Shown: piece by piece, positions 1 to 64,000 of the stretch
How the letters are laid out: every line of letters starts with the position of its first letter
Position numbering within the stretch: position 1 is the stretch's first letter
Source: Bacteroidia bacterium
Lineage (GTDB): Bacteria; Bacteroidota; Bacteroidia; B-17B0; Aurantibacillaceae
NCBI GenBank assembly: GCA_022842625.1
Contig: JALHPG010000004.1
Location: 1-64,000 of the forward strand
Length of the DNA: 64,000 nucleotides
Direction of reading: 5' to 3'
Translations under genes and position numbers: made by a program
Notes under the pieces: generated by a model
What the model was told of the DNA's origin: nothing
What the model saw: the letters and a program-made list of their open reading frames with translations, nothing else
Databases searched by the model: none

Positions 1-98
1 GTTCCGTTTTGACTGTGAAGCTGGGGGATTAATACAAAAGAAAATAAAAGCGCAAAAACGAGCGCTAGTTTATTTTTTTTGTATTTGAATTGAATCAT
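1..98 (-). CDS. 5' end of a secreted protein (partial), possibly M23/EnvC-type
   Basis: Only the first 32 codons lie in the window; the gene continues past position 1. Reading from an ATG at 98 gives a basic N-terminus (MIQFKYKKNK), a hydrophobic core (LALVFALLFSFVLIP) and a cleavage-like LHSQ, a typical Bacteroidota signal peptide. The start lies inside the upstream DUF4292 gene and overlaps its last 29 bases, so the two are probably translated together. In many Bacteroidota the gene after a TPR-DUF4292 pair encodes an M23-type peptidoglycan hydrolase or murein hydrolase activator; this identity is inferred from gene order only, since no catalytic sequence is visible. Confidence 0.6.
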   Translation of the reverse strand, partial: MIQFKYKKNKLALVFALLFSFVLIPQLHSQNG

Positions 99-960
99 AG
101 CTTTTGGGTATGTTGAGGTTTAGCGTTTGAGGCTTGTTTTTCTCAATGCGAACATAATCAATTTTTACGCTTGCTTTTTTCTCTGCCACTATATCAATAT
201 CAACATGGTATGGTGCATAAACACTATCTTTTTGCGTAAAATTTTTGTAATTGGCTATAAACGAGCGATTGGTAGCGGGGTCGGAGAATTCGTTTTTTAT
301 GATCTTATAGTTATCCGGGTTTAAAGTTAATATCTGTAAGGCTTTTTTAAGATCGTTCTCGCCACTCTGCAGCTTACGTAACCTCCTCTTTCTTTCGGTG
401 CTAAGTAAATAATGGCAATTTTCACGATCGGTTACAGGTTTTAACTTTAAATCATCATCTTCATAAAATTCAGCGCTATTTCCAAATAGCACGGCTTGTA
501 ATACATCATAGTCGAGATCGGCATTTAACATATCGTTTATGTAGTTAAAATCACCTTTAAAGTATTGCTTTTTTACATCAATCCTAACCTTTACAGAGTC
601 GCGTGTAATAAGAATCTTAGCCACCTGTATACCCAATAAATATTGAATAGTAATTAACATGGCGCTGTCTTTCCTAATATTTACACGGATATCAAAATTC
701 TCTTCTTTTCCATCTATGAGCGTTTCAACATTTGCTTTTGCCATAACCCAAACAAAATCAAATTCGTTTTCTTTAACGTATTTACTTAGCGCTTTTGAGT
801 TTTTAAAATCTAATTTACACCTACCCGCTAAAGTATCTGTTATAACAACTTCCGTTTGTGTTTTTTGGATTTTCTTTTTGTGTTTACAGGAAACGTTAAA
901 CAAAGCAAGCATTATAATTGCTGCAGTAAAATATTTTATTATCGACGCCCGCTTAATCAT
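70..960 (-). CDS. DUF4292 family outer-membrane lipoprotein
   Basis: A 296-residue protein with a lipoprotein signal peptide; the lipobox ends FNVSC with the lipidated Cys at residue 25, followed by a basic stretch. The body matches the DUF4292 pattern: a region around residues 60-160 alternating short strands with repeated mentions of DSA/DSV turns, and a C-terminal half rich in NPDNY/YKN turns. Its function is not established; the strand pattern recalls the LolA/LolB half-barrel, which is only my inference. The ATG at 960 overlaps the stop of the upstream TPR gene by 8 nt (ATGATTAA), and its own end overlaps the next gene's start, so it sits mid-operon in a cell-envelope unit. Confidence 0.8.
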   Translation of the reverse strand: MIKRASIIKYFTAAIIMLALFNVSCKHKKKIQKTQTEVVITDTLAGRCKLDFKNSKALSKYVKENEFDFVWVMAKANVETLIDGKEENFDIRVNIRKDSAMLITIQYLLGIQVAKILITRDSVKVRIDVKKQYFKGDFNYINDMLNADLDYDVLQAVLFGNSAEFYEDDDLKLKPVTDRENCHYLLSTERKRRLRKLQSGENDLKKALQILTLNPDNYKIIKNEFSDPATNRSFIANYKNFTQKDSVYAPYHVDIDIVAEKKASVKIDYVRIEKNKPQTLNLNIPKSYDSIQIQKK

Positions 961-2692
961 TTAGTTTTTTTGTTCTTATTTTAGATAATAAGGCTTCAGA
1001 ATTGCCTCCGGCCTGCTTCGCTAAACCCCACTGTGTTAAGGCTTCTTCGGTTTTACCAAGTTTATACAGTACATCGCCGTAATGTTCTATTATATCGGCT
1101 TTTGGCGGACCAATTTTTGCAGCTGCAGAAAGCCACTCTTCAGCTTCTTTATATTTTTTTTGTTGATACAAGATCCAACCGTAAGTATCCATATAATTAC
1201 GGTTGTTTGGCGCCAACTCGTTCGCTTTTCTTGATAGTTTTTCTGCTTTTTCTAAATTTTCGTTTCTTAAAGAAAGGTAATAGGAATAGTTGTTTAAAAC
1301 ATACGTATTGTCGGAATTTATTTTTAAAGCGTCATCAAACGCTTTATCCGATTTAGTGTAATCTTTTAAATAAAAATAGGCGTCACCCATGTTAGAATAA
1401 AAATCCATCATTAGTGCTTTGTTATCAATTACAAATTCTAAACCATCTTTTAATGATTGGGCGGCTTTTTTATGGTTTCGCAATTGCATATTAGCAATGC
1501 CATTAAAAAAATAGGTTGTGGGTTGATTTGGAAATAACTCCATGGCAATAGCACTGTGATGTTCTAATGAGTCGTATTGCCTTAGTTCGCTATCTGCAAA
1601 AAGCAGTTGACTCCAAACTCTAAAGTCTATTGTTTCGTTTACAGCAGCCACATAATAATATTTTGCTGCACTTTTAATATTGCCGGCAAGAATTAAAAAG
1701 TCGGCGTAAATAGCATTTCCTCTGGGATCTTTTGGATGGGTTTTAATAAGTATTTCGCTTAGCTCTAATCCACGTGAATAATATTTTGATTCGGGTTGTT
1801 TCTCGGCGCGTGAATAATAATACCTGGCAGCATCAATTTTATAATCTACTTCCAGATCAGGATTTTGAAAGGCTTTTTTTAAACACTCAAACGCCTCATC
1901 ATCTTTTCCTTGGGCGCTGTAATAATCATGCAAAGCAAGGTTGATAGAAGGGTTGTTGGGGTCTATGTTTAAAATTTTATCGTACATTAATTTTGCCTGA
2001 TCAAGCTTGTTCTGCTCAATATAAAAATCGGCCAGGTAAGCATAATATCTTGGTTCGGTTTTGTCAAAGTTGGAGAGGCGCAACAACTCTTGCTCTGTTT
2101 CTTTAAATTTCTTTTGATTTTTTAAGAGCTTACATTTATTTAAGGTTATCTGTTCATTTATTCCGTAAGTGTTTTCCAGTTCATCATATATTTTGTATGA
2201 CCTGTCAAAATCACCAACTCGCGAGTACTCTATCGCCAAATCTTCTTTAAACTCTACCTTGCCAGGAAAGTTTTTTACAAGCTGCTCTCTTAATTTTACA
2301 GCTTGATTAAAATCCTTTACTGCCACATAACATTCTATAAGTAAAAGCTGATACCATTCGTTTTTTGAATCAGCCTCTGCGCATGCTTTTGCGTTTTGAA
2401 TGGCTAAAGCATTTGCGCCTAAAAGTTTATAGGTTTTACCTAATTCGTATTTAAGCGGAATGCTGTTTGGGTCTAATTTTTTACACTCGTTAAAGTGCGT
2501 TAACGCTAACTGCAGGTTTTGTTTTTGAGGCTGGAGGGCTGCGCAGCCATCAATAAAATTACCGGTAAATTGAGCTTCGGCCGCTTGCGTGTTTTCTTTA
2601 ACGGCAGTTTTTTTACTTTTGCATGAAACAAAAGCGGATGCCAAAGCGGAAACCGTTAGTAAAATTAAAGTATGTTTTATTAAATTAAACAA
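953..2692 (-). CDS. TPR-repeat lipoprotein
   Basis: A 579-residue protein built almost entirely of tetratricopeptide repeats after a lipoprotein signal (AFVSC, lipid Cys at 24). Repeats with the W-L-G-Y-A-F-A-P spacing are visible throughout, for example DPNSIPLKYELGKTYKLLG near residue 75 and the closing run from about 440 to 560. The start is TTG: no in-frame ATG precedes the repeats, and only TTG at 2692 includes the signal peptide. It overlaps the upstream nucleotidyltransferase stop by 8 nt (TTGTTTAA) and the downstream DUF4292 gene by 8 nt. TPR lipoproteins usually scaffold protein complexes; the partner here is probably the DUF4292 protein or the following secreted enzyme, by context only. 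Confidence 0.85.
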   Translation of the reverse strand: MFNLIKHTLILLTVSALASAFVSCKSKKTAVKENTQAAEAQFTGNFIDGCAALQPQKQNLQLALTHFNECKKLDPNSIPLKYELGKTYKLLGANALAIQNAKACAEADSKNEWYQLLLIECYVAVKDFNQAVKLREQLVKNFPGKVEFKEDLAIEYSRVGDFDRSYKIYDELENTYGINEQITLNKCKLLKNQKKFKETEQELLRLSNFDKTEPRYYAYLADFYIEQNKLDQAKLMYDKILNIDPNNPSINLALHDYYSAQGKDDEAFECLKKAFQNPDLEVDYKIDAARYYYSRAEKQPESKYYSRGLELSEILIKTHPKDPRGNAIYADFLILAGNIKSAAKYYYVAAVNETIDFRVWSQLLFADSELRQYDSLEHHSAIAMELFPNQPTTYFFNGIANMQLRNHKKAAQSLKDGLEFVIDNKALMMDFYSNMGDAYFYLKDYTKSDKAFDDALKINSDNTYVLNNYSYYLSLRNENLEKAEKLSRKANELAPNNRNYMDTYGWILYQQKKYKEAEEWLSAAAKIGPPKADIIEHYGDVLYKLGKTEEALTQWGLAKQAGGNSEALLSKIRTKKLND

Positions 2693-3695
2693 TTATCTGT
2701 GTGTAATCGCTAACACTTAAGTCTAAGGCTTTGCCGGTTACCTCGGCACCAATTCCTAGAATACTGTTTGAAACGTTAGCGCTGTTTATTTTAGCATCTT
2801 TTTGGATAATACAATTTTGCAGGATGCTGTATTTTATTTTAGTATTTGCACCAATGCTAACATGTGGACCAACTATAGCGTTTGTTAATTCTACGTTTTC
2901 GCCAATAAAGCAAGGTTCAATAATGATACTGTTGGTGTTTTTAATGTTTTTTTCTTTGAGGTGTGGCTTACCTTTATCAAATTCTAAAACACGCTGGTTG
3001 GTATAAACCGTTGCGTTTTTGTTTCCGCAATCTAACCATTCTGTTACCTGGCCCGGCATAAACTTTGTGCCTTTTGCCTTCATGTTCTCTAAGGCATTGG
3101 TGAGTTGGTATTCGCCTTTTTCTGTAATATTATTATCAAGTAAATGTTGTAATTCTCTTTTTAAATAGTCGCCATCTTTAAAATAATAAATGCCAATAAT
3201 TGCAAGATCACTTATGAATGTTGTTGGTTTTTCTATAAAATCTGTAATAGCGCCATTGTTGTCAAGCTTAACAACACCAAACTGACTAGGATCTTCTATT
3301 TTTTGTACCCAAATAACGCCCTCTTGTTCGGTATCCATAATAAAATCCGCCTTAAAAAGCGTGTCAGCAAAAGCTACCACGGTTTTACCTTTTATAGCAT
3401 CTTTAGCACACATAATTGCATGTGCTGTTCCTAATGCCACATCTTGGTAAAAGATACTTCCTTTAGCGCCTTGACTTTCGGCAACTTTTATTAAATTTTG
3501 CTCAACTTCGGCACCAAAATCCGGCCCAATTATAAAAGCAATTTCATTTACTTTTTGTCCGCAAACCTTCGTAATATCTTCAACAAGTCGTTGTACAATT
3601 GGTTTTCCGGCAACCGGAATTAAAGGTTTGGCTGTAGTTAGAGTGTGCGGGCGCATGCGCTTACCTTTTCCCGCCATTGGTATTATAATTTGCAT
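2685..3695 (-). CDS. Sugar nucleotidyltransferase with left-handed beta-helix tail
   Basis: A 336-residue NDP-sugar pyrophosphorylase-like protein. The N-terminal signature AGKGKRMRPHT...KPLIPVAGKP (residues 8-33) is the nucleotide-binding loop of the glucose-1-phosphate nucleotidyltransferase family; FADTLF supplies the metal-binding Asp, and FIEKP and WLDCGN are later family motifs. From about residue 245 hexapeptide-type repeats form a left-handed helix, as in bifunctional or regulated members. It activates a sugar phosphate to an NDP-sugar in the cytoplasm; the sugar and nucleotide cannot be told from sequence. It heads the envelope operon 3695-1 and is transcribed divergently from the 2H phosphoesterase 38 bp away. 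Confidence 0.85.
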   Translation of the reverse strand: MQIIIPMAGKGKRMRPHTLTTAKPLIPVAGKPIVQRLVEDITKVCGQKVNEIAFIIGPDFGAEVEQNLIKVAESQGAKGSIFYQDVALGTAHAIMCAKDAIKGKTVVAFADTLFKADFIMDTEQEGVIWVQKIEDPSQFGVVKLDNNGAITDFIEKPTTFISDLAIIGIYYFKDGDYLKRELQHLLDNNITEKGEYQLTNALENMKAKGTKFMPGQVTEWLDCGNKNATVYTNQRVLEFDKGKPHLKEKNIKNTNSIIIEPCFIGENVELTNAIVGPHVSIGANTKIKYSILQNCIIQKDAKINSANVSNSILGIGAEVTGKALDLSVSDYTQIIV

Positions 3696-3712
3696 ATAAT
3701 TTTATTATCCCA

Positions 3713-3720
3713 CAAAAATA
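3713..3720 (-). promoter_or_regulatory. Possible -7 element for the 3695-1 operon
   Basis: On the minus strand this reads TATTTTTG, an exact match to the Bacteroidetes -7 consensus TAnnTTTG, 17 bp upstream of the nucleotidyltransferase ATG. I see no TTG or TTTG at the expected -33 distance, so the call rests on one half of the promoter. Confidence 0.3.
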
Positions 3721-3733
3721 GCATAATTTAATC

Positions 3734-4294
3734 ATGAAATTGGGTAAAATGACCGTTAAAAAATACTTTTTGGCACTCGTAATTCCAGAGCCATTTTTTG
3801 AAAAAATAGAATCTGTTAAACAAGCATTGTTTTTAGAACAGGGCTTAAAAGGTGCATTACGAAGTCCTGCCCACATTACGCTTCACAGGCCTTTTGAGTG
3901 GAAAGAGGAAAAAGAAAACACGCTTATTGAAAAGCTAAACACCTTTAAGTTTTCCGGCGAATTACAAATCGAACTCAATAATTTTTCTTTTTTTGAACCA
4001 AGGGTTATTTATGTTGATGTTTTGCCTTCAAAAGAATTATTTTTGCTGCACAATAGCCTAAAAAATTTCGCAAAAACCGAGTTGAAGTTGTTTAATGAGG
4101 TTAATGATTTGCGTGGCTTTCATCCACACGTTACTGTAGCATCAAGAGACTTAAAAAGGCCAAAATTTTATGAGCTTGCCCCCGATTTTAAAACCAAAAA
4201 ATTAAACGGCATTTTTAATTGCAGCAGTTTTTGTTTACTCAAACTAGAAAAAAAATGGGAAGTGTTGCATACATTCAACTTTATTAATCCTTAA
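3734..4294 (+). CDS. 2H phosphoesterase (2'-5' RNA ligase family)
   Basis: A 186-residue protein with the two HxT motifs of the 2H phosphoesterase fold: HITL at residues 47-50 and HVTV at 132-135, separated by the usual distance. Such enzymes act on 2',3'-cyclic or 2'-5' phosphodiesters in RNA or small nucleotides in the cytoplasm; in bacteria the substrate is seldom known. An ATG five codons further in (3749) gives a start closer to the family norm (MTVKKYFLALVIP), so the first residues are uncertain. It lies 38 bp from a divergent operon and just upstream of the SpoIIE phosphatase. Confidence 0.8.
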   Translation: MKLGKMTVKKYFLALVIPEPFFEKIESVKQALFLEQGLKGALRSPAHITLHRPFEWKEEKENTLIEKLNTFKFSGELQIELNNFSFFEPRVIYVDVLPSKELFLLHNSLKNFAKTELKLFNEVNDLRGFHPHVTVASRDLKRPKFYELAPDFKTKKLNGIFNCSSFCLLKLEKKWEVLHTFNFINP

Positions 4295-4316
4295 GTTTTT
4301 TGTAAATTTATACTCC

Positions 4317-6452
4317 ATTCGAGATATAAAAAATATTTGTAACCTAAGAAGTTTAGCATTAGCGATATTTATACTTTGCTTTTCTATAAATACCTTTTCT
4401 CAAAAAGAGGTTACCGAAAAAATGCTGCGCGATGTGTCGTTAGAAAAACAAGATAGTACCAAAATAAAACTTTACGAAGAGTATTTTAAAGGGCTTGCCG
4501 GCGAAAACGAAAATCTAATTATTAAGTATAAGAAATCTGCACTCGAACTTATACCAAAAACAAAACGATCTGAAAAGCAATATGCGACTATTTTATGTGT
4601 TATAGGCACCGCTCATAAAAACCTTAAGGAGTTCGATTCTTGTGAGAAGTATCAGTTTGCCGGACTTAAACTTTTCAAAAGTTTAAAAGACAGAAAAGGG
4701 ATCTCTTTAGCCTATAATGGTTTGGGTGTTTTAGAAAAAAACAGGAATAATTTTTCGAAAGCCCTTGAGTATTATTTTGCTGCTATAGAGCCCTTGGATA
4801 AAGAGAAAGACAGAGGCCGTTACGCTACAATTTACATGAATATCGGCATCGTATATCGAAACTTAAAAAACCCACAGCGCGCAGTTGATTATTATAATAG
4901 CTGCGATTCATTATACCGAATACTTAAAGATACCGCCGGAATAATAAGAAATAACGTAAACCGCTGCACGGCGCTGAAAGATCTTGGGCGGTATGATGAG
5001 GCAAAAAAACTTGGCTTATATGCCGAAAAACTTGTTGAACTTACACATTCTAATAATAACACTGCGAATAATTTGTTTGATATAATTGCCGGAATTTATT
5101 TGCACGAAAAAAATTATGCTAAAGCAGAACAGTATTATTTAAGAAGGTTAAAGTTTGAAGAAGATCTTGGCAATAAGGCCGTATTAGCGAATATTTATGA
5201 GAGTTTGGCCTCTTTATATAATCAATGGGGTAAGTCAGATCTCGCAGAAAAATATTTTAAACTTGCTGTTCAATATTCTTCTAACAACAACGACCCTAAA
5301 AATCAGATCGCACTTTTATCTTTAAAAATCCAGTTCTTAAAATCCGGAGGAAACTATAAAGAAGCGTTAGAATTATACGATAGAAAATACAAGCTTAATG
5401 ATTCCCTTTTTTCATCAGATCTAACCGAAAAGATCTCAAAAATGGAAAACGATATTTCTAACCAAAATAGAAAAAAAGATCTCGAATTATTAACGAAGAA
5501 TCAAGCCATTAAAGACCTTGAAATAAAGCGACAAAAGTTTGTGAATTATGGTCTTTTAGCTTTGGTTTTATTGATCGTCATCTTTGTTTTTTTTATCTTA
5601 AAAAGTTTAAAAGAAAACAAACGAATAAATACAGAATTAAACACTAAAAATAATAAAGTTGAAGAGCAACACGCTATAATTGAAGAGAAAAATAAAGACA
5701 TTATTGACAGCATAAATTATGCTCAACGCCTTCAACAAATTTTATTACCTGCTGAAGACGAATTTAAACAAGTCCTGCCATCATCTTTTTTGTTTTTTGA
5801 GCCAAAAGATATTGTTAGCGGCGATTTTTATTTTATAGAAAAGGGTGTAGATTTTGTTTTTGTAGCGGTTGTAGATTGCACCGGACACGGGGTGCCGGGA
5901 GCAATTATGAGTATGGTTGCAAATAATCTATTAAACAAAGTAGTAAGAGAGCAGAAGGTAACCGAACCTGCAAAAATATTAGACGCTGTAAATAAAGAAC
6001 TGTATTTTTCATTAAAACAAAATGTTTCAGAAAAAACAGCTTACGACGGAATGGATATTTCTATTTGCATGTATTTTCCATCAAAAATGGAAATGCATTT
6101 TGCTGCCGCTAACAATTCTGTTTATATAATTCGGGACAAACAATTTATTGAATTAAAACCCGATAAAATGGGCCTCGGAAAATCGGCGTTTGAATCTAAA
6201 TTCAAATTTACCCAGCAAATAATAAAAGTTGAAAAAAACGATATGGTATACATGGGCTCGGATGGCTATGCCGATCAGTTTGGTGGAGGAAAAGGGAAAA
6301 AGATGATGAAGAAAAATATGCAAAGCTTGTTTTTAGAGATCGCCCATTTACCAACATCCGAGCAGGGTAAAATTGTGAAGGAGAATTTTAACGATTGGAA
6401 AGGACCTTTAGGTCAAGTGGACGATGTTACCGTTCTAGGTTTTAGAGTATAA
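4317..6452 (+). CDS. Membrane TPR sensor with SpoIIE/PP2C phosphatase domain
   Basis: About 711 residues if translation begins at ATT 4317; the first ATG is 4422 and would give 676. The frame is open upstream of that ATG and encodes an Arg-containing n-region, LALAIFILCFSI and TFSQ, an evident signal peptide, with no in-frame ATG, GTG or TTG. The mature protein has TPRs (residues about 50-350 from the longer start), a transmembrane helix near 408-428, a coiled coil, and a SpoIIE/PPM phosphatase domain with VDCTGHGVPGA, DGMDIS, MGSDGY and DDVTVLG metal-site motifs. With the signal peptide the TPRs are periplasmic and the Ser/Thr phosphatase cytoplasmic. Such proteins are common signal transducers in Bacteroidota; the phosphoprotein target is unknown. 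Confidence 0.85.
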   Translation: MRDIKNICNLRSLALAIFILCFSINTFSQKEVTEKMLRDVSLEKQDSTKIKLYEEYFKGLAGENENLIIKYKKSALELIPKTKRSEKQYATILCVIGTAHKNLKEFDSCEKYQFAGLKLFKSLKDRKGISLAYNGLGVLEKNRNNFSKALEYYFAAIEPLDKEKDRGRYATIYMNIGIVYRNLKNPQRAVDYYNSCDSLYRILKDTAGIIRNNVNRCTALKDLGRYDEAKKLGLYAEKLVELTHSNNNTANNLFDIIAGIYLHEKNYAKAEQYYLRRLKFEEDLGNKAVLANIYESLASLYNQWGKSDLAEKYFKLAVQYSSNNNDPKNQIALLSLKIQFLKSGGNYKEALELYDRKYKLNDSLFSSDLTEKISKMENDISNQNRKKDLELLTKNQAIKDLEIKRQKFVNYGLLALVLLIVIFVFFILKSLKENKRINTELNTKNNKVEEQHAIIEEKNKDIIDSINYAQRLQQILLPAEDEFKQVLPSSFLFFEPKDIVSGDFYFIEKGVDFVFVAVVDCTGHGVPGAIMSMVANNLLNKVVREQKVTEPAKILDAVNKELYFSLKQNVSEKTAYDGMDISICMYFPSKMEMHFAAANNSVYIIRDKQFIELKPDKMGLGKSAFESKFKFTQQIIKVEKNDMVYMGSDGYADQFGGGKGKKMMKKNMQSLFLEIAHLPTSEQGKIVKENFNDWKGPLGQVDDVTVLGFRV

Positions 6453-6569
6453 GCGAAAAACCCAATATTTAAAACAATTCTAAATAAGGCGCTTTTGTGT
6501 TTGTAGCTATTAATGAGCGACTTGAGGGTTATACTAAAAACTAAGAGGTTAAAAACATTTAAACTAAAC

Positions 6570-6600
6570 TTGATTCTAAGTGTTTTGCTTAATACATTTG
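6570..6600 (+). promoter_or_regulatory. Bacteroidetes-type promoter for sdhCAB
   Basis: TTG at 6570-6572 and TACATTTG at 6593-6600 are 20 bp apart and match the Bacteroidetes sigma-ABfr consensus (-33 TTTG/TTG, -7 TAnnTTTG). Transcription would begin near 6607, giving a leader of about 30 nt before the sdhC ATG at 6636. Confidence 0.65.
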
Positions 6601-6635
6601 CCAAGTAATTTTCAAAGCTTTAAGTATATACTATT

Positions 6636-7304
6636 ATGAGTAAAAAATCAGGGTTTTTATCGTCCTCTATCGGAAAAAAATTTATAATGGGACTAACAGG
6701 TTTGTTCCTAATTTCTTTTTTAGTGGTGCACGTAAGTTTAAATAGTGCTATATTTTTAAACGATGGCGGTGTAACATTTAATGCGGGCGCCGATTTTATG
6801 GCACACAACCCGGTTATTAGAATTGTTGAAATAGGTTTGTTTGCAGGTTTAATTTTGCACATCGTTCAGGCTTTGGTGTTAACATTAGAGAATAAAAAAG
6901 CTCGTCCGGTTGCTTATCAAGTGGTAAACGGATCCGCTAACAGCAGCTGGTACTCTCGTTCAATGGGCCTTTTGGGTTCTTTGTTACTATTGTTTTTAGT
7001 TGTGCATTTGGCTAATTTTTGGTTACCCACTAAAGTGGCAGTATTTAGTCATACAGAGCATAATACCTTTAACAACATGAAAGAAGTTTTTGCTGAATGG
7101 TATATTGTTGTAATTTATTTAGTTGGCGTTATTGGTTTATTATATCACTTGTTGCACGGGTTTCAATCTGCTTTCCAATCTCTAGGAATAAATCATAAAA
7201 AATATACGCCAATTATTAAAAAGGCGGGAATTTGGTTTTCAATTATTGTTTGCGCTTTGTTTGCTGCCATGCCAATTACAATGCATTTAGGGTTGATAAA
7301 ATAA
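6636..7304 (+). CDS. sdhC: Succinate dehydrogenase cytochrome b subunit
   Basis: A 222-residue membrane protein with five predicted helices, of the cytochrome b558 type found with Bacteroidota and Firmicutes complex II, in which one polypeptide carries both haems and no SdhD is present. The N-terminus SSIGKKFIMGLTGLFL is characteristic; His residues that could bind haem occur in the helices (VVHVSLNS, HIVQAL, VVHLANF, HLLHGF). It anchors the SdhA/SdhB dimer to the inner membrane and passes electrons to menaquinone in succinate oxidation, or in reverse as fumarate reductase. It is first in a three-gene operon with its own promoter; sdhA follows after 37 bp. Confidence 0.95.
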   Translation: MSKKSGFLSSSIGKKFIMGLTGLFLISFLVVHVSLNSAIFLNDGGVTFNAGADFMAHNPVIRIVEIGLFAGLILHIVQALVLTLENKKARPVAYQVVNGSANSSWYSRSMGLLGSLLLLFLVVHLANFWLPTKVAVFSHTEHNTFNNMKEVFAEWYIVVIYLVGVIGLLYHLLHGFQSAFQSLGINHKKYTPIIKKAGIWFSIIVCALFAAMPITMHLGLIK

Positions 7305-7341
7305 AAACATTTATAATTTAACATTCAATATTTTTTAAAAT

Positions 7342-9330
7342 ATGGCCACTTCATCAAAATTAAATGCAAAAATTCCAGAAGGAACAATCGAAAATAAATG
7401 GACAAAGTACCGTTCAACTGTTCACCTGGTAAACCCGTCTAACAAACGTTCATTAGAAGTTATTGTTGTTGGTTCCGGTCTTGCCGGCTCGTCTGCTGCC
7501 GCTTCATTAGCAGAAATGGGGTATAAGGTAAAGGTTTTTTGTTATCAAGATTCACCGCGTCGTGCCCACAGTATTGCGGCTCAAGGCGGTATTAATGCTG
7601 CAAAAAATTATCAAAATGATGGCGACAGTGTTTATCGTTTGTTTTATGATACAATTAAAGGTGGAGATTATCGTGCACGCGAAGCCAATGTGCACAGGCT
7701 TGCTGAGGTTAGTAGCGGAATTATCGATCAGTGCGTTGCACAAGGCGTGCCATTTGCGCGTGAATACGGCGGAACGTTAAGTAATCGTTCGTTTGGTGGA
7801 ACTCAGGTACAGCGTACCTTTTATGCTGCCGGACAAACAGGACAACAATTATTATTAGGAGCATATAGCGCATTACAACGTCAGGTTGGAATGGGTGCTG
7901 TGCAATTATTAGCGCGTCACGAAATGATGGACGTGGTTACCATTGATGGTAAAGCACGCGGAATTATTGCACGCGATCTAGTTACCGGAAAACTAGAACG
8001 TCACTTTGGTCACGCAGTGTTATTGTGTACCGGTGGTTATGGTAACGTGTTTTACTTATCTACAAATGCCATGGGTTGTAATGTTACAGCGGCATGGAAA
8101 GCACACAAAAAAGGCGCTTTCTTCGGAAACCCTTGTTATACTCAAATTCACCCAACTTGTATTCCTGTTTCGGGAGATCATCAATCAAAATTAACCTTAA
8201 TGTCTGAGTCGTTACGTAACGACGGTCGTATTTGGGTTCCAAAAAAGAAAGACGACGCGCGTAAAGCAGTTGATATTCCTGAAGAAGAAAGAGATTATTA
8301 TTTAGAGCGCCGTTACCCTGCCTTTGGTAACCTAGTGCCACGTGACGTTGCAAGTCGTGCCGCTAAAGAGCGTTGCGATGCAGGTTATGGCGTTGGAGCT
8401 TCTAAAATGGCCGTGTACCTTGATTTTGCTGCTAACACAGAGCGTTATGGTAAGATCGAAGCTACAAAACTAAACCTTCAAAACCCAAGCAAAGCAGAAA
8501 TTATGCGCTTAGGTAAAGAAGTTGTGAAAGAAAAATATGGTAACCTGTTTGATATGTACAAACAAATTACCGACGAAAACCCTTATGAAATGCCAATGCG
8601 TATCTATCCAGCGGTTCACTACACAATGGGCGGACTTTGGGTTGATTATAATTTAATGACTACGGTTGAAGGGCTATACGCTTTAGGTGAGGCAAATTTC
8701 TCTGATCACGGCGCTAACCGTTTAGGAGCTTCTGCATTAATGCAAGGTTTAGCTGATGGTTATTTTGTGATTCCTTATACTATAGGTGATTATTTATCTG
8801 AAGAAATTCGTACTAAAGCAATCCCAACAGATAATGAAGCGTTTGTAAAAGCAGAAAAAGAAGTTCAAGATAGAATTGATACTTTGTTAAACATAAAGGG
8901 TACAAAAACAGTTGACCATTTCCATAAGCGTTTAGGAAAAATTATGTGGGAAAAGTGCGGAATGGCGCGTAATAAAGAAGGTTTACAATGGGCAATTTCA
9001 GAAATCCAAAAACTTAAAAAAGAATTTTGGAATGAAGTTCGTGTACCAGGAACTAACAATGAATTTAATACTGAATTAGAAAAGGCGCACCGCGTTGCTG
9101 ATTTTATTGAGTTAGGAGAATTAATGTGTATTGATGCCCTGAACCGAAACGAAAGTTGTGGTGGTCACTTCCGCGAAGAATTTCAAACCGAAGAAGGAGA
9201 AGCATTGCGTGATGACGATAACTTTGCTTATGTTGCCGCTTGGGAATTCAAAGGCGAAAGCAACTTTGAATTACACAAAGAAGAATTAAAATACGAGAAC
9301 ATTAAAATTGCTGCTAGAAGCTATAAATAA
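7342..9330 (+). CDS. sdhA: Succinate dehydrogenase/fumarate reductase flavoprotein subunit
   Basis: A 662-residue catalytic subunit. [12 protein letters not shown] near residues 42-53 is the FAD-binding dinucleotide fold, and His76 in [11 protein letters not shown] is the residue that carries covalent FAD in this family. The substrate-binding region includes HPTC and the conserved Arg-rich [16 protein letters not shown], and the capping motif [10 protein letters not shown] and [10 protein letters not shown] occur in the expected order. It interconverts succinate and fumarate at the cytoplasmic face of the inner membrane. The length fits the long b558-type enzyme (about 640-670 residues) rather than the 590-residue E. 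coli type. The gene lies between sdhC and sdhB. Confidence 0.97.
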
Positions 9331-9338
9331 ATAAAGAT

Positions 9339-10103
9339 ATGAGTCACGGAAACATGAATCTAACCTTAAAGGTTTGGAAGCAAAAAAATAAAGACAGTAA
9401 GGGTACTTTTGAAACCTATAATGTAAAAGGTATTTCGCCAGACATGTCTTTTTTAGAAATGTTCGACGTTCTTAACGAACAATTGATCACTGAAGGTAAA
9501 GAGCCAATTGCATTTGATCACGATTGCCGCGAAGGTATTTGCGGCATGTGTAGTATGTACATCAATGGCCGTCCACACGGACCAAAAGGTGGGGTTACAA
9601 CTTGCCAGTTACACATGCGTAGCTTTAATAACGGAGATACAATTGTTGTTGAACCATGGAGAGGCGCTGCTTTTCCGGTAATTAAAGACCTTGCGGTTGA
9701 CCGTTCTTCTTTTGATAGAATTATGGCAGCCGGCGGATTCGTTTCTGTAAATACAGGTAATGCAAAAGACGCAAACAATATTTTAATTCCAAAAGATGAT
9801 GCTGATACTGCTTTTAACGCAGCAGCTTGTATTGGTTGCGGTGCCTGTGTTGCAGCTTGTAAAAACTCAAGCGCTATGTTATTTGTAAGCGCCAAAGTAT
9901 CGCAGTTATCTTTATTACCTCAAGGTAAAATCGAAAAACAAGACCGTGTATTAAATATGGTTAAACAAATGGACGAAGAAGGTTTTGGGAATTGCACTAA
10001 CACCGGTGCTTGCGAAGCTGAGTGTCCAAAAAGTATTTCATTAGAAAATATTGCTCGCATGAATAGAGAATATTTAGGATCAAGTTTTTTCCAAAATAAG
10101 TAA
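9339..10103 (+). CDS. sdhB: Succinate dehydrogenase/fumarate reductase iron-sulfur subunit
   Basis: A 254-residue electron-transfer subunit. Cys63, Cys68, Cys71 and Cys89 form the plant-type [2Fe-2S] site (CREGICGMC...TTC); Cys164, Cys167, Cys170 (CIGCGAC) and Cys174, with Cys219, Cys225 and Cys229 ([11 protein letters not shown]), supply the [4Fe-4S] and [3Fe-4S] centres. It carries electrons from the SdhA flavin to the SdhC haems. The start is 8 bp after the sdhA stop and the operon ends in a strong hairpin terminator. Confidence 0.97.
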
Positions 10104-10117
10104 TAGAAATTAATTAT

Positions 10118-10155
10118 AAAAAACCCGCTTTAGTCTTTGCTAGAGCGGGTTTTTT
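10118..10155. terminator. Bidirectional intrinsic terminator after sdhB
   Basis: AAAACCCGCTTTAG and CTAGAGCGGGTTTT form a 14-bp stem (one G-T pair) around a 6-nt loop, with an A-run on one side and a T-run on the other. It can therefore stop sdhCAB on the plus strand and the DUF6089 gene on the minus strand. Confidence 0.9.
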
Positions 10156-10171
10156 GTTTAAACTAGTTGCG

Positions 10172-10909
10172 TTATTGTTTTTGAAAGCAAGGCCTATGAG
10201 CACCGGGCAATCTCATTGTTAAGGTTGCGCCGTAAAAGAAATACCAATCCTTTGTGCGAGGGTTGCCGCGCATGAGCCCATCATTATACTCTCCGCTTAC
10301 CTCATCTAAATTATCAGTAAATAATTTTCTCGGACTCCATTCCACCCCTAAACCAAAAATACTGGTTAGGTGCCATTTAAATCCTATTCCGTATGGTACA
10401 TTAATTTGAATTTTTGAATAGCTTTTTACCGGCACGCCTCCATGAATGGCGCTTGAAGACACAGAACCTTCGGCACCACTGCTTTTCGGATCAAAATAAA
10501 ATCCGCCAATACCCGCAAAAATAAACATCGTAAAGCGATGTTTGTCGTTCCCAATTCTATAATCAACAAAATTAAATTCTGCAATCGCATGCAGGTCGTA
10601 GATCTTTGAAGTAAATTTTAAATTCCTTTCAAGTTGATCAAGCTCCTTACTCTTAGCATCATTACCGGCTATAGACCCATAATTAAAACCAAACCTAAAG
10701 GCGTAACGATAATGTGTTGTATATCTGAAAAATGCACCAACTGCCGGCTTAGAAAACAAAAAATGTCCACGCGGATTAAGGTCGCCAAGGTAATAAGATG
10801 CGCCACCAAAAATCCCAATCTCGCGCTGACGAAAGTTTCGTTTTTTAGTTTGGGCAACACTGCTTAATACTAACAGACATAAAAGATATGAAAACAGTCT
10901 TTTTAACAA
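10172..10909 (-). CDS. DUF6089 family outer-membrane beta-barrel protein
   Basis: A 245-residue secreted protein with a signal peptide (residues 1-20, ending SSVAQ) and alternating hydrophobic strands ending in aromatic residues. The opening EIGIFGGASYYLGDLNP and the following SKPAVGAFFRYTTHYRYAFRFGFNYG are the hallmark of the DUF6089 barrel family of Bacteroidota. Its role is unknown; small barrels of this type are expected in the outer membrane. It ends 17 bp from the shared terminator and is divergent from the barrel gene at 10977. Confidence 0.8.
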   Translation of the reverse strand: MLKRLFSYLLCLLVLSSVAQTKKRNFRQREIGIFGGASYYLGDLNPRGHFLFSKPAVGAFFRYTTHYRYAFRFGFNYGSIAGNDAKSKELDQLERNLKFTSKIYDLHAIAEFNFVDYRIGNDKHRFTMFIFAGIGGFYFDPKSSGAEGSVSSSAIHGGVPVKSYSKIQINVPYGIGFKWHLTSIFGLGVEWSPRKLFTDNLDEVSGEYNDGLMRGNPRTKDWYFFYGATLTMRLPGAHRPCFQKQ

Positions 10910-10976
10910 ATCAAATAATAAAACGTAAAAATAAACGATTTATTGCGTTGATTTGTTTCAGATTAATCTTTATTTA

Positions 10977-12140
10977 ATGAAAAGAATATTATCATTTTCA
11001 ATCATTTTATTCTTAAATGGTTGTTTTTTTGCGCAAACCATCGATTCTTCTGCAAAAACCAGTGTTTTTTTGCCAAAAATTGCAATTAAGACAGATAGCA
11101 ACCTGATTTTTAACGGGGCTAAAATAACCAGTCAGATAGATAGTTTGGCTCACCCGGAGTTAAAAATAGGCGGATATGTTTCAACCTATTATGCAATTTA
11201 CGATGATGATACAGAAACAAACGGGCTGGTTCAGTTTCCGACTTTAGCGCCTCGTAATAATCAATTCGCATTAAACATGGCCCTAATAACTATGGATTAT
11301 AAAAGTAAATTTTTGCGCGGAAACATTGGCCTTCATTATGGGGATGTTGCAGAAAGCACCTGGCCGGCGAATTTTAAAATTATACAAGAAGCAAACGCGG
11401 GATTTAGGATCCATAAAAAGTTATGGTTTGATGCCGGCTTTTTTAAAACGCATATTGGAATCGAAAGCTTCCAGCCAAGAGAGAACATTACATCAAGCAT
11501 GTCAATTGTAAATTATCACGAACCATATTATTTTAGTGGTGCCAAGTTAACGTTTTATGCAACCAGCAAACTAAGCCTGCAAGCCAATGTATTTAATGGC
11601 TACAGCGATTATTCCGATCAAAATAAAAACAAGATATTTAATTTTTCGACAGTTTATAATTTAAACGATAATGTTTCTTTTACTTATAATTTTTTAACCT
11701 CCGACGAATCGCCTACAAGCGAAAAAATTTCACACCAACGGTTTTATAACGACTTCTATCTTACGATAAGTAAAAATAAATTTACATTAGGTGTTGAGGC
11801 AAATTATGGCACACAAAGAAATTCACAAAAAGCAGATTCTACAAAAACAGCTTCAATGTACAGCGGCCTTATAGTTGCGAAATATCAGTTTCACAAAAAG
11901 GTGGCTATTTACGGTAGAGCAGAAAATTTTTCAGATCCCGACCAAATTCTTACTACGAATGTAAACATTGGTAAATATATTAATGGCGCCACGGCCGGAA
12001 TAGAGTATAAGCCGCAAAAAAACGCAGCACTTAGCGCCGAATGGCGAATTCTTGAATCGGATAATTTAATTTTTAAGCAAGGAAATAAAACTTTAAATCA
12101 GCGCAATGAGTTTATTCTTTGCTTAGATTTGTGGTTCTAA
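10977..12140 (+). CDS. Outer-membrane beta-barrel porin-like protein
   Basis: 387 residues from the ATG at 10977, which starts exactly at a signal peptide (MKRILSFSIILFLNG, cleavage near FAQ). A TTG 24 bp upstream also opens the frame but adds only a non-signal-like extension. After a short Ser/Thr linker the protein is a series of amphipathic strands with GNIGLHYGD, WFDAGFFKTHIG and a C-terminal Phe (LCLDLWF), as in the BBP2/OmpL-like porin family. It probably forms a diffusion channel; the solute is unknown. It is followed after 3 bp by murI, so the two may be cotranscribed. Confidence 0.75.
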   Translation: MKRILSFSIILFLNGCFFAQTIDSSAKTSVFLPKIAIKTDSNLIFNGAKITSQIDSLAHPELKIGGYVSTYYAIYDDDTETNGLVQFPTLAPRNNQFALNMALITMDYKSKFLRGNIGLHYGDVAESTWPANFKIIQEANAGFRIHKKLWFDAGFFKTHIGIESFQPRENITSSMSIVNYHEPYYFSGAKLTFYATSKLSLQANVFNGYSDYSDQNKNKIFNFSTVYNLNDNVSFTYNFLTSDESPTSEKISHQRFYNDFYLTISKNKFTLGVEANYGTQRNSQKADSTKTASMYSGLIVAKYQFHKKVAIYGRAENFSDPDQILTTNVNIGKYINGATAGIEYKPQKNAALSAEWRILESDNLIFKQGNKTLNQRNEFILCLDLWF

Positions 12141-12143
12141 ACT

Positions 12144-12977
12144 GTGAATAAGCAAAACACATATAAACCAATAGGAGTTTTTGACAGTGGCTTTGGAGGC
12201 TTAACGGTTTTAAAAGAAATCGTGAAAGAAATGCCGCAATACGATTATTTGTATTTAGGCGATAATGCGCGCGCGCCATACGGTTCTCGAAGTTTTGAAA
12301 CGGTATATGAATACACTTTAGAGTGCGTTAAGCATTTATTTGATATGGGTTGTGAGTTGGTAATATTAGCTTGTAATACCGCATCTGCAAAAGCGCTACG
12401 CACTATTCAACAAAAAGATCTTCCATTGATTGCCCCTAATAAGAGGGTTTTAGGAGTCATAAGACCAACTACCGAGATAATTGGAAATTATACTCAATCT
12501 GGATGTGTTGGGGTTTTAGGCACTGCCGGAACCGTTAGTTCCGGGTCTTATCTTGTAGAAATAGAAAAATTCTTTCCGGATTTGAAAGTTTACCAGGAAG
12601 CTTGCCCAATGTGGGTGCCGCTAATTGAGAACAACGAATACCAAAACGAAGGAGCAGATTTTTTTATTAAAAAGCACGTTACTAATTTAATGCAACAACA
12701 ACCAAATATTGATGCGATCATTTTGGGCTGCACGCATTATCCTTTAATAATAGATAAGATAAAAAGTTATTTGCCTTCAAACGTTGAGGTGCTTTCTCAG
12801 GGACCAATTGTAGCTAAGGGATTAAAGGAGTATTTACAACGCCATCCCGAAATGGAGGTTAATTGCAGTAAGTCGGGAACCGTTAGTTTTTATACAACCG
12901 ATCTGCCGGAAACATTTGATAAAGCCGCTACTCTTTTTTACGGAGCTCCCGTAACATCAAAGCATCTCGCGCTTTAA
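12144..12977 (+). CDS. murI: Glutamate racemase
   Basis: A 277-residue enzyme that converts L- to D-glutamate for peptidoglycan. GVFDSGFGGLTV at residues 8-19, LGDNARAPYG, ILACNTASA with catalytic Cys77, and ILGCTHYPLI with the second catalytic Cys196 are all present, and the length is normal. Translation begins at GTG, three bases after the stop of the porin gene. The gene is followed by a palindromic repeat rather than a simple terminator. Confidence 0.95.
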   Translation: MNKQNTYKPIGVFDSGFGGLTVLKEIVKEMPQYDYLYLGDNARAPYGSRSFETVYEYTLECVKHLFDMGCELVILACNTASAKALRTIQQKDLPLIAPNKRVLGVIRPTTEIIGNYTQSGCVGVLGTAGTVSSGSYLVEIEKFFPDLKVYQEACPMWVPLIENNEYQNEGADFFIKKHVTNLMQQQPNIDAIILGCTHYPLIIDKIKSYLPSNVEVLSQGPIVAKGLKEYLQRHPEMEVNCSKSGTVSFYTTDLPETFDKAATLFYGAPVTSKHLAL

Positions 12978-12998
12978 AAAAAGTTATGTTTAAGGCAG

Positions 12999-13103
12999 TG
13001 TCACTTCGAGTAGATTTTTGAAAAAAATCGTATCGAGAAGCAATTTACTCAAACGTCTCGATATGAAAATTCTAAGAGGCAGAATTTTCTACTCGACGTG
13101 ACA
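12999..13103. repeat. REP-like palindromic intergenic element
   Basis: A 105-bp element between the convergent murI and PorE-like genes. Its ends are inverted repeats: TGTCACTTCGAGTAG at the left and CTACTCGACGTGACA at the right. Inside are a second pair (ATCGTATCGAGA against TCTCGATAT) and a perfect 9-bp hairpin GAAAATTCT/AGAATTTTC at 13065-13089. This nested layout resembles the dispersed REP/MITE-like elements of Bacteroidota genomes. Only one copy is in the window, so dispersal is not shown. It may also act as a bidirectional transcription end. Confidence 0.65.
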
Positions 13104-13114
13104 GTTTCATAAGG

Positions 13115-15253
13115 TTACTTCTCTAGAATTTTAAACTCTGTTCTACGGTTGTTTTGTCTTCCTTCGTCAGTATCGTTTGTATCAATTGGTTTGGTTTCAC
13201 CATAACCCTTTGCCACTAAGCGCGCGGTAGAGATCCCTTTGCCAATTAAATAATCAACTACTGATTTTGATCTGCTTTCACTTAACTTCCAGTTATAATC
13301 ATCCGACCCTTTACTGTCTGTATGACTACCTAATTCTATTTTAAGCGTTGGATTATCATTTAATAATTTTATTAAACGCTCTAACTCATTAGCCGATTCG
13401 GGACGAATGGTTGCTTTGTCAAAATCAAAGAAAATATTACGTAAAACAATGGTGCTTCCGATCTCGATCTTTTTTAGCGCCACATCTTTTGTAAACTCCT
13501 GAAAAGCTGCGTTATCCGGTATGTTAAAGTTTTCTGAGTGGAACAAATATCCATCGCGTTTTACAGCGATACCATAATTTTTACCACTAGGCAAAGTAAC
13601 TAAATATTTACCGGTTGAGCTGTTTGACTTAAAGGTTGCTAACACAACGTTCTTGTCGTTATCAATTAAATCAATAGATGATTCCAGTGGTTGATGTGTT
13701 TTTGCATCACTAACAACGCCTTTTAAAATTGTAAGTTTTGCAGAGGCAACCTCAACTGCATTTTCAACTTTTAAATTACTTACAGGGTTTGCTGCCATTG
13801 CTATTAACTGATCTTGCGTGTTTAATAATGGCGCTTTTTCAGGACCTAAAAATGTAATTTTATAAAGATCTTTTTCGCCAAAGCCGCCTGTTTTTGACGA
13901 AGCAAAGTAAGCGCGACTACCACTACCACTTACTACAAAAAACACGTCATCATCCGGTCCGTTAATTGGGTAACCCAGATTTTCAGGCGCCGACCATACA
14001 CCATTAATTAATTTTGATTTAAAAATATCATAACCACCCATTGAATTGTGACCTTTACTACTAAAGAATAGAGTTACACCATCAGGATGCATAAACACCG
14101 CCTCTTCCGCATATTTTGTGTTAATTACAGGACCTATATTTTTTGCAGCACCCCATTCGCCTTTTACATCCATATCACTGTAATAAATATCTCTATCTCC
14201 TAATCCAGATTCCTTATCGCTAACAAAATACATACGCCTCCCATCAAAACTTAAACTAACGCTTGACTCGTGGTACTTTGTATTAATATATTTATTCATA
14301 TGCACAGGCGCTTCCCAATCGGCGCCAAACAAAACGCTTTCGTATAGATCGCCACCATCTTTGCCTGAGTGTCTGTAAACATATAACTTACTACCATCAG
14401 ATGATAATCCTGCCGCAGCATCATGATTTTCGGTATTAACCGTTTTGCTTAATTGTTTTGAAGGTTGCCATTTTCCATTTAGTTTAACAGAGCTGTAAAC
14501 ATCTTCGTAATATCCATTGTCATTTTCATCACGTTTGCCACCGGTTGAGTTATCTCTTCTTGCAGTAAAAATGATCGTTTCTTCATCGGCAGAAATTGAA
14601 GGGCCGTATTCAGGAAAAGAGCTATTGATCGCAGAGCCTAAGTTGTCTACAAACACGCGCTCGGGTGTAGCACTGTATTTTTTTCCGCTATTACATTCTG
14701 CAATTTTTTTGTTTACATCATCTGTTTCTCCTGCATTCTTTTTTCCTTGAGTAAGATAGAGTTGGTAGTGTTTTATGGCATCATCCCAGCGACTATTTAA
14801 TTGGTAACTCCAAGCTAACCAAAAGACTGCGTCTGGCTCTGCCATTGGGTCTAATTTGTAAGCTGTTTCAAAATATTTTAATGTTTGAGGTGTAGTTGGA
14901 TCGGTAATAAACGAAATAAAACCTAACATATAATTTAAACGAGCGTTGTTTGGATTAAAACGTTGCCCTTCACCTAACGGAGAAATGGCATCTCTAAAAT
15001 TATTATAGCCGGATTTTTGATAGTCGTAATGACTTACAGGATAATATCTGTGTTCAGAAAAATAAGACTTTTTAAAATCTTCAAACTCTTTTCTGCCCTG
15101 CATGTAAAACTCAGTACCAATGTCTACTTGCTTGCGAGCGGCTTTCATTTCGTCTTTTTTCCCCGGAAAATTATCTTTATCAAACTCTATCGATTGCGAA
15201 AACAAAATAGATGATAAGCATATTAGGGTTAGTGTAAAAAATAAATTTTTCAT
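13115..15253 (-). CDS. PorE-like OmpA protein (TPR - PD40 propeller - CRD - OmpA)
   Basis: A 712-residue exported protein (signal peptide ending LFSQ). In order it has TPRs (about 30-190), five PD40/WD40-like blades (about 214-464, for example SADEETIIFTARR, SFDGRRMYFVSD, HPDGVTLFFSS), a carboxypeptidase-regulatory-like domain (about 505-590), and an OmpA C-terminal peptidoglycan-binding domain (about 601-712) with FFDFDKATIRPES, GSHTDSKGS and LSESRSKSV. This order matches PorE, the type IX secretion component that tethers the machinery to peptidoglycan; many paralogues share it, so the PorE role is inferred. The signal lacks a lipobox Cys. Upstream on the same strand, 37 bp away, is a TPR gene. 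Confidence 0.85.
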   Translation of the reverse strand: MKNLFFTLTLICLSSILFSQSIEFDKDNFPGKKDEMKAARKQVDIGTEFYMQGRKEFEDFKKSYFSEHRYYPVSHYDYQKSGYNNFRDAISPLGEGQRFNPNNARLNYMLGFISFITDPTTPQTLKYFETAYKLDPMAEPDAVFWLAWSYQLNSRWDDAIKHYQLYLTQGKKNAGETDDVNKKIAECNSGKKYSATPERVFVDNLGSAINSSFPEYGPSISADEETIIFTARRDNSTGGKRDENDNGYYEDVYSSVKLNGKWQPSKQLSKTVNTENHDAAAGLSSDGSKLYVYRHSGKDGGDLYESVLFGADWEAPVHMNKYINTKYHESSVSLSFDGRRMYFVSDKESGLGDRDIYYSDMDVKGEWGAAKNIGPVINTKYAEEAVFMHPDGVTLFFSSKGHNSMGGYDIFKSKLINGVWSAPENLGYPINGPDDDVFFVVSGSGSRAYFASSKTGGFGEKDLYKITFLGPEKAPLLNTQDQLIAMAANPVSNLKVENAVEVASAKLTILKGVVSDAKTHQPLESSIDLIDNDKNVVLATFKSNSSTGKYLVTLPSGKNYGIAVKRDGYLFHSENFNIPDNAAFQEFTKDVALKKIEIGSTIVLRNIFFDFDKATIRPESANELERLIKLLNDNPTLKIELGSHTDSKGSDDYNWKLSESRSKSVVDYLIGKGISTARLVAKGYGETKPIDTNDTDEGRQNNRRTEFKILEK

Positions 15254-15290
15254 GTTCTTAAATAAAGATTTATTAAATAATAAAAATAAG

Positions 15291-16346
15291 TTAGTCTAAG
15301 CAAGACGAGTTAATAAATTGTTTTGCCCCCGCAACACCAAGCTCTAAAGCTTTTTTCCAATCTGCACAGCAATCTGCTTCCTCTCGTAACATTTGCCTTG
15401 CAATACCTCTATTATAATAAGCTGGGCCATTTTTCGGATCGCTTTCAATTGAACGGCTCGCCATGTCTTTTGCCTTTTTGTAATCTTTGTTTTTAATAGC
15501 TATTGATGATAAGTTGTTGTAAGCAAAAGAATTTTTTGGATCTTTTTTTAATACATCTTCAAAATCCGTTTGGGCTGCTTTTAAATTATTGTTTTCAAAA
15601 TTTGCCGACCCTCGGTTGTTTAATGCCACTAAATAATTTGGGTTTGTTTGAATTGCTTTTGAATAAGCTTCTACTGCTTTAGGATAATTTTTGTTTAAAC
15701 GATAAGCCGAGCCTAAGTTATTATGTATAAACGCAAGTGAATTATCTAAACTCAAAGCTTTTTCATAATCAGTAATTGCTCCGGGATAATCTCCTTTTGC
15801 TCTTTTTACACTTGCGCGATCGTTATAAGCATATACATAGTTTGGGTTTGCCGCAATTGCCTTGGAGAGGAATTCCATAGCTTTGTCATAATCCTTTGTG
15901 TCATAAAAACAGATTCCTTTATAATAACAAGCTTCAGCATGCGAAGGATTTATTCTTAAACAATTATCTAATGCCACCATTTCACTATCTTTTTGGTTGA
16001 GGTCGTAAAAGATCAAACTTTTGTTGAAGTAAAACTCAGGGTTTTGTGCATTAATTTTAATAGCGCTATTAATATCTGAAATTGCTGCAGAGTGTTGTTT
16101 TAGGCGGGTATTAGCGATGGCTCTGTTAGCAAGGGCTTTATCAAAGTTAGGTTTTAGAGCCAAGGCTTTTGTAAAAAGGTCTACAGCCCCAGTAAACTCA
16201 TTTTTTTTAAGCGCGGCAAGACCATTGTTGTAGTCTTGTTCTGCAATTTGGTCAGGTGTTAAATTAGTAGCCACTTTAACTGTGTCCTGCGATCTAGCGC
16301 TAAAAATAAAAAAAATCAGAATGGTTAAATAGTAGTTGTGTTTCAT
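15291..16346 (-). CDS. Secreted TPR protein
   Basis: 351 residues from ATG 16346, which opens directly into a signal peptide (MKHNYYLTILIFFIFSARSQ); a GTG six codons upstream is less likely. The rest is about nine TPRs with regular 34-residue spacing (for example NPNYVYAYNDRASVKRAKGD, NPNYLVALNNRGSANFEN). Two Cys pairs near the C-terminus (ADCCADW and SSCLD) could form disulfides in the periplasm. It precedes the PorE-like gene on the same strand and may be cotranscribed, suggesting a shared envelope complex. No enzymatic domain is visible. Confidence 0.8.
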   Translation of the reverse strand: MKHNYYLTILIFFIFSARSQDTVKVATNLTPDQIAEQDYNNGLAALKKNEFTGAVDLFTKALALKPNFDKALANRAIANTRLKQHSAAISDINSAIKINAQNPEFYFNKSLIFYDLNQKDSEMVALDNCLRINPSHAEACYYKGICFYDTKDYDKAMEFLSKAIAANPNYVYAYNDRASVKRAKGDYPGAITDYEKALSLDNSLAFIHNNLGSAYRLNKNYPKAVEAYSKAIQTNPNYLVALNNRGSANFENNNLKAAQTDFEDVLKKDPKNSFAYNNLSSIAIKNKDYKKAKDMASRSIESDPKNGPAYYNRGIARQMLREEADCCADWKKALELGVAGAKQFINSSCLD

Positions 16347-16467
16347 TTTTATTAGATTAAACACTAAATATAAAATATAATTTGAAATATTAAAAAAGAA
16401 GTTCTTAAACGCAAATCGCCCTTATTACGCTTAAAAGCTTTAAATTTAGGTTCAAAAATCAAGCTAA

Positions 16468-19284
16468 ATGCAAAAGAGAATTTTATTTGGGGTTGTAAGC
16501 TTTTTGTTTTTATTAAACGGCGTTTCGCAAATAGACGTTGGCGGTTTTATTAAAGATAGGGCCGTGAAGGCAAAAACCAAAGTAAAGGAAAAAACTACCG
16601 ACAGTTGGGAAAAGAATCAAAAAGAGTATGATGCCAGTAATTTTAATTACGCCATTTCTTTTTTAGACAACAGTGGCCTTTTTGAGGCCGAAGAAAAAGG
16701 AGGGACTTTTACAAGTAATTTATTAAGCGTAGCAAATTTTGCTAATAACAAAGAAATTAGTAAAGAAGATAGGGCCTATACCAATTTAAAAAACGGAGAG
16801 CTTTTGATGGCCGGAAATAAATTTAATTTAGCCGAGCAAAGTTTCAAACAAGCTAAAGACCTTTATGAAAAGGCAGGCAAGGACACCTCGGAAAATTACG
16901 CGCAAACTATTTCTAACTTAGGGTTAGTATATCAATCCGGCGGGCGATATAATAAATCCAAATCTTTTTCTGAGGAAGCTGTTTTACTATGCGAAAAACT
17001 GGAAAACAAAGGAAAGTTGCTTGTTTCGATCAATAACAATGCTGTTTTGAAAAAAGAAACGGGTTATTATACTGAGGCAGAAAGTGATTTAAAAAAAGCC
17101 CTTGAACTGGCAACCGCTCAAAACAACACACTGGCAATTGCCCTTATCAATAATAATTTAGCCATGACCCATTTGGACATGAATAAATTAAAAGATGCCG
17201 AAGCACACATGAACACTAGTATTAACGAAGCAGCGAAAATTTTAAAAGACTATTCAAGTAATTTTATAAAACTGCAGGTTAATTTGGCAAACATTTACCG
17301 CTTTCAAAAAAGATATGAAGAATCAGAAAAACTATATTTAAAGGCGATTGAAATTAAAGAAAAAAAACTTGGCGCACACCCTGACCTGGCCCATTTAAAA
17401 ACAGGATTAGCACAACTTTATATGGAAATGGGTAAAAACGCTGAGGTTGAAAAATTGTTGTTAAGTGCAATAGATATTTACAAACGGAAACTCAGTAATA
17501 ATAATCCTGCTACACTATCTACTCAACAAGAGCTGGCAAACTTTTATCGTTTTACCAACAACTCCACCAAGTCTTTAGACCTCATGCTTAAAGTTGTTGA
17601 GGCTAAAAAAACAATTTTTGGCGAAAGCCACCCAAATTATGTGCAAGCATTAGAAGATCTTGCTTTAGCACAATGGCAAAGTAATAAAACACTTGATGCC
17701 AAATTAAACTATAACACGGTAATTAATAACACCTTAAATTACATTAATACTTTTTTTAATTCTTTAAACGACAACGAAAAAACTTTGTATTGGGAAAAAA
17801 CCAATACGCGCCTTCAACGATTTTACTCTTTTGCTCAAACGAATGCCGCAGATACAAGCCTTACTAAGCAATTGTATAATACAGTAATTAACACTAAAGG
17901 ATTTTTATTAAGCAACTCCTCAAAAATAAGAAACATTATTTTCTCGAGCACCGACGAAGCTTTAAAAACTACTTATAAGCAATGGTTAGAAACGAAAGAG
18001 AATTTAAATCAAGCCTATCAGTTAAGTAAAGAAGAATTGGTTCAAGAAAAGGTAAATGTTGATAGTTTAAAAAGGAGAGCCGATGAATTGGAGCGTGAGT
18101 TGTCTCAAAAAAGCTCGCTGTTTAATGAAAGCAACAATGAGCAAACAGTTACCTACACCACCATACAACAAAAATTAAAAACCGGAGAGGCGGCACTGGA
18201 AATTCTGGAGTTACACGAATATAAAAATGGTTTTACCGGCAACGATAAATATATTGCTTTGTTGTTGACTCAAAACGAATTAAAATTAATTGAGCTTGGT
18301 GAAACAAAAAGCATTAACATCGCCATAGGAGAATTTAGAACCAAAACAATCGATCAAAAGCCTGAAAACGAAGCGTATGAAGCCACTTGGAGGGTGCTTG
18401 ACGAGCAATTGACCGGCATAACGAAGTTGTATCTTTCTTTAGATGGGGCTTACCATCAATTAAGCATTAATGCTCTAAAAGATGGCGCGGGTAAATATTT
18501 GGTGGATAAATACTCTATTCAATTTACAGGAAACACAAAAGACATTATAAGTGTAAAACAAACAGAAAGCGCATCCATAAAACCGACTTCTGCCTTTTTA
18601 ATTGGCAACCCTCTTTATGGAAAAAACGGTGTAGTGGCTCAATTACCCGGCACAGAACTGGAGGTAAAAAATATAACCAAACTATTAACCACCTATAAAG
18701 TAAAAACAACAACCCTTTATGGCGCAAAAGCTACTGAGGCAAAAGTTAAAGAAATTAATTCGCCCAGCATTTTGCACATTGCTACCCATGGCTATTTTTT
18801 AGCGGATCTAAGTCAACTTGAAACAACAAAAGTTTTAGGGGTTGATGTTGCTGCGGCTAAAGAAAATCCTTTGTTACGAAGCGGCGTGCTTTTAGCAAAT
18901 TGCGAAAACGTGTTTGACGAAAACTTCCACCCATCATCAAATAGCGAGAATGGGATTTTAACGGCATATGAGGCAATGAGTTTAAATTTAGAGAAAACAG
19001 ACCTTGTGGTTTTAAGCGCATGTGAAACCGGCTTAGGCAGCGTTAAGCAAGGCGAAGGGGTTTATGGTTTGCAGCGAGCCTTTTTAATTGCAGGAGCAAA
19101 AAGTATTATTATGAGTTTGTGGAGCGTGAGTGATGAGGCTACTATGGAGTTAATGACCTTGTTCTATACCAACTATGCAAAAAGCGGGAACAAGCAACAG
19201 GCTTTTTCTGATGCAATAAAACAACTAAAAATTAAATACAAAGAACCATTTTTTTGGAGCGCGTTTGTAATGTTAAGTAAGTAG
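16468..19284 (+). CDS. Exported TPR-CHAT domain protein
   Basis: A 938-residue protein with a signal peptide (MQKRILFGVVSFLFLLNGVSQ), TPR/TPR_12-type repeats from about 100 to 420, a helical linker, and a C-terminal CHAT domain (about 640-938). CHAT is a caspase/separase-like cysteine peptidase fold: the dyad is His774 in IATHGYF and Cys852 in LSACETGLG, followed by the family signature GEGVYGLQRAFLIAGAKSII and SLWSVSDEAT. Both catalytic residues are present. The TPRs presumably select the substrate or a partner. It stands alone between the divergent TPR gene and the convergent permease, with no CRISPR or toxin genes around. Confidence 0.9.
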   Translation: MQKRILFGVVSFLFLLNGVSQIDVGGFIKDRAVKAKTKVKEKTTDSWEKNQKEYDASNFNYAISFLDNSGLFEAEEKGGTFTSNLLSVANFANNKEISKEDRAYTNLKNGELLMAGNKFNLAEQSFKQAKDLYEKAGKDTSENYAQTISNLGLVYQSGGRYNKSKSFSEEAVLLCEKLENKGKLLVSINNNAVLKKETGYYTEAESDLKKALELATAQNNTLAIALINNNLAMTHLDMNKLKDAEAHMNTSINEAAKILKDYSSNFIKLQVNLANIYRFQKRYEESEKLYLKAIEIKEKKLGAHPDLAHLKTGLAQLYMEMGKNAEVEKLLLSAIDIYKRKLSNNNPATLSTQQELANFYRFTNNSTKSLDLMLKVVEAKKTIFGESHPNYVQALEDLALAQWQSNKTLDAKLNYNTVINNTLNYINTFFNSLNDNEKTLYWEKTNTRLQRFYSFAQTNAADTSLTKQLYNTVINTKGFLLSNSSKIRNIIFSSTDEALKTTYKQWLETKENLNQAYQLSKEELVQEKVNVDSLKRRADELERELSQKSSLFNESNNEQTVTYTTIQQKLKTGEAALEILELHEYKNGFTGNDKYIALLLTQNELKLIELGETKSINIAIGEFRTKTIDQKPENEAYEATWRVLDEQLTGITKLYLSLDGAYHQLSINALKDGAGKYLVDKYSIQFTGNTKDIISVKQTESASIKPTSAFLIGNPLYGKNGVVAQLPGTELEVKNITKLLTTYKVKTTTLYGAKATEAKVKEINSPSILHIATHGYFLADLSQLETTKVLGVDVAAAKENPLLRSGVLLANCENVFDENFHPSSNSENGILTAYEAMSLNLEKTDLVVLSACETGLGSVKQGEGVYGLQRAFLIAGAKSIIMSLWSVSDEATMELMTLFYTNYAKSGNKQQAFSDAIKQLKIKYKEPFFWSAFVMLSK

Positions 19285-19410
19285 ATTTTAATTCTGCCGG
19301 TCTAATCAAATTAGAAATAGTTTGTGAATACATAAAAGGATTTAATTTAACGCGAATCTAATTTGTTTTGAAACAAGAATAGGTGAACCTGCTATTATTA
19401 AATTAATGGT

Positions 19411-20208
19411 TTACTTTTTTATATAAAGATCATATCCGTAACGTATAATCATTAGGAAGACTATCAATAAAAAAATTGTTCTAACAAATTCATTTCCTTT
19501 TTTAAGCGCCATTTTAGTTCCAATTAAACTACCTGTTATGTTGCAAACAGCCATAATTATTGCTAGCTCCAGAAAATAATTCCCTTGCCGTATAAAAACC
19601 ACTAAGGCAGAAATATTTGTCATGCAATTTAATATTTTTGCATAAGCCGATGCGTGTAAAAAATCGTAACCTAGAACAACAACAAAACCTAGAACAAAAA
19701 AACTACCGGTTCCGGGCCCAAAAAAGCCATCATAAAAACCAACTATTAGGCCAATTAATGAGCCATAAATTAGTTGCCTGGTAATGCTTAAACTTTTTGT
19801 TTTAAATGAACCTAAATCTTTTTTAAGAAAAGTATAAGTAGCTATTGCAATAAGCACAATTAAGATTGTTGGTTTTAATGTATTCACATTAACATAGCTC
19901 ATGGCCTTTGCTCCCATATACGAGGCACACCCGGTACAAATAGAAATAATTATCAGTAGACTAACATTAAATTTAATTCGGCTGGAGTATTGTATTGCCG
20001 AAACACTTGTGCCGGCTAAAGCAGCAATTTTGTTTGTTCCAAAAAGTGTTGGTAAAGGAGTGCCGGGTAAAGTTATAAGTAGCGCGGGAAGCTGTATCAG
20101 TCCTCCGCCTCCTACAACAGCATCTATAAAGCCTGCTAGAAACGAAAATAATATAATTGAAGCTAATGCTATCCAACCGTAATCAGAAATAACGTAGGCA
20201 AAATCCAT
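19411..20208 (-). CDS. TSUP family permease (TauE/SafE-like)
   Basis: A 265-residue inner-membrane protein with about eight hydrophobic helices and the two internal repeats of the TSUP family, seen as FLAGFIDAVVGGGGLIQLPALL near residue 24 and GFYDGFFGPGTGSFFVLGFV near 158. Members export or import small sulfur-containing anions such as sulfite or sulfoacetate; the substrate cannot be assigned. It is monocistronic, converging with the CHAT gene, with 259 bp of AT-rich DNA upstream in which I see no clear promoter. Confidence 0.85.
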   Translation of the reverse strand: MDFAYVISDYGWIALASIILFSFLAGFIDAVVGGGGLIQLPALLITLPGTPLPTLFGTNKIAALAGTSVSAIQYSSRIKFNVSLLIIISICTGCASYMGAKAMSYVNVNTLKPTILIVLIAIATYTFLKKDLGSFKTKSLSITRQLIYGSLIGLIVGFYDGFFGPGTGSFFVLGFVVVLGYDFLHASAYAKILNCMTNISALVVFIRQGNYFLELAIIMAVCNITGSLIGTKMALKKGNEFVRTIFLLIVFLMIIRYGYDLYIKK

Positions 20209-20467
20209 ACTTAATTTTTTATATTTATTTGTTAGATTTTTACCATGGTTTCGGCAATCGATTTAAAAACAATGTTGTATTTTACATTATAAAATAACTA
20301 AATATTCTCCGCATATTCACAAAGGAAATTAAAATGGTATTTACTTTTGAATTGTATTTAAACTTTTCATTGCCTAACAAACCCTTTAAATTTATTAAAG
20401 ACTCATAAGACTATTGATTTAATAAATGCAACTTAGTTGGATCTGACAAATGTTTTTAAAAAATCGA

Positions 20468-20983
20468 TTAGTAGGCAAGAAGCATTTGATGGTTAGGGTT
20501 TGAATGATTTTCGGATATCTTAAAATTATGACTCCCAACAACTTTAAAACCTGTTTTTTCATAAAAACTTATAGCTCTTTTGTTTTCCGTCCACACAAAA
20601 AGCCACATTCCGCATTGGCCATTCTTTTTTGATAAGGTGCGGTTAAACTCGAAAAGCTCTTGTCCTAATTTTAATCCGTAAAACTCTTTTAACAGATAGA
20701 TCCTTTCTAACTTAGTTACGTTTTTATGAGGAATGTTTTGATGCGGAGAGTTAAAAATTATTTTTGAATAACCAGCAGGAGTATTGTTATAATAAATAAT
20801 ATGAAACTCATTATTGGCATCTGATATCTCTTCTAAAAAAACATCATCCGTAAATTTATGTTCAACATATTTATTAATATCATCAGGGGCAGCACTAGTA
20901 CCATGCGATTCTAAGAACGACACTTTGCCAATTTCTGCCAATAAAGGTGCGTGCTCTTTTTTTGCCTTTATAATTGATATCAT
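20468..20983 (-). CDS. GNAT family N-acetyltransferase
   Basis: A 171-residue acyltransferase of the GNAT fold. The core LERIYLLKEFYGLKLGQELFE (residues about 92-112) is the beta4-alpha3 acetyl-CoA-binding segment, with the R/Q-x-x-G/A loop in the form YGLKLG, and FYEKTGFKVVGSHNF is the usual C-terminal motif. It resembles small-molecule or polyamine acetyltransferases of the RimI/PaiA type, but the acceptor is unknown. It starts 20 bp after the TonB receptor gene on the same strand and is probably cotranscribed. Confidence 0.85.
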   Translation of the reverse strand: MISIIKAKKEHAPLLAEIGKVSFLESHGTSAAPDDINKYVEHKFTDDVFLEEISDANNEFHIIYYNNTPAGYSKIIFNSPHQNIPHKNVTKLERIYLLKEFYGLKLGQELFEFNRTLSKKNGQCGMWLFVWTENKRAISFYEKTGFKVVGSHNFKISENHSNPNHQMLLAY

Positions 20984-21003
20984 TTTTTAGTAGCAGATTA
21001 TTA

Positions 21004-23373
21004 TTAAAACTTTAGAGCTAATTGACCAACATATTGTGTAGGCGCACGTAAATCTCCTGGCCTTGCCTGGTAAGACTGGTTAGTAACATTATTAACGATA
21101 AATGAAACCTTTAGTGTTTTACTTAGGTTAACCGACAATCGAAGATCGTGAACCCAAACACTTTTTTGAAACTCCCCAAAATTTTTATTTAAGCCGGGTA
21201 ATATATAATAGCCATCTATTTCGTCGAAGTTAACGCCGTTTGCGGGCTCGTTATATTCATGCAAAATACTTTGTACAAAGCGCCTGTCAATGTTTTCTGT
21301 TTTACTTTGGAAGCGTGTGCTATACCCGATGGAAATAAATTTGTAATCAAATTGAAGATCGCTTTTTAATAAATGTTTGCTTCTGTATTTTAATGTTTTT
21401 ACTCCGGGCAAACCAAGTGAGTCTCTTACAGAATTGTAATTAGGATTAATTGGGTTCATATATGTATAACCCGAAAACACAGTTACGTTGATCGGACCAA
21501 TCTTACCCGTACCACTTAAAGAAACTTCAAAACCTGAAATTTGTGCCTCACCAATATTTTGAGATTTGAAGCCTGCATATGCTATATCTTGATAAAAAAT
21601 ACCGGTCGATCCACCCGGCTTATAAATGTCAAAAACAAATTCAATCATGTTTTGGTACCTGGTATAAAAACCCGCAACATCTAAAAAGCCTTTAAACCCT
21701 GCGATTTTAAACCCTTGTTTAACACCAATTTCTGCACTATAACCACGCTCGGGTTGTAAATTAGGATTTGGATAAATTTGTAAAACACTTACCGATGTGC
21801 TCACAAATTTTTCGGCAACAGTTGGAAACCTGTATCCCTGCCCTAATGAGGCTCTAAAAAAAGTATATTCAAAAGCGTGGTAATTTAAGCCAATTCTTGC
21901 TACAGGTTGAAAAGGTAATGCCATGGTATTATTTTGTGGCAATAAATAACCTTTTGTTTTTGCTGTATCTAATTTATAAAACTCACCCCTTAAACCAAAC
22001 GACGCAGTTAATTTATCAAAGAATTTTTTATCTGCTTGAATATAACCTGCTATATTTTGCCCACTGTGTTTGCCGTACAAGGAGTCGCCTAACACTTGTT
22101 GTTCCATGTACACAGCGCCGGTAGTTATATTTAAATTATTCGCAAATCGTTTTTGATATTGCAGTTCGCTGTAGTACAATTCTGCATTGCTCGCTTGGTT
22201 TTTGTCATTACGATTGATTGTTTTAAAATAACGGTTGCGCAAACTTAATTTATTGTTTTTCCAAAAGTAAGTAACAAATGGGTCTACATTAAAACGATCA
22301 TTATTATATTTTTGTATGGATCTGTCTTTAGGAATATAAGCAGAATCATAATTTTGCCATAAGAAAAATAAACCTCCGCGTACATTCATCATGTTTGTGT
22401 TTACACCAACGGCAAGCCCCGGCACCTTTTTAAAATTATATTTTAGGTTACAGTTTAATCGCTGTCTTTCTTCGGTTTCAAGCATTCTAAAACCATCATC
22501 ATTAAACATATGAGCTCCAATTACAAAATCTAAACTGCCGATCTTTTGCGCATGCGATAAATTTATTCCTCTTTGAAACTGTGTTGTGCCCTTCCACCAT
22601 TTGTATGTTTTTCGGGGCGCATCATAACTTCCAAAAAACGAAGTAACATTTGTAATAGGCTTATCTTTTGCATAAATGGTGCGTAAATTAATAACGCCAT
22701 TTAATGCACTTGATCCAAATAGGGCAGAGGAAGCGCCTTTAATAACTTCAACCTGCTCTATGTTTTCTAAGGGTAAATAATTCCATTTAATATCTCCCGC
22801 ATCAGCACTTATCATTGGCATTTCATCAACCAACATTAACACGCGGCTACCTGCTCCATAACTAAAGCCGCTTCCGCCGCGAATACTTGCTTGCCCATCG
22901 GCCACTGTAACACCCGGCACCTGATTAATAATTACATCGAGGTTTGTTGCGTTTTTATTTTCAATAAGCGATGGTTTAATAATATCCATACTTACAGTAA
23001 CCTCACTTAATTTTTGTTCAAATTTTCCGGCACTAATAACCACTTCATCCAGTGCAGTGTTGCCGTCTTCCAACAAAATATTTAGTGTAATTTCTTCGTT
23101 CTCTTTTATTTCTATTGGTGCATTAAATATTTTATAACCCACCATGTTACATTGTAAGTTGTATTTGCCGGGCAATAATTTTAATTCAAAAAAGCCTTGT
23201 AGGTTAGTTGCTATGGCATTTTTAGTATTTACACTTACAATTGCACCAATTAAAGTATCGCTTGTTTTTGTATCAACCACATAACCTTTTACAAAACCAA
23301 AATTTGTTTGCGATCTTAAAATACTACAAAATAAAGCAAGAACTACTATGAGTTTAGTTGTAGATTTGTTCAT
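21004..23373 (-). CDS. TonB-dependent outer-membrane receptor
   Basis: A 789-residue receptor. After the signal peptide (ending LRSQ) comes a carboxypeptidase-regulatory-like domain (about 25-110), the plug (about 120-230, with NQVPGVTVADGQASIRGGSGF, LMLVDEMPM, and EVIKGASSALFGSSALNGVINL), and a beta barrel ending LALKF with the aromatic terminus needed for assembly. GYRFPTVAEKF and NPNLQPERGYSAEIG are typical of cobalamin or siderophore-type receptors. It imports a scarce nutrient using TonB energy; the ligand is unknown. No SusD partner lies nearby. A GNAT gene follows. Confidence 0.93.
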   Translation of the reverse strand: MNKSTTKLIVVLALFCSILRSQTNFGFVKGYVVDTKTSDTLIGAIVSVNTKNAIATNLQGFFELKLLPGKYNLQCNMVGYKIFNAPIEIKENEEITLNILLEDGNTALDEVVISAGKFEQKLSEVTVSMDIIKPSLIENKNATNLDVIINQVPGVTVADGQASIRGGSGFSYGAGSRVLMLVDEMPMISADAGDIKWNYLPLENIEQVEVIKGASSALFGSSALNGVINLRTIYAKDKPITNVTSFFGSYDAPRKTYKWWKGTTQFQRGINLSHAQKIGSLDFVIGAHMFNDDGFRMLETEERQRLNCNLKYNFKKVPGLAVGVNTNMMNVRGGLFFLWQNYDSAYIPKDRSIQKYNNDRFNVDPFVTYFWKNNKLSLRNRYFKTINRNDKNQASNAELYYSELQYQKRFANNLNITTGAVYMEQQVLGDSLYGKHSGQNIAGYIQADKKFFDKLTASFGLRGEFYKLDTAKTKGYLLPQNNTMALPFQPVARIGLNYHAFEYTFFRASLGQGYRFPTVAEKFVSTSVSVLQIYPNPNLQPERGYSAEIGVKQGFKIAGFKGFLDVAGFYTRYQNMIEFVFDIYKPGGSTGIFYQDIAYAGFKSQNIGEAQISGFEVSLSGTGKIGPINVTVFSGYTYMNPINPNYNSVRDSLGLPGVKTLKYRSKHLLKSDLQFDYKFISIGYSTRFQSKTENIDRRFVQSILHEYNEPANGVNFDEIDGYYILPGLNKNFGEFQKSVWVHDLRLSVNLSKTLKVSFIVNNVTNQSYQARPGDLRAPTQYVGQLALKF

Positions 23374-23442
23374 GTTTAACTAATAATAAGTTTACAATAT
23401 AGTAAATGCTTTTTTTATTTAGAAACAAAATTGAGCCAAAAT

Positions 23443-24552
23443 ATGAATTTAAATGAATTGCCTTATCAGATCGGACTAACCTTAATAGAAGGGATAGGCG
23501 ATGTTAATGCAAAATCATTATTAGCCTATTGTGGCAGTGCAGCGGAGGTATTCAAGCAAAAAGAGGCGCAGCTTTTAAAAATTCCGGGTATTGGTGCCAT
23601 GTGGGCAAAGTCCATCGTAAACAGTAAAGATGTTTTAAATAGAGCTGAGGAAGAAATAAAATTCATAGAAAAATATAATATCACTCCCATATTTTTTACA
23701 GACGAAAATTATCCTACTCGTTTAAAGTATTGTAGCGATAGTCCTGTTTTAATGTATTATAAAGGAAATGCAGATCTAAATCACGAAAAAATTATTGCAG
23801 TAGTTGGCACACGTAAACCAAGTGATTACGGCAAAGAAAAAACACAGGAATTTGTTTCAGAATTAAAAGATAGCGGCGCAATTATTATTAGTGGCCTAGC
23901 TTATGGCGTAGATGTTTTAGCACACAAAACGGCCTTCGACAATGGTTTAAGTACCGTTGGCGTTGTTGCACATGGTCTTGATAGAATATACCCGCAATTG
24001 CATGATAAAGTTGCAAAGCGTATGATAGGGCAGGGGGGAATATTAACCGATTTTATGAGCGGCACAAATCCGGACGCAGTTAATTTTCCAAAACGAAACA
24101 GAATTGTTGCAGGCTTGTGTGATGCCTTGGTGGTAATTGAAAGTAAACGCGGAGGCGGAAGTTTAATTACGGCAACTATTGCAAACAGTTATAATAAAGA
24201 TGTATTTGCTTTTCCGGGAAGGGCAGGTGATGTTTTAGCAGAGGGGTGTAATGGTTTAATAAAACAAAACCGTGCAGTCCTAATTGAAAACGCTGCAGAT
24301 TTACTATATGCTATGCAGTGGCAAGACATTGAAAAAAAGCCAAAGGCATCAAAACAAATCCCTTTACTTATAAATTTAAGTGACGACGAAAAAAGGATCA
24401 TTGATGTGTTCTCAGAAAAATCAAGTTTACATATTGACGAAATTTGTCAAACAACAGAATTTACCATCAGTAAAATTTCTGCATTACTTTTACAATTAGA
24501 GTTCTCAAATATTATTAATTCTCGTCCGGGGAAGATGTATGAATTGGCTTAA
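23443..24552 (+). CDS. dprA: DNA-processing protein DprA
   Basis: 369 residues from ATG 23443; a TTG four codons upstream is possible. An N-terminal helix-hairpin-helix/SAM-like region (EGIGDVNAKSLL, KIPGIGAMWAKSI) is followed by the DprA Rossmann domain (about 110-300) with VVGTRKPSDYG, ISGLAYGVD, AHGLDRIYP, FPKRNRIVAGL and ESKRGGGSLIT, and a C-terminal winged-helix domain. DprA loads RecA on incoming single-stranded DNA in natural transformation. It is divergent from the TonB receptor and ends 9 bp from the convergent thioredoxin-like gene. Confidence 0.95.
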   Translation: MNLNELPYQIGLTLIEGIGDVNAKSLLAYCGSAAEVFKQKEAQLLKIPGIGAMWAKSIVNSKDVLNRAEEEIKFIEKYNITPIFFTDENYPTRLKYCSDSPVLMYYKGNADLNHEKIIAVVGTRKPSDYGKEKTQEFVSELKDSGAIIISGLAYGVDVLAHKTAFDNGLSTVGVVAHGLDRIYPQLHDKVAKRMIGQGGILTDFMSGTNPDAVNFPKRNRIVAGLCDALVVIESKRGGGSLITATIANSYNKDVFAFPGRAGDVLAEGCNGLIKQNRAVLIENAADLLYAMQWQDIEKKPKASKQIPLLINLSDDEKRIIDVFSEKSSLHIDEICQTTEFTISKISALLLQLEFSNIINSRPGKMYELA

Positions 24553-24561
24553 ATTTGTGTT

Positions 24562-25152
24562 TTAGCAAAGGCGCTTTTCAATAAGCACTAAAAGTTCTTT
24601 TTGCAGACTTAATGTTTTATCTGCATTGTACCATTTATGAATTACCTCTCCTTTTTCTGCTAGGGTTGCGTTTTTTGCTTTAAGTTCAAGCATTAATTCT
24701 TGCACCGCTGCCGGCCTGGGGCCCCAAACAAAAACTTCTTTAAGTGATTTTTTATCTAAGCAAATTAATTTTGGAATTGAGCGCCCCCCATCCGTTAAAT
24801 ACCGATCCATTAATTCTAAATTTTCATCGCGGAGCAATAATTTTAATTCAATTTGTTTACATTCTTTTTCGATGAGATGAATAACCGGGATGTTTTGCGC
24901 AGCGTCTCCGCACCAGCCTTCAGTTAAAATTAAAAAAATAAAATCTGATTTAACTTTTAAAAGAAGCTCTTTTAATTCTGGAATTATAATACCGGTTTTA
25001 TTTAAACGGTGCATTCGAGCTAAATTTAGCTTAGCGTAATTCAAAAAATCGTCTGATTGGTTTTCGCCGGTGGTTTTTCCTTCTGCCATTAAATTGTCTA
25101 ACAATGTCTGGTAATTTTCGTAGGAAATACTTTTAGAAATATAAGGTGTCAT
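24562..25152 (-). CDS. Thioredoxin-like protein with a single-Cys active site
   Basis: 196 residues from ATG 25152 (a TTG at 25197 would add 15 residues). The central thioredoxin-like fold contains LTEGWCGDAAQNIP, where the usual CxxC is reduced to one Cys, then RSIPKLICLDKK with the cis-Pro and VFVWGPRPAAVQ. This is the Thioredoxin_9 pattern of small bacterial proteins. It cannot act as a classical dithiol reductase; monothiol chemistry, or use of bacillithiol made with the BshB1 encoded at 55392, is a guess. It has no signal peptide and so is cytoplasmic. Confidence 0.8.
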   Translation of the reverse strand: MTPYISKSISYENYQTLLDNLMAEGKTTGENQSDDFLNYAKLNLARMHRLNKTGIIIPELKELLLKVKSDFIFLILTEGWCGDAAQNIPVIHLIEKECKQIELKLLLRDENLELMDRYLTDGGRSIPKLICLDKKSLKEVFVWGPRPAAVQELMLELKAKNATLAEKGEVIHKWYNADKTLSLQKELLVLIEKRLC

Positions 25153-25301
25153 AAAAACAGGTTTATTTTTTTTTGCGAAGCTAATTTGTTGGTCCAAATT
25201 TAAGGAGCTTATCTTTGTTCAAAAGCAGATTAACGTTAATATTTCCCAAACAAATTTTTGAATTTATCTTTAAGTTTTTTTTCATTGTTTTTTAGTCTCA
25301 A

Positions 25302-25352
25302 GAAAGTTTAATTATACTATCGAAACGCCCTTCGATGATAATTTAAACTTTC
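25302..25352. repeat. Long inverted repeat downstream of acs
   Basis: GAAAGTTTAATTATACTATCGAA faces TTCGATGATAATTTAAACTTTC across a 6-nt spacer, giving a stem of about 21 bp with a bulge. It lies 37 bp past the acs stop on the minus strand. No T-run follows at once, so it is not a standard intrinsic terminator; it could protect the acs mRNA 3' end. Confidence 0.6.
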
Positions 25353-25389
25353 CTATTGGCGAGTAATAGAAAAAACAAACCCAAAAGTC

Positions 25390-27291
25390 CTAGAGTCTGC
25401 CCGCAATTATTTCGTCAACTACCGATGGGTCTAAAAGGGTTGAAGTATCTCCTAAACTAGTTAACTCACCCTCTGCAACTTTACGCAATATGCGGCGCAT
25501 AATTTTACCACTGCGCGTTTTTGGTAACCCGCTTACAATTTGAATTTTGTCGGGCTTTGCAATTGGACCAATAATTTTGGTAACTTCTGCAAGAATCTCT
25601 TTTCGTAAATTATCATGATTTTTTGTAGTCGAGGGCGCAATAATGTAGGCGTAGATCCCCTGGCCTTTAATATCATGAGGGTATGCTACCACAGCACTTT
25701 CAACCACATCGGCATGCATATTAATAGCACTTTCAACCTCAGCGGTTCCTATACGATGTCCTGATACATTCATAACATCATCAACACGACCTGTAATTCT
25801 GTAAAAACCATTTTCATCTCTTCGGCAACCATCACCTGTAAAATAAAGACCTTTATAAGTACTAAAATACGCTTCTTTACAGCGCTTGTGATCGCCATAG
25901 GTCGTGCGAATAATAGATGGCCACGGGAACTTGATGCACAAATTACCTTCTACATTATTTCCAAAGATCTCATTGCCTTTATCATCAACCAATAGCGGTT
26001 GTATGCCCGGTAGCGGTAATGTGGCAAAGCTGGGTTTTGTTGGCGTTACACCTGCCAAAGCAGAAATTAAAATACCACCGGTTTCTGTTTGCCACCAGGT
26101 GTCTACTAAAGGGCATTTGCCTTTTCCTATATTGTTGTTGTACCAGTGCCAGGCCTCTTCGTTTATTGGTTCGCCAACACTGCCAATTACTTTTAATGAA
26201 TCTAACTTGTATGGAGTTACAAAACCTGAACCCGCTGCTTCTAAAGCCCTAATGGCAGTAGGGGCTGTATAAAAATGTGTTACTTGATGTTTATCGATCA
26301 CTTTCCAAAAACGTCCCGCATCGGGAAAAGTTGGTACACCTTCAAAAATTACAGAGCTTGCACCTGCTAATAATGGTCCGTAAGCAATATACGAATGCCC
26401 TGTTATCCAACCCACATCGGCAGTACACCAAAACAGATCCTTTGAATCTTTAGTTGTGTCAATTTGAAAAACGTTATTAAAAGTATAGGTTGTGTAAACC
26501 ATATAACCACCGCAAGTATGCACAACGCCTTTGGGCTTGCCGGTTGAGCCGGATGTATATAAAATGAACAACACATCTTCGCTGTCCATTAACTCCGGTT
26601 CACACGTGCTTGAGGCGTTAGGAACAACCTCTTGCCAGATAACATCTTTTGCTTTATTTATTGTAATTGCTGTATTGGTGTGTTTGTAAACCAATACTTT
26701 TTCTACAGACGAACAGGTTTCTATTGCTTCATCTACTACTGCTTTAATTGGAATATCTTTTACCCCGCGGTAAGCACCATCTGTAGTTAATACCACTTTA
26801 CAATCACTGTCTTGTATACGGCCTGCAAGTGCCGATGATGAGAAACCAGCAAAAACAACCGAATGAACGGCGCCAATTCTTGCACAGGCCAACATTGCAA
26901 AAACAGTTTCAGGTATCATTGGCATGTAAATACAAACGCGGTCACCTTTTTTTACCCCCAACAATTTTAAAGTATTTGCTACTTTACACACCTCATCGTG
27001 TAAATTCTGATAAGTAATAACTCTTTGGTTTGCTTCAACGGCATTGGGTTCCCAAATAAAAGCCGTTTTGTTTGCTTTTTCCGGAAGATGCCTATCTATT
27101 GCGTTTTCGGTAATGTTAAATTTTGCGTTTAGGAACCATTTAGTGTTTGGCTCTTCAAAATCCCAATCCAACACTCTATCCCATTTTTTTTGCCATGTAA
27201 AATTTTCAGCAACCTCTGCCCAAAACAATTCGGGCGTTTCAACGCTCTTTTTATAGGCTGCCTTATATTCTTCAAACGTGTTTATTTTCAT
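25390..27291 (-). CDS. acs: Acetyl-CoA synthetase (acetate-CoA ligase)
   Basis: 633 residues from ATG 27291 (a TTG three codons earlier also opens the frame). It has the N-terminal ACAS domain, the ATP/AMP signature YTSGSTGKPKGV, the acetate pocket GVPTFPD and the TWWQTETGG motif, YFTGDGCRRDENGFYRITGR, and a C-terminal GLPKTRSGKIMRR whose Lys is the site acetylated for control in Acs enzymes. It makes acetyl-CoA from acetate, ATP and CoA through acetyl-AMP in the cytoplasm. The gene is single and divergent from the OmpA lipoprotein gene; a possible -7 (TAACTTTG, minus strand, 27383-27390) lies upstream without a -33. Confidence 0.96.
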   Translation of the reverse strand: MKINTFEEYKAAYKKSVETPELFWAEVAENFTWQKKWDRVLDWDFEEPNTKWFLNAKFNITENAIDRHLPEKANKTAFIWEPNAVEANQRVITYQNLHDEVCKVANTLKLLGVKKGDRVCIYMPMIPETVFAMLACARIGAVHSVVFAGFSSSALAGRIQDSDCKVVLTTDGAYRGVKDIPIKAVVDEAIETCSSVEKVLVYKHTNTAITINKAKDVIWQEVVPNASSTCEPELMDSEDVLFILYTSGSTGKPKGVVHTCGGYMVYTTYTFNNVFQIDTTKDSKDLFWCTADVGWITGHSYIAYGPLLAGASSVIFEGVPTFPDAGRFWKVIDKHQVTHFYTAPTAIRALEAAGSGFVTPYKLDSLKVIGSVGEPINEEAWHWYNNNIGKGKCPLVDTWWQTETGGILISALAGVTPTKPSFATLPLPGIQPLLVDDKGNEIFGNNVEGNLCIKFPWPSIIRTTYGDHKRCKEAYFSTYKGLYFTGDGCRRDENGFYRITGRVDDVMNVSGHRIGTAEVESAINMHADVVESAVVAYPHDIKGQGIYAYIIAPSTTKNHDNLRKEILAEVTKIIGPIAKPDKIQIVSGLPKTRSGKIMRRILRKVAEGELTSLGDTSTLLDPSVVDEIIAGRL

Positions 27292-27455
27292 GATTATCAA
27301 ATTAGTAGTGAATTTGCTCCCATACTAAGTTAGGCATTATATTTTTTTTCTATAATATGGCCCGGTCCTTTTTTAGCAATATCAAAGTTAATTTAATTGT
27401 TAATAACCTAAACGAATAATAATTATTTGCGAGGTTCCTTTTTCTAAATTTGGGT

Positions 27456-28460
27456 ATGATTAAAAAAACACACCTTTTTTACGTTGTAATTATTGCAGCA
27501 TTTGCTTCTTGTGTTCCTGCAAGATTATTAGATGAATCTAAAGCCAAGCAAAAAGAATGCGAAACAGAATTAGCCTCCATTAAAAAATCGTCTCAAGAAT
27601 GTGAGTCGAGGTTGGCAGAAATAAAAGAACAAATGGTTAAAAACGAGAAAGAGAATGTAGGCTTAAAACGCGACACTTCTATCATCGGAAGTAATTACAG
27701 GAATTTAACCTCAAAATACGATAAGTTAAATCAACTGAATGAGCAGTTAATGGATCGTTTAAATAAATTATTAAGCGGCAGCGAAAAAGATAACAGTAAG
27801 TTGAGTGGCGATCTTCAAATGACGCAAGAACAACTCTTAAAAAAGCAGGACGAGCTTAAGGCTTTAGAGGCAAAGCTACTATTGCAAAAGTTAGATCTTG
27901 AAGCATTAAGCGCAGAATTAAAAAAGCGTGAAGCACGTGTTAATGAGTTAGAAGAGATCCTTAAAAAGAAAGATCAGGCAGCAAATGATCTAAAGAAAAA
28001 ATTAAGCGATGCTTTATTGGGCTTTGAAAATAAAGGACTAACCATTACTCAAAAGAACGGAAAGGTTTATGTGAGTATGGATGAAAGTTTATTGTTTGCC
28101 AGCGGCAAAACAAACGTAGAAGCGCGTGGTGTTGAGGCTTTAAAAAATGTGGCAAAAGTATTAGAGAATAATGTTGATATAAATGTTTTGGTAGAAGGCC
28201 ATACAGACGACGTGCCAATGAAAGGTGCCGGAGAAATTAAGGACAATTGGGATCTAAGTGTAATTAGAGCAACATCAGTAACAAAAATAATGTTATCGAG
28301 CGCAAAAATTGATTCACAGCGCATTACAGCCGCGGGTCGCGGAGAGTTTTTTCCTTTAGATAACGCTAAAACACCAGAGGCAAGAAAGAAAAACAGAAGA
28401 ACAGAAATTATTTTAACACCAAAATTAGATGAGTTGTTAAAAGTATTAGGGAATAATTAA
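27456..28460 (+). CDS. OmpA-family lipoprotein with long coiled coil
   Basis: 334 residues from ATG 27456; TTG 27450 adds only two residues. The lipobox is FASC with the lipid Cys at 19. Residues about 25-190 are a long heptad-rich coiled coil, and about 210-325 an OmpA/MotB peptidoglycan-binding domain with VEGHTDDVPM, WDLSVIRATSV and ARKKNRRTEI. It should tie the outer membrane to peptidoglycan, with the coiled coil spanning the periplasm. The mscL start is 20 bp downstream on the same strand, so these two envelope genes may form one transcript. Confidence 0.88.
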   Translation: MIKKTHLFYVVIIAAFASCVPARLLDESKAKQKECETELASIKKSSQECESRLAEIKEQMVKNEKENVGLKRDTSIIGSNYRNLTSKYDKLNQLNEQLMDRLNKLLSGSEKDNSKLSGDLQMTQEQLLKKQDELKALEAKLLLQKLDLEALSAELKKREARVNELEEILKKKDQAANDLKKKLSDALLGFENKGLTITQKNGKVYVSMDESLLFASGKTNVEARGVEALKNVAKVLENNVDINVLVEGHTDDVPMKGAGEIKDNWDLSVIRATSVTKIMLSSAKIDSQRITAAGRGEFFPLDNAKTPEARKKNRRTEIILTPKLDELLKVLGNN

Positions 28461-28480
28461 TATAAAAAAAGAGAAAAAAA

Positions 28481-28864
28481 ATGGGAATGATCCAAGAGTT
28501 TAAAGCCTTTGCTATAAAAGGTAATGTTGTTGATCTTGCGATTGGTGTTGTAATCGGCGGCGCGTTTAATAAAATAATTAACTCACTTGTTGAAGACATA
28601 ATTACACCGGCAGTATTAACCCCGGCGTTAAAAGCAGCTAATTTAACAAACCTAGCCGACCTTACTATACCCGGTACGGCTATTAAATACGGAAATTTTA
28701 TTTCTACTTTAATATCGTTTATTATTGTTGCTTTTGCCCTTTTTATGGTAATTAAAGCTATTAACGCGTCTAAGAAAAAAGAAGAGGCTGCTCCGGCTAA
28801 GCCTAAAGAGCCAAGTACACAAGAAAAGTTGTTAATGGAAATACGCGATTCTTTAAAGAAGTAA
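28481..28864 (+). CDS. mscL: Large-conductance mechanosensitive channel MscL
   Basis: A 127-residue channel of normal length. The N-terminal helix and TM1 (EFKAFAIKGNVVDLAIGVVIGGAFNKI) carry the gate motif, and TM2 (YGNFISTLISFIIVAFALFMV) is followed by a cytoplasmic helix ending in LLMEIRDSLKK, as in other MscL proteins. It opens under membrane tension to release solutes in osmotic downshock. It follows the OmpA lipoprotein and ends at a strong terminator. Confidence 0.95.
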   Translation: MGMIQEFKAFAIKGNVVDLAIGVVIGGAFNKIINSLVEDIITPAVLTPALKAANLTNLADLTIPGTAIKYGNFISTLISFIIVAFALFMVIKAINASKKKEEAAPAKPKEPSTQEKLLMEIRDSLKK

Positions 28865-28886
28865 TCCCACAAACATAAAAACTTCG

Positions 28887-28920
28887 AGCCTCCTTTTTTA
28901 AATAAAAGGAGGCTTTTTAT
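28887..28920 (+). terminator. Intrinsic terminator after mscL
   Basis: AGCCTCCTTTT and AAAAGGAGGCT form an 11-bp perfect stem with a 6-nt loop, followed by TTTTTAT. Confidence 0.92.
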
Positions 28921-28928
28921 TTTACAAG

Positions 28929-28967
28929 TTAACAATTCCTTAACATTAAATTGGATTTGAATTAACG
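28929..28967 (+). promoter_or_regulatory. Pho-box-like TTAACA repeats before the porin gene
   Basis: TTAACA at 28929 and again at 28940 are separated by 5 bp (11-bp periodicity). In the same phase lie a degenerate TTGGAT at 28951 and TTAACG at 28962. This is the spacing and sequence of PhoP boxes in Bacillus subtilis (TTAACA-like hexamers, about 5 bp apart). The array runs up to the putative -33/-7 region of the gene. The regulator is not in the window, so the role is inferred. Confidence 0.55.
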
Positions 28968-28984
28968 AGTTAACCTTTATTTTG
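28956..28984 (+). promoter_or_regulatory. Probable promoter of the porin gene
   Basis: TTTG at 28956-28959 and TTATTTTG at 28977-28984 (one mismatch to TAnnTTTG) are 17 bp apart, 27 bp upstream of the porin ATG, and overlap the TTAACA repeat array. Confidence 0.4.
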
Positions 28985-29010
28985 CGGTGAATTAATAATT
29001 AATTTACCTT

Positions 29011-30237
29011 ATGAATAGAATAATTTCAATCTTCATTTTCCTTTTCCTGGTTTTGCATTTAAGCTCTCAGGATAGTATTCAAAACAATCATACTGCAGAA
29101 CAGCCCAAGGTTGAAACAAAAAAAGCAAACTGGTACGATAAAATATCAATTAGAGGCTACACCCAAGTGAGGTATAACCGATTATTTGAAACTAACCCAA
29201 ATTTAAAAAGTGAACAAGGCGATAGATCGATTGGAAACCTTGGCGGTTTTTTCATAAGACGTATGCGTATTATTATTTACGGACAAGTACATGAAAACGT
29301 TTATTTTTATATTCAACCCGACTTTGCATCTTCAGCATCAAGCACCGGATTACACTTTGGACAACTTAGAGATGCGTATTTTGATGTTTCAATAGATAAA
29401 AAAAGAGAGTTTAGATTTAGAATTGGCCAGAGCAAGGTCCCATTTGGCTTTGAAAACATGCAGTCTAGTCAAAATCGATTACCGCTAGATCGTAACGACG
29501 CCTTAAATAGCGCTGTTTCTAACGAACGCGATTTAGGCGCGTTTTTTATGTATGCGCCAAAAAAAGTGAGAGAGTTATACAGCTCATTGGTAAACGATGG
29601 CTACAAAGGCTCAGGAGATTATGGCGTTTTTGCTTGCGGATTATATAATGGGCAAACGGCAAATAAGCCTGAACTTAATAACAACTCACATTTTGTAGCT
29701 AGATTAAGTTATCCGTTTAAGATCAAAGAACAAATAATTGAACCGGGGATACAAGGGTATACTGGTATTTGGACCATGCCAAAAGATCAACTAACAGCAA
29801 GTACTAAAGTTTCAAAAAACTTGGAATATCTTGACGAACGCTATGCGGCATCCTTAATATTGTACCCAAAACCTTTTGGAATACAGGCAGAATACAACAT
29901 TGGAAAAGGACCTGAATATGATGTTGCAAGAGATTCTATTATGACAAAAGACCTGAAGGGTGGTTATGTTACATTAAGCTATTTAATTAAGGTCAAAAAA
30001 CAAGTTATTATTCCCTTTGTAAGAGGGACAGTATATGAGGGTGGAAAAAAGCATGAGTTAGACGCAAGGGCCTATAATGTAAAAGAAGTCGAGGGGGGCA
30101 TTGAGTACCAACTCTTTAAAAACTTTGAGTTTACCGCTTCTTACGTATATTCTGATAGAACAACCTCCGATAAAACAAAAGAAAGCAACCATCAGACGGG
30201 TTCGTTTTTGCGTATACAAGCGCAACTTAACTTTTAA
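29011..30237 (+). CDS. Phosphate-selective porin (OprO/OprP-like)
   Basis: A 408-residue outer-membrane barrel with signal peptide (ending HLSSQ), a short linker, and the OprO/OprP family opening ISIRGYTQVRYNRLFETN, then FFIRRMRIIIYGQVHENVYFYIQPDF and FRFRIGQSKVPFGFENMQSSQNRLPLDRND, and a terminal Phe. The family forms anion channels that favour phosphate or polyphosphate. The match with a Pit phosphate transporter 60 bp downstream, and with Pho-box-like repeats before both, supports a phosphate role. Confidence 0.85.
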   Translation: MNRIISIFIFLFLVLHLSSQDSIQNNHTAEQPKVETKKANWYDKISIRGYTQVRYNRLFETNPNLKSEQGDRSIGNLGGFFIRRMRIIIYGQVHENVYFYIQPDFASSASSTGLHFGQLRDAYFDVSIDKKREFRFRIGQSKVPFGFENMQSSQNRLPLDRNDALNSAVSNERDLGAFFMYAPKKVRELYSSLVNDGYKGSGDYGVFACGLYNGQTANKPELNNNSHFVARLSYPFKIKEQIIEPGIQGYTGIWTMPKDQLTASTKVSKNLEYLDERYAASLILYPKPFGIQAEYNIGKGPEYDVARDSIMTKDLKGGYVTLSYLIKVKKQVIIPFVRGTVYEGGKKHELDARAYNVKEVEGGIEYQLFKNFEFTASYVYSDRTTSDKTKESNHQTGSFLRIQAQLNF

Positions 30238-30240
30238 ACG

Positions 30241-30257
30241 GTAACAATAAGTTAACA
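30241..30257 (+). promoter_or_regulatory. Pho-box-like repeat before the Pit transporter gene
   Basis: GTAACA (30241) and TTAACA (30252) repeat with 11-bp periodicity. A -7-like TACATTAG follows at 30278-30285 with no -33 TTG, so the second hexamer lies about where the -33 should be, as expected for an activator-dependent promoter. It falls directly after the porin stop. Confidence 0.5.
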
Positions 30258-30297
30258 TTACGCTTATAATTATTAAATACATTAGCCAAAAAATTTT

Positions 30298-31701
30298 ATG
30301 TTTGGATTAGACACAACACTTACCGTTTTATTAATACTATGTTTAGTATTAGCTTGTTTTTTTGAATTTATAAATGGCTTTCACGATACGGCAAACGCCG
30401 TAGCAACAGTTATTTATACCAACTCTATGAAGCCGACTGTAGCCGTGGTTTATAGCGGTATTTTAAATTTTACCGGTGTTATGTTTGGTGGTATTGCGGT
30501 GGCAATGGGCATAGTAAATTTATTACCAATGGATGTTTTGGTAGACACAAACCCTTATCATGGTATTGCAATGATCTTGGCATTATTGTTAAGCGCCATT
30601 ATTTGGAATTTTGGAACCTGGTATTTCGGCATCCCATCTTCAAGTTCTCATACTATTATTGGCTCTATTTTGGGTATTGGTTTAGCTTTTGCTTTTTTGC
30701 CGGGAGATTATGGTGTTTCGGCAGTAAATTGGGATAAAGCAAAAGACACGGGCTTAGCTTTATTAATTTCGCCTCTTTTAGGATTTTCTGTTGCCATTAT
30801 TATGATGTTTGTTTTTAAACGATTCATAAAAAACGAAATAATTTACAAAGAGCCTATTCCGGGAAAAAAGCCACCTATTTGGATTCGCATGATGTTATGG
30901 ATAACCTGTGGTTTAGTAAGTTTTTTCCACGGTCAAAACGATGGGCAAAAAGGTGTTGGTTTAATTATGATGATTTTAATTGCTGTTTTACCCGGACAGT
31001 TTGCCGTAGACTCTAGCATTAATTTACAAAGTGTTAGTGCAAACGTAAATAAAATTGAGATGTTGATGTTAAAGGCAGATACTGTTGTACTCGGAGGAAA
31101 AGAAAAAAAGATGTATGCCGAAATCATGACGCACTCGGAGCATTTTAAAACAGTGGTTGGTAGTAATTTTGATGCACACGAAATAGCATTATCTAATAGG
31201 TTTTCATTAAGAAAAGATATAATTAAAATTACCAAAGGCGCCGACAAAATAATTAAGAGTGGGAATTTATCTTTAAGTGCAAACGAAATTAAAGAAATGA
31301 CCAAGGAAATTAAATCAAGTAAAAAATTAATAGAGTATGCGCCATCATGGGTTATTATTGTAATATCATTATGTTTAGGTCTAGGTACAATGGTTGGCTG
31401 GAAAAGAATTGTAAAAACAGTTGGAGAAAAAATTGGTAAACAACACATGAGTTACGCACAAGGAGCAAGCGCAGAGTTAGTAGCATCTATGGGTATCGGC
31501 GTGGCATCGGCATATGGTGTACCGGTTTCCACTACACACATGCTTTCTTCAGGTATCGCCGGATCGATGGTGGCTAAAAAAGGATTAAAGAACTTACAAA
31601 AAGGCACTATTAAAACAATTGCTTTAACATGGATACTTACCTTACCTGTTACAATTATTTTATCAGGAAGTTTGTTCTTATTATTTAGAGCGATTTTATA
31701 A
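30298..31701 (+). CDS. pitA: Inorganic phosphate transporter, PiT family
   Basis: A 467-residue inner-membrane carrier with the duplicated PiT signature: GFHDTANAVATVIYTNSM near residue 24 and QGASAELVASMGIGVASAYG near 385, plus SFFHGQNDGQKGVGLI in the middle. Between the halves lies a soluble segment of about 100 residues (about 235-345), longer than in E. coli Pit and rich in charged helices. It imports phosphate with H+ or Na+. Together with the upstream porin it forms an outer-to-inner-membrane uptake route. Confidence 0.92.
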   Translation: MFGLDTTLTVLLILCLVLACFFEFINGFHDTANAVATVIYTNSMKPTVAVVYSGILNFTGVMFGGIAVAMGIVNLLPMDVLVDTNPYHGIAMILALLLSAIIWNFGTWYFGIPSSSSHTIIGSILGIGLAFAFLPGDYGVSAVNWDKAKDTGLALLISPLLGFSVAIIMMFVFKRFIKNEIIYKEPIPGKKPPIWIRMMLWITCGLVSFFHGQNDGQKGVGLIMMILIAVLPGQFAVDSSINLQSVSANVNKIEMLMLKADTVVLGGKEKKMYAEIMTHSEHFKTVVGSNFDAHEIALSNRFSLRKDIIKITKGADKIIKSGNLSLSANEIKEMTKEIKSSKKLIEYAPSWVIIVISLCLGLGTMVGWKRIVKTVGEKIGKQHMSYAQGASAELVASMGIGVASAYGVPVSTTHMLSSGIAGSMVAKKGLKNLQKGTIKTIALTWILTLPVTIILSGSLFLLFRAIL

Positions 31702-31723
31702 GGTCATTTTTTTTACACCAACA

Positions 31724-31757
31724 AAACCTTCAAGATTTTTCTTGGAGGTTTTTTTGT
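31724..31757 (+). terminator. Intrinsic terminator after pitA
   Basis: AAACCTTCAAGA pairs with TCTTGGAGGTTT (one G-T pair) around a 4-nt T loop, followed by a run of T. Confidence 0.88.
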
Positions 31758-31778
31758 TTTTATTTCTATCTTCAACAT

Positions 31779-32639
31779 ATGATTTTCAAACAGATCTTTC
31801 TCACATTATTTATTCTGCCTTTTTTTCTGGCGGCACAAACCTTCCCTTCTAAACCAACAAACTATATTACCGACGGAGCAAATGTTTTATCTGCCGACCA
31901 GCAGCAAAGTTTAAATTCAAAACTCAGCAATTTCGAAAAAAACACATCAAATCAGATCTTTGTTTATATAGCCCCTTCTTTAAATGGGAGTGACATGACC
32001 ACTTTGTGTCAGGATATCTTTCATGCCTGGAAAATTGGGGGAAAAGAAAAAAATAACGGCCTGCTAATTGCCGTTTTTGTTAACGACCACAAATTTCGAA
32101 TACACACCGGGTATGGTTTAGAAGGAGCTTTACCGGATATACTTACAAAACGCATTCAGGATAATGATATGCGTCCGTTTTTTAAAGAAAACAATTATTA
32201 TACAGGAATAGATAAAGGCGTTGACCAACTTATTTATTATAGTCAGAATGAATTTAAGCCAGATGAGGTTGAATCCATTGGAAGTAATTGGGTAAGCTGG
32301 CTGCTTGGTTATTCTGGCAACCTAATCCTCTTAAGCATTTATCTCTATTTATTGTTCCGCAAAAAGGCAAAGAAACGAAGTTCCCTAGTTAAGAATGGTC
32401 TTTTGGTTTTGGCGCTAATAATGGCCTTGCTGCCATGTATTGGAGCAATAATTTTATTTTTTATGCTTGTATTTTTAAAGGAAATAAAATCCAGTGGAGG
32501 CGGTTCGTCTGGCACAAGCAGCGGTTCGTTTTGGAGTAGTTCCGACTCCTCTTCGTCCTCATCGTCTGACTCCGGTTCCAGTTTTGATGGCGGAGGCGGA
32601 GGTGATTCCGGTGGAGGAGGCAGTAGCAGCGACTGGTAA
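31779..32639 (+). CDS. TPM domain membrane protein (YgcG family)
   Basis: A 286-residue protein: signal peptide (ending LAAQ), TPM domain (about 25-145) with ITDGANVLSADQQQSLNSKL and GYGLEGALPD, two membrane helices (about 175-195 and 208-232), and a C-terminal tail made almost only of Ser, Gly and Asp ending SSSDW. TPM domains of this family are periplasmic and have been linked to photosystem repair in plants and to phosphatase activity; the bacterial role is unclear. The Gly/Ser tail, common in YgcG-like proteins, would be on the far side of the second helix. Confidence 0.85.
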   Translation: MIFKQIFLTLFILPFFLAAQTFPSKPTNYITDGANVLSADQQQSLNSKLSNFEKNTSNQIFVYIAPSLNGSDMTTLCQDIFHAWKIGGKEKNNGLLIAVFVNDHKFRIHTGYGLEGALPDILTKRIQDNDMRPFFKENNYYTGIDKGVDQLIYYSQNEFKPDEVESIGSNWVSWLLGYSGNLILLSIYLYLLFRKKAKKRSSLVKNGLLVLALIMALLPCIGAIILFFMLVFLKEIKSSGGGSSGTSSGSFWSSSDSSSSSSSDSGSSFDGGGGGDSGGGGSSSDW

Positions 32640-32730
32640 TTCGTTGATTTTACTAGGATAAAAATTAAACCGATCCCTCAAACTTAAAATTTATTTTAGC
32701 GAACTAACCCTCTTTTAGAGACAAAACGTA

Positions 32731-34752
32731 TTAAAACAATCCTTCTAATAAACTATCGTTTACTAAATTAGGTAAGGTAACTTTTAAGTTAGGTGTACGA
32801 TCCATTTCGCGTTTAATGGCAAAAAGCGCTTCGTCATTTCGTGCCCAAGCGCGGCGTGATATACCATTGTTTACATCCCAAAACAGCATTTGTTCTAATC
32901 GTCTTTCTGCATCTGCGCTTCCATCTAATACTAAACCAAAGCCACCATTAATAACTTCGCCCCAGCCTACGCCGCCACCATTGTGCAAACTTATCCAAGT
33001 TGCACCTCTAAACGAATCGCCAACAAAATTCTGCACCGCCATATCAGCAGTGAATTTACTGCCGTCGTAAATGTTAGAAGTTTCACGGTATGGACTATCA
33101 GTTCCGCTAACATCATGATGATCTCTACCCAAAACAACAGGCGCAGTAATTTTTCCTTCTTTAATGGCCTTGTTTATTGCTTTTGCAATTTTAATTCTTC
33201 CTTCGCTATCGGCGTATAAAATGCGCGCTTGCGAACCAACTACTAAATTATTTTGCATGGCATTTTTTATCCACAAAATATTATCCATTAATTGTTGTTG
33301 AATTTCTTTTGGTGCAGTTTTATAAATTTCTTCTAAAACGGTTAACGCTAACTCATCAGTTTTTCTAAGGTCGTTTTCGTTTGCACTAGTACATACCCAT
33401 CTAAACGGACCAAAACCATAATCAAAACACATTGGACCCAAAATATCCTGCACGTAACTCTTGTATTTAAAATCGCCGTTCTTTTCCAATATATCGGCAC
33501 CGGCTCTGCTGGCTTCTAATAAAAAGGCGTTGCCATAATCAAAAAAGTACATGCCTTTTGCGGCAAATTTATTTACACAATCGGCATGCGTGCGTAAAGT
33601 TTTTTGAACTTCATCTTTAAATTTTGCCGGATCTTCTGCCATTAACACATTCGATTCTTCAAGGGTTAAGCCTTGTGGATAGTAGCCTCCGGCCCAAGGA
33701 TTATGTAAGGATGTTTGGTCGGTGCCAATATCCACCATTACATTTTCTTTTAGTAATTTTTCCCAAAGATCTACTACATTTCCCTGGTAAGCAATGCTAA
33801 CAGCCTCTTTGTTTTTTTGCGCCACACGAACGCGTATTATTAATTCGTCAAGGTTTGCAAAAACCTCATCTACCCAGCCTTGTGAGTGACGAGTCGCAAC
33901 CGCTTTTGGATTAATTTCTGCGGTGATCGAAACCAAACCTGCAATTTTTGCGGCCTTTGGCTGCGCGCCGCTCATGCCACCTAGTCCACAGGTAACAAAT
34001 AATTTACCTTTTCTTTCTTCTTCGGTATGAAACTTTTTGCGAGCTGCATTCATAACGGTTATGGTTGTGCCGTGTACAATTCCTTGCGGACCAATGTACA
34101 TAAAACTACCCGCTGTCATTTGCCCGTATTGTGTTACGCCAAGTGCATTAAATTTTTCAAGATCATCCGGTTTGCTGTAATTTGGTATCATCATACCATT
34201 GGTGACAACAACACGAGGGGCATCTTTATGTGAAGGAAATAAACCTGCAGGGTGACCGCTATATAAAACCAGTGTTTGTTCATCGGTCATGTTAGCCAAG
34301 TATTGCATCGTAATTAAATACTGAGCCCAGTTTTGAAACACAGAACCATTACCACCGTAAGTGATCAATTCGTGTGGGTGTTGCGCAACCGCATAGTCTA
34401 AGTTGTTACTTAGCATGTGCATGATTGCCGCAGCCTGTAAACTTTTATGAGGGTATTCGTTTATTGGACGTGCATAAATTTTATAATCTGGTCTAAAACG
34501 GTGCATGTATATGCGGCCATAGGCTTTTAGTTCTTCAGCAAATTCTTTTGCTAAAACAGCATGGTGTCTTGCATCAAAATAACGCAAGGCATTACGAATT
34601 GCTAATTTTTTTTCATCAGCGTTTAAACTGTCTTTTCTTTTTGGAGCGTGGTTTATTTTAGGGTCGTAATTTTTTTGTGGAGGTAATTCATTTGGAATGC
34701 CTTGTAATACAAGATCCTTAAAAGATAATTCTGTTGTAGTTTGGTTTGACAT
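32731..34752 (-). CDS. hutU: Urocanate hydratase
   Basis: A 673-residue enzyme converting urocanate to imidazolonepropionate in histidine breakdown, with tightly bound NAD+. The motifs YGGNGSVFQNWAQY, LYSGHPAGLFPS, GPQGIVHGTT, FVTCGLGGMSGAQPKA (NAD-binding loop) and FGPFRWVCTS (active-site Cys) are intact. It is of the long form, about 670 residues, compared with about 555 in Pseudomonas. No hutH, hutI or hutG lies in the window. It follows a DUF5522 gene by 11 bp and a redoxin gene on the same strand. Confidence 0.95.
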   Translation of the reverse strand: MSNQTTTELSFKDLVLQGIPNELPPQKNYDPKINHAPKRKDSLNADEKKLAIRNALRYFDARHHAVLAKEFAEELKAYGRIYMHRFRPDYKIYARPINEYPHKSLQAAAIMHMLSNNLDYAVAQHPHELITYGGNGSVFQNWAQYLITMQYLANMTDEQTLVLYSGHPAGLFPSHKDAPRVVVTNGMMIPNYSKPDDLEKFNALGVTQYGQMTAGSFMYIGPQGIVHGTTITVMNAARKKFHTEEERKGKLFVTCGLGGMSGAQPKAAKIAGLVSITAEINPKAVATRHSQGWVDEVFANLDELIIRVRVAQKNKEAVSIAYQGNVVDLWEKLLKENVMVDIGTDQTSLHNPWAGGYYPQGLTLEESNVLMAEDPAKFKDEVQKTLRTHADCVNKFAAKGMYFFDYGNAFLLEASRAGADILEKNGDFKYKSYVQDILGPMCFDYGFGPFRWVCTSANENDLRKTDELALTVLEEIYKTAPKEIQQQLMDNILWIKNAMQNNLVVGSQARILYADSEGRIKIAKAINKAIKEGKITAPVVLGRDHHDVSGTDSPYRETSNIYDGSKFTADMAVQNFVGDSFRGATWISLHNGGGVGWGEVINGGFGLVLDGSADAERRLEQMLFWDVNNGISRRAWARNDEALFAIKREMDRTPNLKVTLPNLVNDSLLEGLF

Positions 34753-34763
34753 AGAAATTAAAA

Positions 34764-34946
34764 TTAGGTAGTTTTTTTTGTTTCGGGTTTATCAAAAAGT
34801 CCCGTTTTTTTATTGTAACCATAAGGGCAGTGTTTACACCCGCTCTTGCAGCAATATCCTCGCTTTAAATGGTACTTTTCAGTAAAAATTATATATCCTT
34901 CGGGGCTATAATAAAAGTCTTCAGGGTCGAGTTGTTTATTAAACAT
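34764..34946 (-). CDS. DUF5522 small Cys-rich protein
   Basis: A 60-residue protein. Residues 15-44 (EGYIIFTEKYHLKRGYCC then SGCKHCPYGY) are the DUF5522 signature. Cys32, Cys33, Cys37 and Cys40 with His39 look able to bind a metal ion, though no function is established. It lies 11 bp before hutU and 40 bp after a redoxin gene, all on one strand. Eukaryotic and bacterial relatives share the same Cys block. Confidence 0.8.
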   Translation of the reverse strand: MFNKQLDPEDFYYSPEGYIIFTEKYHLKRGYCCKSGCKHCPYGYNKKTGLFDKPETKKTT

Positions 34947-34986
34947 ATCAACCGTAAAGATAAGGAACTAATAGTAAAAAATTAAA

Positions 34987-35598
34987 TTATTCTAAACGCT
35001 TAATTGTGCAGCCAATAGATTTGGTTTCTTGCGTTTTAGGAGTTTCGTTTTTAGTTAAAGAAGTTAAAGCATCCTTTAAATATGGTGCCTTAACAGCTGC
35101 TGCATCTTTAACATTATCATCAATAGCACCTTTGTAAACCAAACCTTTGGCGTTAAATAAAAAACACTGTGGTGTACGGGTAGCGCCAAAAGCGTTCGCT
35201 AATTGACTTTTTTCATCTACAACATAAGTACATTTTAGTTTTTGTGCGCCAAAATACTTAACCATTTCATCAAAGCTGTCTTCTTCGGCTCTTTGCCCTT
35301 CATTACTATTTATTAAGGCACAACCTATGCCGTTGGCTAAGCAATAATCAGAATACTCTTTTATACGCGCCTCACTTAATTTTACATATGGACAAGTGTT
35401 GCAACTAAAAATAACCAACAAACCTTTTGCCGTTTTAATATCGTTTAATGATACGGTTTTGCCGCTAACATCTTTCATTTTATAATCTGCTTGCGGGAGG
35501 GCAGCATTAATTGCAAGTTCCTCAGGAGGAGAATTAACGAATGAATATATTGCGAAAGAGGTAATTAATAGGGATAAAAATAAAGCGATCTTTTTCAT
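34987..35598 (-). CDS. Exported redoxin/TlpA-like thioredoxin
   Basis: A 203-residue protein with an N-terminal signal or anchor (about 1-22), then an AhpC/TSA-type thioredoxin fold containing FSCNTCPYVK (Cys66 and Cys69, a CxxC active site) and the cis-Pro region ATRTPQCFLFN. A third conserved Cys (GIGCALIN) and two Cys towards the C-terminus are present. It probably reduces disulfides or peroxides in the periplasm. It starts the unit that continues with the DUF5522 gene and hutU. Confidence 0.85.
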   Translation of the reverse strand: MKKIALFLSLLITSFAIYSFVNSPPEELAINAALPQADYKMKDVSGKTVSLNDIKTAKGLLVIFSCNTCPYVKLSEARIKEYSDYCLANGIGCALINSNEGQRAEEDSFDEMVKYFGAQKLKCTYVVDEKSQLANAFGATRTPQCFLFNAKGLVYKGAIDDNVKDAAAVKAPYLKDALTSLTKNETPKTQETKSIGCTIKRLE

Positions 35599-35653
35599 GA
35601 CAATGAATTTACGAATTTGTATACAAACTAATTAAATAGAGTGTTAATTTTAA

Positions 35654-35687
35654 CAAATTTAAATAGTTTGGTTAAGTTTTTTACAAA
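35654..35687 (-). promoter_or_regulatory. Probable promoter for redoxin-DUF5522-hutU
   Basis: On the minus strand, TTTG (35687-35684) and TAAATTTG (35661-35654) are 22 bp apart, matching the Bacteroidetes consensus, with a predicted leader of about 50 nt to the ATG at 35598. Confidence 0.45.
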
Positions 35688-35730
35688 GAATGTGGTTAAA
35701 AAGCTAATAATTACTTAATGCTAACACTAC

Positions 35731-35759
35731 TTGAGTTTAGGTTAATGACCTTATATTTG
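35731..35759 (+). promoter_or_regulatory. Promoter of the T9SS cargo gene
   Basis: TTG at 35731-35733 and TATATTTG at 35752-35759 are 18 bp apart, an exact fit to the Bacteroidetes consensus. Transcription from about 35766 leaves an unusually long leader of about 97 nt. Confidence 0.6.
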
Positions 35760-35862
35760 CCTCGTACTTTATCAAGAAGTGAACACCCTAAAGGACTTTT
35801 ATCTTTTTCATGTTTTTAAAAGATTCCTTAACCGCTTTTTAATTTACTGTTAATTACAGAGA

Positions 35863-37014
35863 ATGAAAAAGGTTTATATCATATTATTATTGGTTCTGTC
35901 TTATATTAGCTTTTCGCAGGTATCAACTAGTGGTTGCTACTTAAGCGGTGGCATGACAAATGGAAAAGCCGCGGGCTGTTCTTGTAATTTAGCCGCTTCT
36001 TCTTTTAGCTATTTCGGTAATTTTTGTGGCGCTGCTGTAACTGCTAATTCAGGTGGACAGGTTTTGGTTTCTACAAATTTTTCATTACCCGCAGGATGCA
36101 CGGCTACAGTTCAGGCTGAAATGAAGCCGCGCCCATCAATTAATGCAAGCTGCACCAATAATGGACCAGATGGAAGCGACTATTGTGCAATAACAAATGT
36201 TGGTGGTACAATTGCTAGTCAAGGCGGCACCCTTTGTTGTTCAACGGCCGGGTGTGGTTCATACCCTTCTTTACCCGGATCTCCTGTGTTTGTGCCAAGT
36301 GCAAATGGCTTTAATCCTGTTGGAGGTTGTGCAAACGGAAACATGTTAGTTAAAATGATTGTAACTGGAGGAGTTGTAACAATTTCAGGTTTCAGTGATA
36401 GGGGAGACGAAATAACAACATATACAATAAACCTGAGCGGAACCTGTGGGCCAGGCTGTAGTGGCGTATTACCCATCACATTAAAAGATTTTTATGCTGA
36501 GCCTTTGGAGAACGAAGTGTTATTAAAGTGGAGTGTGGCCACCGAAATAAACGTTGCTTATTATTTAATAGAGAAGAGTAATGATGGAATAAGCTATTTA
36601 CCATTAAACACAGTATACTCTTTAGCTAATGTGAGCGGCGAAAATAATTTATCTTATTTTAATTACGATTATTCGCCAAGTAAAGGAATAAATTATTATA
36701 GACTAAAACACGTTGAAAAAGATGGTTCTGTTGAAACACATAAAACTATTGCAGTGAACTATAAAAATACTAGCGCATCTCCAATATGGATAAACCAAAC
36801 CAACGAAACAATTAAAATTGGTTACGAAAAAGCGCCGCTAAGTAAAAGTGTTTTAATCCACGATATTACCGGAAGAGTGATCAAAGAAATTTTATTGAAG
36901 GCAGAAGCTCCGGCAGAACAAGAGGTTTATAGATCTGAATTAGTAAACGGCATGTATCTTATTTCAGGATCTGACCCTCGCGATGGCTTTTCTCAAAAGC
37001 TGATCATTCAATAA
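35863..37014 (+). CDS. Cys-rich secreted protein with T9SS type A sorting domain
   Basis: A 383-residue protein. The signal peptide (MKKVYIILLLVLSYISFSQ) is followed by about 190 residues holding 13 Cys (for example GCSCN, LCCSTAGCG, TCGPGCSG), without a recognisable domain. Residues about 205-300 form a fibronectin-like module (LKDFYAEPLENEVLLKWSVATE...YYRLK) often found before the sorting signal. The last 80 residues (about 305-383: VLIHDITGRVIKE, LVNGMYLIS, QKLIIQ) fit the type IX secretion C-terminal sorting domain. It should be exported by T9SS and fixed to the surface or released. Its role is unknown. Confidence 0.82.
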   Translation: MKKVYIILLLVLSYISFSQVSTSGCYLSGGMTNGKAAGCSCNLAASSFSYFGNFCGAAVTANSGGQVLVSTNFSLPAGCTATVQAEMKPRPSINASCTNNGPDGSDYCAITNVGGTIASQGGTLCCSTAGCGSYPSLPGSPVFVPSANGFNPVGGCANGNMLVKMIVTGGVVTISGFSDRGDEITTYTINLSGTCGPGCSGVLPITLKDFYAEPLENEVLLKWSVATEINVAYYLIEKSNDGISYLPLNTVYSLANVSGENNLSYFNYDYSPSKGINYYRLKHVEKDGSVETHKTIAVNYKNTSASPIWINQTNETIKIGYEKAPLSKSVLIHDITGRVIKEILLKAEAPAEQEVYRSELVNGMYLISGSDPRDGFSQKLIIQ

Positions 37015-37043
37015 TCATTATTTTTAATTATTATGATTTTTTG

Positions 37044-37057
37044 GCCTTTTTAAAGGC
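37044..37057. other. Small hairpin after the T9SS cargo gene
   Basis: GCCTTT and AAAGGC flank a TT, with T and A runs outside that extend the pairing. No T-run follows on the plus strand, so its role as a terminator is uncertain. Confidence 0.35.
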
Positions 37058-37137
37058 AAAAATTATAAAAAGCCAATTGTTTATTTCTAGTAACTTAAAA
37101 CTTAATAGTAGTTATAGTTTTACTGACATTTACTTGA

Positions 37138-39735
37138 TTGGAAAATACACCCGAAATAACGCCGAAAAAGAGATCAATTTTTAAAAGAATTTTAAAGATC
37201 TTTTTTTATCTGATTCTTACGGGAATTATAATTTGTATTTCTTTAATAAGTTTATTATTCATTTATCAAGACGATGTAAAAAAAGTATTGTTGGGTGAAA
37301 TAAATAAACACCTTAAAGCAGAAGTAAAGATCGATCCAAAAAACATTGATATGACCATCATAAAAACCTTTCCAGATTGTTCGATGGAGTTTAAAGAGGT
37401 GTTAATGTTAGAGGCTCTGCAAATAAAAAAACGCGACACGCTTTTGTTTGCCAAACAACTCAATTTACACTTCAACATCAGCGACCTGTGGAGTAAAAAA
37501 TACAACATAAAAAAAATCAAACTTAAGGCCGGTATTGTAAAGCCGGGCATAACAAAAAGCGGCACGCCAAATTATATATTTTGGGAAGCGTCTAAGGGTG
37601 ATAGCAAGGCAACAAACGACTCTATAAATTTTAATTTAAATTTAATTGAGCTGGAAGATTGTCGGGTAATTTACCGCGACAGACAAACAACTTTTAAAAC
37701 AGACTTGTTAATTAAGAGCCTAAGCTTTTCAGGCAACTTTAGCGATGAGGAATACGACCTTAAGTCGGAAGGAAAACTATATTTAAATCAGATTACTTCA
37801 AACAAAAAATCGTTATTAAAGAATAAGAATTGTAATTTGAACGTTGATCTAAAAGTTAAAGGCAATAATTATGTGTTTGAAAAAACACAAGCTACTATTA
37901 ATAAGATGCGCTTTAATGTGGATGGAAATTTTGCCTATAAAGATAGTTTGCAAACCATGGATATAAACTACAGTGCTGCTGATCTCGACATTGCAACTGT
38001 TTTGTCATTGTTACCGGAAGATCAGCAACAAAAGGCGAATGATTACAAAAGTTCAGGAGATTTTTATACAAACGGAAATTTTAATTATTCGGGACGAACA
38101 AAATTTAAGTTAGAAAGTAAATTTGGAATTAAGAATGCAGAAATAACCTATAAACCAACATCTACAACTGCAAAGAATGTAAATATAAACGGCGATTTAA
38201 TTTACTCTAACACTAATTCTAAAATTGACCTAACCAATGTTTATCTTAAATTAAATACTGACGAAATAAAAGGTAGTTTTTCTGTCCAAAATTTTTCTGA
38301 TCCGTATTTGCATTTTGTTGTTGACGCAAGCGCAAACCTCGAAAACCTTCAAAGTTTCTGGCCTATAGATACGTTAAGTAAACTTAAGGGCAATGTAAAA
38401 ATTAATTCGGAGGTTGAAGGATTACTGCGCGATCTTAAAAACGAAACATTTTCAACTAAAGTAAAATTAGATCTTGAGGCTTCGGTTTCTAATATAGAAG
38501 CACAATTTAAAGGAGATGAAAATATTTTTGCGATAGAAAACTGCTCTGTTACCGCAAAAGATAGAGAGGTGGAGGTTAAAGACCTGAAATTAAAAAGAGG
38601 AAGCTCGGATATTTTATTGAACGGAAATATACCGGGAATATTCAATTATTTATCAGATAAAACTGCACCACTAATAATTACAGGAAATTTGTTTTCTAAT
38701 TATTTTAAGCTAGAAGATTTTATGATGAAGTATAAGGCTTCAGAGGATAAGTCTGCACCCTTGATACCAAACAACATTCAGTTTAAATTGAATGCTGCTA
38801 TTTTAAAATTCAGTTACGCGAAATTTGAAGCGCAATCCATAACCGGCGAAATTGAAATTAAAAATCAAAAAGCAATTATCAGCGACATGAGACTTCAAAC
38901 CATGCAAGGCGAAGCAGAGATAGATGCCTTTGCAGATAATTCTAACAACAAACTTGATGTTGTTTTACAAAGCAAATTAACAAACATAAACATTAGCAAT
39001 ATGTTTTTACAGTTAAACAATTTTGGCCAAGCTACTTTGCAGGAAAACAATATAAAAGGTTATGCAACGGCAGACCTTGATTTTTCCGGAAGCTGGAGCA
39101 ATGCTTTAGAGCCTGATCTTAAATCGATCAAATCAAACATAAACTTAACTATTGATAGGGGGGAGTTAATTGACTTTAAACCTTTATTAAGTTTATCTAA
39201 ATTTGTAGACATTCAAGATCTTCAAAAAATCAAGTTTTCCAGTTTAAAAAGTAATATTGAAATAAAGGATAAAACTATCTTTTTGCCAAGCACATCAATA
39301 AAAAATTCGGCCTTAAACATTATTTTTTGGGGAACACATTCCTTCGAGAATGATATTAATTATCATATAGAATTATTGATAAGCGAATTACTGGCTAAAA
39401 AACGTAAGAATAAAGACGAGGAGTTTGGCCCTGTTGAAAACGATCCGGATAATAAACGCAGCGCTTTTGTTTTAATGACAGGAACGGTTGATAAGCCAAT
39501 CATAAAATACGACCGAAAAGGCTTAAAAGAAAACATTAAAAAAGATATAAAAGAAGAAAAGCAGAATTTAAAACAATTGTTGAAAGAGGAATTTGGCTTG
39601 TTTAAAAAAGACACAAGCGCCTTAAAACCCAAGGAGAAAGCTGATCAGGGCTTTGAATTAGAAAAACCCAACAATAAAAACCCTAAAAAAACGTTAGAGC
39701 CAAAGAAGAAAAAAGATGATGACGATGATTTTTAA
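37138..39735 (+). CDS. AsmA-like inner-membrane-anchored protein
   Basis: An 865-residue protein. A cytoplasmic basic N-terminus leads to one transmembrane helix (about 20-43), then a very long periplasmic region of repeating amphipathic strands: the AsmA N-terminal pattern (AEVKIDPKNIDMTIIKTFPDCSMEF) and the AsmA-like C-terminal region near 600-790. The end is a Lys/Asp-rich tail (KKKKDDDDDF). AsmA/TamB-type proteins form hydrophobic grooves bridging the periplasm and are implicated in phospholipid transport. Translation starts at TTG, directly after an in-frame TGA; the first ATG is about 60 codons later and would lose the membrane helix. Confidence 0.82.
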   Translation: MENTPEITPKKRSIFKRILKIFFYLILTGIIICISLISLLFIYQDDVKKVLLGEINKHLKAEVKIDPKNIDMTIIKTFPDCSMEFKEVLMLEALQIKKRDTLLFAKQLNLHFNISDLWSKKYNIKKIKLKAGIVKPGITKSGTPNYIFWEASKGDSKATNDSINFNLNLIELEDCRVIYRDRQTTFKTDLLIKSLSFSGNFSDEEYDLKSEGKLYLNQITSNKKSLLKNKNCNLNVDLKVKGNNYVFEKTQATINKMRFNVDGNFAYKDSLQTMDINYSAADLDIATVLSLLPEDQQQKANDYKSSGDFYTNGNFNYSGRTKFKLESKFGIKNAEITYKPTSTTAKNVNINGDLIYSNTNSKIDLTNVYLKLNTDEIKGSFSVQNFSDPYLHFVVDASANLENLQSFWPIDTLSKLKGNVKINSEVEGLLRDLKNETFSTKVKLDLEASVSNIEAQFKGDENIFAIENCSVTAKDREVEVKDLKLKRGSSDILLNGNIPGIFNYLSDKTAPLIITGNLFSNYFKLEDFMMKYKASEDKSAPLIPNNIQFKLNAAILKFSYAKFEAQSITGEIEIKNQKAIISDMRLQTMQGEAEIDAFADNSNNKLDVVLQSKLTNINISNMFLQLNNFGQATLQENNIKGYATADLDFSGSWSNALEPDLKSIKSNINLTIDRGELIDFKPLLSLSKFVDIQDLQKIKFSSLKSNIEIKDKTIFLPSTSIKNSALNIIFWGTHSFENDINYHIELLISELLAKKRKNKDEEFGPVENDPDNKRSAFVLMTGTVDKPIIKYDRKGLKENIKKDIKEEKQNLKQLLKEEFGLFKKDTSALKPKEKADQGFELEKPNNKNPKKTLEPKKKKDDDDDF

Positions 39736-39760
39736 AAATCGTATCTTTAATTAAATTTTA

Positions 39761-41266
39761 GTGGTGAATATTTACAATAAAAAACAGCGATGGAAATTGG
39801 GGCTTGCAGCAGCAGCGTTGTTAATTATTATTGTTTCCTTATGGTACACCAAAAATCTGGTAAAAAAGATCTCTTCCAGCGAAAAAGAAAAAGTGGAATT
39901 GTGGGCCAAGGCGGTGCAAAAAAAGGCTAACCTTGTAAAATTTACCAATGAACTATTTGAAAAAATTAAAATCGGCGAGCGTAAAAAAGCTGAGCTTTAT
40001 GCTGAAGCAACAAAGCAACTAAGCGCCGATGCTCAAGACGTTTCGTTCGTATTAAAAGTACTTCAGGAAAACACATCTGTTCCGGTAATTTTAACTAATG
40101 AGAACGACGAAATTCAGATTTCAAGAAATTTAGATTCTACTCGAGAAAAAGACAAAGTTTATTTGCAAGAACAATTGGAAATAATGAAAGGACTTTATCC
40201 TCCGGTAGAAATAAATGTATACAGAGGAATTAAGCAAAAATTATATCATAAAGACAGTAGAGTGTTTAGTGATATAAAGTTAGTGTTTGATAGTTTAATT
40301 AAATCATTTATAACCGAAGTTGCAGTAAACTCTGCCGCGGTACCTGTTATATATACGAATAGTACAAAAGATAAGATCATTGCTTTAGGAAAAATTGATT
40401 CTTCTGAAGTGGATACACCTGAAAAATTAAAACACAAATTAAAAGAACTTTCGGCTGAGAACACACCAATAAAAGTAGACTTAGGTGAAGGAACAAGCGA
40501 TTTTATTTTTTATGCGCCATCGGAATTACTTACCCAACTTAAATACTACCCTTATGTACAATTCGGCGCCATCGGATTGTTTTTATTGATAGCTTATATT
40601 CTTTTTAGTACCGCTCGCAAAGCCGAGCAAGATCAAGTTTGGGTTGGTATGAGCAAAGAAACCGCGCATCAGCTGGGAACACCTCTTTCATCCTTAATGG
40701 CTTGGAATGAACACTTAAGAGGAGTAGGTGTTGATGATTCTATTGTTAGCGAAATGCAACAAGACGTTAAACGTTTGAACACAATTACAGATAGGTTTAG
40801 TAAAATTGGTTCGCAACCAACACTAGTGCCATCTAACATTAATCAGGTTTTAATTGATTCGGTTGAGTATTTAAAAAACCGCACATCAAAAAACACTAAA
40901 TACTCGTTAAAGCTACCCGAAGAGAATCTGCAAGTGCATTTATGCGTTCCTTTATTTGAATGGGTGATCGAAAATATTTGTAAAAACGCTGTTGATGCAA
41001 TGGAAGGTAAAGGAGAAATTGAAGTAGCTTTAATTGATGTACCTGAAGGATTGTTCGTAGATATTTCTGACACAGGGAAAGGAATACCAAAATCTAAATT
41101 CAAAACAGTATTTGAGCCCGGCTATACATCAAAACAAAGAGGTTGGGGATTAGGTTTAAGTTTATGCAAACGTATAATTGAAAACTATCATAATGGTAAA
41201 ATTTACGTTTTAAAGAGCGAGGTTAATAAAGGAACAACGTTTAGGATTGAATTAAAACGAGAGTAA
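39761..41266 (+). CDS. Orphan sensor histidine kinase
   Basis: A 501-residue membrane kinase: TM1 about 12-29, a periplasmic sensor of about 230 residues with two similar halves (each with VPVI followed by T-N and an I-x-LG/ISRNLD-like segment), TM2 about 262-283, then the phosphoacceptor helix with His303 in KETAHQLGTPLSSL and an HATPase domain with ENICKNAVDAM, DTGKGIP and GWGLGLSLCKRIIENY. It senses an unknown periplasmic signal. No response regulator is adjacent. The start is one of two tandem GTG codons; the gene follows the AsmA-like gene by 25 bp and may be cotranscribed. Confidence 0.92.
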   Translation: MVNIYNKKQRWKLGLAAAALLIIIVSLWYTKNLVKKISSSEKEKVELWAKAVQKKANLVKFTNELFEKIKIGERKKAELYAEATKQLSADAQDVSFVLKVLQENTSVPVILTNENDEIQISRNLDSTREKDKVYLQEQLEIMKGLYPPVEINVYRGIKQKLYHKDSRVFSDIKLVFDSLIKSFITEVAVNSAAVPVIYTNSTKDKIIALGKIDSSEVDTPEKLKHKLKELSAENTPIKVDLGEGTSDFIFYAPSELLTQLKYYPYVQFGAIGLFLLIAYILFSTARKAEQDQVWVGMSKETAHQLGTPLSSLMAWNEHLRGVGVDDSIVSEMQQDVKRLNTITDRFSKIGSQPTLVPSNINQVLIDSVEYLKNRTSKNTKYSLKLPEENLQVHLCVPLFEWVIENICKNAVDAMEGKGEIEVALIDVPEGLFVDISDTGKGIPKSKFKTVFEPGYTSKQRGWGLGLSLCKRIIENYHNGKIYVLKSEVNKGTTFRIELKRE

Positions 41267-41268
41267 CA

Positions 41269-41910
41269 CTAGTGTTTCACCTTATAGATAATCGCCTCCA
41301 GGTATTTTTTTGTCCTTAATTCACAAACCACCTCAATTTTTTCATTCTCAAAAGAATTTTTATACATCGGATTCATGTATACAAACCAAGTTTCAGATGA
41401 AGTTGACGAAAGTATTTTATTGATGGTTTTATCTAAAACCGCCTTATTAAAAGGATTAAACAAAAAGTAAACCGTTGGTTGGTTCAAATAGTCAAAGTCT
41501 AGAGCATTTACTTTTATAAATTTAATGTTCGACGATTCTCTTTTTAGTAAATAGTTTTTTAAATTTTCATTCGCAATATCTATTAACTCTCCGTCTAGGT
41601 CAATGCCTATTAAATTATTGTAGCCAAAAGATTCTGCAACAAAAACAGGTCGGCCTTTTCCGCAACCAATATCAACAAAAGCAAAGTTTTTTGTTTTTTC
41701 CTCGATCGCCCTAAAGATTCTGAATAAAACAAGGTATCCTGCACCCTGGTAATGAAAAAACTCTGTTGAGTTGCTTTTTTTGATCGACGAGGTTGTTATG
41801 CCATACTTTTTTTCGTTAATTGTTTCAGCCTTGATAAGCTTGATAGTATTGATAAACCCGCGCAAGAACACGGATCTAAAAAAATAAAATATATAAATAA
41901 AAACTTTCAA
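41269..41910 (-). CDS. Class I SAM-dependent methyltransferase
   Basis: A 213-residue protein with the methyltransferase motif I FVDIGCGKGRPVFVAES (about 89-105), motif II LIGIDLDGELIDIA and a motif IV-like YFLFNPFNKAVLD. The methyl acceptor is unknown. Translation begins at TTG 41910; an N-terminal hydrophobic stretch (FIYIFYFFRSVFLRGF) suggests membrane association. Its stop is 2 bp from the stop of the convergent histidine kinase, and both fall on a 12-bp palindrome (AACACTAGTGTT). Confidence 0.82.
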   Translation of the reverse strand: MKVFIYIFYFFRSVFLRGFINTIKLIKAETINEKKYGITTSSIKKSNSTEFFHYQGAGYLVLFRIFRAIEEKTKNFAFVDIGCGKGRPVFVAESFGYNNLIGIDLDGELIDIANENLKNYLLKRESSNIKFIKVNALDFDYLNQPTVYFLFNPFNKAVLDKTINKILSSTSSETWFVYMNPMYKNSFENEKIEVVCELRTKKYLEAIIYKVKH

Positions 41911-42043
41911 CGCAAATGCTTTTTAATGTTACGCAAAATTAATATCTTCATAGGCATATTTATAATTAAATTATAAAAAGACGGTGTTGGCCCGGAAAAG
42001 TTATTTCTAATGCAACGCCGGAGCACTATAAAAATTCTCCAAT

Positions 42044-44245
42044 ATGAAAATTGATCTTGAAGCTGAGCGCAAAGAAATTCTACACCGATACAAATTATTA
42101 ATAAACGCCTGTAAGCGTAGATTAGAAAAAGGCGACAAAGAAATAATTAGAAAAGCATTTGAAGTTGCTGTTGAGTCGCATAAAGAAATGCGACGCAAAA
42201 GCGGCGAACCATATATTTATCATCCTATTGCTGTTGCTCAAATTTGTGCCGAAGAAATTGGTTTAGGTACCACGGGAATTGTATGCGCTCTGTTACATGA
42301 TACTGTTGAGGATACAGATCTTACGTTGGAGGACGTGAAAGGTTTGTTCGGGGAAAAAGTATCTCAGATCATAAATGGTCTAACAAAAATTTCGGGTGTA
42401 ATTGATAATACTTCTTCTATTCAGGCAGAGAATTTTAGAAAGGTGCTCTTAACCATGAGCGAAGATATCAGGGTTATTCTAATAAAACTAGCTGATAGAT
42501 TGCACAACATGCGTACACTTGAGCACATGAAGCGCGAAAAACAAATGAAGATCGCCAGTGAAACATTGTTTTTGTATGCACCACTAGCGCATCGTTTGGG
42601 ATTAAATAATATTAAAACAGAGCTTGAAGATCTTGGATTAAAATATACAAACTCAGAGGGTTATTATGATATTGCAGTTAAGCTACAGGAGACTGAGCCT
42701 GAGCGCAAACGTTTTGTCCAAAAATTCATTGAACCTCTTAAGGAGATTTTAGGCGAGCAAGGATTTAAATTTAAAATATTTGGCCGACCAAAATCTATTT
42801 TTAGCATTTACAATAAAACAAAAACTAAAGGAGTGGCCTTTGAAGAGATCTATGATCTCTTTGCTATTCGTATCGTAATTGATACGCCGTTAGACCAAGA
42901 AAAATCAGACTGTTGGAAAGTTTATTCAATCATTACTGATTTTTATCACCCAAGTCCTGAACGTTTAAGAGATTGGATAAGTACGCCTAAAAGTAACGGA
43001 TACGAGAGCTTACACACAACAGTTATGGGTCCGGATGGCAAGTGGGTTGAGGTACAAATACGAACCGTTAGGATGGATGAGCTTGCCGAGAAAGGATATG
43101 CCGCACACTGGAAATATAAAGATGCCGCAGCTGATAAAGAAAGTAAGTTAGAGAATTGGTTGCAACGCATACGTGAAATGCTTGAAAACCCCGATCCAAA
43201 TGCTTTGGAGTTTATGGATGATTTTAAGCTGAATTTATTTAGCGATGAATTATTTGCCTTTACGCCAAAGGGTGATATGAAAACATTACCTGTTGGCGCA
43301 ACAGCATTGGATTTTGCTTTTGAGATACACACAAAAGTTGGTGAGCAATGTATAGGCGCAAAAGTAAATTTTAAATTAGTGCCATTAAGTTATGAATTAA
43401 AAAGTGGCGACCAAGTTGAAATTCTTACCAGCAACAAACAAACACCAAAAGAAGATTGGCTTGGTTACGTTATTACTGCTAAGGCAAAATCAAAAATTAA
43501 AAGCAGTTTAAAAGAACAAAGAAAAAAAATTGCAGAACAAGGTCGAGAGATCATGGAACGCAAATTTTATAAGCACAAACTTGATTTCACGCTTCAAAAT
43601 GTAAATGATTTTTGTCAATTCTTAAAATTACCTTCATCGCAAGAATTATTTTATCGTGCAGCGCTAGGCAATGTTGATCAAAAAGAGATCAAAGAATATT
43701 TACGTTATAAAAACAATCCGGTAAAACCAAGTCGCAAGTCTTCGTCACCAAAAATAGAGCAATTGGTTACAAATGCTCGTGGCAGCAGTGACATGCTGGT
43801 TATTGGCGACGACATGCAAAAGCTTGATTATAAACTTTCGCCATGTTGTAATCCTATTCCTGGCGATGATGTTTTTGGTTTTATTACTATTGGCGAAGGG
43901 ATAAAAATTCACAGGGTAAATTGCCCGAACGCAATAAAACTACTTTCAAATTATGCCTACCGCGTTGTAAAAGCAAAATGGATGAACGATCAACTAATTT
44001 CGTTCTTAGCGGGAATTAAAATTATTGGAACAGATGAATTAGGTTTGGTAAATAATATTACAAAAATAATCTCAAGTGAAAATAATGTTAACATGCGCTC
44101 AATAAAATTTGATACGGATGATGGGCTTTTTGAAGGAACAATAATGGTTTATGTGCACGACACAAAGCACCTAAATCATTTAATGGACACCCTTAAAAAA
44201 GTAAAAGGTGTAACTAAGGTAGAGCGGATAGACGAAAAGGGTTAA
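42044..44245 (+). CDS. spoT: RelA/SpoT (p)ppGpp synthetase/hydrolase
   Basis: A 733-residue long RSH protein. The N-terminal HD hydrolase domain has ALLHDTVEDTD (His85-Asp86) and LADRLHNMRTLEHM; the synthetase domain begins at GRPKSIFSIYNK near residue 247 with EEIYDLFAIRI and SNGYESLHTTV; TGS (about 400-460) and a C-terminal ACT domain (about 655-733) complete it. Both catalytic halves look intact, so it probably makes and degrades the stringent alarmone. Its stop shares the palindromic TTAA with the stop of the convergent WcaF-like gene. Confidence 0.95.
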   Translation: MKIDLEAERKEILHRYKLLINACKRRLEKGDKEIIRKAFEVAVESHKEMRRKSGEPYIYHPIAVAQICAEEIGLGTTGIVCALLHDTVEDTDLTLEDVKGLFGEKVSQIINGLTKISGVIDNTSSIQAENFRKVLLTMSEDIRVILIKLADRLHNMRTLEHMKREKQMKIASETLFLYAPLAHRLGLNNIKTELEDLGLKYTNSEGYYDIAVKLQETEPERKRFVQKFIEPLKEILGEQGFKFKIFGRPKSIFSIYNKTKTKGVAFEEIYDLFAIRIVIDTPLDQEKSDCWKVYSIITDFYHPSPERLRDWISTPKSNGYESLHTTVMGPDGKWVEVQIRTVRMDELAEKGYAAHWKYKDAAADKESKLENWLQRIREMLENPDPNALEFMDDFKLNLFSDELFAFTPKGDMKTLPVGATALDFAFEIHTKVGEQCIGAKVNFKLVPLSYELKSGDQVEILTSNKQTPKEDWLGYVITAKAKSKIKSSLKEQRKKIAEQGREIMERKFYKHKLDFTLQNVNDFCQFLKLPSSQELFYRAALGNVDQKEIKEYLRYKNNPVKPSRKSSSPKIEQLVTNARGSSDMLVIGDDMQKLDYKLSPCCNPIPGDDVFGFITIGEGIKIHRVNCPNAIKLLSNYAYRVVKAKWMNDQLISFLAGIKIIGTDELGLVNNITKIISSENNVNMRSIKFDTDDGLFEGTIMVYVHDTKHLNHLMDTLKKVKGVTKVERIDEKG

Positions 44246-44805
44246 CGCTTTGGCTTAAACTCTCTGAGTTTTAATTTTTTTGCCGGATTTCCTTGATATA
44301 TCCAATTAGCTTCTAAAGAACTTGTTGCAATGCTGCCAACCGTTAGTAAGCTATGACTTCCTAGTCTAACTCCCGGGCAAATAACTGTTTTTGCTCCGGC
44401 CCAAGAACCCTCATCCAAAGTTATTTCGCCAACTAAAAGATCAAAAGTTGTTCTTTTGTAATTGTGGTTGCCGCATAATAATAAAGCGCCTTGTGACACG
44501 CACGAATGGCTTTTTAAAGTTACTTTTGCAAGGTTATCTATCCAAACCTCTTCACCTATCCAAACATGGTCGCCAATAACTAATAACCAAGGGTACTTGA
44601 TGGAAACATGAGGCTTAATAATTAAACCTACCCCAACTTTTGCGCCAAATAAGCGTAATAAAAAACGTTTTGGTCCATAAAACGGAAAAGGAGATTTAAA
44701 AAAGAAATAATTTGTAAAATACCAAATAACTCTCACTAATAGCGGTCTACCTGGTTTGTACCAGTCATTGTCAAATGTCGACAGGTCAGTTTTTAAGGGT
44801 TCCAT
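44242..44805 (-). CDS. WcaF-like sugar acetyltransferase
   Basis: A 187-residue left-handed beta-helix acetyltransferase. The N-terminus (STFDNDWYKPGRPLLVRVIW) and hexapeptide region with VWIGEEVWIDNLAKV, GNHNYKRTTFDL and the C-terminal IYQGNPAKKLK match the putative colanic acid acetyltransferase WcaF group. It would O-acetylate a sugar of a surface polysaccharide. It is the last gene of the minus-strand polysaccharide unit and overlaps the upstream glycosyltransferase by 20 bp. Confidence 0.88.
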   Translation of the reverse strand: MEPLKTDLSTFDNDWYKPGRPLLVRVIWYFTNYFFFKSPFPFYGPKRFLLRLFGAKVGVGLIIKPHVSIKYPWLLVIGDHVWIGEEVWIDNLAKVTLKSHSCVSQGALLLCGNHNYKRTTFDLLVGEITLDEGSWAGAKTVICPGVRLGSHSLLTVGSIATSSLEANWIYQGNPAKKLKLREFKPKR

Positions 44806-45940
44806 TAAATAAATTTTTATATAAATTAATACTCTGTTCTACCGCAATCTTGCCGCTAATATAACTATTTGCAGCCTTGCTTTTTTGCGAAAACGCTTCT
44901 TGATCCAATTTGGCCATTTGTATTATTGCATCCAAGAACCCTTGTTTGTTGTTTAATGCAATTGCATAACCGGCATTGTGCATTTCTAAATCGTTCCAAG
45001 GTGTTTGATCGCTAATAATTGCAGGGCAGCCCGATAGTAAGCTCTCAACAATTGAATGGCCGAAATTTTCGTTTAGTGTTGGAAGAAACAAGCAATTATA
45101 ATTACAGATTGTTTGCTGAACCTCATTAAAAGTTAATTCGCATTTATAGTTTACAGTAACATTTTTAGGTAGCACCTTTATTAATTCAGTGCAGTTGGTC
45201 CAATAGTCTTTATCTTCAAGATTACCATAAATGTCGTAATTAATATAAATATCAGATGGAATGTCTTTTAAAATCTCCAAAGCAAAATGCAAATTTTTTA
45301 CTTCAGAAATTCTTGACAAGAAAAAAACATCTAGCGTGTTTGGTTTTTTTATCGAGGTGTTTTTAATTAGTGTTCCCGAATTTAAATTAGAAGCAATTTT
45401 AATGTTTGCCGATGAAAAATGCGATTTAATATCAAATTCCTCTTGTTTATTTGTTGCATGAAATAAAACGTGTTTATACCAACCAAAAATTTTGGCCATG
45501 GTAATGTAAATTGTTTTTTTGAATGACTTCAAACTTAAAGCACCTTTACTTAGCATGCCTCTCGGAGCAAGTAAAACAGGCGAATCAATTAAATGTTTGT
45601 TTTTTAAACGGATAATATTTATTGAAAACCGGAAAGACCAAAAGCTATTTAAATAAATAAGGTCGGGTTTTATTTCATTAATAAGTAAGAGAAGTGTTTC
45701 TGTATTAAAATGGTTATCTGTAAAATAATAGTAATTAATATTTTCTTTAGTAAATAGATTGTTTGGTTTAATTTCAGAGTATTCAGTATTGCTTCCTAAA
45801 TCTTTATTGGAGGTAATAATGTAAAAATCAAAATGATCTTTTAGCAATGTAACTAATGAAAATACCGAACGCACCGGCCCGCCTGCCTTTGTGCCAGGCA
45901 AGTACCAATCTATTAAAACAGCTATTTTTGGTTTCTTCAA
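44786..45940 (-). CDS. Family 4 glycosyltransferase
   Basis: A 384-residue GT-B enzyme. The N-terminal half starts with IAVLIDWYLPGTKAGGPVRS, typical of GT4 proteins in polysaccharide loci, and the C-terminal half has LFLPTLNENFGHSIVESLLSGCPAII, the E-x7-E donor-binding motif. It adds one sugar of the repeat unit; the sugar is unknown. Translation begins at TTG 45940, since the first ATG lies far inside the domain. It starts 1 bp after the asnB stop. Confidence 0.9.
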   Translation of the reverse strand: MKKPKIAVLIDWYLPGTKAGGPVRSVFSLVTLLKDHFDFYIITSNKDLGSNTEYSEIKPNNLFTKENINYYYFTDNHFNTETLLLLINEIKPDLIYLNSFWSFRFSINIIRLKNKHLIDSPVLLAPRGMLSKGALSLKSFKKTIYITMAKIFGWYKHVLFHATNKQEEFDIKSHFSSANIKIASNLNSGTLIKNTSIKKPNTLDVFFLSRISEVKNLHFALEILKDIPSDIYINYDIYGNLEDKDYWTNCTELIKVLPKNVTVNYKCELTFNEVQQTICNYNCLFLPTLNENFGHSIVESLLSGCPAIISDQTPWNDLEMHNAGYAIALNNKQGFLDAIIQMAKLDQEAFSQKSKAANSYISGKIAVEQSINLYKNLFNGTLKN

Positions 45941-45941
45941 A

Positions 45942-47831
45942 TTATACTGAAAGCTTATTTTCTTTTATCCAATTATTTAATACTACCAGGTGCCATATTC
46001 TGCTCCAGGTTACAGTGTTGTCGTTTTTTAAAAAGCGGTTCCATAAATCCAAAACACCTTCTTTATTATAAAAATCATAATTTGAAAGTTCGGTTATGTT
46101 TTTTTCGCAGAATGATCTTAGATCGTTTTTTAACCACAATTGCCATGGCAGCGTAAAGCCCATTTTTGTCCGGTTAACAATTTCATTTGGCAACAAATCG
46201 CCTAAACTGTCTATTAATAATTTTTTAGGCGTGTGTGGGAATTTTTTGTCATCTCCAACACCTAAAACAAATTCAATTAATTTATAATCCAAAAAAGGCT
46301 CTCTTACCTCTAAAGCCACGGCCATACTCATTTGATCGGCGTCTCTTAACAAAACGTTTTGCAAATAGGTGTTTATTTCGCTTATAGATACTGAGCTTAA
46401 TAAATGATTTTTTATTTGTGGAACTTTAGAAACAATAGAGCTAATGTTTTTGTATGGATTAGGATCGTTTAAGAAAGAGCTTAATTCTTTATTAGTAAAC
46501 GTGCTTCTGTTTAACGGGTAGGCAGAATTAAAATTAATGGTTTGTTGTCCTAATAATTCCTCTATTTTATTTCCTGCAATTGTTTTTTTTCTTTTTTGGA
46601 TCGCATAGCCTGTAATTTTTCGGCTAAACAATGGAAGTGCATTTAACCAAGATTTTTTTTGAAGCGCAACCATACGTTTAAAAACGTCGTAGCCTGCAAA
46701 AAGCTCGTCGCCTCCAATTCCACTCAAAGCCATAGTAACTCCTGCATGTTTGGTTGCTTTAGAAACGATATAGGTGTTTGGGCCATCACCACTTGGATGA
46801 TCCATTGCAGCAAGTGCTTCCGGTAATTGATTTAAAAAATCCTGTGGCGTTAATTTAATTTCGTGGTGTTGAGTATTAAATTTTTGTGCAATGAGTTTTG
46901 CATATTTTGATTCAGAAAACTCACTTTCATCAAAACTAATATTAAAGGTTTGAATTTTTTCTGTGCTAACCTTGCTCATTAAACCAACAATTGCACTGGA
47001 ATCTATTCCTCCCGATAGAAAGGCGCCAAAAGGCACATCGGCAACCAAGCGCTGATGGACAGATTGGGTGAGTAATTCATTTACTTTATTGCAGGTTTCG
47101 GCATACGAAATGTCTGTTATTGATTTAGAAAAATTATTTAGTGAGTAATATTCGGCTAAAGTGGCGGTGTTATTTTGGTATTCGATGTAGTTACCGGGTA
47201 ATAACATTTTCACACTTTTTACAATTGTGTTTGGAGCAAAAACAGTTTGGTACATGGCGTATTCCCCTAACACCTCTTTGTTCAACGAAAACGTTCTTAC
47301 ATTCGAGTGAATGATAGGTCGAATTTCGCTTGAAAATAAAAAGCCATCATCTCCATAATAGTAATATAATGGTTTAACACCAAGGCGGTCTCTTGCAATA
47401 GTTAGTTTTTTTTCGAGCGTGTCGTAAATAGCAAATGCATACATGCCATTAAATAGTTGAAGGCATTTTGTTCCGTATCGAATAAAAGCAGCAAGAACTA
47501 CTTCGGTATCTGTATTGGTTTTAAAAAAATAGGGTAAATTGTTTGAACCTTGGGAAGAGCGCTGAAGTTCTAATTTTAATTCTTTATAATTATACAATTC
47601 ACCGTTGTAAACTATTACATATCGTTTGTCTGTAGAAAAAAATGGTTGGTTGCCGTCTGTGCTTAAGTCAATAATCGATAACCTCCTGTGGCCGAGAGCA
47701 ATTATATCATCAGTCCAAATCCCATCATTATCAGGGCCTCTATGACTGAGGGTTAAATTCATTTTTTGAACAATTTCTTTTTTTTGTTCTGCCGTAAATG
47801 AATTAGATATAAAACCGTTTATGCCACACAT
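45942..47831 (-). CDS. asnB: Glutamine-hydrolysing asparagine synthase-like amidotransferase
   Basis: A 629-residue protein with the class II glutaminase domain beginning MCGINGF (catalytic Cys2 after Met removal), SHRGPDNDG and VYNGELYN, and the synthetase domain with the PP-loop LSGGIDSSAI, SGIGGDELFAGYD and LEVREPFLDYKL. The family makes asparagine, but copies inside polysaccharide loci often amidate a uronic acid or similar sugar. Its place between an epimerase and a glycosyltransferase favours the latter use; this is inference. The C-terminus ends in KLSV. Confidence 0.92.
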   Translation of the reverse strand: MCGINGFISNSFTAEQKKEIVQKMNLTLSHRGPDNDGIWTDDIIALGHRRLSIIDLSTDGNQPFFSTDKRYVIVYNGELYNYKELKLELQRSSQGSNNLPYFFKTNTDTEVVLAAFIRYGTKCLQLFNGMYAFAIYDTLEKKLTIARDRLGVKPLYYYYGDDGFLFSSEIRPIIHSNVRTFSLNKEVLGEYAMYQTVFAPNTIVKSVKMLLPGNYIEYQNNTATLAEYYSLNNFSKSITDISYAETCNKVNELLTQSVHQRLVADVPFGAFLSGGIDSSAIVGLMSKVSTEKIQTFNISFDESEFSESKYAKLIAQKFNTQHHEIKLTPQDFLNQLPEALAAMDHPSGDGPNTYIVSKATKHAGVTMALSGIGGDELFAGYDVFKRMVALQKKSWLNALPLFSRKITGYAIQKRKKTIAGNKIEELLGQQTINFNSAYPLNRSTFTNKELSSFLNDPNPYKNISSIVSKVPQIKNHLLSSVSISEINTYLQNVLLRDADQMSMAVALEVREPFLDYKLIEFVLGVGDDKKFPHTPKKLLIDSLGDLLPNEIVNRTKMGFTLPWQLWLKNDLRSFCEKNITELSNYDFYNKEGVLDLWNRFLKNDNTVTWSRIWHLVVLNNWIKENKLSV

Positions 47832-47835
47832 ATGT

Positions 47836-48798
47836 TTATAATAATCCTGTTGATTTTAAAAAGCGTTCATCTTTCATCATCAGTTTTATGCCTTCTTCAA
47901 TACTAATTAGTTTTTTATTGAGTATGTCGCGCATTTTTTTGTTATCAGGTTGTCTGCGCGTCATATCTCCATCCTTTAATGGCGGTAGATAAATTATTTT
48001 AGATTTTGAACCAGTTAGTTTTATGGTTAATTCAGCCAATTCCTTTATTGTCATTAATTCATCGTTGCCAATATTTATGACATCGTTAATGAATAATTTT
48101 TGTTCAAATATTTTTGTAATAACGCTAATCGTATCTTCCACGTAGGTAAATGTGCGCGTTTGAGAACCATCCCCATAAATGGTGATGTCTTTGTTCTTTA
48201 AAGCCAGGGATAAAAATCGCGCCACAACAAAATCAACGCTTTGGTTAGGACCGTATGTATTAAAAAAACGAAATATGGTGTAGGGTAAATGAAAAGTTTG
48301 CCAATAACTTCTAAAAAAGCACTCGCCAACATTTTTTACCACCGCGTAGGGCACGCGAGAGTTTAGTGGGGTTCGGTGTTCGTTTTGCGGCAGTTCAACA
48401 GGTTCGCCATAAACTTCGGAGCTTGAGGAAAAGTAGACGTGTTTTACAGAAGTGTTTTTTGAGAGATTTAAAATATTTTTTATACCATCAATATCATTCA
48501 ACACATCAATTGGATTTTCTTGCGTTCTAATAACACCCACAACTGCTGCAAAGTGAAAAACGTAATCAAAATGAAACGAAAGCATAACAGATGAAACATC
48601 GTTTAGCAGATTAACATCGCCCTTAATAAATTTCCAGTTAGTGAATTGTGATGATGGTAATTTTGACAATAAGCCAGTAGATAAATTATCCATTATAACA
48701 ACAAAGTTGTGCGGATCGGAAATTAATTTTTCCACTAATGCGCTTCCAACATTGCCGGCCCCACCGGTCACCAAAATTTTATTTTTTATTGAATTCAT
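47836..48798 (-). CDS. NAD-dependent sugar epimerase/dehydratase
   Basis: A 320-residue extended SDR enzyme. VTGGAGNVGSALVEKL is the NAD-binding loop, HFAAVVGV the second motif, and YAVVKN gives the catalytic Tyr-x3-Lys. FFNTYGPNQ and the EDTISVI region are typical of UDP-sugar 4-epimerases, 4,6-dehydratases or UDP-xylose synthases; the product is not decidable. It starts within the end of the upstream glycosyltransferase (20-bp overlap). Confidence 0.9.
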   Translation of the reverse strand: MNSIKNKILVTGGAGNVGSALVEKLISDPHNFVVIMDNLSTGLLSKLPSSQFTNWKFIKGDVNLLNDVSSVMLSFHFDYVFHFAAVVGVIRTQENPIDVLNDIDGIKNILNLSKNTSVKHVYFSSSSEVYGEPVELPQNEHRTPLNSRVPYAVVKNVGECFFRSYWQTFHLPYTIFRFFNTYGPNQSVDFVVARFLSLALKNKDITIYGDGSQTRTFTYVEDTISVITKIFEQKLFINDVINIGNDELMTIKELAELTIKLTGSKSKIIYLPPLKDGDMTRRQPDNKKMRDILNKKLISIEEGIKLMMKDERFLKSTGLL

Positions 48799-49831
48799 CG
48801 TAAATTTCGTTAATTGTCCTGCACCAATTCTCAGGATTAATTTTTTGGGCCATAAGATGGCTGCTTTCAGACATTCTCAGTAACTCCTCGTTGTTTAAAG
48901 TTATAATTTTTTTTAGAATTTGTTTTAATTGATCAATATTTTTTGGTTCAAACGAATAACCGTTTTTGTTATCGGCTAAAAAAGCTTCTTTGGCTCCCAC
49001 TGCAGAACTTGTGATAAGCGGAAACCCTGAGGCGGCATATTCTTGCACTACTACACCCCAAGGCTCAAAATGACTTGGCAAAACAAAAACACCACACTCT
49101 TTTGTTATGGCGGCAAGATCTTTTGGTTGTACGAAACCAAAATGTTTTATTTTATCATGTTCTCTTGGTTGAATATCTCCCGAACCAAGACACCATAATT
49201 CCCATTCATTTGGGGTTTCGTCTTGTAACTGTATAAACGCTTCCCATAGGTCTGTTATTCCTTTAAATTCATAATACCTTCCTACATATAAAAATCTTTT
49301 TGGGAAAGCTTTTTTCTTTGTTTCTATTTGATCTGAATAAATGGCGTTAAATTTTTCTAGATCACAACAGTAAAATTCTTTTTTTATTTTGGTTTTGGTA
49401 AAGCCAAGTTTGTTCACATATAGCTCTTGACTGTTACCGGGCACCCATGCAAATGTAAAAGTGTTTAATAAAAAGAACCTGCTTAAAACAGTTGCCAGGT
49501 GTTGTTTTAAAGATCCGGTCCAATGCGTATCGCAAGTAAGAACTGTTGGAATTTTGTTGTAATACGGTTTGGTAAGTTTTAAATAATCTTTATCTATCCA
49601 GCCGCTGCAAATTAGGATTTGAGGATCTATTTTTTTTATTAATTGTTCCAGCTCTAAAAAGCTGAATTTATTTTTATCATATACTTTTAATTTTTCAGAG
49701 AATGAAAAGACAAAAGGAGCCTCTTTGTTCACAGGCCAGCGGATGATATGCACCTCGTTATTTTTTGACAAGGTTTCGCAGCATTTAATAAAGTAGTCTG
49801 CAATTTCGGTATATAGAAATAGAACGGTCAT
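48779..49831 (-). CDS. Family 4 glycosyltransferase
   Basis: A 350-residue GT-B enzyme with LYVGRYYEFKGITDLWEAF at the start of the second domain, and VFVLPSHFEPWGVVVQEYAASGFPLITS, the GT4 donor-binding segment. The family transfers a nucleotide-linked sugar with retention. It overlaps the polymerase upstream by 4 bp and the epimerase downstream by 20 bp, so expression is tightly coupled. Confidence 0.9.
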   Translation of the reverse strand: MTVLFLYTEIADYFIKCCETLSKNNEVHIIRWPVNKEAPFVFSFSEKLKVYDKNKFSFLELEQLIKKIDPQILICSGWIDKDYLKLTKPYYNKIPTVLTCDTHWTGSLKQHLATVLSRFFLLNTFTFAWVPGNSQELYVNKLGFTKTKIKKEFYCCDLEKFNAIYSDQIETKKKAFPKRFLYVGRYYEFKGITDLWEAFIQLQDETPNEWELWCLGSGDIQPREHDKIKHFGFVQPKDLAAITKECGVFVLPSHFEPWGVVVQEYAASGFPLITSSAVGAKEAFLADNKNGYSFEPKNIDQLKQILKKIITLNNEELLRMSESSHLMAQKINPENWCRTINEIYDEFNKK

Positions 49832-51138
49832 TTTTTTATTAAGGTTTCTGCATACTCATGATAATTTTTATGATTATAATAGTACATCCAACAATATATA
49901 AAAAAGCCATTATACGTATAATTCCCTTGCCTTATATACGTTAACAGAATTAAAACCAAAAGCGCATTGCTTATAAGCCAATAATCATCTATTTCTCTTA
50001 GATTTAGGTCGTGCGGCACAAAATATTTGAATACAAATAAAATAATAAATATCGCCCCCATCAAACCTACTTCCGAAATCGTTCTTAAAAATAAGGAGTT
50101 TGCGTCGCCCATATTAAATTCATAAATGCCGCCAATCATTTTATTTAATGAATATTTTTCGTAAGCAAATTCGTGTGAGCCTAATCCTGTTCCAAAAAGG
50201 GGATTTTTAACAAAATTATTTTTTGCCACCGTGTAATTATTGTAGAACACAAACGATGAGCCATGCACTTTTTTTAGGAAGCCTTGTATCCTTCTAATTT
50301 TTGCTCTTTTGGTTTCTCCTGCGGTGTTTTCGTCTAGTATGTTATTTATAAATAGCTCATTTATTCCATCCAAACGGGCCTTAAATTCAGGAGCGTTATT
50401 ATAGGCCACAAAAAACAAGAAAACGGAGAGCGGTATAGCGAGTAAAAAATATCGCACGGCCCCAAAATTAAGAGCGAGTAAAACAATTGAAATAAATATT
50501 CCTAAAAAAGCTAAACTTGAAAACGAAAGGCAATAACAAATAACTATTACCAAACATTTTTTTAAAGCAAGGAATTCATTGGTTCGAGAAAATAATTGAA
50601 AAAGGCTTATAAAAAAAGCAGGTGCAATAGCTATACCTAAGGAGGAGGGCTCGCTAAAAAAACTGTTAATCCGTATGCCTAGCCCTCCGGGATTAACGCC
50701 CCACTTATTAAGGGGTAAAATAAGTCTAAGATCATAACCATATGTAAAACCGATCCAAAAACTAAAAAGCTGAAAAAGACCTAAAGCGCATACAAAATAA
50801 GAGACGTTTAAGTATTTTTTAAAAAGTAGTTTAATGTCGTAGGCATAGTATTGCATAACATATTGGTAAAAAATAAGGTTGACCGTTATGTTTAAATAAA
50901 TTTTTAAAAACCTTGGTACAGTGTTGTTTTCGATGAAAATATTAAACAAACCAATAAGTAACAAAGGGATAAGAAGGTAAAGTGATTGAGCAAAAAATCT
51001 ATACTTAATTATAAAAACCGGTAACAGTATTACAATAGGAATATAAGAGATGTAAAACTCGAAGGGGTCCTTAAAAAAGACAAAACCTGTAAAAAACAAA
51101 TTGGAAAATATCCCTACATCAATTAAAAAACCTATCAT
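49828..51138 (-). CDS. Wzy-like O-antigen/polysaccharide polymerase
   Basis: A 436-residue inner-membrane protein with about eleven hydrophobic helices and a large periplasmic loop between the later helices containing NPLFGTGLGSHEFAYE, the weak O-antigen ligase/polymerase signature. The likely job is to polymerise undecaprenyl-linked repeat units (Wzy), less likely ligation to lipid A core (WaaL). Sequence alone does not decide. It begins on the last base of the murB stop codon (TAATG). Confidence 0.78.
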   Translation of the reverse strand: MIGFLIDVGIFSNLFFTGFVFFKDPFEFYISYIPIVILLPVFIIKYRFFAQSLYLLIPLLLIGLFNIFIENNTVPRFLKIYLNITVNLIFYQYVMQYYAYDIKLLFKKYLNVSYFVCALGLFQLFSFWIGFTYGYDLRLILPLNKWGVNPGGLGIRINSFFSEPSSLGIAIAPAFFISLFQLFSRTNEFLALKKCLVIVICYCLSFSSLAFLGIFISIVLLALNFGAVRYFLLAIPLSVFLFFVAYNNAPEFKARLDGINELFINNILDENTAGETKRAKIRRIQGFLKKVHGSSFVFYNNYTVAKNNFVKNPLFGTGLGSHEFAYEKYSLNKMIGGIYEFNMGDANSLFLRTISEVGLMGAIFIILFVFKYFVPHDLNLREIDDYWLISNALLVLILLTYIRQGNYTYNGFFIYCWMYYYNHKNYHEYAETLIKK

Positions 51139-52157
51139 TAGATTATGTTTACTTCGCGCTCAAGTGTTACTCCAAATTTATCAAATACTTTTTGCATAAC
51201 ATAATCCGACAGGTCTAAAACATCTTTGCCGCCACAGTTATTTTTGTTAATCAAAACCAATGCTTGTTTAGAGTGAACGGCCGCGCCATTGTATTCATAA
51301 CCCTTAAGGCCACATTGCTCAATTAACCAACCGGCTGCTAGTTTGAAGTTGCCATTTGGTAATGAGTATGACACAAGATCCTGAAAAATATTTTTTAACT
51401 CACTGTGTTTAATTTTTGAAATTTCAGGATTTTTAAAAAAACTTCCTGCGTTACCTGTTTCCTTTGGGTTTGGTAATTTGCTTTGGCGAATTGCAATAAC
51501 CGCATTTGAAACATCTTTTACGGTGGGCGTTGATATTTTCATTGCCTCTAACTCTGAATTAATGGCGCCGTAAGAAGTATTTAGAGTTATTTTTTTAGAT
51601 AAAATAAACGATACCGAGGTGATTAAATAATGATTTTTGTATTTAGTTTTAAAAACACTTTCGCGATATCCAAACTCACAATCCTCTTTTTTAAATACTC
51701 TTTTTTCTCCCGTATTTATGTTTAGGGCCTCCAATTCAAAAAAAACATCTTTTATTTCTACCCCATAAGCACCAATGTTTTGCATCGGACTTGCCCCTAC
51801 ACATCCAGGAATTAGTGATAGGTTTTCGAGGCCACAATAATTTCTTTCAATACACCAAAGTACAAATTCATGCCAACTCTCTCCTGCTGCCGCTTTTACA
51901 ATTATTTTATCATCATCTTCTGTAACAACTGTAATGCCTTTTAAATTATTTTTAACTACTAAGCCACTAAAATTTTGTGTAAATAAAATATTACTTCCGC
52001 CACCAATAATTAATTTTTGATTTTTTTTATAAACTTCGGTTTTTAAGAGTTCTAAAAAATCATCAATTGAATTAATTTCTACAAAATAATCGCAGAAAGC
52101 ATCCAAACCAAAGGTATTATGTGGTTTGAGGTTTATGTTTTCTAATATTTTCACCAT
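51138..52157 (-). CDS. murB: UDP-N-acetylenolpyruvoylglucosamine reductase
   Basis: A 339-residue FAD enzyme making UDP-MurNAc for peptidoglycan. The FAD-binding motif IIGGGSNILF, the GLENLSLIPGCVGASPMQNIGAYGVEIKDV region, the YRESVFK segment, GNAGSFFKNPE with the catalytic Ser, and GLKGYEYNGAAVHSKQALVLIN are intact. The length and YRESVFK put it in the E. coli-like type I group. It heads the minus-strand polysaccharide unit and is linked to the polymerase gene by a 1-bp overlap. Confidence 0.96.
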   Translation of the reverse strand: MVKILENINLKPHNTFGLDAFCDYFVEINSIDDFLELLKTEVYKKNQKLIIGGGSNILFTQNFSGLVVKNNLKGITVVTEDDDKIIVKAAAGESWHEFVLWCIERNYCGLENLSLIPGCVGASPMQNIGAYGVEIKDVFFELEALNINTGEKRVFKKEDCEFGYRESVFKTKYKNHYLITSVSFILSKKITLNTSYGAINSELEAMKISTPTVKDVSNAVIAIRQSKLPNPKETGNAGSFFKNPEISKIKHSELKNIFQDLVSYSLPNGNFKLAAGWLIEQCGLKGYEYNGAAVHSKQALVLINKNNCGGKDVLDLSDYVMQKVFDKFGVTLEREVNII

Positions 52158-52225
52158 ACTTAAACAAAAATAACTAATAAATTAGGTGTAATATTTCTAT
52201 CTTTAACCCAATATCAACAAAGTAT

Positions 52226-53350
52226 TTGTTTACAACAAAAAAAATAGCAATAGTTAGTGTAATTAACGATCTGGTTACTGACAACAGGGTGAAAAAAACC
52301 TGCTTAACCCTCGCTGAATTCGGATTTGATGTTGTTTTGATCGGGAGAGAACTTCCAAATTCATTACCGTTTCAAAATTCCAAATTTAAGGTCATTCGCA
52401 TGAAATTGTTTTTTTTGCAGGGACCACTTTTTTATTTCTTTTTTAATCTTAGGCTCTTCTTTAAACTTTTGTTTACTAAAGCTGATTTGCTTTATGCTAA
52501 TGACCTTGATACCCTTTTACCTAATTATTTAATTTCAAGAATAAAATCTTTGCCTTTAATTTACGACAGCCACGAATTATTTTGCGAAGTGCCTGAATTA
52601 TTAAATTCGCCAATTAAGCAAAAAATTTGGTTGGGAATTGAAAAACGAATTGTTCCGAAACTAAAAAATTGTATTACCGTTAATGACAGTATTGCTAAAA
52701 TTTTTGAAGAAAAATATTCAGTAAAGTTTAACGTAGTAAGGAACATTTCTGATTACGATAGCAACTTTTGCGCTAAGGACAGAGAAGCTTTAAAACTGCC
52801 TTTAAATAAAAAAATTATTTTGCTGCAAGGTGCCGGCATAAATATAGACAGAGGCGCAGAAGAATTGATTGACGCTATGAAGTTTGTTGATAATGCCTTG
52901 TTATTAATAATTGGCAGCGGTGATGTGTGGAAAATATTGCAGCAAAAAGTACAAGACCAACACTTGACCGATAAAATAAAGCTTATAAATAAACTTCCTA
53001 AGGATGAGTTAATGCACTTTACATATAATGCCGATCTTGGATTGAGTTTAGATAAAAACACAAACCTTAATTACTATTATAGTTTGCCAAATAAAGTATT
53101 TGATTATATGCATGCAGGTGTTCCTATTTTAGCTACACGTTTGCCCGAGATCGAGAATTTAATAACACATTATAATGTTGGTGACTTTATAGAGAGCCAC
53201 GACCCGGAAACCCTTGCATTAAAGATAAACGAAATGCTTTCATCACATAAATTACAAGAATATAAGCGAAATACAATTGCAGCTTCACATGAGCTAAATT
53301 GGTCAACCGAAAAAGTTAAACTAATTTCTATAATTGATCAGCTTGCATAA
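52226..53350 (+). CDS. Family 4 glycosyltransferase
   Basis: A 374-residue GT-B protein. The N-terminal strand IAIVSVINDLVTDNRVKK begins immediately after the start, and YDSHELFCEVPEL, and LPNKVFDYMHAGVPILATRLPEIENLI near residue 290 are GT4-type. The start is TTG 52226; the next Met is about 59 codons later. It is divergent from murB across 68 bp and begins the plus-strand half of the polysaccharide region; its end overlaps the acyltransferase start by 8 nt. Confidence 0.88.
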   Translation: MFTTKKIAIVSVINDLVTDNRVKKTCLTLAEFGFDVVLIGRELPNSLPFQNSKFKVIRMKLFFLQGPLFYFFFNLRLFFKLLFTKADLLYANDLDTLLPNYLISRIKSLPLIYDSHELFCEVPELLNSPIKQKIWLGIEKRIVPKLKNCITVNDSIAKIFEEKYSVKFNVVRNISDYDSNFCAKDREALKLPLNKKIILLQGAGINIDRGAEELIDAMKFVDNALLLIIGSGDVWKILQQKVQDQHLTDKIKLINKLPKDELMHFTYNADLGLSLDKNTNLNYYYSLPNKVFDYMHAGVPILATRLPEIENLITHYNVGDFIESHDPETLALKINEMLSSHKLQEYKRNTIAASHELNWSTEKVKLISIIDQLA

Positions 53351-54326
53351 AGACGGACAAATACCCATTATTAATAACTTGCGTGGCATTGCAGCTTTAT
53401 CCGTATGTTTATTTCATTTTATTTATTCAACCATTAATTATGTTAAAGATCAATTGGTTTTAGACATCGTTTATTACGGTCAATTTGGAGTCGCACTTTT
53501 TTTTGTAATATCAGGCATTGTAATCCCACTTTCTTTAATTCGATCGGATTATACTTGGAAGAATTGGCCTAGGTTTTTCATAAAGCGGGTAGTACGCATT
53601 GAACCCCCGTATTTGGTTGCACTTGCTTTGGCAATAGTAATTTTGTTAGGCAGAAAGTTAATTTTAAACGCGCCAAATGTTGATATAAGCGCTACTCAAG
53701 TTGCACTGCATCTTGGCTATTTAATCCCCTTTTTCGAAAAATATAGTTGGCTTAATAGTGTTTTTTGGACACTTGCCATAGAGTTTCAATATTATTTAGC
53801 GATCAGTTTATTGATTTTGTTAGTTACAAAAGGAAAAAACTTTGGTCGTTTAGCCTTTTATATAATCATGTTAATGGCCCCGTTTTATTTTACTGATACG
53901 AATTTTTTTCCTCCTTATTCCGCGCTGTTTTTGATGGGTATTTGCTGGAGTTTTTATTATCTTGAAAAAATAAGAACTACAGAATTTTTGATCGTTTTAT
54001 TTCTTGCGTCACTTGTAGTTTATTTTAAATTGGGTCGTCTTGAGGCTGTCATAGGGGTATTAGCCGTTTTAGTTGTTCAGTTTTTAAATTCCTATTCATC
54101 AAAAACTTTAAATTTTTTTGGTAATATTTCGTATTCACTTTATCTCCTACATCCACTGGTTGGCGCTACAATAATCAATATTTTAAGTCATTCATTTTTT
54201 CTGTCATGGCAAAAACCGTTTGTAATATTAATTGGCTTGTTGGCAACCATAATTTCCTCTTATATCATGTATATTTTTATTGAAAAACCCACACAACTTT
54301 TATCTAAACGACTTACATATAAATAA
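53343..54326 (+). CDS. Acyltransferase 3 family membrane protein
   Basis: 327 residues with about ten membrane helices. [29 protein letters not shown] and [18 protein letters not shown] are the acyltransferase 3 (OafA/NodX) signatures, including the conserved His and Arg. It would O-acetylate or otherwise acylate a surface sugar. I place the start at TTG 53343, where TTGCATAA overlaps the glycosyltransferase stop by 8 nt, the same overlap seen at 953 and 2685; a TTG three codons upstream is possible. Confidence 0.85.
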
Positions 54327-54352
54327 AATACTTATTTTTATTAATTATAATT

Positions 54353-55390
54353 ATGGAATTTTCGGCACAACAAATAGCGCAATTATTAAATGGAACGGTT
54401 GAAGGTGATGAAAACACCACGGTTAACAACCTTTCTAAAATTGAAGAAGGGACAAATAAAACTTTGTCTTTTTTAGCAAATCCTATTTATACTAATTTTA
54501 TTTACACAACAGATGCAAGCATTGTAATTGTAAATAAAACGCTGGTATTAGACAAGCCAATTAAACCAACATGTACGCTTATTCGTGTTGATAATGCGTA
54601 TGAATCATTTGCTAAATTATTGGAACTGTATACGCAAATAAAAGGCAATAAAGTTGGTATAGAACAACCTTCGTTTATTTCTGAAACTGCAAAGATGGGC
54701 ACTGATTGTTATGTAGGCGCCTTTGCATACATTGGACAGAATGTTACGATAGGTAACAATGTAAAATTATATCCGCATATTTTTATTGGAGATAATTGTG
54801 TGATCGGTGATAATTCTACTTTGTTTTCGGGCGTGAAATTATATCACGAATGCAAGGTTGGTGCAAATTGCACTGTTCATGCCGGTACGGTAATTGGAAG
54901 TGATGGTTTTGGTTTTGCGCCAAATTCAGATGGCAACGCTTTTGCGAAAGTACCGCAAATTGGAAATGTAGTTATTGAGGATAATGTAGAGATAGGGTCT
55001 AACACCTCCATCGACAGAGCAACATTAGGTTCTACAATAATTCGTAAAGGAGTTAAATTAGACAATTTGGTTCAAATCGCTCATAATGTAGAAATCGGTG
55101 AGAATACTGTTATTGCCGGTTTATCGGGCATTGCAGGCTCAACAAAAGTTGGAAAAAATTGTATGATCGGTGCTCAGGTTGGTGTTGCAGGACATTTAAG
55201 AATTGCTAATGGGGTAAAGATTGCAGGACAGTCCGGAATCGGATCAAGCATAGAAAAAGAGAATGAAATTGTTCAAGGCTCGCCGGCCTTTAATATTGGC
55301 GAATACAAACGCAGTTATGTTTTATTCAGAAGCCTGCCAAAATTAAACGATAAAATAAACGACTTAACAAAAAAGGTAAATCCCAAATAA
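54353..55390 (+). CDS. lpxD: UDP-3-O-acylglucosamine N-acyltransferase
   Basis: A 345-residue enzyme adding the second 3-hydroxyacyl chain in lipid A synthesis. The N-terminal domain ([28 protein letters not shown]) is followed by a left-handed beta helix from about residue 105, with catalytic His244 in [12 protein letters not shown], and a C-terminal helical tail. It is encoded away from an lpxA/lpxC/fabZ group, here with surface-sugar genes. bshB1 follows after 1 bp. Confidence 0.95.
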
Positions 55391-55391
55391 A

Positions 55392-56108
55392 ATGAAGATA
55401 GATATTTTAGCAATAGGGGTTCATCCGGATGATGTAGAGTTAAGTTGCAGCGGAACAATTGCTAAACATATTGCGCTTGGAAAAACCGTTGGAATTTTAG
55501 ACCTTACTCTTGGCGAGCTAGGCACTCGAGGAAATGCAGAGATAAGGACAAAAGAAGCAAACGCTGCTGCAAAAATTTTAGGCGTTGCTTTTAGAACCCA
55601 ATTAAAATTTAAAGACGGTTTTTTTGAAAATAATGAAGCACACATAAAACAAATAATTGAAGTTATTCGTAAACATCAACCTGAAATTATTTTATGTAAT
55701 GCTGTTAGCGATAGACATCCTGATCATGGAAGAGCGGCCAAATTAGCCTCTGAGGCTTGTTTTTACAGTGGTTTAATTAAGATTGAAACTAATGTTGACG
55801 GAAAAAAGCAAGAGGTCTGGAGACCAAAAGCTGTTTATCACTATATTCAGGATCATTATATCCATCCGGATTTTGTTATAGATATTAGTAATTTTATGGA
55901 AGTAAAGCACAGATCCATCATGGCTTATTCGTCACAGTTTTATGATCCAAATTCAGGCGAACCCGAAACGCCAATTTCAAGTAAAGCATTTATTGAAACC
56001 ATAAACAGTAAAATGGCATTATGGGGTAGAGCAATTGGCGTACCTTATGCAGAGGGTTTTACAGTGGATCGTTATCCAGGTGTAAATAGTTTGTTTGATC
56101 TAAAGTAA
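55392..56108 (+). CDS. bshB1: Bacillithiol biosynthesis deacetylase BshB1
   Basis: A 238-residue PIG-L/LmbE-type zinc deacetylase. AIGVHPDDVELSCSGT carries the zinc-binding HPDD, LGELGTRGN and SDRHPDHGRAAKL the remaining metal and active-site residues. It removes the acetyl group from GlcNAc-malate in bacillithiol synthesis, so the organism probably uses bacillithiol as its small thiol. It is 1 bp after lpxD. The end overlaps the convergent hydrolase by 9 bp. Confidence 0.93.
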   Translation: MKIDILAIGVHPDDVELSCSGTIAKHIALGKTVGILDLTLGELGTRGNAEIRTKEANAAAKILGVAFRTQLKFKDGFFENNEAHIKQIIEVIRKHQPEIILCNAVSDRHPDHGRAAKLASEACFYSGLIKIETNVDGKKQEVWRPKAVYHYIQDHYIHPDFVIDISNFMEVKHRSIMAYSSQFYDPNSGEPETPISSKAFIETINSKMALWGRAIGVPYAEGFTVDRYPGVNSLFDLK

Positions 56109-56897
56109 AAACTCTTTAATATACCCACACACTTCGGGCACATGCTCTAAGTTTAAAGTATGACCGGCATTTGCGATCACTTTAAAATTAGAATTCTTAA
56201 TGTGTTTATGAACTTCGTTTGCTAAATGCACGGGAAGTAATAGATCTTTTTCTCCTTGAATTATTAAAGTAGGAGCTGTTATTTTTTCGAGATTCGTTCT
56301 GTAATCTTTTCTTTCTTTCGTGGCCTGCATCAAATTAAAAATAGCCTGTTTGTTTTGCTGTGCATCCAAACGCGCTTCTTTCATCATTTGTATTGGAATT
56401 ATTGGGTGTGAAAAATATTCCTCACTTAAAACACTTGGTAACATAATATCCAGCATTAAATTATACCCGCCAAACTCTAAGGCACGCCACCAGCTTAATT
56501 CAATTGCTTCGTAATATGGGGTTTTGTGAGCGAAAGTTGAAATAAGAATTAATTTATTTACAAAATTCGGATGGTTTACTGAAAAATTTTGTGCTACCAT
56601 ACTACCATACGATAAACCGATGATGGTTGCTTTATTTATTTTTTCTTGCTGTAAAACATGTTTAACGTCGTTAGCGTGTTGGTCAAAATCACGCCAATGC
56701 TCTGCCTTATCGCTTTGCCCCTGAAAAATAAAATCGAGTAAAATAATTTTATATTTTTCTTTAAAATAAGGTAAAACAAATAACCAAGAAATGGTTGACT
56801 GTGTTAAACCATTTAAAAACACAAGCGTTTCCTGCGATTCAGGATTGCCTTGAACTTCGTAGTAAATGTTTAGATCGTCTATTGTTTTACATTTCAT
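56100..56897 (-). CDS. Alpha/beta hydrolase
   Basis: A 265-residue alpha/beta hydrolase. The oxyanion segment LVFLNGLTQSTISW, the nucleophile elbow GLSYGSMVAQ (Ser), the acid in IIQGEKDLLLPV (Asp) and the closing NAGHTLNLE (His) form a complete triad. It resembles 3-oxoadipate enol-lactonase or carboxylesterase types, but the substrate is unknown. It overlaps the LD-carboxypeptidase stop by 4 bp (ATGA), so both are probably translated together. Confidence 0.88.
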   Translation of the reverse strand: MKCKTIDDLNIYYEVQGNPESQETLVFLNGLTQSTISWLFVLPYFKEKYKIILLDFIFQGQSDKAEHWRDFDQHANDVKHVLQQEKINKATIIGLSYGSMVAQNFSVNHPNFVNKLILISTFAHKTPYYEAIELSWWRALEFGGYNLMLDIMLPSVLSEEYFSHPIIPIQMMKEARLDAQQNKQAIFNLMQATKERKDYRTNLEKITAPTLIIQGEKDLLLPVHLANEVHKHIKNSNFKVIANAGHTLNLEHVPEVCGYIKEFLL

Positions 56898-57793
56898 TTT
56901 ATATACTCTAAACTTACTTTGCTTTTTGTTATTCGTAATCTTGCTTTTTTGCCTAAGTAAAGCGCCATGTTTTTTTCAATATGTCCGGCCGGAAAATTAA
57001 AACAAACCGGGTAATTATATTCTTTAACCGCATCTAAAACAATTTCTTCCGCTGTTTTACCAAATGGAATAGCATTGTCTTTCATATCCGACATGCCGCC
57101 AACAATAAGGCCTTTAAGGTGTTTTAATTTTCCTGCACGCTTTAATTGAAGGATCATTCTGTCAACATGATATAGTTGTTCATCCAGATCTTCTAAAAAC
57201 AAAATTTTATTTTTTGCTGAAATATCGTCAACGCTTCCACTTAATGCATAAAGCAATGATAAATTACCACCAACAATTTCTGCTTCTGCAATTCCGCTTC
57301 TGTTTAAAGGGTTATAGTCGATCTTGTAATTAACTTTTTGTCCAAATAATAATTGCTTAACCGATAAAGTGGCATCTTCGTTTTTTAAGAATTGAAAAGC
57401 CATTGTTCCGTGGATAGCAGCAATTTTTAAATGAACTAAGCGGCTGTGCAACACAGTTGTGTCGCTGTAACCAATTACCCACTTTGGATTTTTTATAAGT
57501 GGCTTAAAGTTTACTTTATCAACTACCCGCAATGTTCCATAACCACCACCACTGATCAAAATTGCTTTTGCGGTTTTATGGTCAATAGCCCATTGCAAGT
57601 CTGCAGCGCGCTCTTCATCTGTTCCTGCAAATTGATGATGTGTTTTAAAAGCGTTGGGCCCATGTTCTACTTTTAGACCCCAACTTTTTAAAATATCTAT
57701 AGCCGGTTGAATTGCTTCTTTAGACCGAGCTCGCGCTGTAGCTATAATTACAATGGTATCGCCTTTTTTTAAATAAGAAGGAGTAACAGCCAT
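56894..57793 (-). CDS. LD-carboxypeptidase (S66 family)
   Basis: A 299-residue S66 peptidase that trims the terminal D-Ala from peptidoglycan tetrapeptides in the recycling pathway. Motifs are ISGGGYGTLRVVD, VIGYSDTTVLH with the nucleophilic Ser, EIVGGNLSLLYALSG, FLEDLDEQLYHVDRM with the catalytic Glu, and FPAGHIEKNMAL with the His. It has no signal peptide, as expected for a cytoplasmic recycling enzyme. It starts 4 bp after the HNH gene on the same strand. Confidence 0.92.
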   Translation of the reverse strand: MAVTPSYLKKGDTIVIIATARARSKEAIQPAIDILKSWGLKVEHGPNAFKTHHQFAGTDEERAADLQWAIDHKTAKAILISGGGYGTLRVVDKVNFKPLIKNPKWVIGYSDTTVLHSRLVHLKIAAIHGTMAFQFLKNEDATLSVKQLLFGQKVNYKIDYNPLNRSGIAEAEIVGGNLSLLYALSGSVDDISAKNKILFLEDLDEQLYHVDRMILQLKRAGKLKHLKGLIVGGMSDMKDNAIPFGKTAEEIVLDAVKEYNYPVCFNFPAGHIEKNMALYLGKKARLRITKSKVSLEYIK

Positions 57794-57797
57794 TATA

Positions 57798-58565
57798 TTA
57801 TTTCTTTTTTTTCTTAACCGCTTTTGCTTTTTTTACCGGGGTTGATTTTTTCTTTTTTGGCGCAGCCGTTTTCTTACGCTTTTCAGCAACTTTTTTTAAT
57901 AAGGCTTCGCGTTTTTCTTTTTTAGCAGCTTCTGCATTCGATTTCTTTTCTTGATACTCGATGTTGCTTAAGTTTTGCTTGTATTTTGGATGAATAGGCT
58001 CATTCTCAACTCTAACGTGATACCAGAATTGTCCGGTTTTAATGCGGTAGATCTGCATTTCTGAAACCCCGAATTTTTCTGCAATTTGTTTATACGAAAG
58101 TTTTCTTTTAGGATCCCAGATCATTTTCTTTAAGGTAACAATACTTTTTTCGTTAAAGATCTGCGAGTGCGCGCTTTTTACAATTGCTTTTTTCTTTCTC
58201 GATAAAATAGCATTTGGGCTAAAAGTAGTGTGTGCTCTATGTTCTGCTTGTGTTGCCCATTTTAAATTATCAACGTTGTCGTTTAAATAATTATGGTCTT
58301 TATGAATTACAAATTTATGTTTTGGCGATGGTTTTTTTAAAAAAGCTTTTGCTACTTCTTTGTAAAGGAAGATAGCTGCTGCTTTTCCGTCTTGCCTCAC
58401 ATTAAAGCGGTAACTACCGGCTGTGGGTTTAAAATTTCTTTTTTCTACCTTGCCACTATTGTCTAATAACACACCAAAATGGCCATGGTTTGAAATTACA
58501 TAGGGTACCGAAGGCTTTTTGCCGTTTACGGTAATTGTTTTCCAAATTTCTTTTTTATTGCTCAT
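57798..58565 (-). CDS. NUMOD4-HNH-HTH protein with histone-H1-like lysine tail
   Basis: A 255-residue protein of unusual build. Residues 5-50 contain a NUMOD4-like motif (EIWKTITVNGK, YVISNHGHFG). Residues 82-104 match the HNH_3 nuclease core (FVIHKDHNYLNDNVDNLKW: His88, Asp90, Asn97, Asn100). Residues 157-177 form a helix-turn-helix (SYKQIAEKFGVSEMQIYRI). From 207 to 255 the chain is almost only Lys, Ala, Pro, Thr and Glu (for example PKKKKSTPVKKAKAVKKKKK), like bacterial H1-type nucleoid tails. NUMOD/HNH combinations come from phage and intron homing enzymes; here it is in a housekeeping context before ldcA. It may be a nuclease or a domesticated DNA-binding protein. Confidence 0.8.
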   Translation of the reverse strand: MSNKKEIWKTITVNGKKPSVPYVISNHGHFGVLLDNSGKVEKRNFKPTAGSYRFNVRQDGKAAAIFLYKEVAKAFLKKPSPKHKFVIHKDHNYLNDNVDNLKWATQAEHRAHTTFSPNAILSRKKKAIVKSAHSQIFNEKSIVTLKKMIWDPKRKLSYKQIAEKFGVSEMQIYRIKTGQFWYHVRVENEPIHPKYKQNLSNIEYQEKKSNAEAAKKEKREALLKKVAEKRKKTAAPKKKKSTPVKKAKAVKKKKK

Positions 58566-58591
58566 TCGTAATTTATTTTAATAGTTATAGT

Positions 58592-58599
58592 TACTTTTG
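58592..58599 (+). promoter_or_regulatory. Possible -7 element upstream of metG
   Basis: TACTTTTG matches TAnnTTTG exactly, about 90 bp before the metG start, but no -33 TTG lies at the right distance. Confidence 0.25.
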
Positions 58600-58674
58600 T
58601 ATAAATATAATAATAAAATTGTTGATTTGCATCTTCAATAAAAAAAATTGAAAATGTATAACGGGTTGCACTTT

Positions 58675-58679
58675 AGGAG
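58675..58679 (+). promoter_or_regulatory. Shine-Dalgarno sequence of metG
   Basis: AGGAG lies 8 nt before the metG ATG. It is a strong site, notable because most genes in this window, as in Bacteroidota generally, have only AT-rich leaders. Confidence 0.6.
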
Positions 58680-58687
58680 AATAAATA

Positions 58688-60730
58688 ATGGAATCAAATT
58701 TTAAACGAACATTAGTTACTGCGGCATTGCCTTATGCAAATGGCCCGGTTCACATAGGACACTTAGCCGGTTGTTATTTGCCGGCAGATATTTATGTTAG
58801 GTACCTTAGAAGTATTGGTAGCGACGTTAAATTTATTTGCGGAAGCGATGAACACGGCGTGCCCATTACCATTAAAGCAAAAAAGGAACATACAACCCCG
58901 CAAGCAATAGTTGATAAATATCATAAGATAATGGGAGATTCTTTCCACGATTTTGGTATTTCTTTTGATGTGTATTCTCGCACTTCTTCAAAAACACATC
59001 ATCAAACGGCATCCGATTTTTTTAAAGTCTTATACGATAAAGGGGTTTTTACCGAAGAAGTAACGGAGCAATATTATGACGAAACCGCTAAACAGTTTTT
59101 AGCCGACCGTTACATTGTTGGAACTTGTCCTAAATGCGCTAATCCTAATGCTTATGGCGACCAATGTGAAAAATGCGGGTCAACTCTCAATGCAACTGAT
59201 TTGATCGACCCTAAGTCAACTCTATCCGGCAGCAAGCCTGTTTTAAAAGAAACAAAGAATTGGTTTTTGCCTTTAGATAAATTGCAGCCAAAAATAAAAG
59301 CCTATATCGAGCAACATAGCGATTGGAAAACCAATGTTTACGGCCAATGTAAAAGCTGGATGGATAGTGGCGATGGTTTACAACCAAGAGCTATGACCCG
59401 CGATCTGGATTGGGGAGTTCCGGTTCCTGTTAAAGGTGCAGAAGGGAAAGTGCTTTATGTATGGTTTGATGCACCAATAGGCTACATTTCTGCAACAAAA
59501 GAATTATTGCCGGACACTTGGGAAAACTATTGGAAAAAAGAAGACACGCGTTTGATACATTTTATTGGAAAAGATAATATTGTATTTCATTGTATTATTT
59601 TTCCTGCTATGTTAATGGAGCACGGCGAATTTATTTTACCGGATAATGTTCCTGCGAACGAATTTTTAAATTTAGAAGGTGATAAAATTTCTACCTCTCG
59701 TAATTGGGCTGTTTGGTTACATGAATATTTGCAAGACTTTAAAGGGATGCAAGATGTATTACGTTATACCTTATGCTCAAATGCTCCCGAAACAAAGGAT
59801 AACGATTTTACCTGGAAAGATTTTCAAACAAAAAATAACAGCGAATTAGTTGCCATTTTTGGAAACTTTATAAATAGAACTTTAGTTTTAACTCATAAGT
59901 TTTATGAGGGAAAAGTACCGGAGGCAAAAACTTATAATAAAGAAGATCTTATAGTATTAGAAGAGTTAGCAAAAGCTCCTGCAAAAATTGCAAAGGCTAT
60001 TGAGCAATTTAAATTTAGAGAAGCCATTAGCGAATGGATGAATGTAGCACGACTAGGAAATAAGTATTTAGCAGAAACAGAGCCTTGGAAATTAATTAAG
60101 ACCGATGAGCAACGTGTTACTACCATTATGAACGTTGCGCTTCAAATATCGTGCAATTTAGCGATCTTAGCAGAACCGTTTTTGCCCTTCACTTCAAAAA
60201 AATTATTTGATCTTTTAAATATTAAATCGTTAAGATGGGCTGCTGCCAGCCAAACATCGAACATGGCGCATGGGCATATGATTAATAAAGACGAATTATT
60301 GTTTTCAAAAGTAGAAGATGCGGATGTACAAATTCAGTTAGATCGATTACAAAAAAGCAAAGAAGATAATTTGGCAAGTGCCGGTCCGGTTGCATTTAAA
60401 CCCGAAACTACATTTGATGATTTTTCTAAAATGGATATTAGAACAGCAACCATTGTTGCAGCAGAAGCGGTTCCAAAAACAGATAAATTATTAAAATTAA
60501 CTGTTGATACAGGATTAGATACTCGCACAGTAGTTAGTGGTATAGCAGCTTATTTTAAACCCGAGGAAATTATCGGACAAAAAGTTTCGTTATTGGTAAA
60601 CTTAGCGCCACGTAAAATTAAAGGCATTGAAAGCCAAGGAATGATATTAATGGCAGAAAACGCTAAAGGCGAATTAAGTTTTGTTACATCAACTAATACA
60701 GATATTGAAAATGGCTCGGTTATTAAATAA
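58688..60730 (+). CDS. metG: Methionyl-tRNA synthetase
   Basis: A 680-residue class I synthetase charging tRNA-Met. [17 protein letters not shown] holds the HIGH motif; the zinc knuckle is CPKC...CEKC (about 148-165), and [10 protein letters not shown] is the KMSKS loop in the form KISTS. After the anticodon-binding helices, residues about 570-680 form the C-terminal tRNA-binding (EMAP-like) domain starting [15 protein letters not shown]. The length fits the dimeric bacterial form. A secreted protein gene begins inside its last 20 bases. Confidence 0.97.
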
Positions 60731-61637
60731 CAAAATAATTTTACTTTTTATTTTTATAATAGGTTTTGTTGGTGTTAAGGCGCAACAAGACGAAGAAATA
60801 TTTCGACCTAAAGATTATAAGAGTCGTGAGCAATTTGAAAAATTCAGAAAAAGAAGGATGATTATTTCTGCCTGGCAGATTAATGAGTTAAAAGAAGGTG
60901 CTTTAGTTGTAAAACTGAAAACTAATACTAATCAAATTAATGCTTTTAATAAACACGGCGAGCCGGATAAGGCAATAGAAAAAACAATTGAAACATACAT
61001 TATAAATAAAAATATAATGCTGGCCTATTTGGATAATTATAAATTCTCTAAAATTTATTTTATTTATAGTAATAGCAACGATAGTTTACTTAAAGGGTTA
61101 AGAAGCGGAATTTTTTTGGACACCAACCTTAAAGTAGATCCAACTATTGTAATGAATGAAAAATTTTATCTGGTGGCAGAAAAAGATTTTAATTACAATT
61201 CATCCATCGGTTTTGTGAAAGAAGATTCTGCCAGATTCGTTTCTGAAAAAGGAAACCCAAGTGGAGGAGAGTTTGATATTGTTGTTAAAAATAAATACGG
61301 GCATCAACTAAAACGGCCTTTCCCATACCTAGGCCTATTTGGAAAAAAGATAATTAGTTATGTGGGCGCTATTCCAATGTATTATAAATATGAGGCTAAC
61401 ACTATTACCTACACAATTGATAAAAAGCAAATGTATGATCGGGATCAAACCCCAAATAAAAATTTTAAAAAGCCATTGCCGGGATATAAAACCATGATGT
61501 TGCATAAAGGAGAAGTATATGAAACAATAAGTTACGGAGTAGAGCGTTTTGACGAAAATTTAAATGAATTTTATAAAGAATCTCCAAAACCCGACCTCAA
61601 GAAAATAGACCCAGCTATTTTGCCGTTTTTGTATTAG
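60711..61637 (+). CDS. Secreted protein of unknown function
   Basis: 308 residues from ATG 60711, the start that opens directly into a signal peptide ([20 protein letters not shown]); an earlier start at 60681 is less likely. I do not recognise the family. The mature part is rich in Lys and aromatic residues, with no Cys, and has regular short strands ([48 protein letters not shown]). The order fits a soluble periplasmic or surface protein. It overlaps the end of metG by 20 bp, so it may ride on the metG transcript. Confidence 0.7.
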
Positions 61638-61649
61638 AATTTCTACCAC

Positions 61650-61745
61650 TTATTCCGGATCTGGAGCAAACCACTCAAAATCTAGACCAGTTATAAGATT
61701 TAACACCGACGATTTGCCATACTCTTTTTTATTTTCTAACTTCAT
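61650..61745 (-). CDS. Possible 31-residue small protein
   Basis: A short open frame reading MKLENKKEYGKSSVLNLI then TGLDFEWFAPDPE, in the otherwise empty 121-bp gap between two secreted-protein genes, on the opposite strand. The acidic, aromatic C-terminal end looks protein-like, but a frame of this length can occur by chance, and no promoter is visible. Confidence 0.25.
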   Translation of the reverse strand: MKLENKKEYGKSSVLNLITGLDFEWFAPDPE

Positions 61746-61758
61746 TTAAATATATGTT

Positions 61759-62736
61759 ATGAAGAAATTAATTTTTTTGGCTGTTTGCGTGTTTGCATCA
61801 CCTGTTGTTTTTTCTCAAACAGACTCTTTGTTTTTAAACAAAAACAAAAAAGTGGCTTGTAAAATAATCGAAATAAATGAGTCTGAGATAAAATATCGAG
61901 TTGCAGAAAACCTTGATGGACCTATTTATATTATTGATAAATCAACGGTTACAAGCTATAAATTATCTAGTGGATTTACTGAGCGTTTCTTGCCCGATGA
62001 ACTCTCCCTTGAGCATGAGCATAAAGAAATATTAGGCAATCGACAAGTAATAAAACTTAGCCCTTTTTCATTTGTATTTAACCATATTTCATTATCTTAT
62101 GAGAGCGTAATTAAGGTGGGGATGAATTTGGATATCGAAGCTGGATATATTAATTCTGAAATGAATCCTGATGTTTCTAATTTGTTCCAAAACGGATTGA
62201 ACAATAGCCTTCATAATTCGGGGGCATATTTTAAACCCGGCATAAAATTCTTTTTAGGAGAAGATTTTTCGATCAAAGGATTAAAATATGCGCATCCATT
62301 AAAAGGGCGTTATATAAAATTAGATCTGGCCGTGTCTTATATTAACTTTCAAGATTTAAGTATGGTTCACTATGGGGGATATAATACGGGTGTATCGGTT
62401 ACACAAACAGTGTATACAAATATGAGTACGACTGCTTATGGTGGCTTTGTGAATTATGGTCGTCAATTTATTTTAGGCAACGTTCTTACATTAGATTATT
62501 ATGTTGGGGCCGGATTTACAGGGCAATCTACAAGTTATTCAAATCCAAATTTTTTCACCAACCCTTTTCCAAATACGCCTACTAATTATTATTATATCAA
62601 CGAAAGAAATTATACATCCAATTATCATGGTTTTTTAAGAGTTCCTAGACTGGGCCTATCTTTTACTGCGGGCTTCAGAATAGGATATATTATCCCACAT
62701 AAAGATACCAGGAAAAAGCCAGGTGTGACAAACTAG
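61759..62736 (+). CDS. Secreted protein with C-terminal outer-membrane barrel-like region
   Basis: A 325-residue protein with signal peptide (ending VVFSQ). Residues about 20-85 form a small domain (KNKKVACKIIEINESEIKYRV, DKSTVTSYKLSSG) that often precedes barrels in Bacteroidota. From about 90 the chain alternates strands (LSYESVIKVGMNLDIEAGYI, YIKLDLAVSYINF, TAYGGFVNYGRQFILG, FTAGFRIGYIIP), as in small outer-membrane beta barrels. The terminal residues after the last strand are polar. The function is unknown. It ends just before a strong terminator. Confidence 0.72.
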   Translation: MKKLIFLAVCVFASPVVFSQTDSLFLNKNKKVACKIIEINESEIKYRVAENLDGPIYIIDKSTVTSYKLSSGFTERFLPDELSLEHEHKEILGNRQVIKLSPFSFVFNHISLSYESVIKVGMNLDIEAGYINSEMNPDVSNLFQNGLNNSLHNSGAYFKPGIKFFLGEDFSIKGLKYAHPLKGRYIKLDLAVSYINFQDLSMVHYGGYNTGVSVTQTVYTNMSTTAYGGFVNYGRQFILGNVLTLDYYVGAGFTGQSTSYSNPNFFTNPFPNTPTNYYYINERNYTSNYHGFLRVPRLGLSFTAGFRIGYIIPHKDTRKKPGVTN

Positions 62737-62751
62737 CAAACACTAGAAACT

Positions 62752-62787
62752 AAAAAAGCCAATTGTAATTTTACAATTGGCTTTTTT
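62752..62787. terminator. Bidirectional intrinsic terminator
   Basis: AAAAAAGCCAATTGTAA and TTACAATTGGCTTTTTT are perfect inverted repeats with a 2-nt centre. The A and T runs let it serve both the barrel gene and the convergent S46 peptidase gene. Confidence 0.92.
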
Positions 62788-62805
62788 AGTTTAGGCATCA
62801 GTAAA

Positions 62806-64000
62806 TTATTTCATAATTACCAGCTCATCAATAATGTTTTTTGCGCCACCTAATTTGTCTATTACAAATAATACAAATCTAACGTCAACACAAATGGTGC
62901 GGTTTAAATTTTTATCAAAAGCAATTTTGTGGCTCAACGCCTCATAGTTACCATCAAATGCCAAACCAATCAGTTCCCCTTTGGCATTTATAACCGGAGA
63001 GCCGGAGTTGCCACCTGTAATGTCGTCTGTAGTAATAAAAGAAACTACAATATCGTTAGTAGCTTTATCTATGTATTGGCCGTAATCTTTATTTTTAATT
63101 AGCTCAATCAATTTATCCGGCGCATCAAATTCATAATCTCCCGGCTTATATTTTTCCATTACACCTTTTAAGGTACAAACGTAATTATAGTTAACGCCGT
63201 CTTTTGGTGAGTATGATTTTACATTACCATAAGAAACGCGCATTGTTTGATTAGCATCAGGGTAAAACTCCTGACCTTTTTTCATTTCTAAAACACCTTT
63301 TAAATATTTTTTATTTAAACTGTAAGTAGTACCGGTAAATTCTGTAAAATATTTTCCGTAATTAGTATTAAAATTATCTAAAAACTGAATTGCTGTTTTA
63401 TATGCAAGATCTTTGTGAAGGGTTGCTGTATCAGGCTTTGCAATAAAGGCATCCCACTTATCTTTATTAAGCATCATGGTGTTTTCAAATACTTGTTTAG
63501 CGAATTTTTCGTAGGTTTCATCTTTGTCTAATGATCCATATCCATTTTTAAGCATGGTATAAAAATTTTCAGGTCTTTGACTTGCATCAATATCTGTGTA
63601 AAATAGTTTAGTTACAATAGCTAAAATATTTCTATCAGAAACTATGTTTTCGCCTTTTATAAATCTGTCTTGCGAAGCTTTTAAGCCGGCAACAATTTTT
63701 GTTACATTTTCAGGTCTTACAGGCGATTCGGATAACGCCGCATCCAGTGCTTTTAAACTTCCTGCAAAGGCCAACAATGGCGAGCCCATAATTCCTTCTG
63801 TAATATATACTCTGTGTTTTGCATATGGTCTCCAGTTATCGTATGCGCTTTTTATATTTACAAATAAATTATCATACTCGGGTTTACCTTTAGCCCATGC
63901 TTCAAAAGCAGCTTCATCTTTTTGTTTTTGACCAATTACGTTATACTTAACTAATTGTTTTGTTTCGCCATCAAAAAACTTCCAATAGTTTGCTACCTGT
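62806..64000 (-). CDS. S46 family dipeptidyl-peptidase (partial, C-terminal part)
   Basis: The reading frame stays open from the stop at 62806 to the end of the window (about 397 codons), so the start lies outside. NYWKFFDGETKQLVKYNVIG and the final ITGGNSGSPVINAKGELIGLAFDGN, with the catalytic Ser in GNSGSP, identify an S46 peptidase of the DPP7/DPP11 type. These periplasmic enzymes release dipeptides from short peptides. Eighteen residues after the catalytic Ser is a Gly (FDGN), the DPP7-like state, rather than the Arg that gives DPP11 its acidic-residue preference. Confidence 0.92.
   Translation of the reverse strand, partial: QVANYWKFFDGETKQLVKYNVIGQKQKDEAAFEAWAKGKPEYDNLFVNIKSAYDNWRPYAKHRVYITEGIMGSPLLAFAGSLKALDAALSESPVRPENVTKIVAGLKASQDRFIKGENIVSDRNILAIVTKLFYTDIDASQRPENFYTMLKNGYGSLDKDETYEKFAKQVFENTMMLNKDKWDAFIAKPDTATLHKDLAYKTAIQFLDNFNTNYGKYFTEFTGTTYSLNKKYLKGVLEMKKGQEFYPDANQTMRVSYGNVKSYSPKDGVNYNYVCTLKGVMEKYKPGDYEFDAPDKLIELIKNKDYGQYIDKATNDIVVSFITTDDITGGNSGSPVINAKGELIGLAFDGNYEALSHKIAFDKNLNRTICVDVRFVLFVIDKLGGAKNIIDELVIMK

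Follow-up and report, generated by a model that had tools for sequence, protein, structure and literature searches.

The repeated sequence in front of a porin gene of this Bacteroidia bacterium very probably does act as a switch that turns the gene on when phosphate is scarce, a reading that we draw from sequence comparison, since the same sequence precedes genes for phosphate transport and for the phosphate regulator in a large part of the Bacteroidota. As the best explanation (probability of roughly 0.87), the site would be the operator, or Pho box, of the genome's own PhoB, by which the porin gene and the gene for a PiT phosphate transporter would be activated in phosphate starvation. The window, by which we mean the whole stretch of 64,000 nucleotides analysed, belongs to a 4.09-Mb draft genome (229 contigs, 98.4% complete), whose named near relatives were assembled from metagenomes and carry the labels Bacteroidia or Sphingobacteriaceae.

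Within the window, TTAACA-N5-TTAACA has a sole exact match, TTAACAATTCCTTAACA at 28929-28945 (+), which is located 82 bp before the porin ATG (Table 1). Here, the original prediction had described two further in-phase copies, one of them degenerate, and an OprO/OprP-like porin downstream, and we found the copies exactly as described at 28929-28967 and the porin confirmed by its Porin_O_P match. Directly 3' of the porin gene is the PiT gene, whose product also gave 418 bits against the PitA model NF033774, under that model's cut-off. This neighbour, and the pst genes found nearby in relatives, suggest that phosphate is what the porin may pass. Moreover, a second box that the original prediction had missed, a weaker twin of the first, sits directly behind the porin gene, and this box before PiT is kept both within the genus and elsewhere in the Bacteroidota. 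The hairpin after mscL putatively sets that gene apart from the porin transcription unit.

Table 1. Features of the porin-PiT locus, in coordinates of the window.
Feature	Position	Strand	Basis or remark
Intrinsic-terminator-like hairpin 3' of mscL	28886..28915	+	12-pair stem with T tail
PhoB-type box with direct repeats TTAACAATTCC and TTAACATTAAA at an 11-bp period (core 28929-28945)	28929..28950	+	exact match and conservation
In-phase third (TTGGAT, 28951, +22, degenerate) and fourth (TTAACG, 28962, +33) copies	28951..28967	+	sequence
Putative -7 element TATTTTG of porin (Bacteroidota TAnTTTG type)	28978..28984	+	spacing conserved in relatives
Outer-membrane porin gene, Porin_O_P family (OprO/OprP-like), 408 aa	29011..30237	+	Pfam PF07396, E=5.6e-29
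Second box GTAACAATAAGTTAACA (GTAACA-N5-TTAACA)	30241..30257	+	57 bp before PiT start codon
Putative -7 element TACATTAG of PiT promoter, weak	30278..30285	+	best-scoring offset
PiT inorganic phosphate transporter gene (PHO4 family), 467 aa	30298..31701	+	PF01384, E=6.9e-86

The significance of the site comes from its conservation and promoter position rather than from the frequency of the pattern, which by itself is not beyond chance in the window (three sites at ≤1 mismatch, with 1.9 expected). In fact, no genome-wide enrichment of the bare pattern was found, there being 93 sites at ≤1 mismatch versus 135 for the reversed control pattern, and the other exact matches in the genome are mostly within genes or before unrelated genes; for these reasons the bare pattern was dropped as evidence. 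One such exact site, about 370 bp before a sixA-ppk-ppx cluster, is inside a divergent coding gene and was left out of the count. We then relied on sequences gathered from about 28 genomes, namely those upstream of PiT and of the porin or pst genes beside it. Among these, the pattern at ≤1 mismatch is held by 37 of 48 porin, PiT and pstS upstream regions versus 0.6% of dinucleotide shuffles, and the box occurs at ≤2 mismatches in all 18 porin-type promoters of relatives, though such counts overstate independence because the sites share ancestry. The contrast between box and flank is the stronger argument. Across the genus, the twelve columns of the hexamers hold 1.79 (porin), 1.76 (PiT), 1.92 (phoB) and 1.72 bits (the gene of a PhoB paralogue), as against 0.42, 0.31, 0.92 and 0.35 bits, respectively, in the 30 columns upstream of the box, with the contrast being weakest for phoB because a second conserved block lies upstream there.

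Two repeats with an 11-bp period, upstream of a putative promoter, thus make up the conserved element. In relatives, the third and fourth repeat positions before the porin carry only 0.35 and 0.83 bits per column, compared with the 1.79 of the two-repeat core. We accordingly rejected the third and fourth repeats as parts of the operator, as they are unconserved before porin, PiT and phoB alike, the fourth copy being conserved only before the PhoB paralogue. Downstream of the box are TAnTTTG and TAnnTTTG elements, which we take to be Bacteroidota -7 elements of the TAnnTTTG consensus. Of the 18 porin promoters of relatives, 13 have a perfect TAnTTTG at +38, counted from the first base of the second repeat; of 21 phoB promoters, 13 have TAnnTTTG at +27, and the best-scoring -7 position in the PiT promoters (n=22) is +26. 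The spacing from box to -7 element therefore differs between promoter classes by 11-12 bp, or about one helical turn, as is expected if a bound regulator touches the polymerase from one face. A scan for sigma-70 promoters gave 10 promoter-like sites where 5.3 were expected and was set aside, as the Bacteroidota-type -7 element fits better.

To search the genome, we used a profile built from 33 boxes of relatives, with none taken from the genome itself; the first pass of the scan scores 150 candidates per genome, so that weak sites may escape it. Across the 4.09 Mb, the porin box ranked first (E=7.6e-4) and the PiT box second (E=0.017). The promoter of the phoB candidate came seventh, with its box 48 bp before the ATG, and that of the PhoB-like paralogue about twentieth. 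The genome scan proposed with the original prediction gave no signal with the bare pattern, and the claim of a Pho operator is supported by these two top ranks of the relatives-only profile and by recurrence of the box before phoB, porin-pst-phoU and PiT. The best sites of three congeners include those of PiT and porin, of phoB and its paralogue, of the gene that opens a pst operon and of one for a PHA synthase subunit. In one complete genome (G001), the second-best site is in front of a Porin_O_P gene that lies some 2.5 kb ahead of the pst permease genes, and in three others (G009, G017 and G003) the box heads a cluster encoding a 430-aa outer-membrane-type protein, followed by pstS, pstC, pstA, pstB and phoU, of which the PstS and PhoU of G009 were confirmed by Pfam. 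A Pfam scan of the first protein of this cluster and of its G001 counterpart gave no match; in several congeners the porin label comes from position and length, and in our genome it is a clear Porin_O_P. Lying as it does before genes of phosphate acquisition and before the regulator gene, the box is by architecture and gene context a PHO box, so far as sequence can assign it.

Beyond the genus, the box was present at a shuffle p≤0.05 in 27 of 46 PiT upstream regions from more distant Bacteroidota, where about two were expected, a tally made by hand on a set in which some PiT starts were placed from alignment and may be off by some codons. In eight PiT upstream regions from non-Bacteroidota phyla there was none. 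The distant carriers include Spirosoma, Dyadobacter, Siphonobacter, Adhaeribacter, Aquirufa, Emticicia, Pedobacter and Mucilaginibacter, among others, and a weak box or none is found in several others of the phylum, namely the PiT promoters of Chryseobacterium, Sphingobacterium and some Hymenobacter. Blind profile scans of five distant genomes had as their best match PiT in Siphonobacter, Adhaeribacter and Aquirufa, DUF47/PhoU_div in Pedobacter, and a site between lipoprotein-like and trypsin-like genes in Dyadobacter. Lower matches fell at Porin_O_P, phoB (in two genomes), a phytase-like gene, FecR and TonB receptors. As a counterpoint, similar boxes precede genes not obviously linked to phosphate, these being the site beside the trypsin-like gene and a dnaB/dehydrogenase intergenic region. 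The site in the latter is AATTAACAATTACCTAACA, a box-like sequence conserved in the gap between a dnaB-like and a dehydrogenase-like gene (L104, G000:C50:7261; L144, G001:2383076).

As for the regulator, six of the OmpR family are encoded in the genome, and the one closest to PhoB (C12:27537-28217) scored 231 bits with TIGR02154 (cut-off 296) and 212 with NF053854 (cut-off 270). Its DNA-binding domain matches the E. coli PhoB entry 1gxp, and in the alignment with 1gxp its recognition helix, DRTIDVHIRKLR, nearly equals the DRTVDVHIRRLR of E. coli PhoB. Relatives of this candidate occur in 40 of 41 genomes, with matches in 17 of 17 genera tested, and the box in its promoter is conserved in the genus. 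The best scores of the other regulators were KdpE-like, RprY-like or unspecific. A PhoR candidate (C105:7555-8376; 241 bits, under the cut-off of 334) is encoded away from phoB. In the intergenic region that separates phoB from a divergently oriented TonB receptor gene (L037:7219-7387), we also noticed two conserved boxes on opposite strands, and the block on the receptor strand, TTAAAC-N5-GTAACA-N5-TTTAAG, has three 11-bp repeats. The PhoB-like paralogue (L037:13640-14320, +; G000:C12:34639-35319) lies about 6 kb from phoB, has a weak receiver-domain match, and is found in 22 of 25 genomes of the genus, with one weak match outside it; its promoter carries the box and a conserved in-phase fourth copy (1.84 bits).

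The E. coli PHO box likewise has two 11-bp direct repeats before phosphate-uptake genes and phoB, and its regulator has the near-identical recognition helix, binding the 11-bp repeats head to tail (PMC4415409). In E. coli, however, the repeat is CTGTCAT, whereas here it is TTAACA and is combined with a Bacteroidota -7 type core promoter. We found no convincing E. coli-type boxes in the genome, as CTGTCAT-N4-CTGTCAT had no genome-wide match at fewer than two mismatches, and 19 at two mismatches versus 11 for a control. The Bacillus PhoP box is built from the hexamer TT(A/T/C)ACA with an 11-bp period and has four repeats in its core binding region. The box described here shares the TTAACA-like hexamer and the period with the box of Bacillus subtilis, but differs in having two conserved repeats instead of four, a Bacteroidota host and an E. 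coli PhoB-like helix. In this comparison, the sequence and phasing that the original prediction had likened to Bacillus, as opposed to CTGTCAT, hold for the hexamer and for the lack of CTGTCAT, but not for a four-repeat Bacillus operator.

Among published elements, the closest is the PhoP motif of Riemerella anatipestifer, for which the available part of the report gives TTTAACA as the most conserved nucleotides by DAP-seq, upregulation of PhoP in phosphate starvation and binding to its own promoter (PMC9603813). The same part describes 583 peaks and an ArcA-like motif, discusses the regulon as one of virulence and aerotolerance, and names no phosphate porin or PiT promoter (PMC9603813). We liken the two by motif. 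Given Riemerella, the idea of a Bacteroidota phosphate regulator reading TTAACA is not new. The view that this lineage would have a Pho regulon defined by such boxes can be kept, but the lineage is much of the phylum and the motif was partly in print already. Another point of reference is Flavobacterium johnsoniae, in which the phoBR region has an OprP gene and a TonB receptor, a further receptor is phytase-linked, and phosphate depletion induces FecR-like and TonB-type genes but not the OprP of the phoBR operon (PMC8115612). A Pho box was sought in the text of that low-phosphate study and not found. Nor did the literature searched, from which most subscription journals were absent, yield any Bacteroidota Pho box beyond the Riemerella TTTAACA or an earlier definition of a two-repeat box that precedes PiT, porin and phoB across the phylum.

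Could the box instead be bound by another OmpR-family regulator (ArcA-like, YycF-like or the PhoB paralogue) and answer a signal other than phosphate? We consider this improbable. The genome does have its six OmpR-type regulators, the paralogue's own promoter carries the box, and the hexamer read in reverse complement, TGTTAA, is similar to the ArcA box, to which the Riemerella motif was also compared by its authors (PMC9603813). Against this, the sites cluster on phosphate genes and phoB across genera, PhoB occurs in every genus tested where the paralogue is genus-restricted save for its one weak match, and the remaining regulators did not score as PhoB.

The original prediction had called the box Firmicutes-style, and descent from the Bacillus PhoP operator, or horizontal transfer of a Firmicutes-style Pho system that uses four TTAACA repeats, would account for a hexamer that fits TT(A/T/C)ACA, the 11-bp period and the third and fourth copies at this one locus. 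Since conservation stops at two repeats, the box occurs widely in Bacteroidota and the helix is close to that of E. coli PhoB, this origin is largely refuted and we regard it as highly improbable; the helix, the two repeats and the phylum spread point rather to a Bacteroidota PhoB box with a Bacillus-like hexamer than to a Firmicutes import. We give just as little credence to a chance AT-rich repeat without function. The absence of bare-pattern enrichment in window and genome would suit it, yet conserved columns amid diverged flanks, the fixed promoter spacing and the top rank under a profile that excludes this genome all speak against it, and conservation as read from the alignments contradicts it.

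Under the preferred PhoB-operator reading, phosphorylated PhoB would bind the two 11-bp direct repeats (consensus TTAACA-aTTnn-TTAACATT) head-to-tail in phosphate starvation and contact RNA polymerase from a fixed helical phase, just upstream of the Bacteroidota-type promoter. It would activate the porin gene (29011) and, via the second box, the PiT gene (30298) separately, so that phosphate uptake at the outer and inner membranes would rise together, and the boxes before phoB and its paralogue would amount to autoregulation.

In E. coli-type bacteria, the PstSCAB-PhoU complex is the route of phosphate signalling. In our 98.4% complete draft, neither PhoU (PF01895) nor PstA was detected. Across the genus, PstA turned up in just 4 of 25 genomes, and the rest, this genome and 20 others, retain phoB and its boxes. 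The species likely has no Pst-PhoU, as judged from searches that targeted PhoU and PstA. A broader and tentative proposal, which we hold at somewhat less than even odds, is that TTAACA-aTTnn-TTAACATT serves most Bacteroidota as their Pho box and runs a Pst-PhoU-free regulon here and in most of the genus. Regulated uptake would then run through PiT and the porin, with phosphate sensed by some means other than PstSCAB-PhoU. Water, soil and guts are rich in Bacteroidota, some of which are reported to respond to low phosphate; with the consensus and promoter spacing, one could predict Pho regulons from thousands of genomes and metagenomes, and species that keep PhoB and its boxes, seemingly without Pst and PhoU, make phosphate sensing without them testable.

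Two further observations concern the congeners. A box is located 33-65 bp before a PHA synthase subunit gene in G017, G009 and G001 (L133, L137 and L147), with PF09712 confirmed in G017 and similar proteins present in G009 and G001, which suggests that polyester storage may be tied to phosphate status. Moreover, the PstC-like protein of G009 (385 aa, L083:2585-3742, -) has an apparent insert between its membrane helices that resembles a phosphate-binding-protein motif.
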